Source: a virus
DNA length: 31,574 nucleotides
Virus record (IMG/VR): IMGVR_UViG_3300008450_000261
Coordinates: 1-31,574 of that record
Strand: one strand, 5' to 3'
The position numbers and the translations under genes are program-made. This document shows positions 1-31,574 of this stretch, piece after piece. A model generated the notes under the pieces. The model was not told the origin of the DNA and did not search any database. It saw nothing but the letters and a program-made list of their open reading frames with translations. Position 1 is the first letter of the stretch, and each line of letters begins with the position of its first letter.

Positions 1-129
1 GTAACATATATTACTGGAATAGGAATGTATAATGATACTAATGAATTATTAGCAACAGCTAAATTATCAAAACCACTTAAAAAAGACTTTACAAAAGAAG
101 CTTTAATTCGTGTTAAACTAGACTTCTAA
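1..129 (+). CDS. Virion-type protein, C-terminal fragment (5' truncated)
   Basis: An open frame runs in from the window edge and ends at a TAA at 127-129, giving 42 residues. It aligns with the last ~42 residues of the next gene: here TGIGMYNDTNELLATAKLSKPL, there TSVGLYNENQELLAVAKLAQPL, and both end in a short basic/hydrophobic strand and DxF or DMF. The two are therefore tandem paralogs. The beta-strand-like, Thr/Ser/Asn-rich character is typical of phage structural proteins, but the precise role (neck, baseplate or fibre accessory) cannot be read from this fragment. Confidence 0.7.
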   Translation, partial: VTYITGIGMYNDTNELLATAKLSKPLKKDFTKEALIRVKLDF

Positions 130-133
130 ATGA

Positions 134-1111
134 ATGGGTGCATTCAAATCACTAACAACCTCAGATTTTACGGTTGTACCGTTTATTGTTAATAAAAGTT
201 TTACTTTTATTGGGTCTAGTTCTTTTGAAGCTTCTAATGTTGGAATTGATAGATTAATTGGGACTAATATCCCAAACACTTCCCCATTTACTGAAACTAC
301 AGAACCTACTACTGGTATTATAGGAACATATTACCAAAGAGATATTTATTCCTCAGTAAAGCAACTTTATTATACTAATTATATCATTAATCCTATAAGT
401 GGTTCTTTATTAGAATACGAAACCTCCCCAATAGGAGAAGGATTTAATGTTTTAGTTTCAAATTATACTAATACTAATGTATATAGTAGATTTTATAATT
501 ATGAAGCTACAACTTTATCTCAATCAAGATATTTTCCTACTGAGTCGGGAGCACAAGTTGGAATAATTTCAATTCCTTCTAAACTTTTTGGAGAATATAT
601 AAACCCAAATACTTTTTATTATACCTTTAACTATAGTGGCTCTGCAGTAACTACTATATATGATAATGGAGAAGGAAATTTACTTGAAAGTGGATCTGAT
701 AATCCTGTAGGGATTATTACATACCAACATGGATTAGCAATTATTACCTCTGCTTCTTTATTAACCAATTTTACATCATCAGTAAATGTAACTTGTAGTT
801 TTCAAAGTGCTATAACTATATATGAGACTCAATATAGATGTACTTTAAGAGAAAATGAATTTAACTTTTCCCAAAACCCAAGTCTAATTTCTGGAAGTGG
901 ATTTACTAATCCACTAAATACTACTTGCTCAATTGATCAAAGAGGTATCGTTTATAATTTTGTTACAGGATCATGTTTTGACCCATATGTTACATCAGTT
1001 GGTTTATATAATGAAAACCAAGAATTATTAGCAGTAGCCAAATTAGCCCAACCACTTCCTACATCTCGTACTACAGATATGACAATAGTTGTTAATTTAG
1101 ATATGTTTTAA
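134..1111 (+). CDS. Putative virion structural protein, paralog of upstream gene
   Basis: 325 residues, rich in Ser, Thr, Asn, Tyr and Ile, with alternating hydrophobic/polar stretches that suggest a mostly beta-strand protein. There is no signal peptide, membrane segment or catalytic motif. The C-terminus (TSVGLYNENQELLAVAKLA and the final VVNLDMF) repeats the end of the gene before it, so the two arose by duplication. The ATG at 134 lies 4 bases after the upstream stop; the ATG at 130 is in another frame and soon hits a stop. A virion role is inferred from composition, tandem duplication and location in a T4-like late region. I do not recognise a named family. Confidence 0.6.
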   Translation: MGAFKSLTTSDFTVVPFIVNKSFTFIGSSSFEASNVGIDRLIGTNIPNTSPFTETTEPTTGIIGTYYQRDIYSSVKQLYYTNYIINPISGSLLEYETSPIGEGFNVLVSNYTNTNVYSRFYNYEATTLSQSRYFPTESGAQVGIISIPSKLFGEYINPNTFYYTFNYSGSAVTTIYDNGEGNLLESGSDNPVGIITYQHGLAIITSASLLTNFTSSVNVTCSFQSAITIYETQYRCTLRENEFNFSQNPSLISGSGFTNPLNTTCSIDQRGIVYNFVTGSCFDPYVTSVGLYNENQELLAVAKLAQPLPTSRTTDMTIVVNLDMF

Positions 1112-1117
1112 AATTTT

Positions 1118-1552
1118 ATGAATTGGTTATATTTAAATAAGGTTATAAATTCAATAGAGGATTTACCTACAAATGCATATGGGTTTATATACAAAGTTAT
1201 AAACCCTGATGGTAAATTTTATATAGGTAAAAAAAGTCTTTATCACAATACAAAGAAAAAACTTACTAAAAAAGAATTACTAGAACAAACAGGTCCTGGA
1301 AGGAAAGCTACTACTAAAATAGTTCAAAAAGAATCTGATTGGAAAACATATTATGGTTCTGCTAAAGAATTAAAAGAAGATATAACAAATATAGGTAAAG
1401 AAAATTTTACTAGAGAAATATTAAAAATTTGTTATACTAAAAAATCATTAACTTATTGGGAAATATCATACCAATGTAAAGAAGATGTTTTATTAAATAA
1501 CACATATAATGATAATATATTAGGAAAATTTTTCCGAAAAGATTTGGAATAA
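1118..1552 (+). CDS. GIY-YIG-type nuclease-like protein
   Basis: 144 residues. The N-terminal half carries a GIY-YIG signature: YGFIYKV at 21-27 stands in for the first motif and FYIGKKS at 34-40 for the second, with the usual ~10-residue spacing. DWKTYYGS at 74-81, KENFTREIL at 94-102 and a Glu at 115 in the helix after LTYW fit the rest of the fold; the conserved family Glu that binds metal may be E115. The protein is short and has no separate DNA-binding domain, as in Seg-like phage proteins. It may be a homing-type endonuclease next to the primase gene or a domesticated phage nuclease. No intron or inserted gene is visible nearby. Confidence 0.65.
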   Translation: MNWLYLNKVINSIEDLPTNAYGFIYKVINPDGKFYIGKKSLYHNTKKKLTKKELLEQTGPGRKATTKIVQKESDWKTYYGSAKELKEDITNIGKENFTREILKICYTKKSLTYWEISYQCKEDVLLNNTYNDNILGKFFRKDLE

Positions 1553-1556
1553 TTTT

Positions 1557-1574
1557 TATCTTTATTATCTTATG
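1557..1574 (+). promoter_or_regulatory. Candidate promoter -7 element before primase
   Basis: TATCTTTA at 1557-1564 fits the Bacteroidetes -7 pattern TAnnTTTG at all but the last base, and a second TATCTTAT follows at 1566. TTTG occurs at 1543-1546, which is 19 bases before the second copy but only 10 before the first. A start from here would leave an extremely short leader for the ATG at 1579. Weak; listed because TATCTTT recurs at 11455 and 18316, also just before genes. Confidence 0.3.
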
Positions 1575-1578
1575 GGCT

Positions 1579-2508
1579 ATGGTTGATCAACTACTTGTTA
1601 CATTAGTAGATTCTATATTAGGTTCTGGTAGAGATACTGCTAGAAGTAATAGGGCATATCACTGTCCTTTTTGTAATCACCATAAACCTAAGTTGGAAGT
1701 ATGTATGGATACTAATTCTAAAGGAGAAAATCCTTGGAATTGTTGGGTTTGTGGTAAGAAAGGAAAAAAACTTATTAATTTATTTAAATCTTTACATGTT
1801 GATTCATTAAAGATAAAAGAAATAAAATCATTAGTAGGTGATTCTAAATCAACCCTTACCCTAAGTCAAACAGAAACCATTTCCCTCCCAAAAGAATTTA
1901 CCCCCCTCTACCCCAACCCAGAAGGAATTATAGCTAAACATGCTTTAACATATTTAAAAAATAGAAATGTTACCGAAGAAGATATTATAAAATATAATAT
2001 TGGTTATTGTGAATATGGTGAGCATGCTAATATGGTTGTGATTCCATCATATGATGAAAATGGTACTTTAAACTATTTCTCAGCTCGTAGTTTTGATAAA
2101 AATTCTTCTAGAAAGTATAAAAATCCTCAAATTTCAAGAAATATTATTCCATTTGAATTTTATATTAACTGGGATTCTCCTTTAATATTATGTGAAGGAG
2201 TATTTGATGCTTTAGCAATAAAAAGAAATGTTATCCCATTATTGGGCAAAAATATTTCCAAAGAATTAATGAAAAAAATAGTAACGTCTTCAATACAAAA
2301 AATATATATAGCTTTAGATAAAGATGCAATAAAAGAAGCCTTAGGTTTTTGTGAAAATTTATTAAACCAAGGTAAAAAAGTTTATTTAGTTGAATTACAA
2401 GATAAAGATCCCGGAGAAATGGGATTTGCTAATTTTACTAACTTAATACAACAAACCCCTAAATTAACATTCTCAAAATTATTTGAGAAAAAACTCCAAT
2501 TAGTATGA
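1579..2508 (+). CDS. DnaG/gp61-type DNA primase
   Basis: 309 residues. It makes RNA primers for lagging-strand synthesis at the phage replisome, normally with a gp41-type helicase. An N-terminal zinc-binding domain has C29-P-F-C32 and C55-W-V-C58. A TOPRIM domain follows: LILCEGVFDALAI with E206 and D210, then IALDKDA with D247 and D249, and KDPGEMG further on. The length is close to that of T4 gp61 (about 340 residues). The ATG at 1579 is used because the ATG at 1572 runs into a stop after four codons. The stop overlaps the next start (ATGA at 2505), so the two are translationally linked. A replication gene inside a morphogenesis region is notable. Family assignment is strong from both motifs. 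Confidence 0.9.
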   Translation: MVDQLLVTLVDSILGSGRDTARSNRAYHCPFCNHHKPKLEVCMDTNSKGENPWNCWVCGKKGKKLINLFKSLHVDSLKIKEIKSLVGDSKSTLTLSQTETISLPKEFTPLYPNPEGIIAKHALTYLKNRNVTEEDIIKYNIGYCEYGEHANMVVIPSYDENGTLNYFSARSFDKNSSRKYKNPQISRNIIPFEFYINWDSPLILCEGVFDALAIKRNVIPLLGKNISKELMKKIVTSSIQKIYIALDKDAIKEALGFCENLLNQGKKVYLVELQDKDPGEMGFANFTNLIQQTPKLTFSKLFEKKLQLV

Positions 2509-3293
2509 TTGAAAAAAATGTAAATGTCAATAAAAAATCAGTAACCCGTATTTTATCAGTTGACCCTGAATCTAAAAGAGTTAATATAGCTGATAATAGA
2601 TTCTACAGCAGAAATGAACACTATTACCCATCTGTAACTAGTATCCTACAGTTTTTACCTAAAGGTAAATTTTTTGAAACATGGCTTAAAGATGTAGGAC
2701 ACAATGCTGATATTATTGCTAAAAAAGCAGCAGATGAAGGAACACAAGTTCATGATGCTGTTGAACGTTATTTATTAGGTGAAAAAATAGAATGGATAAA
2801 TAAAGAAGGTTATTCAAATTACTCATTAGAGGTTTGGAAACTAATCTTAAAATTCCATGATTTTTGGACTACTGTTAAACCAACCCTAATAGAAAGTGAA
2901 ATTCACCTATTCTCAGATAAATATAAGTTTGCAGGAACATGTGATTTGGTTGTTGAAATAGATGGAGTAAAATGGTTATTAGATATTAAAACATCTAACT
3001 CAATTCATACAGCTATGGATTTACAACTAGCTGCTTATTCACAAGCATGGGATGAAACATTTGAAGAAAAAATAGAAAAAAATGGTATTCTTTGGTTAAA
3101 ATCATCTAAACGTGGTGAAGATAAAAGTGGTAAAAAAATTCAAGGTAAAGGATGGGAAATATATGAACCAACTCGCACTATTGAAGAAAACTTTAAATTA
3201 TTTGAAACAGTCCACGAATTATTTAATCTAGAAAACCCTAACCCAACCCCAAATACAGATCAATACCCTATTGAAATCCAGATCCCTTCATAA
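2505..3293 (+). CDS. PD-(D/E)XK exonuclease, RecB/Cas4-like
   Basis: 262 residues. The core fits the RecB-like PD-(D/E)XK fold: a His in GTQVHDAVE near 82, FAGTCDLVVEI with D147, WLLDIKTS with D160 and K162, and a downstream DLQLAAYSQA helix supplying the Gln/Tyr motif typical of this nuclease group. No cluster of four Cys for the Cas4 iron-sulfur site is visible, so it is closer to the iron-free phage exonucleases. It overlaps the primase stop by four bases, which suggests a role in replication or recombination rather than virion structure. Expected activity is metal-dependent DNA exonuclease; the polarity cannot be told from sequence. Confidence 0.8.
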   Translation: MIEKNVNVNKKSVTRILSVDPESKRVNIADNRFYSRNEHYYPSVTSILQFLPKGKFFETWLKDVGHNADIIAKKAADEGTQVHDAVERYLLGEKIEWINKEGYSNYSLEVWKLILKFHDFWTTVKPTLIESEIHLFSDKYKFAGTCDLVVEIDGVKWLLDIKTSNSIHTAMDLQLAAYSQAWDETFEEKIEKNGILWLKSSKRGEDKSGKKIQGKGWEIYEPTRTIEENFKLFETVHELFNLENPNPTPNTDQYPIEIQIPS

Positions 3294-3301
3294 TATTTAT
3301 A
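3294..3301 (+). promoter_or_regulatory. Late-type TATTTATA box
   Basis: TATTTATA begins immediately after the upstream TAA and is followed by an A-rich stretch (ATAAAAATATAAA). The start codon at 3315 lies 13 bases after the box. The same box with 12-14 bases to the ATG is seen at 8043, 9048, 10747, 24097 and 26047. It may be a phage late-promoter element or a translation enhancer. Confidence 0.45.
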
Positions 3302-3314
3302 ATAAAAATATAAA

Positions 3315-4277
3315 ATGATATCATTGCTTGGGATCTTTAAGGAATTAATTCTTGAAGGAGGAAATGTATTTGGCACTACTTCCCCTATTAAAAAAGAATA
3401 TATACAACCTACTTTAGAAAAATTCACACAGGAACTAAAAAAAGTATTTCCAAAAGTTGACTTTAAATTTAGCACCCTAGGATCAGTAGGTAAAAAAGAT
3501 GAATCTGGTGATATTGATTTAGCATTAAGTGTAGACCAGTTTATGTCTAAAGATGGAGAACCATTATTAGACAAATGGGGACTAGATAAAGATGAATTTA
3601 ATCTACTATTTGAAAAAATCAGAAAACGCGCTAAAACAGCATCAGAAGCTCAAAGTAAACTTAGAGCAATGCTTGAGTTAATAGCTGCTAAACTAGAAGC
3701 AACCTCAGACTATATTACAACAGATATTAAGGCAGCAGGTGGTGGTTCTATATTTTGTAACTTTAATCAATATAATGAAAAAGGTGAAGAAGTAGGAGAT
3801 ATATCTGTTCAAATAGATATTAATGTAGGTAACCTAGATTGGTTAAACTTTAGCTATTATTCAAATACATATAAAGATAATGTAAAAGGATTACATAGAA
3901 CACAATTAATGTTAGCTATGTTTGCTGAAGTAGGATTATCTTTTAATCATAATAGGGGTGTAACAGATAAAGAAACAGGAGAAGTAGTAGCAACTAATCC
4001 AAAAGAAGCAATACACGCTCTAAATCAAAAGTATGGTATAAAAATAACTCAAGATATCTTAAATGATTATTTTGAGTTAATGGATTATATTAAGGATAAT
4101 CTTCCAACAGATAAACTAAATGGCATTCTTGATAGGTATCTAAAAATATTAGATTCAACACGAGCAGATATACCAAATGACTTACAACCATATTGGATTG
4201 AAAACCAAGATAGACTAGGATTAAAAGGTAAGTTCTTACCCGATAACTCTAACCTAACTAAATACAAAACAGCATAA
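3315..4277 (+). CDS. Polymerase-beta-superfamily nucleotidyltransferase
   Basis: 320 residues. G56-S57 followed by SGDIDLAL with D66 and D68 is the hallmark GS...DxD of the polymerase-beta-type nucleotidyltransferase fold, where the two Asp bind metal. DISVQIDINVG near 160-170 can supply the third acidic strand. The C-terminal third is helical. It is a paralog of residues 1-160 of the next protein: both have an xPTxxKxxxxxxKxxP helix before the GS motif and a later NPKEAIHALNQKYGI / DPEKVFKRLGI helix. The N-terminus LLGIFKELILEGG looks like a short prohead leader with a possible ILE|G protease site. The substrate is unknown. The stop overlaps the next ATG by one base. Confidence 0.75.
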   Translation: MISLLGIFKELILEGGNVFGTTSPIKKEYIQPTLEKFTQELKKVFPKVDFKFSTLGSVGKKDESGDIDLALSVDQFMSKDGEPLLDKWGLDKDEFNLLFEKIRKRAKTASEAQSKLRAMLELIAAKLEATSDYITTDIKAAGGGSIFCNFNQYNEKGEEVGDISVQIDINVGNLDWLNFSYYSNTYKDNVKGLHRTQLMLAMFAEVGLSFNHNRGVTDKETGEVVATNPKEAIHALNQKYGIKITQDILNDYFELMDYIKDNLPTDKLNGILDRYLKILDSTRADIPNDLQPYWIENQDRLGLKGKFLPDNSNLTKYKTA

Positions 4278-7200
4278 TGTCAGGATCAATAGGAGCAAAT
4301 AGAATACCTAGAGAAGCTGTTGAACCAACAGTTAAAAAATATATAGAGAATATTTTAAAAAAATACCCTCCATTTAGAAGCGCCAAAATCTCAGGATCGT
4401 ATAATACAGTAATCAAACCAGATCATGGTGATTTAGATTTAATTATCCACGTTGATGCAGGTGAAGATGATAAAAAACTACTTAAAAAAAAGTTTGCAGA
4501 GTATTTAAATTCTCTACCAGATGATGTTACTGTCCCTTTTAAAGCAGGACGCCACCAAGGTAAAAAAACAGCAGGCACTGGAGATATAGTTATCACCCAA
4601 ATCCCAGTAGAAGGATACCCTGATTTAACAGTTCAAGTAGACAATATGATTGTTACCTCAGAACAAGAAAGTGATTATAGAAAAAGTTTTTTAGATATAC
4701 CTGGTGAAAAACAAGCATTAATAATAGGTTTAGTTAAAACCATATTGATGGAAGAAGATCCTGAAAAAGTATTTAAACGTTTAGGGATTACAAATCTACC
4801 TAAACTAGATCCAAATCAAGAGTTTGAATTTAATTTATCATCAAAAGGCTTAACATTGCGTTTAGTAACATTAGATGATAATTATAAAGAAATAGCTCGC
4901 AATGATATTTGGGATTCATTTGATTGGAATGATGTAGTAAAACTATTTAGTAACTATGACTTAAACTCATCATTTGAAGATTTATTAGCAAAAATCAAAA
5001 CAGGCTTAAAAAACCCACGTTCAAAAAATCGAATTAAGGGACTGTTTAAATCAATGTTAGTAATTGGAGCTGGTGAAAAAGGAACACCTAAAGGTGACAA
5101 TAAAGAAAAAGCATTAGCTCAAATTAGCCAACTTGAAGAAAATCTAAATGATGAAAGTGTAGTAGCACTATACCCTGGTAAGTTCAAACCACCACATAGA
5201 GGACACCTAAATGTATTAAACCAGCTTTCATCTAACCCTGACATAGAAAAAGTAATAGTTCTGATATCACCTAAACCTCATGAAGGTATTACTGCTGAAC
5301 AGAGTTTAGACATATGGGAAAAATTATATTTACCCTTAACTATAAATCCGAATAAAGTTGAGTTTGTTGTATCTCAAGTAACTCCTGTAAAAGATGTATA
5401 TGATATAGCAATTGCAAACCCTGACACTAATTTTATAGCAGCATATGGTAAAGAAGATGAAAAAAGATATGCTAAACTCCCACCTAATGTTAAAGCATAT
5501 AACGCTGGCAACATTGAAGGAATAAATGCTACCGGCTTAAGAGTAGCATTGAACTCACAAGGTGATATAACTCCTTATATTCCTAAAGAAGTTTCCCCAA
5601 TTGAATATCTTGAAACTCTTGGAGCTTTATTACATGAAAGCTTAAATGAATATACTAATCAATCTACATTAAATCCTATAGTATTTGATGGAACAACAAT
5701 TAAACCTAAAGTTAGAGAAATATTATTAAAAATAGCTAATTATTTTTGGGATTCTATGGAATTAGACATCCCATTCGAAGACGTACTACTTTTAGGCAGC
5801 TCAGCTAACTATAATTGGACTCCATCTTCAGACATAGATTTACATCTTTTAGTAGATTATTCTCAATTTGCTGATCCGGAATTAGTTAAAAAATATTTTG
5901 ATTCAGTTAAAGCTAAATTTAATGAAGATCATGATTTAAAAATAGGGAATAATGAAATTGAATTATATATTCAAGATACTAATGAATCTAATGCTAGTAT
6001 AGGAATATTTTCTGTATTAAATAATAAATGGATACAAGAACCTGAATTAGAAAAAATAGAAATTCCTGATTCTGATATTAATGATTTAGCTACCCCTTTA
6101 AAGCAAGAGATTGACCAACTAACCTCCCTCCCTCCTACAGAAGATACTCTTAAAAAGTTAATTAATCTAAAAGATAAAATTAAACAATTCAGACAATCAG
6201 GACTAGATAAAGATGGTGAATACTCACTAGAAAACCTTGCCTTTAAAGAATTAAGAAACTCAGGATATATTAAAAAACTATTAGATTATAAAAACAATGT
6301 TATAGATAAAGTTCTGGTAACAGAAATTTTTGATAAACCTGTAGATGCTTACTCATTTAATGAATCTGGAGATGGTACCTATCTATTTACATCAGATAGT
6401 GGAAACCAATATGTAGTTTATATAGATGAAGTTAGCGAAAACAGAATTGCCATAGATTTTGGAATCTCAGATGAAACAGGTGATATAGATTATCCTGAAA
6501 CAAATGTAGGTGAATTATATAAAGTAATGTCTACTATTATAGCAATTGCTAAAGATTATATAAATCAACATCCTGAAATAGAAATTATTTCTTGGTCATC
6601 TTTAGCTAAAAGAGGACAAAAGAAAATTGGAGATACTCAACGTGACAAATTATATAAACTAATTCTTAAAAAACAAGGAGGATTATCTGATAAAGATATT
6701 CGTTTTATAAATGGTGAATGGTGGGCATACTTAAAAGGTTATGATGCTTTATTTGAAAAATTTACTCAAGACCACGCTAAAGTAGACCTTCCAGAACCAT
6801 TTACATATGAAGATCTTGTAGATATAGATCAATATGCTGATGATGCTTTAAAACCAATAGATGTTAATCTTGATCCTAAATCAAATGGACATTTTTTAGA
6901 TAGAGCTATTGAGAGAGGTATAACTAAAGATGAATTAAAAGATTTCTTTGCTAGATTAGGATTAAAAAAAGATAACTTAAAATATCTTTTTGCTAAAGCA
7001 AAAGAAAAAGGAGATAGTGATGTTGTAGCAACAGATAAAAAAACAAACATTAGTATCCCATTTGAAGATACTACCCCAAGTGCTACAGATCGAATAAAAA
7101 ACCGAATTAAATCTATAGGAGCTAAAACGGTACATAAAAAACCTAATTTTCATACTCCAAATGTTAGACTTACATTTGCTGAAACTGAAAAAGATCCATT

Positions 7201-8038
7201 TGGATTAAATGCTTATGCTAGAGAATTAGCCAAAGGATTAGAAGAAGCAGACCCTAAAACAGGTACTGGTAAAAAACCAAAAGGATCAGGACGTCGTTTG
7301 TATACTGATGAAAACCCTAAAGATACAGTTGCTATTAAATTTAAAACTAAAGAAGATATAGTTGCTACTTTAAATAAATCATCATTTAAATCTAAGTCTC
7401 ATGCTCGTCAATCTCAAATTATTAATTTAATTCACCAACGAGTTAGAGCAGCATATCAAAATGCTAAAGATCCTGAAGTAAAATCAAGATTAAAACGAGC
7501 CTTAGAATATATTACTAAACGTAAAGAAGCATCTAAAAAGAAAACTGAGCGTTTACGTAAACTAAAAGAAAACCTAGATCCTAAAACTTTTAAAGACACC
7601 GGAAAAGCTGGAAAATATGGCTCAGGATACGATTTAGCCAAAGAAAACCAAACCCCAGAACAGGTTATGGATTTTAAAACTTTATTATTATCTTTAACAC
7701 ATTATTTAAAAAATAAATTAAATGTAACTCCTTTACCTAGGGTAAAATTTATTGACAATGATATAGAAAATGCTAATAACATATTAGGAAGAACAGCACA
7801 TTATGATCCTAATAATAAATCTATAACATTATATACATTTAATAGACACCCAAAAGATGTATTACGCTCATATTCACATGAGATGATACACCATATGCAA
7901 AATTTAGAAAATCGTTTAAAAAATATTAGTACAACTGATATTAATGAAGATGATTATTTAAAAGAAATTGAAAGAGAAGCATATGAAAAAGGTAATATAT
8001 TATTTAGAGAATGGGAAAATGCGTTAGAAAATAATTAA
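4277..8038 (+). CDS. 1253-residue multidomain protein: nucleotidyltransferases, adenylyltransferase-like, metallopeptidase
   Basis: Domains in order. (1) Residues ~5-160: polymerase-beta-type nucleotidyltransferase with SGSYNT (G40, S41) and HGDLDLII (D52, D54). (2) ~296-440: HxGH nucleotidylyltransferase of the NMN-adenylyltransferase type, PGKFKPPHRGHL with H307 and H310, and INATGLR at 416-422 as the ISTxxR-like motif. (3) ~475-600: second nucleotidyltransferase, GSS at 507-509 and SDIDLHLL with D519 and D521. (4) ~690-825: phage domain ending in EIISWSSLAKRGQ, unrecognised. (5) ~870-960: HFLDRAIERG region, faintly like phage RelE/barnase-type nucleases. (6) ~990-1085: very basic helical segment with GTGKKPKGSGRR, probably nucleic-acid binding. 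(7) ~1110-1253: zincin-type metallopeptidase, HEMIHH at 1201-1206 and EREAYEKG at 1232-1239. Linkers contain (L/I)xE sites such as SLNE|Y, so processing into pieces is plausible but inferred. Confidence 0.75.
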   Translation: MSGSIGANRIPREAVEPTVKKYIENILKKYPPFRSAKISGSYNTVIKPDHGDLDLIIHVDAGEDDKKLLKKKFAEYLNSLPDDVTVPFKAGRHQGKKTAGTGDIVITQIPVEGYPDLTVQVDNMIVTSEQESDYRKSFLDIPGEKQALIIGLVKTILMEEDPEKVFKRLGITNLPKLDPNQEFEFNLSSKGLTLRLVTLDDNYKEIARNDIWDSFDWNDVVKLFSNYDLNSSFEDLLAKIKTGLKNPRSKNRIKGLFKSMLVIGAGEKGTPKGDNKEKALAQISQLEENLNDESVVALYPGKFKPPHRGHLNVLNQLSSNPDIEKVIVLISPKPHEGITAEQSLDIWEKLYLPLTINPNKVEFVVSQVTPVKDVYDIAIANPDTNFIAAYGKEDEKRYAKLPPNVKAYNAGNIEGINATGLRVALNSQGDITPYIPKEVSPIEYLETLGALLHESLNEYTNQSTLNPIVFDGTTIKPKVREILLKIANYFWDSMELDIPFEDVLLLGSSANYNWTPSSDIDLHLLVDYSQFADPELVKKYFDSVKAKFNEDHDLKIGNNEIELYIQDTNESNASIGIFSVLNNKWIQEPELEKIEIPDSDINDLATPLKQEIDQLTSLPPTEDTLKKLINLKDKIKQFRQSGLDKDGEYSLENLAFKELRNSGYIKKLLDYKNNVIDKVLVTEIFDKPVDAYSFNESGDGTYLFTSDSGNQYVVYIDEVSENRIAIDFGISDETGDIDYPETNVGELYKVMSTIIAIAKDYINQHPEIEIISWSSLAKRGQKKIGDTQRDKLYKLILKKQGGLSDKDIRFINGEWWAYLKGYDALFEKFTQDHAKVDLPEPFTYEDLVDIDQYADDALKPIDVNLDPKSNGHFLDRAIERGITKDELKDFFARLGLKKDNLKYLFAKAKEKGDSDVVATDKKTNISIPFEDTTPSATDRIKNRIKSIGAKTVHKKPNFHTPNVRLTFAETEKDPFGLNAYARELAKGLEEADPKTGTGKKPKGSGRRLYTDENPKDTVAIKFKTKEDIVATLNKSSFKSKSHARQSQIINLIHQRVRAAYQNAKDPEVKSRLKRALEYITKRKEASKKKTERLRKLKENLDPKTFKDTGKAGKYGSGYDLAKENQTPEQVMDFKTLLLSLTHYLKNKLNVTPLPRVKFIDNDIENANNILGRTAHYDPNNKSITLYTFNRHPKDVLRSYSHEMIHHMQNLENRLKNISTTDINEDDYLKEIEREAYEKGNILFREWENALENN

Positions 8039-8042
8039 TTAA

Positions 8043-8050
8043 TATTTATA
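8043..8050 (+). promoter_or_regulatory. Late-type TATTTATA box
   Basis: TATTTATA followed by CAAAAACATAAAC and the ATG at 8064, 13 bases downstream. Same arrangement as at 3294 and 10747; no Shine-Dalgarno is present. Confidence 0.45.
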
Positions 8051-8063
8051 CAAAAACATAAAC

Positions 8064-8468
8064 ATGAAACTTTCAACATTAAAACAATTAATTAAAGAAA
8101 CTCTTCAAAATGATGCTACTTCTATGCCTCAAGAAAATATAGAAGAAACTCCAAAATTTGAAGGAGTTAATCAAATTAAAGAATTTTATGTAGTATCTAA
8201 ACCTACAAATGAAAACCGTGAAAGTGTAGTACGTAAGGCTAATGTATTCGATGAAATTCTTATGAATGAAACTCATGGTGTATATATGAGCCAAGCAGAA
8301 GCTACTAGAGAAGCAAAACGTCTTACTCAAGAATATCAAACTCAATTACAAGAGTTAGAAAAAACTATGGAAGAAGTAAGAGCCCAAAAGAAAGAATTAG
8401 AAACCAGAAGAAAAGAAGCAGCTGAAAAATTAGCTCAAATGACTGGAAAAGATAAAAAGAAAAAATAA
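8064..8468 (+). CDS. Leader-bearing coiled-coil protein
   Basis: 134 residues. The N-terminus LSTLKQLIKETLQND matches the amphipathic leader seen on many proteins of this region, although no clean (L/I)xE site follows it. Residues ~75-128 form a continuous charged heptad-like helix (EATREAKRLTQEYQTQLQ and on) that predicts a coiled coil, and the protein ends in a Lys run. There is no enzyme motif. By leader, size and location it may be an internal or core-associated head protein; its function is unknown. It sits directly after the large multidomain gene, behind its own TATTTATA box, and is followed after 5 bases by the next gene. Confidence 0.6.
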   Translation: MKLSTLKQLIKETLQNDATSMPQENIEETPKFEGVNQIKEFYVVSKPTNENRESVVRKANVFDEILMNETHGVYMSQAEATREAKRLTQEYQTQLQELEKTMEEVRAQKKELETRRKEAAEKLAQMTGKDKKKK

Positions 8469-8473
8469 GTTAT

Positions 8474-9043
8474 ATGTCTGATAATGTTTTAAAAAAGCAA
8501 TTCCAACAAAAGGATGTTCAACGCCTCCGTAACCTTATGACAGGTAAACATGGAGCTAAAACCACAGTTGGAGTAGGTTATACCAAGCAACAAGAATTTC
8601 ATGAAGAAGGTGATGTATGGGAAGAAGATGACCGTACTTGGACCATCAAAAATGGAATTAAACAAAATATTACTAAACTAGATAAAGCTAAAGAGTCAAT
8701 CCATGTGCCTCTTTTTTGTCCTTGTTGTAATAATTTAATGAAAAATAAACATGATAAAGCATTTTATCTCCAATATAAAAGATGTTTTAACTGCCAAGCA
8801 GAATTTGAAACAGAGTTGCGAATTAAAGGCCTCTGGGAGAATTATGAAAAACATATCCTTAACTCAGACATAGATGCAATGATAAATGAATTTAGCATAT
8901 GGATTGATGAACAAATGGATGAAACTAATACTTCATATATCACAGAAGCTGGAGATGTTGAAAGGTGGGTTGGTTCTTCTAAAAAGAAATTACTAGAAAA
9001 TAAAGAAGAAACAATTAAATATTTAGAGAGTTTAAAAAAATAA
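8474..9043 (+). CDS. Conserved T4-like phage zinc-ribbon protein
   Basis: 189 residues. CPCC at ~78-81 and CFNC at ~97-100 form a four-Cys zinc ribbon. VWEEDDRTWTIKNGIKQNIT before it is a segment I associate with a conserved hypothetical family of marine T4-like phages (recalled, not searched). The C-terminal part is helical and acidic, with TEAGDVERWVGS near 155-166. It has no amphipathic leader, unlike its neighbours, so it is probably not a packaged cargo protein. The ribbon suggests nucleic-acid or protein binding; no catalytic residues can be named. Confidence 0.65.
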   Translation: MSDNVLKKQFQQKDVQRLRNLMTGKHGAKTTVGVGYTKQQEFHEEGDVWEEDDRTWTIKNGIKQNITKLDKAKESIHVPLFCPCCNNLMKNKHDKAFYLQYKRCFNCQAEFETELRIKGLWENYEKHILNSDIDAMINEFSIWIDEQMDETNTSYITEAGDVERWVGSSKKKLLENKEETIKYLESLKK

Positions 9044-9047
9044 TTAA

Positions 9048-9055
9048 TATTTATA
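9048..9055 (+). promoter_or_regulatory. Late-type TATTTATA box
   Basis: TATTTATA just after the upstream stop, followed by TAAAAACACAAT and the ATG at 9068, 12 bases downstream. Confidence 0.45.
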
Positions 9056-9067
9056 TAAAAACACAAT

Positions 9068-9532
9068 ATGAGCAATAATTTTAATATAAGTGAATGGAGA
9101 AGTCAACAATTTCGTAAAGAAGTAGAAGAAGTTAGCACTCTTAAAAAACTTAAAAATATAATCAAAGAAGAAATCACACGAGTATTAGAAAATGAAAATA
9201 TCCCTCTTTCAAAAATGCAGAAATATCCTAAAGATATTATTATGAATTTTGATTTTGTTCGTCTCCCTAAAAGAGGAACAGGAGATGGTGTAGATGTTTT
9301 TTCTAAAGAAGAATATGAACAAATTTTTGATCTTATTCCTGATACAGTAACATATACTATGAGTAATTATTCTGTAGCTGCTAAAAAGGCTATTCCTATA
9401 TTTTTATTCCCAAAAGGTGAAGGATGGAAAGATGAAGAACGGAACTACGATGCAAAGGGAGACTTAGAAAAATCTATTGATTATCAAATTAAAAGAGATA
9501 TAGAATTAGGTAAAGAACCTAGATTAGATTAA
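9068..9532 (+). CDS. Hypothetical protein with internal leader-like helix
   Basis: 154 residues, no recognised family. Residues ~23-41, STLKKLKNIIKEEITRVLE, reproduce the repeated leader helix, here preceded by a ~22-residue hydrophilic extension, and VLE|N could be a prohead protease site. The rest is mixed alpha/beta with IPIFLFPKGEGW near 110-121 and an acidic/basic tail. No Cys pairs or enzyme signature. Inferred to be a head-associated protein because of the leader. It is preceded by a TATTTATA box and followed by an 11-base gap. Confidence 0.55.
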   Translation: MSNNFNISEWRSQQFRKEVEEVSTLKKLKNIIKEEITRVLENENIPLSKMQKYPKDIIMNFDFVRLPKRGTGDGVDVFSKEEYEQIFDLIPDTVTYTMSNYSVAAKKAIPIFLFPKGEGWKDEERNYDAKGDLEKSIDYQIKRDIELGKEPRLD

Positions 9533-9543
9533 ATATTACAATT

Positions 9544-9912
9544 ATGAACGAATTTTCAAAATTAATATCATATCTGTTCCATTCTAGAACTCAAGCTCAT
9601 ATTTATCATTTGCAAACACCTTCATTTGCTGCTCATATGGCTTTAAATGGGTATTATGATGGAATTATTCCATTAGTAGATGGTTTAGTTGAGTCATATC
9701 AAGGAAAATATGGTATTTTAACTAACTATTCTAATTTTAATATCTTAGAATATAAAAGCTGTGAAGAAATAATTATGTATTTTCAAGGTTTAAACATGAC
9801 CATTGAAAAACTCCGCACAGCAATCCCTCAAGACACATATCTACAAAACCAAATTGATACTGTAACTGAGTTAATTACTTCTACTATTTATAAACTTAAA
9901 TTTCTCAAGTAA
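9544..9912 (+). CDS. Helical-bundle phage protein (DUF5856-like, ferritin/Dps-like)
   Basis: 122 residues, all-helical by pattern. HSRTQAHIYHLQTPSFAAH at ~13-31 and YYDGIIPLVDGLVESYQGKYG at ~38-58 resemble a phage family I recall as DUF5856, thought to be a ferritin- or Dps-like four-helix bundle. His and Glu/Asp are placed in the first two helices as in such folds, but I cannot confirm a ferroxidase centre. A Dps-like protein could protect or bind DNA or metal. Its stop overlaps the next ATG by one base (TAATG), so it is co-translated with the following basic protein. Confidence 0.5.
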   Translation: MNEFSKLISYLFHSRTQAHIYHLQTPSFAAHMALNGYYDGIIPLVDGLVESYQGKYGILTNYSNFNILEYKSCEEIIMYFQGLNMTIEKLRTAIPQDTYLQNQIDTVTELITSTIYKLKFLK

Positions 9913-10292
9913 TGAAACTTAATGAAGGCCTCTCAGAGGAACAATTTAAAGAAATTATTCTTAATATGCTGGAAAACCACCCAGAATATAAAAAGGAACA
10001 ATATAATTTTCTCCCAGTTGATGATTTAACAAAAGATGAAACTATGGAGAAAAAATATTTAAGACTACAGAATTTTATTCGTCTTAAAATTCATGTCCCA
10101 CCAAAAATGTGGACGAATGTTAATGAAAAAGTTAAAGAAGTAATTAATGAAGTTTTTTCTCAAATAATGGAAAAAAAACTTTGTGCTAAAGGGAGACGAT
10201 ATATTGCTAAACGTAAAGCCGCTGGTGAAAAATCATCAGCATACCTTTCAGGCCGTGCTGTAAAAGTATGTAAAGGAAAAATGAAAGGATAA
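9912..10292 (+). CDS. Small basic protein with CAKG...SAYLSG...VCKG motif
   Basis: 126 residues. The first ~85 are helical and mildly acidic; the last ~37 are strongly basic with LCAKGRRYIAKRKAAG and SAYLSGRAVKVCKGK. This Cys-x-Lys-Gly ... Ser-Ala-Tyr ... Val-Cys-Lys-Gly tail is a recurring motif in small proteins of T4-like marine phages (recalled, DUF5872-like). The two Cys are well separated, so a lone zinc site is unlikely; DNA or scaffold binding by the basic tail is a guess. The start MKLNEGL holds an LNE|G site that the prohead protease could cut. It overlaps both neighbours by one base. Confidence 0.55.
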   Translation: MKLNEGLSEEQFKEIILNMLENHPEYKKEQYNFLPVDDLTKDETMEKKYLRLQNFIRLKIHVPPKMWTNVNEKVKEVINEVFSQIMEKKLCAKGRRYIAKRKAAGEKSSAYLSGRAVKVCKGKMKG

Positions 10293-10576
10293 TGGATAAA
10301 GAAAAACTACGAGAACTGATTAGAGAATCATTACGTGACTGGTTTAAAAAAGAAGACTGGGTACGTATTGATACTCAAGGTAACATTACTGGTCCTTGTG
10401 GTACTATGAAAAAAGGTCAAGCAACTACACGTTGTTTACCTAGAGCTAAAGCAAATCGTTTAACAAAATCTGAACGCGCAGCAACAGCTAGAAAAAAAGT
10501 AGCCGGAAGTAAAAAAGGTAAACAATTTGTTCCTAATACTCCTAAAGCTAAAGTTAGATTTAAAAAGAAAAAATGA
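10292..10576 (+). CDS. Small basic leader protein with GPCG/RCLP motif
   Basis: 94 residues. Leader helix KEKLRELIRESLRDWFKKED at 3-22, then GPCGTMKKGQ and TTRCLPRAKA, then a highly basic Lys/Arg tail. The GPCG ... RC pattern followed by basic residues is shared with small phage proteins of the same class as its upstream neighbour. Very high Lys/Arg content suggests binding to DNA or to an acidic scaffold. The stop overlaps the next start as ATGA. Function unknown. Confidence 0.6.
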   Translation: MDKEKLRELIRESLRDWFKKEDWVRIDTQGNITGPCGTMKKGQATTRCLPRAKANRLTKSERAATARKKVAGSKKGKQFVPNTPKAKVRFKKKK

Positions 10577-10722
10577 TTAAACTAACCGATATAGTAAAAG
10601 AAATGATCTCTAACACTAAAATCATTTGTGATAAGTGTGGGTGGAGTTGGAAAATAAAAGATGGGGGAGATGATTTATTTATATGTCACAAATGTGGTCA
10701 TGATAATGCTTTTAATAAATAA
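10573..10722 (+). CDS. 49-residue zinc-ribbon mini-protein
   Basis: A short gene overlapping the previous stop by four bases (ATGA). It opens with MIKLTDIVKEMIS, a short version of the leader, and then has CDKCGW and CHKCGH separated by about 18 residues, a textbook four-Cys zinc ribbon. It ends at TAA 10720-10722. Mini-ribbons often bind nucleic acid or act as protein adaptors. The overlap, the leader and the intact ribbon make it a real gene despite its length. Confidence 0.7.
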   Translation: MIKLTDIVKEMISNTKIICDKCGWSWKIKDGGDDLFICHKCGHDNAFNK

Positions 10723-10746
10723 AAATAATCTTATATAAAAAAACGA

Positions 10747-10754
10747 TATTTATA
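10747..10754 (+). promoter_or_regulatory. Late-type TATTTATA box
   Basis: TATTTATA followed by ATAAAAATATAAC and the ATG at 10768, 13 bases downstream. The 13-base spacer differs from that at 3302-3314 only near its end. Confidence 0.45.
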
Positions 10755-10767
10755 ATAAAAATATAAC

Positions 10768-11223
10768 ATGGAAAAACAAATTAATGAGCAGTTTCTTAAA
10801 ATGCAAAAAATTGCAGGAGTAATCACTGAATCTCAATATGCTGATAAAATAAGTGAAGTAGATGCTGATAACAATACTACTGAATCTAAAAAAACAAAGA
10901 TGACCAAAACTGAATTAAAAGAAGCTATCCGCCAGGAAATACTAGCTGCTTTAACAGAGGATAATCTAACAGAAGCAGAAGACGAGGAGACTAAAGATAC
11001 TGAAGAAGTAACCTTAGATGCTGAAACTGAAGAAACCTCAGCTGATGACTCAGAAACATCTGATACTGAAACTGGAGATACTACATCTTCTCAAGATGTT
11101 CAAAAAGAATTAACAGATGCTCTAGAAGCAGCTAAAAACTTAGGAGATAAAAAACTTGTAAGACAAATTGGTAATGCTCTTACTTATTTTACAAGACAAC
11201 AAATCTCTACTGACGAAGTATAA
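10768..11223 (+). CDS. Acidic protein with MQKIAG core motif and second leader helix
   Basis: 151 residues. It starts with EQFLKMQKIAGVITE at 7-21, the same signal found at 15554 and 20979 and at the C-terminus of the scaffold; ITE|S is a possible prohead protease site. A second leader-type helix, MTKTELKEAIRQEILAALTE, follows at ~44-63. The middle (~65-115) is a low-complexity Glu/Asp/Thr stretch, and the C-terminus is a short helical bundle (ELTDALEAAKNLGDKKLV). It resembles a small acidic internal head or core protein. The tandem signals are unusual. Confidence 0.6.
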   Translation: MEKQINEQFLKMQKIAGVITESQYADKISEVDADNNTTESKKTKMTKTELKEAIRQEILAALTEDNLTEAEDEETKDTEEVTLDAETEETSADDSETSDTETGDTTSSQDVQKELTDALEAAKNLGDKKLVRQIGNALTYFTRQQISTDEV

Positions 11224-11242
11224 CCCCTAAAAAATAAAATAT

Positions 11243-11413
11243 ATGAAACAAGAGTTATTTGAACAAATGCAAGCTTTATGGAGTGAATTAGTAGAAAACC
11301 ACAATGAAACTACAAAAGCAGCAGCAGGTCGTGCTAGAAAAGCAGCCAGTAACCTCAAAAAAGTAATTGCCGCTTATAATAAAGCATCAGTTGCTGAAGG
11401 TAAAACTAAATAA
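11243..11413 (+). CDS. Histone H1-like DNA-binding protein (Hc1 family)
   Basis: 56 residues, not overlapped by any other good frame. The pattern KAAAGRARKAASNLKKVIAA followed by YNKASVAEGK matches the Hc1/histone H1-like family common in Bacteroidetes, whose members read roughly AAGxRARKAxxxLxKxxxxxxKxSVxE and have a helical N-terminus like LFEQMQALWSELVENH here. These proteins bind and compact DNA. In a phage late region it may condense the packaged genome or alter host chromatin after infection. Start ATG at 11243, stop TAA 11411-11413, with a strong terminator 17 bases later. Confidence 0.75.
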   Translation: MKQELFEQMQALWSELVENHNETTKAAAGRARKAASNLKKVIAAYNKASVAEGKTK

Positions 11414-11429
11414 GTATGCCTAAAAACTA

Positions 11430-11461
11430 AAAGATAAGGGGGGTTAAAACCCCCTATCTTT
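11430..11461. terminator. Strong hairpin terminator
   Basis: AAAGATA and GGGGG pair with CCCCC and TATCTTT around a short A/T loop, with a one-base bulge. A/T stretches on both sides mean it could act on both strands; no minus-strand gene needs it. It closes the histone-like gene's transcript. Confidence 0.75.
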
Positions 11462-11462
11462 G
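11455..11462 (+). promoter_or_regulatory. Candidate Bacteroidetes -7 element overlapping terminator
   Basis: TATCTTTG is an exact TAnnTTTG match, 14 bases before the ATG at 11477. No TTTG lies 19-21 bases upstream, and the site forms the 3' arm of the terminator, so the match may be fortuitous. Confidence 0.25.
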
Positions 11463-11476
11463 TAAAACTTAATACT

Positions 11477-12151
11477 ATGCCATACACTAGAAAAGGAAAA
11501 TGTGTTTACAATAAAGAAACAGGTAAGAAAAAAGGCTGTTCTACTTCTGTTGATAAGGCAAAAGAATATTTAAAAGCATTATATGCATCTGAAATCAAAG
11601 AATACCTTTCAGAGAAAAAAAGACCTGAAGGATTAACAGATGATGAAATTGAAAAAGTAAACTATTATTTTAGAAACGCAGTAGAAAAAAATCATATGAA
11701 CTTTGTAAAAAATTATGGCCCTGAAGCTGACAGAGTAGCATACGGCACTTCAGTAGATAAAGCTACTAAACGAAAAAATGATATAGTAGAGCTAGTATTA
11801 AATGAACTTAAAAAAGACCAAGATGGTGATGGAGATAATGATTTTGCGGATGTAATGATATCTCGTATGGTAGCATCTGGTAAAAGTAAAAAAGATGCTA
11901 TTAAAGCAACTAAAAATAAAAAATACAATAAAGAATCTTTAGGAGAAGGTGGTGAAGGAAGAACAGAAAACTATATGTTCTTCAGTAATCTAAAACAAAT
12001 GAAACGCCAAATTGAGATTCTTATGGAAATAGACCCAATGGTAATAGAATCAATATTACAAAATGGACACGATTGGGCAGATGATCATGTTACTGAAGCT
12101 AAAACTAACATGGATCAAGTGTTTGATTTTATTATGAATGAAATTAAATAA
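11477..12151 (+). CDS. Conserved phage protein with DxDGDGxND loop
   Basis: 224 residues in three parts. Residues 1-40 are basic (KGKCVYNKETGKKKGCSTS, then a helix ending LKALYAS), a small phage-type domain. Around 114-150, DQDGDGDNDFADVMISRM followed by GKSKKDAIKATK has an EF-hand or dockerin-like acidic loop that could bind calcium, next to a helix. The last ~60 residues (NYMFFSNLKQMKRQIEIL, then NGHDWADDHV) form a helical domain I recall from other T4-like phages as a stand-alone conserved segment. LSE and TEA sites could be processed by gp21. Function unknown; a head-internal or assembly role is inferred from context. Confidence 0.55.
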   Translation: MPYTRKGKCVYNKETGKKKGCSTSVDKAKEYLKALYASEIKEYLSEKKRPEGLTDDEIEKVNYYFRNAVEKNHMNFVKNYGPEADRVAYGTSVDKATKRKNDIVELVLNELKKDQDGDGDNDFADVMISRMVASGKSKKDAIKATKNKKYNKESLGEGGEGRTENYMFFSNLKQMKRQIEILMEIDPMVIESILQNGHDWADDHVTEAKTNMDQVFDFIMNEIK

Positions 12152-12153
12152 CC

Positions 12154-12654
12154 ATGACCAAAACAGAATTTAGAAATATAATTAAAGATATTATTAGGAA
12201 AAAATATAATCCTTCTAAAGTAGATTTAGATTCACTTGGAACCCAAGTAGATTTAGATTTTGGGAAATTTCCTATTATACAAAAATTTCCTTCAATTAAA
12301 AAAATTCTTATTGACCTACTTACAGATCAGTATGAAGCATTTATAAGTGAGATTCAATGGACTGCTCCAAGACCAACTACACTTAAGATTATATTAAATA
12401 ATGGTCAAAGTTTTTATCTAATCCATACTGATAAAACATGGGAAGCTAAAATAGAAGGTAAAAAATACTATTTACTAAATCTCCCTGAAGAAGAGCGTGC
12501 TGCAGAAGCAATTGCGCGTATCTTATCATATGCGTGGGCTTCAGAACCTGAAAAAGAACCAGAAGGAGGAGAAACACCTTCTACAGAAGAAACTCCTACT
12601 GAAGAAACCCCAGCAGAAGAAACTCCTGAAGAAGAAATTCCTGCTGAAACTTAA
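12154..12654 (+). CDS. Leader protein with ETP-rich acidic tail
   Basis: 166 residues. Leader helix TKTEFRNIIKDIIRKKY at 2-18. The middle ~30-130 is a compact mixed alpha/beta domain including PTTLKIILNNGQSFYLIHT. The last ~35 residues are a low-complexity repeat of EETP-type units (ETPSTEETPTEETPAEETP), acidic and probably disordered. It starts two bases after the previous stop. No enzyme motif. The tail could be a slippage-prone repeat. It probably belongs to the same leader-tagged cargo set; the family is not recognised. Confidence 0.55.
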   Translation: MTKTEFRNIIKDIIRKKYNPSKVDLDSLGTQVDLDFGKFPIIQKFPSIKKILIDLLTDQYEAFISEIQWTAPRPTTLKIILNNGQSFYLIHTDKTWEAKIEGKKYYLLNLPEEERAAEAIARILSYAWASEPEKEPEGGETPSTEETPTEETPAEETPEEEIPAET

Positions 12655-12665
12655 TAAATAAACAT

Positions 12666-13520
12666 ATGGATGTTTTAGAAAAATTCCTAAATAGTATTTC
12701 ATATAAATTCCCTAAAGGTTACCCAGATATGGATGACCCTAAAGATGTTAAACTTTTAACATCAATACTTGAATCTTACATCCCAGAAGCAGACCAATCT
12801 GAAGAAAAACCTTCTGATGAACCAACTTTATCCCCTAAACAACAAGATCTCCAAAAGATTATTAATATCATAGATAAAGTAGAAACAGAAGGAGGTAAAT
12901 CGCCCTCAAAACTTAAATTATTTGATCTACTTGCACAGTATACCTACAAATATTATAGTACAGAACTAGGAGACATTAAAAAAGTATTCCCAGAACCAGT
13001 ATCTAAACTAGAAAACTGGAGAGATTATGTTAATAAGGAAGAAAGAAACAAAGGTGAAGAAATAGAACAAGCAATAGAAACATACGCTCAAGATCAAGAC
13101 GTAGAAGCAATACCACTAAGAGGCAAGGGAAAAGATGTTAGTATTGGAGGAAAAGAAATTGAAATAAAATCCTCAGAACGTAATACTATAACAACAATAT
13201 TACAAACCTCATACTATAAAGATGATGCAAATAAGTTCTATTTATTTGCTAGTAACTCTAAATCACCTAATCTAGATATTCGTATAGTATCAAGCCAATT
13301 ATTGTATAGATTAAATTTAGGGGATGATATAGCAGATGAATTATCAACTTCAAAACAATCACAAAAATTGCTAGATCAAATTAATGATGGGTTAGCTACT
13401 TTGGATTTTCCAACTATGATTCAAACATCATTAGCTACTGGTGAAAGCCAAGAAACTACTAAAACATTTAAAGTTGCAAAAAATGTTAAAATAAGATTCA
13501 TAATCAGCATCTCTTCTTAA
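12666..13520 (+). CDS. Possible PD-(D/E)XK endonuclease-like protein
   Basis: 284 residues. The N-terminal ~75 residues are acidic and helical. The C-terminal half has GKGKDVSIGGKEIEIKSS with D157, E166 and K168, the D-x(8)-ExK arrangement of restriction-endonuclease-like folds, followed by TTILQTSYYKDD and a strand KFYLFASNS, then DIRIVSSQLLYRLNLG, which resembles the later core of type II restriction enzymes. This would be a DNA nuclease encoded among head genes. The assignment rests on one motif and secondary-structure order, so it is tentative. No typical leader is present (MDVLEKFLNSIS is only weakly similar). Confidence 0.4.
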   Translation: MDVLEKFLNSISYKFPKGYPDMDDPKDVKLLTSILESYIPEADQSEEKPSDEPTLSPKQQDLQKIINIIDKVETEGGKSPSKLKLFDLLAQYTYKYYSTELGDIKKVFPEPVSKLENWRDYVNKEERNKGEEIEQAIETYAQDQDVEAIPLRGKGKDVSIGGKEIEIKSSERNTITTILQTSYYKDDANKFYLFASNSKSPNLDIRIVSSQLLYRLNLGDDIADELSTSKQSQKLLDQINDGLATLDFPTMIQTSLATGESQETTKTFKVAKNVKIRFIISISS

Positions 13521-13528
13521 TATTTATC
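13521..13528 (+). promoter_or_regulatory. Variant TATTTATC box
   Basis: TATTTATC directly follows the TAA of the previous gene, but only 3 bases separate it from the ATG at 13532, unlike the 12-14 elsewhere. If it is a promoter element it could not serve this gene, so it may be an A/T coincidence. Confidence 0.2.
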
Positions 13529-13531
13529 ACT

Positions 13532-14236
13532 ATGAGACAACAAATCCGCCAAATAATTAAAGAATATTTAGCTAAAAGAAATCATGTTGATTGTGATTGT
13601 GGGTGTAATCGTAATTGTAATAAAGCGCCTATATTAAATGAAGCTAAACAATATGATGTTCCTATTTCTGAAAATTTAAGATATCATATAACCAATAAAA
13701 TTGCGATTAATGAAAGTGTTTTCCGCGCATCATCTAAATCTCATGTTAATTTAGTAATTGAAGCTAGAAATCTTTGGAAACAAGGTATTATTGAATTGCA
13801 AGGTGTTGATAAAGAATTATTTGAAAAAACAGACTTAGGTACTGTAGGATTATACGAAGGAAAATTAGTTCCTGTTGATTTTCCAATAATGGAAGTTGAA
13901 GTAAATATTGATACTGAAAACTCTATTGAAGATGAACCTATAACAGAAAAAGAAGGTAAAAAGAAAAATCCACCTATAGGAAAACCAAAACGTGGTGGTT
14001 CTAAAAAATTCTATGTTTATGTAAGAGATCCTAAAACCAAACGTATTAAAAAAGTATCATTTGGTCAAGTAGGAATGTCTGCTAAAATTAACGATCCAAA
14101 AGCACGTCAAGCATTTGCTAAAAGACACAAATGTGCTCAAAAAACAGATAGAACTAAACCTAGTTACTGGTCATGCCGCTTACCAAGATATGCCAAACTA
14201 TTAGGCCTTAAATCAACATTCTCAGGATACTGGTAA
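13532..14236 (+). CDS. Leader protein with Cys cluster and C-terminal RHKC/YWSCR domain
   Basis: 234 residues. Leader RQQIRQIIKEYLAKR, then a Cys-rich turn with C21, C23, C25 and C29, then ILNE|A at 34-38, a good gp21-type site. Residues ~40-115 (ISENLRYHITNKIAINESV, then an EARNLW helix) are a domain I recall from structural proteins of marine T4-like phages. A Lys-rich linker leads to the last ~75 residues: KKFYVYVRDPKTKRIKKVSF, then AFAKRHKC, then SYWSCRLPRYAKLLGL, a conserved basic phage domain with two Cys and a His that may bind zinc. Cutting at ILNE would remove both the helix and the Cys cluster. Function unknown. Confidence 0.6.
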   Translation: MRQQIRQIIKEYLAKRNHVDCDCGCNRNCNKAPILNEAKQYDVPISENLRYHITNKIAINESVFRASSKSHVNLVIEARNLWKQGIIELQGVDKELFEKTDLGTVGLYEGKLVPVDFPIMEVEVNIDTENSIEDEPITEKEGKKKNPPIGKPKRGGSKKFYVYVRDPKTKRIKKVSFGQVGMSAKINDPKARQAFAKRHKCAQKTDRTKPSYWSCRLPRYAKLLGLKSTFSGYW

Positions 14237-14237
14237 T

Positions 14238-15050
14238 ATGAAAAAGCAATACATCAAACAACTTATTAAAGAAGAATTAGAAAAAATTCTTAATGAAGCT
14301 AATTTTAACATCAGACCTCAAAAAGGAGGATTAGGTGGAAGAAGATTTATCCCAAAAACCTTCACCTTCCCAGGAAGAATTAGAGAAGAGTTAAAAGATT
14401 ATTTTAAATATTTTGGAAATATAATGTATGTGGATCCTCAGGTGTTAATTGCTTTAGGGTATCTTGAAAGAGGAAGACAATCATATGATAAAACCCAAAA
14501 TTTTCCATCTTTAACTAAACTTTTACAAGATAAATTACCACAACAAGTTAGATTAGCAATTAAAAAAGGTGCTGAAGGGCAAAAAATGGTAGATATTGCT
14601 GGTAGAAAAATGGTACCATTATCTTTAGAAATTACTAAAGATAGTAATGGAGATTATTTAATTAAAAATCCATATTTTGGAGGCAGTTTAGAAGAGTATG
14701 AAAATGTGTTAAATGAAATTTTAGTATTAGAAAAAAAAAGCTCTTCTACAATTTATAAATTTAAAGGTATTCTCTCTGTAGATACTAAAAAACGAAATAA
14801 GGAAGAAGTATTATCTGATATTCGTTCATTAACAGGAGTAACAATTGTATCTACAAAACCTGCCCAAGGAGATAATATTACCCCTAATACTGAAGAATCA
14901 GTATTAAGTATTAAGATAGATCCACATCCGTATATGGGTAAAGGTGGGTTTAGTAAAGAAAAAGTAGAAGACACTATTGATGATGTTCGAAAAATTGAAG
15001 GAGTAGAATATTTCAAATTAATAGGTAATATTGAAACAACTGGATTATAA
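14238..15050 (+). CDS. Leader-bearing conserved phage protein
   Basis: 270 residues. It has the cleanest leader in the window: YIKQLIKEELEKILNE followed by A, with the predicted cut after E20. The body has a Gly/Arg-rich start (KGGLGGRRFIP), a helical middle (PSLTKLLQDKLPQQVRLAI) and a C-terminal ferredoxin-like alpha/beta unit from ~170 (IYKFKGILSVDT, then VTIVSTKP, then VLSIKIDPHPYMG). No catalytic motif. It starts two bases after the previous stop, and its own stop overlaps the next ATG (TAATG). I recall related proteins in other T4-like genomes but no assigned function. Confidence 0.6.
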   Translation: MKKQYIKQLIKEELEKILNEANFNIRPQKGGLGGRRFIPKTFTFPGRIREELKDYFKYFGNIMYVDPQVLIALGYLERGRQSYDKTQNFPSLTKLLQDKLPQQVRLAIKKGAEGQKMVDIAGRKMVPLSLEITKDSNGDYLIKNPYFGGSLEEYENVLNEILVLEKKSSSTIYKFKGILSVDTKKRNKEEVLSDIRSLTGVTIVSTKPAQGDNITPNTEESVLSIKIDPHPYMGKGGFSKEKVEDTIDDVRKIEGVEYFKLIGNIETTGL

Positions 15051-15310
15051 TGATTAAATTAGTAGACTTACTTAATGAAGATAAAGGAGAATCATATCCT
15101 CCTTATATGTATTCTCCTGTAGGATTTGGTTGTCATGTGTGTAAATATTATAGTTTACAAGATGATAAACACTATTGTGGTAATAAAGAATACCAAAAAT
15201 ATATGGGCACTAATGAACTTATAGACCCAGTAACAAATGAGCAAATTAAAGACCCATCTAAATGGTGCTCAAATTGGTTTTTACCTAAATCCCAAGATGA
15301 ATCCATATAA
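15050..15310 (+). CDS. Small four-Cys protein with LLNE leader
   Basis: 86 residues. MIKLVDLLNE|D is a minimal leader ending in an LNE site. After it come C28-H-V-C31, C43 and C73 (GFGCHVCKYY, HYCGNKEY, SKWCSNWF), spaced as in a small metal-binding domain, either zinc or an iron-sulfur cluster of the high-potential type. Trp and Tyr around the Cys support a compact metal core. It overlaps the previous gene by one base and the next by 14. Redox or structural role unknown. Confidence 0.6.
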   Translation: MIKLVDLLNEDKGESYPPYMYSPVGFGCHVCKYYSLQDDKHYCGNKEYQKYMGTNELIDPVTNEQIKDPSKWCSNWFLPKSQDESI

Positions 15311-15557
15311 AGACATAGAAGTTACAGATCAATATATTATTCGTGAATTTAACGAAAATATAGATCCTATTGAATTAATGTGGCATCGTGATAAAGAAGA
15401 TCGTACTGTAGAAATTATAGAGAAAACAGATTGGAAATTGCAACTTGAAAACCAATTACCAACTTCTATGGATTCTCCAATATTTATACCTAAATACGAG
15501 TGGCATCGTGTTATAAAAGGAACTGGAAATTTAAAGTTAAAAATATATAAATCATGA
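15297..15557 (+). CDS. Small cupin-like phage protein
   Basis: 86 residues from the ATG at 15297. An upstream ATG at 15237 in the same frame would overlap the previous gene by 74 bases and add a residue stretch unlike the rest, so the later start is preferred. The sequence is strand-rich: YIIREFNENIDPIELMWHRD, EDRTVEII, WKLQLENQLP, IFIPKYEWHRVIKGTG. The WHRD and WHRVIKG His residues and the Gly-rich turn are as in small single-domain cupins; HRxxKG near the end is the second cupin-type motif. No leader. Metal binding is possible; the ligand is unknown. Confidence 0.55.
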   Translation: MNPYKDIEVTDQYIIREFNENIDPIELMWHRDKEDRTVEIIEKTDWKLQLENQLPTSMDSPIFIPKYEWHRVIKGTGNLKLKIYKS

Positions 15558-18187
15558 TTCAACCTCTTAATGAGCAATTTACTCGTATGCAAAAATTAGC
15601 AGGCATTCAATCTGTTAACAAAACTTATGATAAAATTGTATATACTAAAAAACATGATGCATTAATCAATTTTTTTATCAAAGAATATCTTTCAACTCAT
15701 AAACAAACCTTATTAGAGAACCAACTAACTGAAGCCTCTATTAAAAACTTCATATCAGCAGTAAAAGATAATTTTTCTAAAAAACAACTCCCAAAATTAA
15801 ATTCCTTTCTTAAAGCATTAACATTTACTAAAAAACCAGCTGAAACTTTAGCTGCTTTAAGTGCATTACGTAATGCTGGGATTGATTTAAAAGATAAAAA
15901 AGAATTAGCAATAGTATTTGATGTTTTAAAAAATGAATCCTCATTAAAAGAAGAAGCAAAACTAGTTACAGTTAACGGAGAAGAAGGATATTATATTGAT
16001 CAACCTACAGACGAAGAAGGAAAAGAAACTATTAAAATATTTGTTACTAAAAAAGAATATGAAGAAATTCAAAAAAGATTAACAAATAAATCTTCTGGTG
16101 TAAGAATCATTGGCCCTCTTAGAAAATTCCTCACCACTACATTTGCAGGTAAAGGATTAACAGGATTGCTTGCTCTAGGTACAGCATTTGTTGGTTTAGC
16201 AGATGATGTAGGAAATTTTGCTCAAACTTTAGGAGCCGACATTGAAGGAGATGATGCTGCTTCTCAAGAAACTATTCGCCAACTTGCTAAAGCAGGTATT
16301 TCTGATGAATCAATTAATGACTTTTTAGATGATAAATTTTCTGTAGATGCAGGTGGACAATCAGCTGCAGTTATAGATGATGTTGAACAAGCTCTTAGTG
16401 ATGATACTGAAACTGAAGACCAACCAACAGATTTAGGAGATTTAGAAACAGACAACCCAGACTTAACAGATGCTACTAAACAAGGGTTAGATATTGATAA
16501 TAGTGAAAATCAAACTGTTAACTTTATTAAATTTAAAAACGGCTCTAGCCAGCTAGATGGAAATGATTTAAGCAAAATTAGTCAAGAAAATAATGATATT
16601 GTTAAAATATTAAAAAATAATCAAAATTATTCTGAAACTGTTTTAGGAGTATCAAGTAATACTGGTGATAATGCTAATGTTGATGATCAAGGAGGAGATT
16701 TAAATCTTAATAGAGCTAATAACACTGCTGAGGCGATTCTTCAAGACATTGAATCCCAATTAAAAGAAGATGGTATAAAATATACTAGAAGTGGAAATAC
16801 AATTGAGTTAGAAGATGGTGGAACATATGAGTTAAAAATAGGGGGAGGAAATGATGTTGATAAATTAACTAAGATTGATAGAACAGATGATACTGCTACT
16901 CAATCTGCTATTAGAGTTGGTGAAGTAGGAGAAAAAGATACTCCTGTAACACCACCTAATCCAACAACTTTATTAGGATATGATCCTCTCTTTGCTACAT
17001 ATGGTGATAAAAAAGAAAAACCAGCAGACGAAAAAACACCAAAAACATCAGGTAAATCTAATAAATCTAGAACAACACTTCCACCATTAGATATGTCTGA
17101 TGATACATCTAATAAAAAAGCTGCTCCTATTAAGGCTACTCAAATCAAACAGGATGTTACTAATTTATCTAGATTAAATAGAAATGGCCAAATAGCAATG
17201 GTTTTAGCTCGTATGAGCCCTAAACTTAACATTTTCACCCAACTAGGTAAAGATACCATCACCAGCCTCTCAGACAATGATTTTAATAAAATCCAGGATA
17301 GTAATGCCTCAGAAACTGCTAAAAAATTAGCTAAGCTTATCCCTAATATTAGAAAATCCCCAGATGCATTCTTAAAGAAAGTATCTGATCTTACAGGTAT
17401 TGAATTAGCTCCAAGAGCTAAAGCTATTGCAACTAAACCTGGAGCATCAACCCAAGCACAAATTACTCAAGTAACTGAAACCCAAGTTTATTTACAGGAA
17501 GCAGCTATTGATGATTTATTTAATGAGTTAGGAATAACACCTGAAGAAATTAAAACAAATCGAATAGAGATAATTGCTTTATTAGGAAGTATGTTTGCTA
17601 AAGAAGGAAACACAAATGTTAGTATTTTAGACCCTAAAAAACTTAATAAACAAGAACAAAAACAACTACAGGGCTTAGGATTTACTCCTCAAGCGGGTGG
17701 TAATTACGTTTTCCTAGCCCCAGGCCAAAACAAAGCTCAAACATTTGATAAACTTCAAGATAAAAACAAAATTCAACCTGATACTGATAGAGTAGGCAAT
17801 ACAATTGAAAAACGCCCAACCTTAAAAACCCTATTAAGTAGAATTGATACTGCAGATGAGTTTAGAGATTTAACATTATCAATTTTAAACCAAATTGATC
17901 CTCAACTCATAAAAGATAAAACTAAAGTAAAAAGTGTTTTATTTAGTTTAAGAAATCGTATTCAAGAAGTTGAACTTAAAGATGTTTCTATTACAATTAA
18001 AAATATTCTCAAAGATTCAACACTTAAAAATCTCTTACAAAGAATTAACACAGTTGAAGAAGCTATTCAATTAATAATAAGAGAAATAATACCTCTTTTA
18101 AGTCCTAAATTATTAGGAGATAAAACTAAATTGAAAAATGCTATTATAAGTGCTGCAAACAAATATTCTACAACTGCTAAAAAATAA
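15554..18187 (+). CDS. 877-residue protein with MQKLAG signal, OmpA-like domain and C-terminal repeats
   Basis: Begins LNEQFTRMQKLAGI (5-18), the core-type signal shared with 10768 and 20979 and with the end of the scaffold. ~60-130 is helical. ~190-225 has a hydrophobic Gly-rich segment (GLTGLLALGTAFVGLA), possibly a membrane or fusion helix. ~320-425 resembles an OmpA-like fold: FKNGSSQLDGNDLSKI, ETVLGVSSNTGDN, then LNLNRANNTAEAIL. OmpA-like domains usually bind peptidoglycan. ~430-760 is low-complexity linker and helical segments. The last ~120 residues contain two related ~50-residue units, LKTLLSRIDTADEFRDL at 757 and LKNLLQRINTVEEAIQL at 824. It overlaps the upstream stop by four bases. 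It may be a virion protein that reaches the cell envelope at entry. Inferred. Confidence 0.55.
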   Translation: MIQPLNEQFTRMQKLAGIQSVNKTYDKIVYTKKHDALINFFIKEYLSTHKQTLLENQLTEASIKNFISAVKDNFSKKQLPKLNSFLKALTFTKKPAETLAALSALRNAGIDLKDKKELAIVFDVLKNESSLKEEAKLVTVNGEEGYYIDQPTDEEGKETIKIFVTKKEYEEIQKRLTNKSSGVRIIGPLRKFLTTTFAGKGLTGLLALGTAFVGLADDVGNFAQTLGADIEGDDAASQETIRQLAKAGISDESINDFLDDKFSVDAGGQSAAVIDDVEQALSDDTETEDQPTDLGDLETDNPDLTDATKQGLDIDNSENQTVNFIKFKNGSSQLDGNDLSKISQENNDIVKILKNNQNYSETVLGVSSNTGDNANVDDQGGDLNLNRANNTAEAILQDIESQLKEDGIKYTRSGNTIELEDGGTYELKIGGGNDVDKLTKIDRTDDTATQSAIRVGEVGEKDTPVTPPNPTTLLGYDPLFATYGDKKEKPADEKTPKTSGKSNKSRTTLPPLDMSDDTSNKKAAPIKATQIKQDVTNLSRLNRNGQIAMVLARMSPKLNIFTQLGKDTITSLSDNDFNKIQDSNASETAKKLAKLIPNIRKSPDAFLKKVSDLTGIELAPRAKAIATKPGASTQAQITQVTETQVYLQEAAIDDLFNELGITPEEIKTNRIEIIALLGSMFAKEGNTNVSILDPKKLNKQEQKQLQGLGFTPQAGGNYVFLAPGQNKAQTFDKLQDKNKIQPDTDRVGNTIEKRPTLKTLLSRIDTADEFRDLTLSILNQIDPQLIKDKTKVKSVLFSLRNRIQEVELKDVSITIKNILKDSTLKNLLQRINTVEEAIQLIIREIIPLLSPKLLGDKTKLKNAIISAANKYSTTAKK

Positions 18188-18260
18188 ATAAAAATATATA
18201 AACAACTTATAGACCGATTCATAGCCGGTCGCTCTAACAAGAGATAAAAATATGGTAGCT
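18188..18260 (+). other. Non-coding spacer with small inverted repeat
   Basis: No gene. GACCG at 18212-18216 can pair with CGGTC at 18226-18230 around a 9-base loop, and CTCT/AGAG form a tiny second stem near 18232. An ATG at 18252 would encode only 16 residues through the terminator. I see no tRNA fold. Confidence 0.4.
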
Positions 18261-18289
18261 GTGGCACCCCTAAAAAGGTGCCACTTTTT
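18261..18289 (+). terminator. Rho-independent terminator after 877-residue gene
   Basis: GTGGCACC at 18261-18268 pairs perfectly with GGTGCCAC at 18277-18284 around an 8-base loop, followed by TTTTT at 18285-18289. Confidence 0.9.
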
Positions 18290-18291
18290 AT

Positions 18292-18323
18292 TTTGGATTT
18301 TTTAATAAAATTTATTATCTTTA
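18292..18323 (+). promoter_or_regulatory. Bacteroidetes-type promoter, TTTG-N20-TATCTTTA
   Basis: TTTG at 18292-18295, a 20-base spacer and TATCTTTA at 18316-18323 match the known Bacteroidetes pattern TTTG, N19-21, TAnnTTTG with one mismatch (last base). It lies just after the terminator and 6 bases before the ATG at 18330, so the transcript would be nearly leaderless or use a slightly displaced start. Confidence 0.55.
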
Positions 18324-18329
18324 TAACAT

Positions 18330-19634
18330 ATGAATAAGAAAATAGTAATTATTGGAGCAGGAGTAGCAGGTATAAATGCAGCTACTAAATTAGTTGATAA
18401 CGGCTACCCAGGTGAATTGATCACCATTATAGACAAAGGTAATGATCCACATAACCGATTACCTGAAGAGGTAATGACTGGTATGTTAGGTGCTGGTGGG
18501 TGGAGTGATGGTAAATTAACATACCATACTGCTATCGGAGGTGTATTATCTAAGTATTGTGGTGAAGACAAAGCAATGGAATTAATGGATCAAGTTATTA
18601 GTAACTTTAGACGTTTTCATCCTAAACCAGAAGAAATATTTTGTTCTGATCCACAAGAAGAACCTGATTTCATTAAACCATATTTTGGATTACGCCTATT
18701 CCCAGTATGGCATATTGGTTCAAATTATCTACATGAGATTGCTAAAGCATGGTATCAATATTTAATTGATAAAGGTGTTAATTTTATGTGGGGAACTGAA
18801 ATTACTAACCTAAATCTAGCTAATAATTGGGTTAACTATATTGATGGATATGGAGAAAAAGAAGCAATAACATATGATACCCTCATATTTGCAGTGGGTA
18901 AATCAGGTATTGATTTTGCTCAAAAAATATCTAACCAATATAACCTACCTACAGAGCCTAAATCAGTTCAAATTGGAGTACGTTTTGAAGCACCACAAAA
19001 ATACTTCCAAAAACTAATTGATGTTAGTTATGATTTTAAACTATATCAAAAGTTTGATAATGTATCATTACGCTCATTCTGCACCAACAATAACGCAGCT
19101 TATGTAGCAGTTGAAGAAACTTATGGAGATATAAGTTATAATGGTCATGCTAAAAAAGGTGAAGAATTTAGAAACGATATGACTAACTTTGGTATATTAA
19201 TGGAAATTAAGGGTATTAAAAACCCATTTGAATGGTCAAGAAATATAGTTGAAAAATGCCAAGCTAATGGTAAAGGATTATTTTACTCACCAGGTTATAC
19301 TAGACAACCTAGTCTAACATCTGAAGGAAATGAAGTATCTGCTGTACCTATTAGTTGGTTAAGTTTAATAGGAGTAATGGAGGCGTTTGAAGGATATTTT
19401 GAACACATTATTAACTTTATCGACCAAATGAATAAAGTATTTGAATTTGGTGATGATTGGGGAATGTATATCCCTGAAGTAAAATATTTGAGTCCTGAGC
19501 CACTAGTTGATTATACTAATTTAGCTCTTACTACCTATCCTAATGTACATTTCGTAGGAGATGCATTAAGTGCTAGAGGTATAACAGTTAGTGGTGCACA
19601 AGGAATTTATGTAGCTGAAAATCTATTAAAATAA
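18330..19634 (+). CDS. FAD-dependent oxidoreductase
   Basis: 434 residues. The N-terminal Rossmann dinucleotide site is KIVIIGAGVAGINAA with G9, G11 and G14, and an acidic IIDKG follows where the adenosine ribose binds. TLIFAVGKSG near 185-195 is the second nucleotide-site strand, and HFVGDALSARGITVSGAQG near 408-426 is the C-terminal FAD motif (GD ... GI). The overall shape fits the uncharacterised FAD-dependent dehydrogenases (COG2509-like). The substrate is unknown. It has its own promoter and terminator-bounded position with a glycosyltransferase, so it looks like an auxiliary metabolic unit inserted between head genes. No leader or signal peptide. Confidence 0.8.
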   Translation: MNKKIVIIGAGVAGINAATKLVDNGYPGELITIIDKGNDPHNRLPEEVMTGMLGAGGWSDGKLTYHTAIGGVLSKYCGEDKAMELMDQVISNFRRFHPKPEEIFCSDPQEEPDFIKPYFGLRLFPVWHIGSNYLHEIAKAWYQYLIDKGVNFMWGTEITNLNLANNWVNYIDGYGEKEAITYDTLIFAVGKSGIDFAQKISNQYNLPTEPKSVQIGVRFEAPQKYFQKLIDVSYDFKLYQKFDNVSLRSFCTNNNAAYVAVEETYGDISYNGHAKKGEEFRNDMTNFGILMEIKGIKNPFEWSRNIVEKCQANGKGLFYSPGYTRQPSLTSEGNEVSAVPISWLSLIGVMEAFEGYFEHIINFIDQMNKVFEFGDDWGMYIPEVKYLSPEPLVDYTNLALTTYPNVHFVGDALSARGITVSGAQGIYVAENLLK

Positions 19635-19638
19635 ATTT

Positions 19639-20688
19639 ATGAAAGCAATAATTGATTTTACAACTAACCTACCATTACAAATAGGTTCCCCAATAATAAC
19701 CATTCACCCTGAAGATATTAGTGAATTTGGTTCACAAATTACTATAGAATATATTGATGGTAATACTAATGAATTATTAGCTACTAAAAATATATTAGCT
19801 GATCGCCAACCTACCCCGGGGGTTAGACAATATTATACTAAATGGAAACTAAATTTTAAAGATGAAAATGGAAATGTTTTACTTACTCATACTTTAGATT
19901 TAGAAAATAAAACCGTATTTATTAAAATGGATGCTAGGGCATTAGGAGATAACTTAGCATGGATTGATTATGTAGAACAATTTAGAATTAAACACAAATG
20001 TAATATAATTTGCTCCACATTCTTTAATGAGTTATTCGAACAAACCTACCCAGACATAATGTTTGTAGCCCCTAATACTAAAATTACCAATGTTCCTGCT
20101 CAATATTATATAGGTACTCATAATACTTCTAACCCTATATATCAACCTAGCTTATATTTAAACAATCCACTACAAAAAATAGCCTCAGATATTTTAGGGT
20201 TAGAATATAAAGAATCTAAACCAAGAATTAATTATCCTAATGTTATTCGTAAAAGAAAAGTTTGTATTAGTGAATATGCTAGTTTAAAAACTAAAGAATG
20301 GAATATTATAGGAGGTTGGCAAGCAATTGTTGATTTATTTAACGAGTACGGATATGAAGTTGTAGTAATTAGTAAAGAATATTCATATCTAAAAAATGTT
20401 ACTAACAAATCTGGTGATTATCCATTAGAAGATCGTATTAAAGATTTAGCTGAGTCTGAATTTTTTGTAGGTAATTCATCTGGATTATCTTGGTTAGCTT
20501 GGGGTTGTGGGGCTCATGTATTTTTAATTAGTGATTTTACTCCCCCATATCATGAACCAACAGAAAATATTACTCGAATATATAATAAAGAGTATCCAAG
20601 AGATATGATTAAATATGAAGAAGTATTGAACCCGGTTTCTAAAGAAGAAGTATTAAAAATTATAGAAAATAAATTAAAATCAAAGTAA
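19639..20688 (+). CDS. BAHT-type autotransporter heptosyltransferase-like glycosyltransferase
   Basis: 349 residues. The sequence matches my memory of the bacterial autotransporter O-heptosyltransferase family (strand-loop-strand type): ALGDNLAWIDYVEQFR from 101, NIICSTFFNELFEQTYPD, then PLQKIASDILGLEYKE, KVCISEYASLKTKEWN, GGWQAIVDLFNEYGYEVVVI and finally FFVGNSSGLSWLAWGCGAH near 275-293, which is the sugar-nucleotide binding part of a GT-B fold. In bacteria these enzymes add heptose to Ser of surface proteins. In a phage it could modify host surface proteins or a virion protein such as the Ser/Thr-rich ones at the left end of the window. It follows the oxidoreductase after 4 bases. Confidence 0.75.
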   Translation: MKAIIDFTTNLPLQIGSPIITIHPEDISEFGSQITIEYIDGNTNELLATKNILADRQPTPGVRQYYTKWKLNFKDENGNVLLTHTLDLENKTVFIKMDARALGDNLAWIDYVEQFRIKHKCNIICSTFFNELFEQTYPDIMFVAPNTKITNVPAQYYIGTHNTSNPIYQPSLYLNNPLQKIASDILGLEYKESKPRINYPNVIRKRKVCISEYASLKTKEWNIIGGWQAIVDLFNEYGYEVVVISKEYSYLKNVTNKSGDYPLEDRIKDLAESEFFVGNSSGLSWLAWGCGAHVFLISDFTPPYHEPTENITRIYNKEYPRDMIKYEEVLNPVSKEEVLKIIENKLKSK

Positions 20689-20689
20689 T

Positions 20690-20926
20690 ATGTCAATTGA
20701 TCCAACGTTGCAAGTTAAAAAGTACACATCACCTGATGGAACAGTACGTTATGTTAAAGATGGTAAACTCCACAATTGGGATGGACCCGCACTAATCACC
20801 CCAGAAGGCAGAGAAGAATATTATATTAATGGTACCCAATATTCTAAAGATAGTCATAAAAAAGCTAAAAAAGATGGTGTAGGATTACCTTGGTATAAAT
20901 CAAGTGTGGCTAAAGCTAGATTTTAA
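20690..20926 (+). CDS. Small phage protein with DGxxHxxDGPA motif
   Basis: 78 residues starting one base after the previous stop. DGTVRYVKDGKLHNWDGPAL at ~16-35 then EEYYINGTQYSKD is a MORN-like beta unit (KDGKLHxxDGPA...YYINGxxYS) widely seen in phages and in bacterial repeat proteins, here as a single copy. The basic tail KKAKKDGVGLPWYKSS completes it. No catalytic residues. The tight spacing puts it in the oxidoreductase/glycosyltransferase transcript; its role there is unknown. Confidence 0.6.
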   Translation: MSIDPTLQVKKYTSPDGTVRYVKDGKLHNWDGPALITPEGREEYYINGTQYSKDSHKKAKKDGVGLPWYKSSVAKARF

Positions 20927-20937
20927 TTTTCTTCGAA

Positions 20938-20945
20938 TATTTATT
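20938..20945 (+). promoter_or_regulatory. Variant TATTTATT box
   Basis: TATTTATT followed by ATAAAAATATAC, the same A/T-rich tail as the 10747 site, but 33 bases before the ATG at 20979. The long spacing leaves room for a normal leader. Confidence 0.35.
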
Positions 20946-20978
20946 ATAAAAATATACAACAAATACATATATAAAATA

Positions 20979-21356
20979 ATGAGCAAAGAATTTATAAAAA
21001 TGCAAAAGTTGGCTGGAGTAATCACTGAAGGTCAATATAAGGAAAAACTTAATGAAGGTGAACCCGATTTCACATACCATGACCCAGAACTAGGCGACCC
21101 CGATAGTCCTGAAGGATTTAAATGGAAAGAACAACCAGCTAACCCTAATGCTATGCTAACCATGGATGAGGACGATCCTGAAAGTGAAACTTTCACCAAA
21201 CAAGATTGGTGGGAAAGTGATGTAATTGGTCGAGACCCATGGGATATTATCCCAGTTTACGCATCAAAGGAAGGAGGAGTATGGAAATTTTCATTTGATG
21301 ATGGAAGTTCTATTAGCGGATTTGTAGAAGGTGAAGATTTCACATTCGGTAAATAA
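20979..21356 (+). CDS. Acidic protein with MQKLAGVITE core signal
   Basis: 125 residues from the ATG at 20979; an in-frame earlier start at 20904 would translate the A/T-rich regulatory region into a hydrophobic run and is rejected. EFIKMQKLAGVITE at 4-17 is nearly identical to the 10768 signal, and ITE|G plus KLNE|G ten residues on give two possible prohead protease sites. The rest is acidic and Asp/Pro-rich (YHDPELGDPDSPEG) with a C-terminal strand-turn-strand (VWKFSFDDGSSISGFVEG). No known family. Its acidic body and scaffold-like signal suggest a core-associated cargo protein. Confidence 0.65.
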   Translation: MSKEFIKMQKLAGVITEGQYKEKLNEGEPDFTYHDPELGDPDSPEGFKWKEQPANPNAMLTMDEDDPESETFTKQDWWESDVIGRDPWDIIPVYASKEGGVWKFSFDDGSSISGFVEGEDFTFGK

Positions 21357-21380
21357 TTTCTAAAAACAATATTTTAAATT

Positions 21381-21405
21381 AAGCTTGGGGAACCAAGCTT
21401 TTTTT
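21381..21405 (+). terminator. Rho-independent terminator
   Basis: AAGCTTGG at 21381-21388, GGAA loop, CCAAGCTT at 21393-21400 (perfect 8 bp), then TTTTT at 21401-21405. Confidence 0.9.
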
Positions 21406-21415
21406 ATTATATTTA
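21385..21415 (+). promoter_or_regulatory. Candidate TTG-N20-TATATTTA promoter
   Basis: TTG at 21385-21387 and TATATTTA at 21408-21415 are 20 bases apart and fit the Bacteroidetes pattern loosely; the -33 part lies inside the terminator hairpin. It is 17 bases before the ATG at 21433. Confidence 0.35.
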
Positions 21416-21432
21416 CATAAAACAAATTTGTT

Positions 21433-21963
21433 ATGAAAATAGGATTATGTGGAACAATGAGTGTAGGTAAATCAACACTTGTTCATGCATTAAAAGAATT
21501 ACCTGAATTTAAAGATTATTTCTTTGCTACTGAACGTAGTAAATATTTACGTGATTTGGGAATACCATTAAACACAGACAGTACATTAAAAGGACAAACA
21601 ATATTCTTAGCTGAACGTTGCTCTGAATTAATGCAAGATAATGTTATTACTGATAGAACAATTATTGATGTAATGTCATTCGCTAAATGTGCTAACTCAA
21701 TTCATGATGAAGATAAAGTAGCATTTACTACTTATGCTGCCCCATTAATTTGGGAATATGATTACATATTTTATGTATCACCTATTGGAGTTGATATTGA
21801 AGATAATGGGGTTAGAGAAACTAATGCTGATTATCGTAAATTAATTGATATAACTATTAGAGGTACTATTAATGAAAATCTAAACAATATACAAAACTTT
21901 GGAATAATATCAGGTACTACTGAGGAAAGAATTAAACAAATTAAATCTTATTTGGGATTTTAA
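21433..21963 (+). CDS. P-loop kinase/ATPase, NadR-like (AAA_28 type)
   Basis: 176 residues. Walker A is GTMSVGKST at 7-15 right after the first strand. ATERSKYLRDLG and LAERCSELM follow, then VITDRTIIDVMSFAK near 70-85 as the Walker B-like DR strand, and DYIFYVSPIGVDIEDNGVR with the lid Arg. This is the layout of the nicotinamide riboside kinase half of NadR and of AAA_28 proteins. Substrate may be a nucleoside, nicotinamide riboside or a nucleotide. The NMN-adenylyltransferase-like domain in the 4277-8038 protein makes an NAD-related role worth testing. It is flanked by a terminator, so it is an independent unit. Confidence 0.65.
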   Translation: MKIGLCGTMSVGKSTLVHALKELPEFKDYFFATERSKYLRDLGIPLNTDSTLKGQTIFLAERCSELMQDNVITDRTIIDVMSFAKCANSIHDEDKVAFTTYAAPLIWEYDYIFYVSPIGVDIEDNGVRETNADYRKLIDITIRGTINENLNNIQNFGIISGTTEERIKQIKSYLGF

Positions 21964-21965
21964 TA

Positions 21966-21973
21966 TATTTATG
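21966..21973 (+). promoter_or_regulatory. Variant TATTTATG box
   Basis: TATTTATG soon after the kinase stop, with an A/T-rich tail and 23 bases to the ATG at 21997. A looser match to the TATTTATA set. Confidence 0.3.
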
Positions 21974-21996
21974 ATAAATCTTAAATAACTTAATAC

Positions 21997-22500
21997 ATGG
22001 AACAAATTAACCTTCTTAGAAAATTAATTAGAGAAACTATAGAAGAAGTAGCCTTAGATGAAATGGCTCGAATTGCTGATGTTTATACTTTAGCAGATAA
22101 TTGGGAAGAAAAATATAAAGAAATGAAACCATCTTCTCAAACAGATCGAGTTATTAAATTTATGACTAACCCTCCAATAGATGAAGAAACCGGAGAACCA
22201 GTCGCTGCTACTAAAACTAATATCGCAGATGAATATTTTAATTCAAACCAACCACCTGCTAACCAAACAGTAAATAAATTATTAGATGCTGGAATTTTAG
22301 TAATTGCTGGTAAAGAAAAAGAAAAAAAAGAAAAAGCACCTTCTACAGGTATGAGAGGCCGCCCAAAAGTATCAGATGATGCTAAAAAATTAGTAGGAGC
22401 TAAAATAGTTTCTAAATTTTCTAGAGGTAATGTAGATTTTGATGATGAAGAAATAGCATTTATTAAAGATTTATATAAGTCTATAAGTAAGAAAAAATAA
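21997..22500 (+). CDS. Leader-bearing DNA-binding-type protein; candidate small terminase
   Basis: 167 residues immediately upstream of the large terminase, the place of gp16 in T4-like genomes. Leader INLLRKLIRETIEEVALDE|M at 4-22. The middle (TKTNIADEYFNSNQPPANQT, then VNKLLDAGILV) looks like a helix-turn-helix or winged helix, and GMRGRPKVSDDA has an AT-hook-like RGRPK. A short C-terminal helix ends in Lys. Position and the DNA-binding look make small terminase possible. The leader argues the other way, because a packaged or core-bound protein is not expected for gp16. T4 gp16 is of similar length (164 residues). Confidence 0.45.
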   Translation: MEQINLLRKLIRETIEEVALDEMARIADVYTLADNWEEKYKEMKPSSQTDRVIKFMTNPPIDEETGEPVAATKTNIADEYFNSNQPPANQTVNKLLDAGILVIAGKEKEKKEKAPSTGMRGRPKVSDDAKKLVGAKIVSKFSRGNVDFDDEEIAFIKDLYKSISKKK

Positions 22501-22515
22501 TATTAAAAAATAGTT

Positions 22516-24096
22516 ATGAGTGAATCCCCAAATATTAGGGATATAATTCGTGAAGAGTTTGTAAAGTGCGCCCAAGATCCGGCGCACTTTATGAACAAAT
22601 ACTGTTTTATCCAACACCCACAAAGAGGTAGAGTTCATTTTAATTTATACCCATTTCAAAGTAAAGTATTACGTTTATGGAGAGATAACCCATATTCTAT
22701 AGTACTTAAATCTCGTCAATTAGGTATATCAACATTAGCAGCTGGGTATTCTTTATGGTTAATGATGTTCCATAAAGATAAAAATGTATTGTGTATAGCA
22801 ACTAAACAAGAAACCGCTCGCAATATGGTAACTAAGGTTAAGTTCATGTTTGATAACTTACCATCTTGGTTAAAAATACCTGCTGAAGAAAATAATAAAC
22901 TTTCTCTACGACTTAACAATGGATCCCAAATTAAAGCAACATCTGCAAGTAGTGATGCTGGTCGATCAGAAGCAGTATCATTATTGTTAGTCGATGAAGC
23001 AGCATTTATTGAAGGAATTGGTGAAATATGGGCATCTGCTCAACAAACCTTAGCAACTGGTGGTGGAGCAATTGTATTATCTACCCCATATGGTACAGGT
23101 AATTGGTTTCATCAAACATGGGTTAGAGCAGAAGCTCAAGAAAATGATTTTTTACCTATTAAACTACCTTGGTTTGTTCACCCTGAACGTGATGAAGCAT
23201 GGAGAAAAAGACAAGATGAATTACTAGGTGACCCCAGAATAGCAGCTCAAGAATGTGATTGCGACTTTAGCACTTCAGGTGATGTAGTATTTTATAATGA
23301 ATGGATTGAATTTATATCTCAAACTACAATTAAAGAACCACTAGAGCGAAGAGGAACAGACCAAAATTTATGGGTTTGGGAACCAGCAGATTATTCTAGA
23401 GATTATATGGTTACTGCGGATGTTGCTCGTGGTGATGGTAAAGACTTTTCAACACTTCATGTAATTGATGTTGCTACTAATACTCAAGTTGCTGAGTATA
23501 AAGGACAACTTCCTCCTAAAGAATTTGGTTATTTTTTAGTAGCTATTGCTACTGAATATAATCAAGCACTATTAGTAGTAGAAAATGCCAATATAGGATG
23601 GGCAACCTTAGATGCAATACAAGAAAGAAACTATAGAAATCTATATTTCTCTCCACGATCAGACTCAGGAATGACAGCTGAGTCATATTTAAATAAATAT
23701 GAAAACCAAGATAATTTAGTTCCTGGTTTTACAATGTCTCTTAGAACTAGACCTCTAGTTATTAACAAATTCAGAGAATATATAGGTGATAGAAGTGTTA
23801 CAATTCAATCTAAACGATTACTTGAAGAAATGAAAGTATTTGTTTGGAAAAATGGTCGTCCTGAAGCTCAATCTGGGTATAATGATGATTTGGTAATGAG
23901 TTTTGGTATTGCAATGTATTTAAGAGACACATCATTAAAATTTCAACAACAAAGTCTTGATCTTACAAGAAACGCACTTAATAATATTACTTCAACTAGG
24001 AGCCCTTTAAAAGGTGCATATATTACAGGAACACCAGGTAATCCGTATAATATGGATATTAATGGACAACAGGAAAACCTGAACTGGTTGTTTTAA
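22516..24096 (+). CDS. Terminase large subunit (gp17-like)
   Basis: 526 residues; powers DNA packaging at the portal and cuts the concatemer. The ATPase domain begins near 45 with FNLYPFQSKVLRLW (adenine-binding Gln region). The Walker A region LKSRQLGIST has K65 at its start and I71 where T4 gp17 has the usual Lys, a deviant P-loop as in many phage terminases. Walker B is LLLVDEAAF with D160 and E161, then a coupling motif LSTPYGTGN. The nuclease domain has D302 in TADVARGDGKDFST, E356 in VVENANIG and D457/D458 in NDDLVMS. Slightly shorter than T4 gp17 (610). The N-terminus ESPNIRDIIREEFVK partly resembles the leader motif. Confidence 0.95.
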   Translation: MSESPNIRDIIREEFVKCAQDPAHFMNKYCFIQHPQRGRVHFNLYPFQSKVLRLWRDNPYSIVLKSRQLGISTLAAGYSLWLMMFHKDKNVLCIATKQETARNMVTKVKFMFDNLPSWLKIPAEENNKLSLRLNNGSQIKATSASSDAGRSEAVSLLLVDEAAFIEGIGEIWASAQQTLATGGGAIVLSTPYGTGNWFHQTWVRAEAQENDFLPIKLPWFVHPERDEAWRKRQDELLGDPRIAAQECDCDFSTSGDVVFYNEWIEFISQTTIKEPLERRGTDQNLWVWEPADYSRDYMVTADVARGDGKDFSTLHVIDVATNTQVAEYKGQLPPKEFGYFLVAIATEYNQALLVVENANIGWATLDAIQERNYRNLYFSPRSDSGMTAESYLNKYENQDNLVPGFTMSLRTRPLVINKFREYIGDRSVTIQSKRLLEEMKVFVWKNGRPEAQSGYNDDLVMSFGIAMYLRDTSLKFQQQSLDLTRNALNNITSTRSPLKGAYITGTPGNPYNMDINGQQENLNWLF

Positions 24097-24104
24097 TATT
24101 TATA
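24097..24104 (+). promoter_or_regulatory. Late-type TATTTATA box
   Basis: TATTTATA directly after the terminase TAA, then AATAAAAACAAATA and the portal ATG at 24119, 14 bases downstream. Confidence 0.5.
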
Positions 24105-24118
24105 AATAAAAACAAATA

Positions 24119-26035
24119 ATGGCAGATACTAACCTATTTACCCGACTACGAAGATTATTTTCAACAGATGTTATTATTCGTAACGCTGGGGGAACTCAAC
24201 TAAAGGTAATGGATACTAATACTATCCAAACCTCGGGACAATACATGAATAATTCCTTAATGGATAGATTTAATAGAATTTATTCTACTAATTCAACATC
24301 CTTATATGGAGCCCAATTAAATCTTAACTACCAGTATCTTCGCCCTCAATTATACTCAGACTATGATTCAATGGATACAGATGCAATTATCTCTTCTGCC
24401 TTAGATATTATTGCTGATGAATGTACTCTTAAAAATGATATGGGTGAAGTACTTCAAATTAGAAGTAGTGATGAAGATATCCAAAAAATATTGTATAATT
24501 TATTCTATGATGTATTAAACATTGAGTTTAATTTATGGTCTTGGATTCGTCAAATGTGTAAATATGGTGATTTCTTTCTAAAATTAGAAATAGCTGAAAA
24601 ATTTGGTGTATATAATGTTATCCCATATACTGCATACCACATTATGCGAGAAGAAGGATACGAAAGAGCCAACCCAGCAGCTGTAAGATTTAAATTTAGT
24701 CCTGATGGATACGCTGGTGGTACTGGATATTACGGTACTCCAAACGCATATGGAACATATGGTGGTAAAAAAGATGAAAATGCTATTTATTTTGATAACT
24801 ATGAAATGGCTCATTTTCGTTTAATGACAGATGTAAACTATCTTCCATATGGACGTTCTTATTTAGAACCTGCTCGTAAATTATTTAAACAATATGTTTT
24901 AATGGAAGATGCTATGCTTATCCACCGCATTGCTCGCGCCCCAGAAAAACGTATTTTTTATATCAATGTTGGTTCTATTCCTCCTAATGAAGTAGAAAAC
25001 TTCATGCAGAAGACTATTAGCACAATGAAGAGAACTCCTCTTATGGATCCTCAAACTGGTGAGTATAATTTAAAATATAACATGCAAAACATGTTAGAAG
25101 ATTTTTATATTCCTATTAGAGGTAATGACCAAACAACTCGTATCGAACCTACTAAAGGTTTAGATTATGATGGAATTACAGATGTAGTGTATTTAAGAGA
25201 TAAATTATTTGCTGCTCTTAAAGTACCTAAAGCATTTATGGGCTATGAAAAAGACCTAACAGGCAAAGCTACATTAGCTGCTGAAGATATTCGCTTTGCT
25301 CGCACTATAGACCGTATACAACGCATTATATTATCAGAATTAAATAAAATTGCATTAGTTCATTTATACACTCAAGGATATAAAGGAGAAAATTTAACCA
25401 ATTTTGAATTAGGATTAACTACTCCTTCTATTATTTACGATCAAGAAAAAATTAACTTATTAAAAGAAAAAGTTACTTTAGCTAAAGATATAGTAGATGG
25501 TAAATTATTACCTACTGATTGGGTATATGATAATATATTCCATTTAAGTGAAGATCAATATGATGAATATAGAGATTTAATTACTCAAGACCAAAAACGT
25601 ATCTTTAGATTAAAACAAATTGAAAACGAAGGAAATGACCCAGTAGAATCAGGTAAATCATATGGTACACCTCATGATTTAGCTTATTTATATGGCAAAG
25701 GTCGTTATGCTGCTAATTCTGAAGGTGTTCCTGCGGGATATGGAGATGATTTAGAATTAGGTCGTCCTGAAGAAAAAGCAAGTAATATTGGAACTCAAGA
25801 AAACCCATTTGGAAAAGATAGATTGGGTAATAAAGGAATGAAACAAGGAGATGATACTGGTGAAGATAAAAATATAAAGAATAATTTTAAAGGAAATAAT
25901 CCTTTAGCATTAGAAAATGCTCAAACTGCATTTCTTAAAAATAAAAATATATTTGAAAGTCTAGATAAAAAACTAGTATTTGAATCTGATAAAAACAAAG
26001 AATCATTATTAGATGAATCTCAAATAAAAGAATAA
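24119..26035 (+). CDS. Portal vertex protein (gp20-like)
   Basis: 638 residues forming the dodecameric ring at the unique head vertex through which DNA enters and leaves; it also starts head assembly. Recognised from the T4 gp20 pattern: an N-terminal segment then YSDYDSMDTDAIISSALDII, LWSWIRQMCKYGDFFLKLEI, YTAYHIMREEGYE, later LPYGRSYLEPARKLFKQYVL, IHRIARAPEKRIFYINVG and the clip/stem region with VPKAFMGYEKDLTGKATLAA, followed by ARTIDRIQRIILSEL. T4 gp20 is 524 residues; the extra length is mostly a Gly/Asn/Lys-rich C-terminal tail ending in IFESLDKKLVFESDKNKESL. Strong assignment. Confidence 0.95.
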   Translation: MADTNLFTRLRRLFSTDVIIRNAGGTQLKVMDTNTIQTSGQYMNNSLMDRFNRIYSTNSTSLYGAQLNLNYQYLRPQLYSDYDSMDTDAIISSALDIIADECTLKNDMGEVLQIRSSDEDIQKILYNLFYDVLNIEFNLWSWIRQMCKYGDFFLKLEIAEKFGVYNVIPYTAYHIMREEGYERANPAAVRFKFSPDGYAGGTGYYGTPNAYGTYGGKKDENAIYFDNYEMAHFRLMTDVNYLPYGRSYLEPARKLFKQYVLMEDAMLIHRIARAPEKRIFYINVGSIPPNEVENFMQKTISTMKRTPLMDPQTGEYNLKYNMQNMLEDFYIPIRGNDQTTRIEPTKGLDYDGITDVVYLRDKLFAALKVPKAFMGYEKDLTGKATLAAEDIRFARTIDRIQRIILSELNKIALVHLYTQGYKGENLTNFELGLTTPSIIYDQEKINLLKEKVTLAKDIVDGKLLPTDWVYDNIFHLSEDQYDEYRDLITQDQKRIFRLKQIENEGNDPVESGKSYGTPHDLAYLYGKGRYAANSEGVPAGYGDDLELGRPEEKASNIGTQENPFGKDRLGNKGMKQGDDTGEDKNIKNNFKGNNPLALENAQTAFLKNKNIFESLDKKLVFESDKNKESLLDESQIKE

Positions 26036-26046
26036 GGATCTCCGTA

Positions 26047-26054
26047 TATTTATA
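26047..26054 (+). promoter_or_regulatory. Late-type TATTTATA box
   Basis: TATTTATA followed by ATAAAAAAGATTA and the ATG at 26068, 13 bases downstream. Confidence 0.5.
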
Positions 26055-26067
26055 ATAAAAAAGATTA

Positions 26068-26922
26068 ATGGAAATTAAACATTCCAAATATAAAAACACG
26101 GGTATTATTTTTGAATTACTCGTAAGACAAATTACTTCTGATACTTTATCAAATAAAGATTCTAAGGCTGTTAATATCCTTAAAAAATATTTTGTCAAAA
26201 CTGAACTAGGAAGAGAATATAAACTCTACGAAACATTACTTAAAAATACTAATTTAAGTGAAGGCAAAGCAGAAATAGTAATTTCCACTATCCTAGAATC
26301 AGCTAAACATTTAAATCAATCTATATTAAAAAGACAGAAATATAATTTAATTAAGGAAATTAAAACTTACTATAACATAGATGAGTTTTTTAGGACTAAA
26401 CTTCCTAATTATAAAGCTCAAGCTTCAATTTATATTCTTTTAGAAAATTATACTCAAACTTCTTCTCCTAATATTTCTCAAGTAATTAATAATAAATTAA
26501 CATTATTAGAATATTTGACTTCACTATCATCAAATAAACAAATTATTGAAAATGAAGTTATAGAAGAATTTAAAAAACAAGATAAAGATGTTAGAATATT
26601 AACATATAAAATATTATTAGATAAATTTAACACTAAGTATGGTAATTTAAACGAAAACCAAAAACTAGTACTTAAAGAATTCATTGAATCTACAGACTCT
26701 ACTATTAAATTAAAAACTTTCTATAATCAAAAAATAGTAGATATAAAAAATGAAATTTTAACCCTCCAAGAATCTGTTTCAGATAAAGTAACTAAAATTA
26801 AACTAAATGAAATTGTTAACTATTTAGTTGAATTAGATAAAACATCTAAAGTTACTAATGACCATTTAGTTAATCTTTTACAATATTATGAATTGTTAGA
26901 AGAATTAAAAAAAATTAAATGA
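26068..26922 (+). CDS. Conserved head-region protein between portal and protease
   Basis: 284 residues, mostly helical, Lys/Asn/Leu-rich, with no Cys and no enzyme motif. KHSKYKNTGIIFELLVRQIT at 4-23 and ILKKYFVKTELGREYKLYE at ~38-56 are a signature I recall from hypothetical proteins of marine T4-like phages in the same position. In T4 the slot between gp20 and gp21 holds core proteins gp67 and gp68. A core or head-assembly role is inferred from position only. It has no leader helix. The stop overlaps the next start (ATGA at 26919). Confidence 0.6.
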   Translation: MEIKHSKYKNTGIIFELLVRQITSDTLSNKDSKAVNILKKYFVKTELGREYKLYETLLKNTNLSEGKAEIVISTILESAKHLNQSILKRQKYNLIKEIKTYYNIDEFFRTKLPNYKAQASIYILLENYTQTSSPNISQVINNKLTLLEYLTSLSSNKQIIENEVIEEFKKQDKDVRILTYKILLDKFNTKYGNLNENQKLVLKEFIESTDSTIKLKTFYNQKIVDIKNEILTLQESVSDKVTKIKLNEIVNYLVELDKTSKVTNDHLVNLLQYYELLEELKKIK

Positions 26923-27425
26923 CCCAACTCACAGAAAAAATAAAACAATTAGTTCGTGCCAGACTTAAAGAGGAAACTGCAACTGGTACTGGAGCCTCAA
27001 CAACAACTGGAGGTGGGGTAGGAGTATCAGCTAAATATGCTTATCGCAAATCTTCCAAAGAAACCGATAATATTTATCGTAAACTAGGATTTAAACCAGT
27101 AAATAAAAAACAACTGCGTAAAAAATCTAAATTTATTGATCCAAAAGATTTATGGACACATAAATTAAATGAAAATTTTAATTTAGATGATTATTTAAAT
27201 TCTTTAGGAGTCGAAGACGAAAAACTTAAAAGACATATAGCAGGAAGAATTACTGATTTTAATGATATAGAAACTAAATTAAATGAATTAATTCCATTAT
27301 TAAAACAGGCAAAACAAGATACTATGAATTATTATAAAGCTAACCCTAGCTTTGAAATGAAATATAGTACTAGTAATGCTATTGAATATTTAGATGATTT
27401 AATTGAACTTTTTCAACCACAATAA
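26919..27425 (+). CDS. Leader-bearing core-region protein
   Basis: 168 residues. Leader TEKIKQLVRARLKEETATGTG with a possible LKE|E site, then a flexible Gly/Thr/Ala/Ser linker (ATGTGASTTTGGGVGVSA), then a basic part (YRKSSKE, LRKKSKF) and a helical C-terminal half (KLNENFNLDDYLNSLG, then helices to LIELFQPQ). The Gly/Thr linker after the leader is a feature I have seen in other T4-like core-region genes. Likely a minor head core or internal protein, by position between gp20 and gp21. Overlaps its upstream gene by four bases. Confidence 0.6.
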   Translation: MTQLTEKIKQLVRARLKEETATGTGASTTTGGGVGVSAKYAYRKSSKETDNIYRKLGFKPVNKKQLRKKSKFIDPKDLWTHKLNENFNLDDYLNSLGVEDEKLKRHIAGRITDFNDIETKLNELIPLLKQAKQDTMNYYKANPSFEMKYSTSNAIEYLDDLIELFQPQ

Positions 27426-27430
27426 AAAAT

Positions 27431-28906
27431 ATGAAAACACCAACCATACAAGAACAATACAATCTTATTAAAGAAGGTAAAGGACATAAAGGCGTATTTA
27501 TGAAAACAGTACGTAGCTTATTTCCTGAATATATAAATCAATATACATCATTTGATGATACTGTTAGTATTTTAAAAAGTAAAAGTGTTTTAAGTGAGGG
27601 GATTGGTGGTTTAGTTACTACTGGTAGAAAACAAGATTGGCATGCTATCTTTAATGAGAATATGGGTTCTATGAATTATGATTCATGGAAAAAAGAATTA
27701 ATAGATATTATTAAAAAAGATGCTAATCTTGATGATAATGAAATTGAGATAGATGAAGAAGAAATAAAAAGATACTATAAAGAAGGTAAATCCCCTAATG
27801 AAGTATATAATAATATCTGGCTTAAGGATGCAGGAAATTTTCGTTCTTTAAATGAATCTAAAGAAGCTAAAGCTGAAGAAAAAAAGCCTACTAAAGATGT
27901 AGTTGATATGGAAACACGTGGGTTTGATTATAAAGATCCTAAAAATATTGACAATGTTTATGGTCAAGAATTTTTATTAGGATATTATACTGAAATGAAA
28001 GACCCCAAAAATAAAGATAAAAGTGTTGATGAATTAAAAGAAATTGTTGCTAAAAATTTAGCTAAAGATAATCAACATTATGTTAAAGATGGACAATTTG
28101 GTGTTAAAGGTTTAGGATATACTACTGAAGCACCTGGTTTAGGTAAACCAAAAGAAGTAAAAGGTAAATACAAAGCATCAGGAATGGAACCTGTTAAACT
28201 AAAAGAATCTAAAATGAACCTAAATGAAAATTTTAGTGAAGAAGATACTGAAAATTTAAAAGATATACTTTTTAAATACATTGAAGACCCAAATGATGCT
28301 GAAAAACAAGTAGACGTCTTCTATAACACTGGTGAATTTTCAGACCCAAGACTATCAAATATAAATGATGATGAAGAATTTATTGAATGGTTAAAAGGAG
28401 AAGAACCACCAAAAGAAGATAGTAAATACGATGGGTATATTACTAGAGATATGGGTGGTAATCCTGACATTTATGAATCTAAACTACGTAAAGTAATTTC
28501 TCAATTAATTAAGGAAGAACTTAATATGAAAGAAATTGAAGAAGTTGGTGAAGATGCTAAGAAAAAAGCAATGGGTAAAAAAATTGATGAGGAAATTGCT
28601 AAACGTAAGAAAAAACTTAAAGCATTAACTACTTTAACTGAACTTGAAGAAGATTCTGTTAATCCTAAAAAAGTTAAAGAATTAACAAATGACATTAAAA
28701 AGTTAGAAGCTGCTAAAAAGAAATTAAATAAAGGTAAGAAAAAAGAAGAAGTTGAAGAAATTACACTAGTAGATAAAAATACTTCAACAGCTTCTGCATC
28801 TGAAATAGACAAAGCAGAAGGAACATCCTCAGGAACTGCAGCAGCCGCTATCGAAAAAGCTAAAGCTACCGGAAAACCAGTAGGAGTTGAGGGCCCTAAA
28901 AAATAA
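27431..28906 (+). CDS. Large acidic core-region protein with internal leader helix
   Basis: 491 residues, very charged. Regions: ~1-60 helical (YNLIKEGKGHKGVFMKTVR is a recurring T4-like phage segment), ~70-145 acidic (DWHAIFNENMGSMNYDSWKK), ~175-260 with DNVYGQEFLLGYYTEM and KDGQFGVKGLGYTTEAPGLG, then an internal leader-type helix ESKLRKVISQLIKEELNMKE at ~350-370, then a Lys/Glu coiled-coil (~375-450) and an Ala/Thr-rich tail. MNLNE, SLNE and MKE|I sites could be cut by the prohead protease. Probably a precursor of the inner core. It sits 5 bases after the previous gene and just before gp21. No enzymatic motif. Confidence 0.6.
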   Translation: MKTPTIQEQYNLIKEGKGHKGVFMKTVRSLFPEYINQYTSFDDTVSILKSKSVLSEGIGGLVTTGRKQDWHAIFNENMGSMNYDSWKKELIDIIKKDANLDDNEIEIDEEEIKRYYKEGKSPNEVYNNIWLKDAGNFRSLNESKEAKAEEKKPTKDVVDMETRGFDYKDPKNIDNVYGQEFLLGYYTEMKDPKNKDKSVDELKEIVAKNLAKDNQHYVKDGQFGVKGLGYTTEAPGLGKPKEVKGKYKASGMEPVKLKESKMNLNENFSEEDTENLKDILFKYIEDPNDAEKQVDVFYNTGEFSDPRLSNINDDEEFIEWLKGEEPPKEDSKYDGYITRDMGGNPDIYESKLRKVISQLIKEELNMKEIEEVGEDAKKKAMGKKIDEEIAKRKKKLKALTTLTELEEDSVNPKKVKELTNDIKKLEAAKKKLNKGKKKEEVEEITLVDKNTSTASASEIDKAEGTSSGTAAAAIEKAKATGKPVGVEGPKK

Positions 28907-28910
28907 TATA

Positions 28911-29522
28911 ATGAAACAAGTATTAATAGAAACCCAATACTTTACTGCTAAACCTATCAAATTAGCTGAAGGAAAATCTCCAACAGGTAATCCTTTAGTT
29001 CAAGGTATTTTAGCTACAGCCGAAGTAAAAAACGGAAACGGTAGATATTATGCTAAAGATTTATGGGAACGCGAAATAGATAAGTATATGGAAAACGTTA
29101 ATGCTAATAGAGCATTAGGCGAATTAGACCACCCGGACTCATCTATTATTAATTTAAAAAATGTATCTCACAATATTAAAAAAATATGGTGGGATGGAGA
29201 TAATGTAATGGGAGCTATTGAAATTCTTCCTACACCATCTGGTAACATTCTAAAAGCATTATTTGAAAATAATATACCAGTAGGTGTTTCATCTCGTGGT
29301 ATGGGTTCATTAAAACAAATGGGTGAAATAATGGAAGTACAAGATGATTTTGAATTATTGTGTTGGGACTTTGTATCAACACCTTCCAACCCAGGCTCAT
29401 ACATGAAAGAAGTAGGTATGATGAATGAATCTAAACAAAATAAACAAATAAACAAATACCAAAAAGTAAACTCTATTATTACTGATATATTATGTTCTAA
29501 TGGATCTTGCCCAATATTTTAA
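28911..29522 (+). CDS. Prohead core protease (gp21-like)
   Basis: 203 residues from the ATG at 28911; a TTG at 28887 would extend it through the end of the previous gene and is not needed. The herpesvirus-assemblin-like serine protease features are present: GELDHPDSS with H74, and VGVSSRGMGSLK with S127/S128, followed by LLCWDFVSTPSNPGSYM, which holds the third catalytic region. Length is close to T4 gp21 (212). It activates inside the prohead and cuts scaffold, core and leader proteins at (L/I)xE sites. The C-terminal tail QNKQINKYQK may be self-cleaved. It lies just upstream of the scaffold as in T4. Confidence 0.92.
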   Translation: MKQVLIETQYFTAKPIKLAEGKSPTGNPLVQGILATAEVKNGNGRYYAKDLWEREIDKYMENVNANRALGELDHPDSSIINLKNVSHNIKKIWWDGDNVMGAIEILPTPSGNILKALFENNIPVGVSSRGMGSLKQMGEIMEVQDDFELLCWDFVSTPSNPGSYMKEVGMMNESKQNKQINKYQKVNSIITDILCSNGSCPIF

Positions 29523-29526
29523 TATT

Positions 29527-29796
29527 ATGAACACAACCGAACTAAAACAAATTATTAAAGAAGAGTTAACAAAAATCCTAAACGAAGGATATAATTTCAA
29601 CCCTAATAACCCTAACAGAAAAGGATACGGCGTCAGTGATGATGAACAAAAAATTATTGATTCTTTATTTAAAAAATGGAAGGATGGTGACGACAATGTT
29701 AAAACAACAGAAGAATATAAAAAACTTTCCATTTCAGCTAAAAATAAATTAAACGGGATGATCTCAAACTATAGAGAAGAAAGTGGTTTATATTAA
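29527..29796 (+). CDS. Small leader-bearing head protein
   Basis: 89 residues from the ATG at 29527; an in-frame ATG at 29500 lies inside the protease gene and is rejected. NTTELKQIIKEELTKILNE|G at 2-20 is the clearest leader besides that at 14238, with a cut predicted after E20. The remainder is a short polar domain: NFNPNNPNRKGYGVSDDEQK, then KWKDGDDNVKTTEEYKKLS. In T4, small internal proteins with such leaders are packed in the head and injected with the DNA. Placed between protease and scaffold and closed by its own terminator, it is the best small candidate for an injected internal protein. Confidence 0.65.
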   Translation: MNTTELKQIIKEELTKILNEGYNFNPNNPNRKGYGVSDDEQKIIDSLFKKWKDGDDNVKTTEEYKKLSISAKNKLNGMISNYREESGLY

Positions 29797-29800
29797 CCTC

Positions 29801-29821
29801 TCCTAAAATAGCATTTTAGGA
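29801..29821 (+). repeat. AT-rich 9-bp hairpin
   Basis: TCCTAAAAT and ATTTTAGGA pair perfectly around AGC. No T-tract follows, so it may be a processing or attenuator structure rather than a terminator. Confidence 0.6.
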
Positions 29822-29824
29822 TTG

Positions 29825-29856
29825 ATGCCTCTCGAAAGAGAGGCATTTCTCTTTCT
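29825..29856 (+). terminator. Hairpin terminator with GAAA tetraloop
   Basis: ATGCCTCTC at 29825-29833, GAAA loop, GAGAGGCAT at 29838-29846: a perfect 9-bp stem, followed by a T-rich tail (TTCTCTTTCT). Confidence 0.85.
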
Positions 29857-29895
29857 GTGCGACTTTGAAGAATCCCCATATATGTATATTAGAAT

Positions 29896-29932
29896 ATATC
29901 GCGACCCTTTGGGTCACATCTTTATGCGATAT
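29896..29932 (+). ncRNA. Candidate structured 5' UTR element before scaffold gene
   Basis: ATATCGC at 29896-29902 pairs with GCGATAT at 29926-29932, enclosing GACCC (29903-29907), TTT, GGGTC (29911-29915). The outer and inner stems stack on the 5' side with a 10-base bulge on the 3' side. It is in a 209-base gene-free stretch with unusually high local GC. It might be a leader structure, a processing site or a translation control for the abundant scaffold and capsid proteins. Confidence 0.45.
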
Positions 29933-29952
29933 TTACTAACAAACTATCTATT

Positions 29953-29970
29953 ACGTTTATAAATAAACGT
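29953..29970 (+). promoter_or_regulatory. T4-type late promoter box TATAAATA within inverted repeat
   Basis: TATAAATA at 29958-29965 is the exact T4 late -10 consensus, and it sits inside an imperfect palindrome with arms ACGTTTA and TAAACGT. It is 40 bases before the scaffold ATG and upstream of a real Shine-Dalgarno, as expected for a strong late promoter. Confidence 0.55.
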
Positions 29971-29990
29971 ATTTCCAAACAAATTTAATT

Positions 29991-29996
29991 GAGGAG
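29991..29996 (+). promoter_or_regulatory. Shine-Dalgarno of scaffold gene
   Basis: GAGGAG, 9 bases before the ATG at 30006. It stands out because most other starts in the window have only A-rich upstream sequence. Confidence 0.7.
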
Positions 29997-30005
29997 AAAC
30001 AACAA

Positions 30006-31178
30006 ATGAGTAAAGACTTATTTAAAGAAGCAATTGCTGATGCTAAAGCTGTAAAAGAAGCAGCTATCAACAATGCTAAACTTGCTCTTGAAGAAGCTTT
30101 CACTCCACATTTAAAATCTATTCTTGCTGCCAAATTAGAACAACTTGATGAAGTTGAAGATAAAATGGAAGAAGCAGAAGATGAAAAAATGGAGGAAATG
30201 AAAGACAAAAAAGAGATGGAAAAAGAAAATCTTGACGAATTGGATCTTGAAGAAATTTTAAAAGAACTTGAATCCCTAGAAGAAATGGGTGATGAAGGAG
30301 ATGATAAAATGGAAGAAGCAAAAGACGAAAAAGATGATCTAAAAGAAATGTATTATGAAGATTCTGAAGAAGAAGGAGGTGAAGAAGAATTCGATCTTGA
30401 AAACATGGATATGGATGATTTGAAAAAAGTCATTGAAGATGTTGTCGAAGATATGATGGCTAGTGGTGAACTAGAAGGTGCTGAAGAAGAAGGTGAAGAA
30501 GAAGAATTAGATGGTGAATTGGATACTGAAGAAGCTCCAATTGATGAATTAGATATCAATGAACTTTTAGCAGAAATTGAAGAAATGGAAAATGAAAAAG
30601 TTCCTATTAAAGAGTATGCTACATTTGTGAGTGATTATTTATCTCCACTAATGGGACTTTTAGCCGCCGGTTTACCAATCGCTTCAATCACAGGCTTGTA
30701 CTTATATGAAAAACATAAAGAAAAAGCTAAAGACATAGTAGCTAAAGCAGAAGCAGGTGATGAAAAAGCTAAAGCTGAAATAGAAAAAGCCAAAATGGAA
30801 GCTGAAAAAGTTACCTCAAATCTTGAAGAAACTGATAATAAAGAAATGGAAAAAACCATTGCTGAATTACGTTCTGAACTTAATGAGGTTAATCTATTGA
30901 ATGCTAAACTTCTTTACACTAACAAGATTTTCAAAGCCAAAAACCTTACAGAATCTGAAAAAGTAAAAGTATTAACTACTTTTGACAAAGCAACCACTGT
31001 AAAAGAAACTAAACTAGTTTATGAAACATTATTAGAAAGTTTAAATAACAAATCTAAATCTTCTATTAAAGAATCACTAGGATCAGCTTCTAAACCAATG
31101 GGAGTTACGCAAAAACAACCAATTATTGAAACTAACGAAGTATTTGCTCGTATGCAAAAACTAGCTGGAATCAAGTAA
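30006..31178 (+). CDS. Prohead scaffold/core protein (gp22-like)
   Basis: 390 residues. N-terminal ~200 are extremely acidic with long Glu/Asp/Lys helices, as in T4 gp22, the main core protein. A hydrophobic hairpin-like stretch at 204-234 (YATFVSDYLSPLMGLLAAGL, then PIASITGLYLY) is unusual for a soluble scaffold. The C-terminal part has LNAKLLYTNKIFKAKNLTES and TFDKATTVKETKLVYETLLE, a gp22-like helical signature, and ends with NEVFARMQKLAGIK, the same core signal as at the starts of three other proteins. Expected to be cut up by the upstream protease. Strong Shine-Dalgarno and late promoter box. Confidence 0.85.
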   Translation: MSKDLFKEAIADAKAVKEAAINNAKLALEEAFTPHLKSILAAKLEQLDEVEDKMEEAEDEKMEEMKDKKEMEKENLDELDLEEILKELESLEEMGDEGDDKMEEAKDEKDDLKEMYYEDSEEEGGEEEFDLENMDMDDLKKVIEDVVEDMMASGELEGAEEEGEEEELDGELDTEEAPIDELDINELLAEIEEMENEKVPIKEYATFVSDYLSPLMGLLAAGLPIASITGLYLYEKHKEKAKDIVAKAEAGDEKAKAEIEKAKMEAEKVTSNLEETDNKEMEKTIAELRSELNEVNLLNAKLLYTNKIFKAKNLTESEKVKVLTTFDKATTVKETKLVYETLLESLNNKSKSSIKESLGSASKPMGVTQKQPIIETNEVFARMQKLAGIK

Positions 31179-31211
31179 ATTAATTATTAACTAAATTTGA
31201 TTTAAAAACAA

Positions 31212-31574
31212 ATGAACACAATTCAAAACCTTTTAGAATCAGCTAACCCGTGGAAATCACTTCAAAGTGATGCTGCAAAATTAGCTAACAAATGGGCTAA
31301 AACAGGATTGTTAGAAGGTCTTAGTAACGAGACTAACAAAAACAACATGGCCCTTATGCTTGAAAACCAAGCAAAACAATTAGTAATCGAGAGCTCTCAA
31401 ACTGGTACTGGTGCTACTTTCACAGTAGGACAAGGTGAGCAGTGGGCTGGAATCGCATTGCCATTAGTACGTAAGGTATTTGGTCAAATCGCAGCGAAAG
31501 AATTCGTTAGCGTTCAACCAATGAACTTACCTTCTGGTCTTGTATTCTTCTTAGATTTCCAATATGGTACTACT
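31212..31574 (+). CDS. Major capsid protein (gp23-like), 3' truncated by window
   Basis: 121 codons are present from the ATG at 31212 to the window end. NTIQNLLESANPWKSLQ, KLANKWAKTGLLEGL and NMALMLENQAKQLVIESSQT then EQWAGIALPLVRKVFGQIAA and SVQPMNLPSGLVFFLDFQYG match the T4-like gp23 N-terminal region as known from cyanophages and relatives. LLE|G at residues ~31-34 and MLE|N further on are possible maturation sites for the gp21-like protease. Base composition is visibly less AT-rich than in the small genes upstream, as expected for the most expressed protein. It is separated from scaffold by 33 bases. Confidence 0.95.
   Translation, partial: MNTIQNLLESANPWKSLQSDAAKLANKWAKTGLLEGLSNETNKNNMALMLENQAKQLVIESSQTGTGATFTVGQGEQWAGIALPLVRKVFGQIAAKEFVSVQPMNLPSGLVFFLDFQYGTT

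Follow-up and report, generated by a model that had tools for sequence, protein, structure and literature searches.

A putative capsid-loaded effector polyprotein from a T4-like phage head region, with prohead-protease-type motifs at its module junctions

Described head-injected proteins and the present locus

The proteins that phages inject, and the routes by which these enter the capsid, are mostly unknown beyond T4, P1, N4 and a few giant phages. Multi-domain injected proteins are known as a class, the polyvalent proteins of Iyer et al. 2017 (PMC5512222), in which NTase, zincin, BECR-type RNase and ART domains are combined in large, strongly shuffled chains of phages and conjugative elements, and for which injection with the DNA was proposed. 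T4 provides a second precedent: IPI-III and Alt each bear a short N-terminal leader with hydrophobic positions, are cut by the prohead protease gp21 after L/I-X-E, packaged and ejected, with one cargo per gene, and a ten-residue N-terminal sequence is enough for packaging (PMC9026906). Head ejection proteins of giant phages, such as SPN3US gp245 and phiKZ gp175, are likewise cut after Glu by a gp21 relative (PMC10052503, PMC9026906); in SPN3US, for which no polyprotein has been described, the cuts remove terminal propeptides, with 13 of 14 sites N-terminal and one C-terminal (PMC10052503). The P1 proteins DarA, DarB and DdrB are also large head proteins; the N-terminus of DarB is sufficient for capsid targeting and DarA is thought to be proteolytically processed (PMC9024508, PMC5512222), but they have not been described as containing independent modules separated by a series of cut sites.

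The window analyzed here, a stretch of 31,574 nucleotides comprising positions 1 to 31,574 of IMGVR_UViG_3300008450_000261 (one strand), is a T4-like head region with a gp20-type portal and an S77 prohead protease (both recognized by Pfam), a terminase-like ORF and a putative scaffold protein. At 4277..8038 (+ strand, as are all features below) it contains a single uninterrupted ATG ORF of 1253 aa, which joins seven modules, labeled A to G in order. Two nucleotidyltransferases (NTase 1 and NTase 2) flank an NMNAT-like domain; they are followed by a domain resembling DUF6934, one of the RegB/BECR-like RNase type, a basic domain and, at the C-terminus, a zincin. We consider it probable that this ORF encodes a capsid-loaded effector polyprotein that is cut by the S77 prohead protease and ejected, though neither proteomics nor a cleavage assay supports this as yet.

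The nearest known kinds are the polyvalent proteins and the T4 internal proteins. With the former the ORF shares several shuffled catalytic or binding domains per chain; it differs in that its junctions combine leader segments with a cut site of gp21 type, whereas processing of polyvalent proteins was attributed to embedded zincins, with which the polyprotein analogy drawn for them is concerned, and their Pol-beta NTases come mainly from firmicute mobile elements (PMC5512222). Unlike T4 IPI-III and Alt, chains of the present kind hold as many as seven modules, and the segments resembling leaders are internal, none being N-terminal. The term "NMNAT" is absent from the text of PMC5512222, where "prohead protease" occurs only in the title of a reference, and the open-licence literature that could be searched yielded no account of a capsid-protease polyprotein in which internal linkers serve for targeting and cutting. 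The original prediction had stated that no described system has this module order, which holds in the sources that could be searched. If the junction code set out below is right, this would be, as far as could be found, the first case in tailed phages of a viral-style polyprotein that the capsid protease processes.

Full-length or partial relatives of the ORF were recovered from 80 IMG/VR loci. Among cultured phages the closest relative is Flavobacterium phage immuto. Its homologous gp088 (YP_010114595) lies in the same gene neighborhood and contains modules A, B and G plus further domains; modules C and F are missing from this chain, and immuto encodes a module E homolog apart, as gp080. In its present annotation gp088 is described only as an NMN adenylyltransferase.

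Modules and catalytic residues

The ORF begins with MSGSIGANRIP, with no leader or N-terminal capsid targeting sequence at this end. It shares one base with the stop codon of the preceding gene (3315..4277), which encodes an NTase-like protein with short similarity to module A (BLASTP E=8e-5 over 51 aa, one comparison) and with the leader MISLLGIFKELILE/GGNVF (here and below a slash marks a predicted cut). Module A (4277..5128, residues 1-284), which lacks such a leader, is a pol-beta-fold nucleotidyltransferase (PF14792, E=4.8e-5; Foldseek match to DNA pol lambda, E=1.7e-6, pol-beta/lambda fold), with the motif G40-S41...G51-D52-L53-D54 plus D122; D52, D54 and D122 are conserved in 100% of a non-redundant alignment of 18 sequences. 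Module C (5669..6322, residues 465-682) is the second pol-beta NTase (phrog_36119, E=4.9e-38), with the motif G507-S508...D519-I-D521, of which G507, S508, D519 and D521 are conserved in 100% of six non-redundant sequences. The two GS...DxD motifs that had originally been read in this one frame are therefore both present, with their catalytic residues fully conserved.

Module B (5153..5626, residues 293-450) scores above the PF01467 cut-off, and its predicted structure matches NadD structures at E=1.8e-5 (AlphaFold2 and Foldseek; NadD/NMNAT fold). It displays the traits of NMN/NaMN adenylyltransferases, namely (H/T)xGH and ISxTxxR-type motifs on a nucleotidylyltransferase fold, although its best NCBIfam matches are all below the equivalog cut-offs. 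The motif pair noted earlier is found as HxGH at residues 307-310 and INATGLR at 416-422; H310 is conserved in 100% and R422 in 98% of 44 non-redundant sequences, while some family members have T in place of H307 (FKPPTKGH). Module G (7664..8035, residues 1130-1253) is a zincin metallopeptidase-like domain with weak matches to DUF6782, Peptidase_M91 and MPTase-PolyVal; only 3 of 16 family members match PF18818 (MPTase-PolyVal), weakly (best E 0.047), and DUF6782 and M91 fit better. The C-terminal HEMIHH with a downstream ExxAYxxG that had been predicted lies at residues 1201-1206 (7877-7894) and around E1232 (7970-7972), within E1232-x-x-A-Y, respectively; H1201, E1202 and H1205 are conserved in 100% and E1232 in 98% of 48 non-redundant sequences.

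Between the second NTase and the zincin the original prediction had recognized only the basic domain, module F (7247..7570, residues 991-1098), which is indeed present, ends RLRKLKE/NLD and occurs in 76 distinct contexts. Two modules had been missed. Module D (6326..6748, residues 684-824) is DUF6934-like, with a PF22028 match (E=7.1e-6) whose 26.5 bits fall just short of the cut-off of 27; it is found in 19 ORFs, and in 8 of these it is the only module. Module E (6797..7180, residues 841-968) is a putative RegB/DUF4258-like (BECR-type) RNase domain: 5 of 14 family members match RegB_T4 (best E 4.5e-4, the window's own member only 0.058), 2 of 14 match DUF4258, and H872 and R876 are invariant in a non-redundant alignment. 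The functions of modules D, E and F are only weakly supported.

AlphaFold2 predicted three domains in residues 1-690 (pLDDT 84) and, in the second half (pLDDT 76), a row of small domains for which PDB offers no good match. Foldseek of this half against PDB gave nothing below 1e-3, merely weak GNAT-like matches whose aligned region was not resolved; profiles of modules D, E, F and G found no significant match in PDB, and neither did a direct sequence search with the whole 1253-aa protein. As no NCBIfam family fits the ORF above its cut-off, the enzyme names used here are kept to the superfamily level. Chance motifs can be rejected, because relatives show little or no variation at the catalytic residues, and a structural protein throughout can be rejected, because the predicted folds are enzyme-like. 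The outcomes that would have refuted the original prediction, unconserved catalytic residues in homologs or a single uncut virion protein of structural fold along its whole length, do not apply: the residues are conserved, and the predicted model is a chain of enzyme folds with low-confidence linkers between them.

Junction motifs

All six junctions contain a candidate gp21-type site, [LI]xE in five and VTE in one. The predicted cuts are QLEE/NLND between modules A and B (P1 E288; 5132..5140), adjoining the low-pLDDT residues 289-292; LLHE/SLNE/YTNQ between B and C (P1 E454 and E458; 5630..5650), within low-pLDDT 452-467; VTE/IFDK between C and D (P1 E683; 6317..6325), next to low-pLDDT 685-690, where P3 is V in the window and I in relatives (IKE in L002 and L003); LFE/KFTQ between D and E (P1 E827; 6749..6757), adjoining low-pLDDT 829-838; a portable linker, DPFGLNAYARELAKGLEE/, between E and F (7193..7246, residues 973-990), within low-pLDDT 971-1017; and the above-mentioned end of module F. 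Together with 1104-1128, these stretches account for most segments with a pLDDT below 50, the others being two short intramodule loops (509-517 and 775-786). Triplets of the form [LI]xE also occur within folded modules, for example at 157-159, 346-348, 1222-1224 and 1228-1230.

Standalone versions of the modules have short N-terminal leaders that end in (L/I)xE, such as MISLTKILTEILSE/GDPKVGTGKK (L061) and MIKLTEILKE/YTLNTTLNP (L052), and the same leader is retained at the same place inside fusions, so that internal junctions are homologous to leaders: compare KLIDILNE/VDPKTGTGKK (L081) and, in the window, GLEE/ADPKTGTGKK and SLNE/YTNQSTLNP. Ahead of module F an [LI]xE lies at a fixed offset in 16 of the 24 internal contexts; in four more, P3 is V or M. 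Many N-terminal leaders have [LI]xE at this fixed position too. The match is exact in 23 of 39 deduplicated contexts (binomial p ~4e-35 if these are independent); such p-values are optimistic, because the contexts are related by descent while independence is assumed. Leaderless copies of module F in other phages start with MADPK or a few residues before DPK, and hence match the predicted mature end.

In 50 non-redundant multi-module relatives (8307 linker residues), [LI]xE was found 171 times in linkers against 110 +/- 9 in a shuffled-linker control (z 6.8), and [VM]xE was enriched too (z 5.6); no linker enrichment was seen in this set for [AG], [KR], [DE], [FYW] or [NQST] followed by xE. Inside modules [LI]xE is depleted (223 vs 305 +/- 16 shuffled). 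All 19 distinct NMNAT starts have an [LI]xE at most 28 aa upstream, against 8.4 +/- 2.1 in shuffled sequence. The portable linker, of consensus DPFGLNxYARELxxGLEE, precedes many different modules, and [LIVM]xE is present in 17/17 distinct copies. The A-B linkers of the window and of L002, L003, L011 and L010 share little beyond the triplets LEE, ITE, LIE, LPE and LTE.

Processing, packaging and relatives

The S77 prohead protease of the window (28908..29522) belongs to the T4 gp21 family (PF03420, E=1.6e-29; phrog_207, E=9.9e-59), and we propose that it is the processing enzyme for the ORF. The putative scaffold protein, encoded downstream of the protease and portal genes (30006..31178), has the C-terminal end NEVFARMQKLAGIK, which is the motif that opens several of the leaders. 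An S77 gene is present on 8 of 18 contigs in which module F has a cut motif in its leader or junction, against none of 22 in which module F is nearly always leaderless and motif-less (Fisher p 6e-4; 8/13 vs 0/9 above 40 kb), many of these contigs being fragments. It is further present on 7 of the 8 polyprotein contigs longer than 100 kb, and was not found on the 100-kb contig of a close relative (L004), which may itself be a fragment. In immuto, 23 of 37 head-region proteins have an N-terminal [LI]xE (11.8 +/- 2.6 shuffled), whereas no enrichment is seen in a non-head region (19/76 vs 17.4 +/- 3.3).

Among the 50 non-redundant relatives, modules are reordered, lost, duplicated, split into genes of their own or standalone, and the seven modules occur in 24 combinations in the ORFs of the retrieved IMG/VR loci. 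Changes of order include G-D-F-E, B-F-G-D and B-E-C-G, a duplication gives A-B-B-G, and module A is encoded apart from B-G in L032 and L033. Scans of viral contigs with module C, D or E singly gave only 1-3 loci.

Evidence from virions comes from cyanophages. In S-CREM2 three consecutive genes, ORF154, ORF155 and ORF156, encode proteins that were detected by mass spectrometry in CsCl-purified virions (PMC10665884 Table 3). ORF154 is NMNAT-like, with the leader MKNFSSFLTE/A, and matches the module B profile weakly (4.1e-5 in a very small search); ORF156, listed by the authors as hypothetical only (PMC10665884), shares 38% identity with module C across 182 residues. Separate virion-associated proteins of S-CREM2 thus have homologs that are joined in one chain in the window. 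Delivery on entry can be inferred from these detections of homologous modules (PMC10665884), and has not been shown for the ORF itself.

Three other readings of the locus deserve consideration. The chain could be a self-processing polyvalent protein in which the zincin at the C-terminus severs the linkers, either ahead of packaging or once injected, in line with the zincin autoprocessing that Iyer et al. proposed (PMC5512222) and with the zincin being the commonest partner module (78 ORFs), with an invariant HExxHH...E. This is, in our estimate, unlikely: what marks the junctions is the consensus of gp21, L010 encodes the zincin as a gene of its own and L068 has it alone, and on six of the eight contigs with S77 (two of 132 and 141 kb included) no zincin of the module G family was found while module F there still has its cut-site leader or junction, implying that the motif is independent of the zincin. 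On this persistence we reject the zincin as sole processor, and module G is more likely cargo than processing enzyme, with minor trimming by it not excluded. The original prediction had left the cutting either to a peptidase within the protein or to the prohead protease. Of these branches the first is weakened, and the second gains support from the junction [LI]xE, its fixed offset, the portable linker and the S77 gene.

It is also conceivable, if doubtful, that the protein is packaged and injected uncut, like the N4 virion RNA polymerase, which has a zincin domain yet is packaged without processing (PMC5512222); the linkers would then be flexible tethers and [LIVM]xE a relic of ancestral leaders, as fusion of leader-bearing genes would be expected to leave behind. 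Against such a relic, the motifs persist while linker sequence and length vary, which suggests selection, and the cut motif is depleted inside modules. Finally, a multi-enzyme fusion that is no virion cargo and acts in the infected cell, for instance in nucleotide or NAD+ metabolism, would suit the metabolic character of the NMNAT, the NTases and the deoxyribonucleotidase-like modules of relatives, and the S-CREM2 authors themselves caution that carry-over in CsCl purification is possible (PMC10665884). The position beside head genes, the leader-type junctions, the S77 co-occurrence and the repeated detection of NMNAT-like proteins in other cyanophage virions (PMC10665884; T4-GC190, PMC3037559) make this the least credible of the three by some distance.

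Under the favored reading, that of a prohead-protease-cut effector polyprotein, the chain would be made with the head genes and, since module A has no N-terminal leader and targeting must come from internal segments, would be brought into the prohead by the leader-like amphipathic segments that we infer in its linkers. Activated S77 would then cut every junction behind the Glu of its [LIVM]xE, a step strongly inferred from sequence, releasing the seven modules as about seven separate proteins, whose packaging is in turn inferred from homologs. By the precedents of T4 and the polyvalent proteins, these may remain alongside the DNA in the head until their ejection into the host, where they would act early, for example on nucleotide or NAD+ pools, RNA or host proteins; their functions can only be guessed at as adenylyl transfer (possibly restoring NAD+), nucleotidylation, RNA cleavage, DNA or RNA binding and proteolysis of host targets.

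With somewhat less assurance, we think that a broader principle probably applies, whereby prohead-protease polyproteins of tailed phages arose by head-to-tail fusion of leader-bearing cargo genes, with the leaders kept as portable target-and-cut linkers. If so, any module could be inserted, moved or removed and yet still be packaged and released, and such a natural modular linker could serve to load several proteins into a capsid. Should the junction code be right, injected effectors and their mature ends would become readable from sequence in many T4-like phages of aquatic bacteria, many unannotated domains included. Chains of like kind in the relatives carry further modules, namely an Fe/Mn superoxide dismutase with a zeta-toxin-like kinase (L090), a cupredoxin with DUF192 (L113), LysM plus a phage lysozyme (L106) and a HYD1-type ART (L055).

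Distribution of the modules in other phages

The basic module (residues 991-1098 of the polyprotein) is very common, with at least 600 matches listed (e.g. 3941-4231 of locus L182, and loci L127-L163), and no function could be assigned to it. In the Pelagibacter phage HTVC033P it is present without a leader. The basic-module genes of loci L118, L120, L123 and L125 lack the P1 Glu and retain a short WxxILK-type stretch, and no gene for the S77 prohead protease was detected on their contigs.

In the cyanophage S-CREM2, ORF156 (5839-6552 of locus L183) is a homolog of NTase 2, the second pol-beta nucleotidyltransferase module; it has been listed as a virion "hypothetical protein", with this homology unrecognised (PMC10665884). 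ORF154, a virion protein encoded near ORF156, is NMNAT-like.

Chains of the same kind in relatives (L090:1409-6250; L113:1099-4935; L106:3110-4330; L055:3689-6610) contain further modules: a Fe/Mn superoxide dismutase, a zeta-toxin-like kinase, a plastocyanin/azurin-type cupredoxin, DUF192, LysM with phage lysozyme, and a HYD1-type ART. A 5'-deoxyribonucleotidase-like module was also observed in three settings (Flavobacterium phage immuto gp087, L001:17726-18325, and loci L070 and L072): as a leader-bearing standalone protein, as the opening module of a chain, and inside a chain, where it follows the portable DPFGLN linker.

Structural matches of the second half

When the model of residues 684-1253 was compared by Foldseek with viral predicted structures, IrrE-like phage proteins matched more strongly than T4 Alt-family proteins, whose matches were weak; the aligned region is unresolved for both.

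Leaders, a second motif and other genes of the window

Many small ORFs between 8064 and 22500 open with LKQLIKEEL...LNE-type leaders, and therefore probably encode head cargo proteins, with no function assigned. A different motif, NEQFxRMQKLAGI(ITE), occurs at the start of three window proteins and at the end of the putative scaffold protein (ORFs 10768-11223, 15554-18187, 20982-21356 and 30006-31178), and may represent a second type of signal, for scaffold binding or capsid targeting.

The window also encodes a GIY-YIG SegE-like homing endonuclease (1118-1552; PF19835, E 8e-27). Between the cargo-type genes and the terminase lie a FAD-dependent-oxidoreductase-like and a glycosyltransferase-like ORF (18330-20688), both assigned by eye only.

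Follow-up and report, generated by a model that had tools for sequence, protein, structure and literature searches.

Histone-like proteins of tailed phages have barely been studied. The Hc1 family takes its name from HctA (Hc1) of Chlamydia trachomatis, and the Pfam domain (PF07432) is equivalent to the conserved N-terminus of HctA. In chlamydial Hc1, the conserved N-terminus dimerises and a lysine-rich C-terminus binds DNA (PMC2848022). A phage-encoded histone H1-like protein of PF07432 has been reported in the moraphages, based on four complete jumbo genomes (Arch Virol 2025), and that study already put forward a role in compacting the genome as it is packaged (PMC12619734).

Here we describe a small Hc1-type protein of marine phages. 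It is encoded in a stretch of 31,574 nucleotides (IMG/VR virus record IMGVR_UViG_3300008450_000261, positions 1 to 31,574), hereafter the window, whose main features are given in Table 1.

Table 1. Hc1, its neighbours and the head genes of the window
Feature	Position	Strand	Remarks
Upstream neighbour, 151 aa	10768..11223	+	N-terminal leader INEQFLKMQKIAGVITE, acidic linker, conserved C-terminal stretch (ALEAAKNLGDKKLVRQIGNALTYFTRQQIS)
Hc1 (PF07432) gene, 56 aa, predicted two-helix hairpin	11243..11413	+	Translation, Pfam, AlphaFold, shuffles
G+C-rich hairpin, 12 pairs, in the gap between Hc1 and the next gene	11430..11461	.	z -3.3
Downstream neighbour, 224 aa	11477..12151	+	No Pfam or PHROGs match
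Terminase large subunit	22516..24096	+	Start of the head module, about 11 kb past Hc1
T4-type portal protein	24119..26035	+	61% identical to Flavobacterium phage immuto
Prohead (head maturation) protease	28887..29522	+	Homologue directly precedes Hc1 in L021, L025, L026

The phage and its host

The terminase, portal, protease and major head protein of the window are all T4-type. By its portal protein, the closest annotated record is phage vB_FspM_immuto_2-6A (NC_055915.1, hereafter immuto), which is 60.9% identical in the portal and 59.2% identical in the terminase. Twenty window ORFs are matched in the 88-130 kb region of immuto, with their order largely kept. A Bacteroidota host is plausible, as an earlier note on this DNA had proposed. 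That note had regarded Hc1 as the best clue to the host phylum, a rank that belongs to the kinship with immuto because of the portal and terminase identities and the largely collinear gene order; in a tree with cellular homologues, Hc1 alone points equally to Neomarinimicrobiota and Flavobacteriales. The window also encodes a protein of 1253 residues (4277-8038), probably a multi-domain fusion, whose immuto homologue is annotated as NMN adenylyltransferase (NadR) and has only 907 residues.

A genuine Hc1 gene under purifying selection

The Hc1 open reading frame translates into exactly 56 residues and a stop, the length given before. The identity as Hc1 is borne out by a profile search, in which PF07432 matches the protein with 28.8 bits (E 1.2e-6, with the same result when repeated on the DNA) against a gathering score of 23.5 bits, and residues 4-54 are aligned with profile positions 2-56 of 57. 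Searches of PHROGs and NCBIfam gave nothing significant for this protein. To control for the shortness of the product and its alanine- and lysine-rich composition, an HMM was built from 66 cellular Hc1 proteins and no others. With this model, the window protein scores 38.0 bits, compared with at most 11.1 bits in 4,983 scored shuffles (5,000 made) and 0.5 bits for the reversed sequence.

Strong purifying selection acts on the reading frame. Its codons and those of Hc1 in L003 show nine synonymous and two non-synonymous differences (dN 0.015, dS 0.33); dN/dS is about 0.05 between the window and its nearest relatives and about 0.04-0.11 across six pairs of relatives. A short, alanine- and lysine-rich product with a modest Pfam score could suggest that there is no real gene, or that the match arose by chance from composition. 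However, this is ruled out by the shuffles and by the low dN/dS in several pairs, gene order is conserved, and we give the idea practically no weight. The gene is genuine and is a member of the Hc1 family.

An AlphaFold model, for which an alignment of 38 sequences was supplied (two rows from phage records were omitted), places helices at residues 2-20 and 25-55 with a mean pLDDT of 95.6. The predicted structure is a helical hairpin in which the first helix is acidic (net charge of -3 for residues 1-20) and the second is strongly basic (+8 for residues 25-56), with an overall net charge of only +4. Residues H20, K25, A31, R32, K39, K40, and Y45 are invariant in 40 phage and cellular members, and K33 is conserved in more than 90%; most of the invariant positions are basic residues of helix 2. 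Only two residues follow the Hc1 match before the protein stops at residue 56, and there is no lysine-rich C-terminal domain. A fold search of the PDB with the model found nothing under E 0.001, and hairpins of short helices resemble many unrelated proteins; a sequence search of solved structures gave a single match at E 0.78.

A divergent viral branch of the family

The match to the Bacteroidetes pattern had been called close, which is too strong because Bacteroidota proteins score higher and the phage turn is shortened and has lost the GNKAAG motif. Among the matches listed, those of Bacteroidota to PF07432 reach about 50-94 bits, the exception being one phage-like contig with 35 bits. In the window protein, 51 residues span 55 profile positions and the turn has four residues fewer; in phage Hc1 proteins generally, the turn is three to four residues shorter than in cellular ones. 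The turn and the start of helix 2 read TTKAAAGRARK in the window and GNKAAGTRARK in cells. The signature KGNKAAGxRARK, which is common in cellular members and is not a Pfam criterion, is absent from the window protein, and a simple motif count finds GNKAAG in one of 65 viral rows versus 45 of 54 Bacteroidota rows. We read this loss from the aligned sequences as the sign of a divergent branch, and not as exclusion from the PF07432 family.

Relatives of the window protein were detected in at least 229 viral contigs by a pattern scan, with patterns taken from the first five phage sequences, and the best 80 of the 229 contigs were kept. In a tree of 133 sequences, which has only 62 columns, 64 of the 65 viral rows form one group (94/84) together with two metagenome-binned contigs, L085 and L086. 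This group is partly a product of sampling, given that the scan patterns were derived from phage members. The cellular sequences closest to it are from Neomarinimicrobiota and Flavobacteriales. Hc1 is single-copy in 14 of 15 larger records. The one viral row outside the group is a second copy in L018, a record that has two Hc1 genes (2068-2253 and 4989-5159), one phage-type and one cell-like; the cell-like protein keeps the longer turn and scores 47.6 bits to PF07432. Contigs L085 and L086 were binned into bacterial MAGs, yet their Hc1 is phage-type. Since it carries groES/groEL and immuto-like neighbours, L086 is probably of phage origin despite its bacterial bin.

Gene position across phages

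The gene is not in the head cluster proper, where the earlier note had put it, but in an upstream run of small genes on the same strand, with the terminase gene starting at 22516 and the portal gene at 24119. In the relatives of the window, Hc1 is located 10-21 kb upstream of the portal gene on the same strand. When records were sampled by their portal, Hc1 was found in four of the five records over 50 kb, 10-12 kb upstream of it. In L021, L025, and L026, the order is prohead protease, Hc1, scaffold, and major head protein, with Hc1 directly after the protease. In immuto and its relatives, Hc1 follows groES/groEL, and the distance to the portal gene in immuto is 78 kb. Other phages have Hc1 adjoining DnaB, UvsX or ribonucleotide reductase genes. 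In a second group of loci, a small cluster 13 protein is followed by Hc1 and then by a FAD-type oxidoreductase. The window encodes a FAD/NAD-binding oxidoreductase (18330-19634; Pyr_redox_2, 38.2 bits) among its head-side genes, and a similar one occurs just after Hc1 in a related group. From these loci, the place of Hc1 is stable on the head side in the lineage of the window and hops between modules across phages.

The groEL and replication neighbours in many phages suggest an action inside the cell, which would suit a role in host take-over. Hc1 would then coat or reorganise the host chromosome and lower host transcription, in the manner of chlamydial Hc1 produced in E. coli, where it causes compaction of the nucleoid and repression of transcription (PMC2848022 and references cited in PMC12619734). 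However, the chlamydial DNA-binding tail is absent from phage Hc1, and in the lineage of the window the gene lies among those presumed to be late, by which time host shut-off would have ended. We judge a take-over role to be unlikely. In a further scenario, the phage branch with its deleted turn signature would have become a small and mobile accessory in large Bacteroidota phages, with partners that differ by lineage (head assembly in one, chaperonin or replication in others), possibly pairing with host Hc1 instead of compacting DNA. We regard this as a long shot.

Neighbours, leaders, and transcription signals

Homologues of the upstream neighbour directly precede Hc1 in 22 loci (the window and 21 others), and in 23 loci the gene immediately after Hc1 belongs to the cluster of the downstream neighbour. 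An obligatory pairing of Hc1 with the upstream acidic protein was ruled out, as proteins with a similar-looking C-terminus occur without an adjoining Hc1, and Hc1 occurs without the acidic protein. The recurrence of an acidic-linker neighbour directly before Hc1 is compatible with the protein acting on a protein partner, as a stand-alone dimerisation domain that would pair with this neighbour or with host Hc1 and alter it. Phage Hc1 is the counterpart of the N-terminal domain through which chlamydial Hc1 dimerises (PMC2848022), the phage branch has a shorter turn, and a possible host partner exists, with PF07432 present in 68 of 118 Bacteroidota genomes sampled. However, in the flavobacterial order that was sampled, only 10 of 40 genomes have a match, and cellular Bacteroidota Hc1 is equally short (about 57 aa), so that the loss of the tail is nothing specific to phages. 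A partner-binding role appears distinctly improbable to us.

The earlier note had described Hc1 as standing between leader genes. This holds for the upstream neighbour, which bears a recurrent leader, and fails for the downstream one, which has neither of the two leader motifs of the window. The first, [LIV][KR]x[LIV][IL]x[ED], is present in the first 25 residues of 7 of 38 selected plus-strand ORFs (8064, 10292, 13532, 14238, 21997, 22516, and 29500) versus 1.2% of internal 25-mers, and was chosen after the sequences were seen. These putative leaders look like the capsid-targeting sequences of T4-type phages. The second, F..MQK(L/I)AG, is near the N-terminus of the 10768 and 15554 proteins and is also C-terminal in the presumed scaffold protein (30006-31178; NEVFARMQKLAGIK); 20904 has a close variant, FIKMQKLAG, near its probable start. 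Head proteins may share this motif as a signal for assembly or binding.

The N-terminus of the window Hc1 matches neither of these recurrent patterns. It consists of the helix that belongs to the family itself, which is the same in phages with Hc1 near replication genes and recognisably similar in cells. The possibility that it is a degenerate leader (MKQELFEQMQ resembling NEQFLKMQK) was ruled out by the presence of the same N-terminus in replication-region Hc1. In T4, a short capsid-targeting sequence at the N-terminus directs the internal proteins (PMC9026906), and the lack of a recurrent leader on Hc1 argues against packaging by this route if the leaders are really capsid-targeting. This bears on a virion-internal histone, which would be packaged, neutralise DNA in the capsid and maybe be injected, like the basic internal proteins known from T4-like phages (PMC9026906). 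Such a role would fit the same-strand, head-side position of Hc1 upstream of the portal gene in the lineage of the window, and its place directly between prohead protease and scaffold in three records. However, besides lacking a leader of this type, phage Hc1 has no lysine-rich tail, and it is located by groEL or replication genes in immuto and many other phages. The same evidence tells against the earlier proposal that Hc1 compacts the genome in the capsid, and we consider a virion-internal role rather doubtful.

The strong hairpin after Hc1 is probably a transcription terminator, and its T-run is better read on the minus strand. Hairpins of a similar type, different in sequence, follow Hc1 in L002, L003, L009, L015, and L020, which fits a gene that stands last in its unit. 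Control by T4-like late promoters was also considered and dropped: 12 copies of TATAAATA were found in the window versus 11 expected, which is no enrichment.

A possible role in organising phage DNA

Given the gene, family, selection, predicted fold, distribution and gene contexts observed here, our preferred reading, held tentatively and at somewhat less than even confidence, is that Hc1 is an intracellular, nucleoid-type architectural protein on phage DNA and not a virion-internal one. Like the N-terminal domain of chlamydial Hc1, the phage protein would self-associate, and its basic helix would bind DNA loosely. It would organise or condense newly replicated phage DNA inside the infected cell; in the lineage of the window, this action would take place at the time of head assembly, if the gene is indeed late. 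Such a role is suggested by gene contexts in which DNA is handled (neighbouring DnaB, UvsX or ribonucleotide reductase, a place behind groEL, or one on the head side of the genome), by the mostly basic invariant residues of helix 2 and by the occurrence in at least 229 viral contigs. The absence of the lysine-rich DNA-binding C-terminus of chlamydial Hc1 and the net charge of only +4 argue against it, as do the fold search without a match below the threshold and the lack of late-promoter enrichment.

Comparison with known systems

Phage Hc1 matches the N-terminal part of HctA, and only HctA has the lysine-rich C-terminal DNA-binding domain. As judged from sequence, the absence of this tail weakens the transfer of function from Chlamydia. 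It does not distinguish phages from Bacteroidota since the cellular proteins are equally short. The cellular Hc1 proteins of Bacteroidota and Neomarinimicrobiota resemble those of phages in their length, their ARKA...KK core and their full-length family match, and differ in having three to four more turn residues and GNKAAG.

Likened by description, the moraphage protein and that of the window both belong to PF07432 and to large aquatic phages with predicted Bacteroidota hosts. Unlike the moraphages, the window derives from an immuto-like T4-type phage in which Hc1 stands beside leader-bearing genes. Immuto itself has an Hc1 (KNV73_gp196) that is 51% identical to that of the window and annotated as hypothetical. 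The head and primase regions of the two are largely collinear, but Hc1 in immuto follows groES/groEL and is not upstream of the terminase gene. Because phage Hc1 is widespread, under strong purifying selection and present in cultivated immuto (Flavobacterium sp. LMO8), the use of a bacterial-type H1 by phages for their own DNA is directly testable. The occurrence of PF07432 in phages was already known from the moraphages; new here are its wide spread, the loss of the signature, the shifting gene context, and its presence in an isolate.
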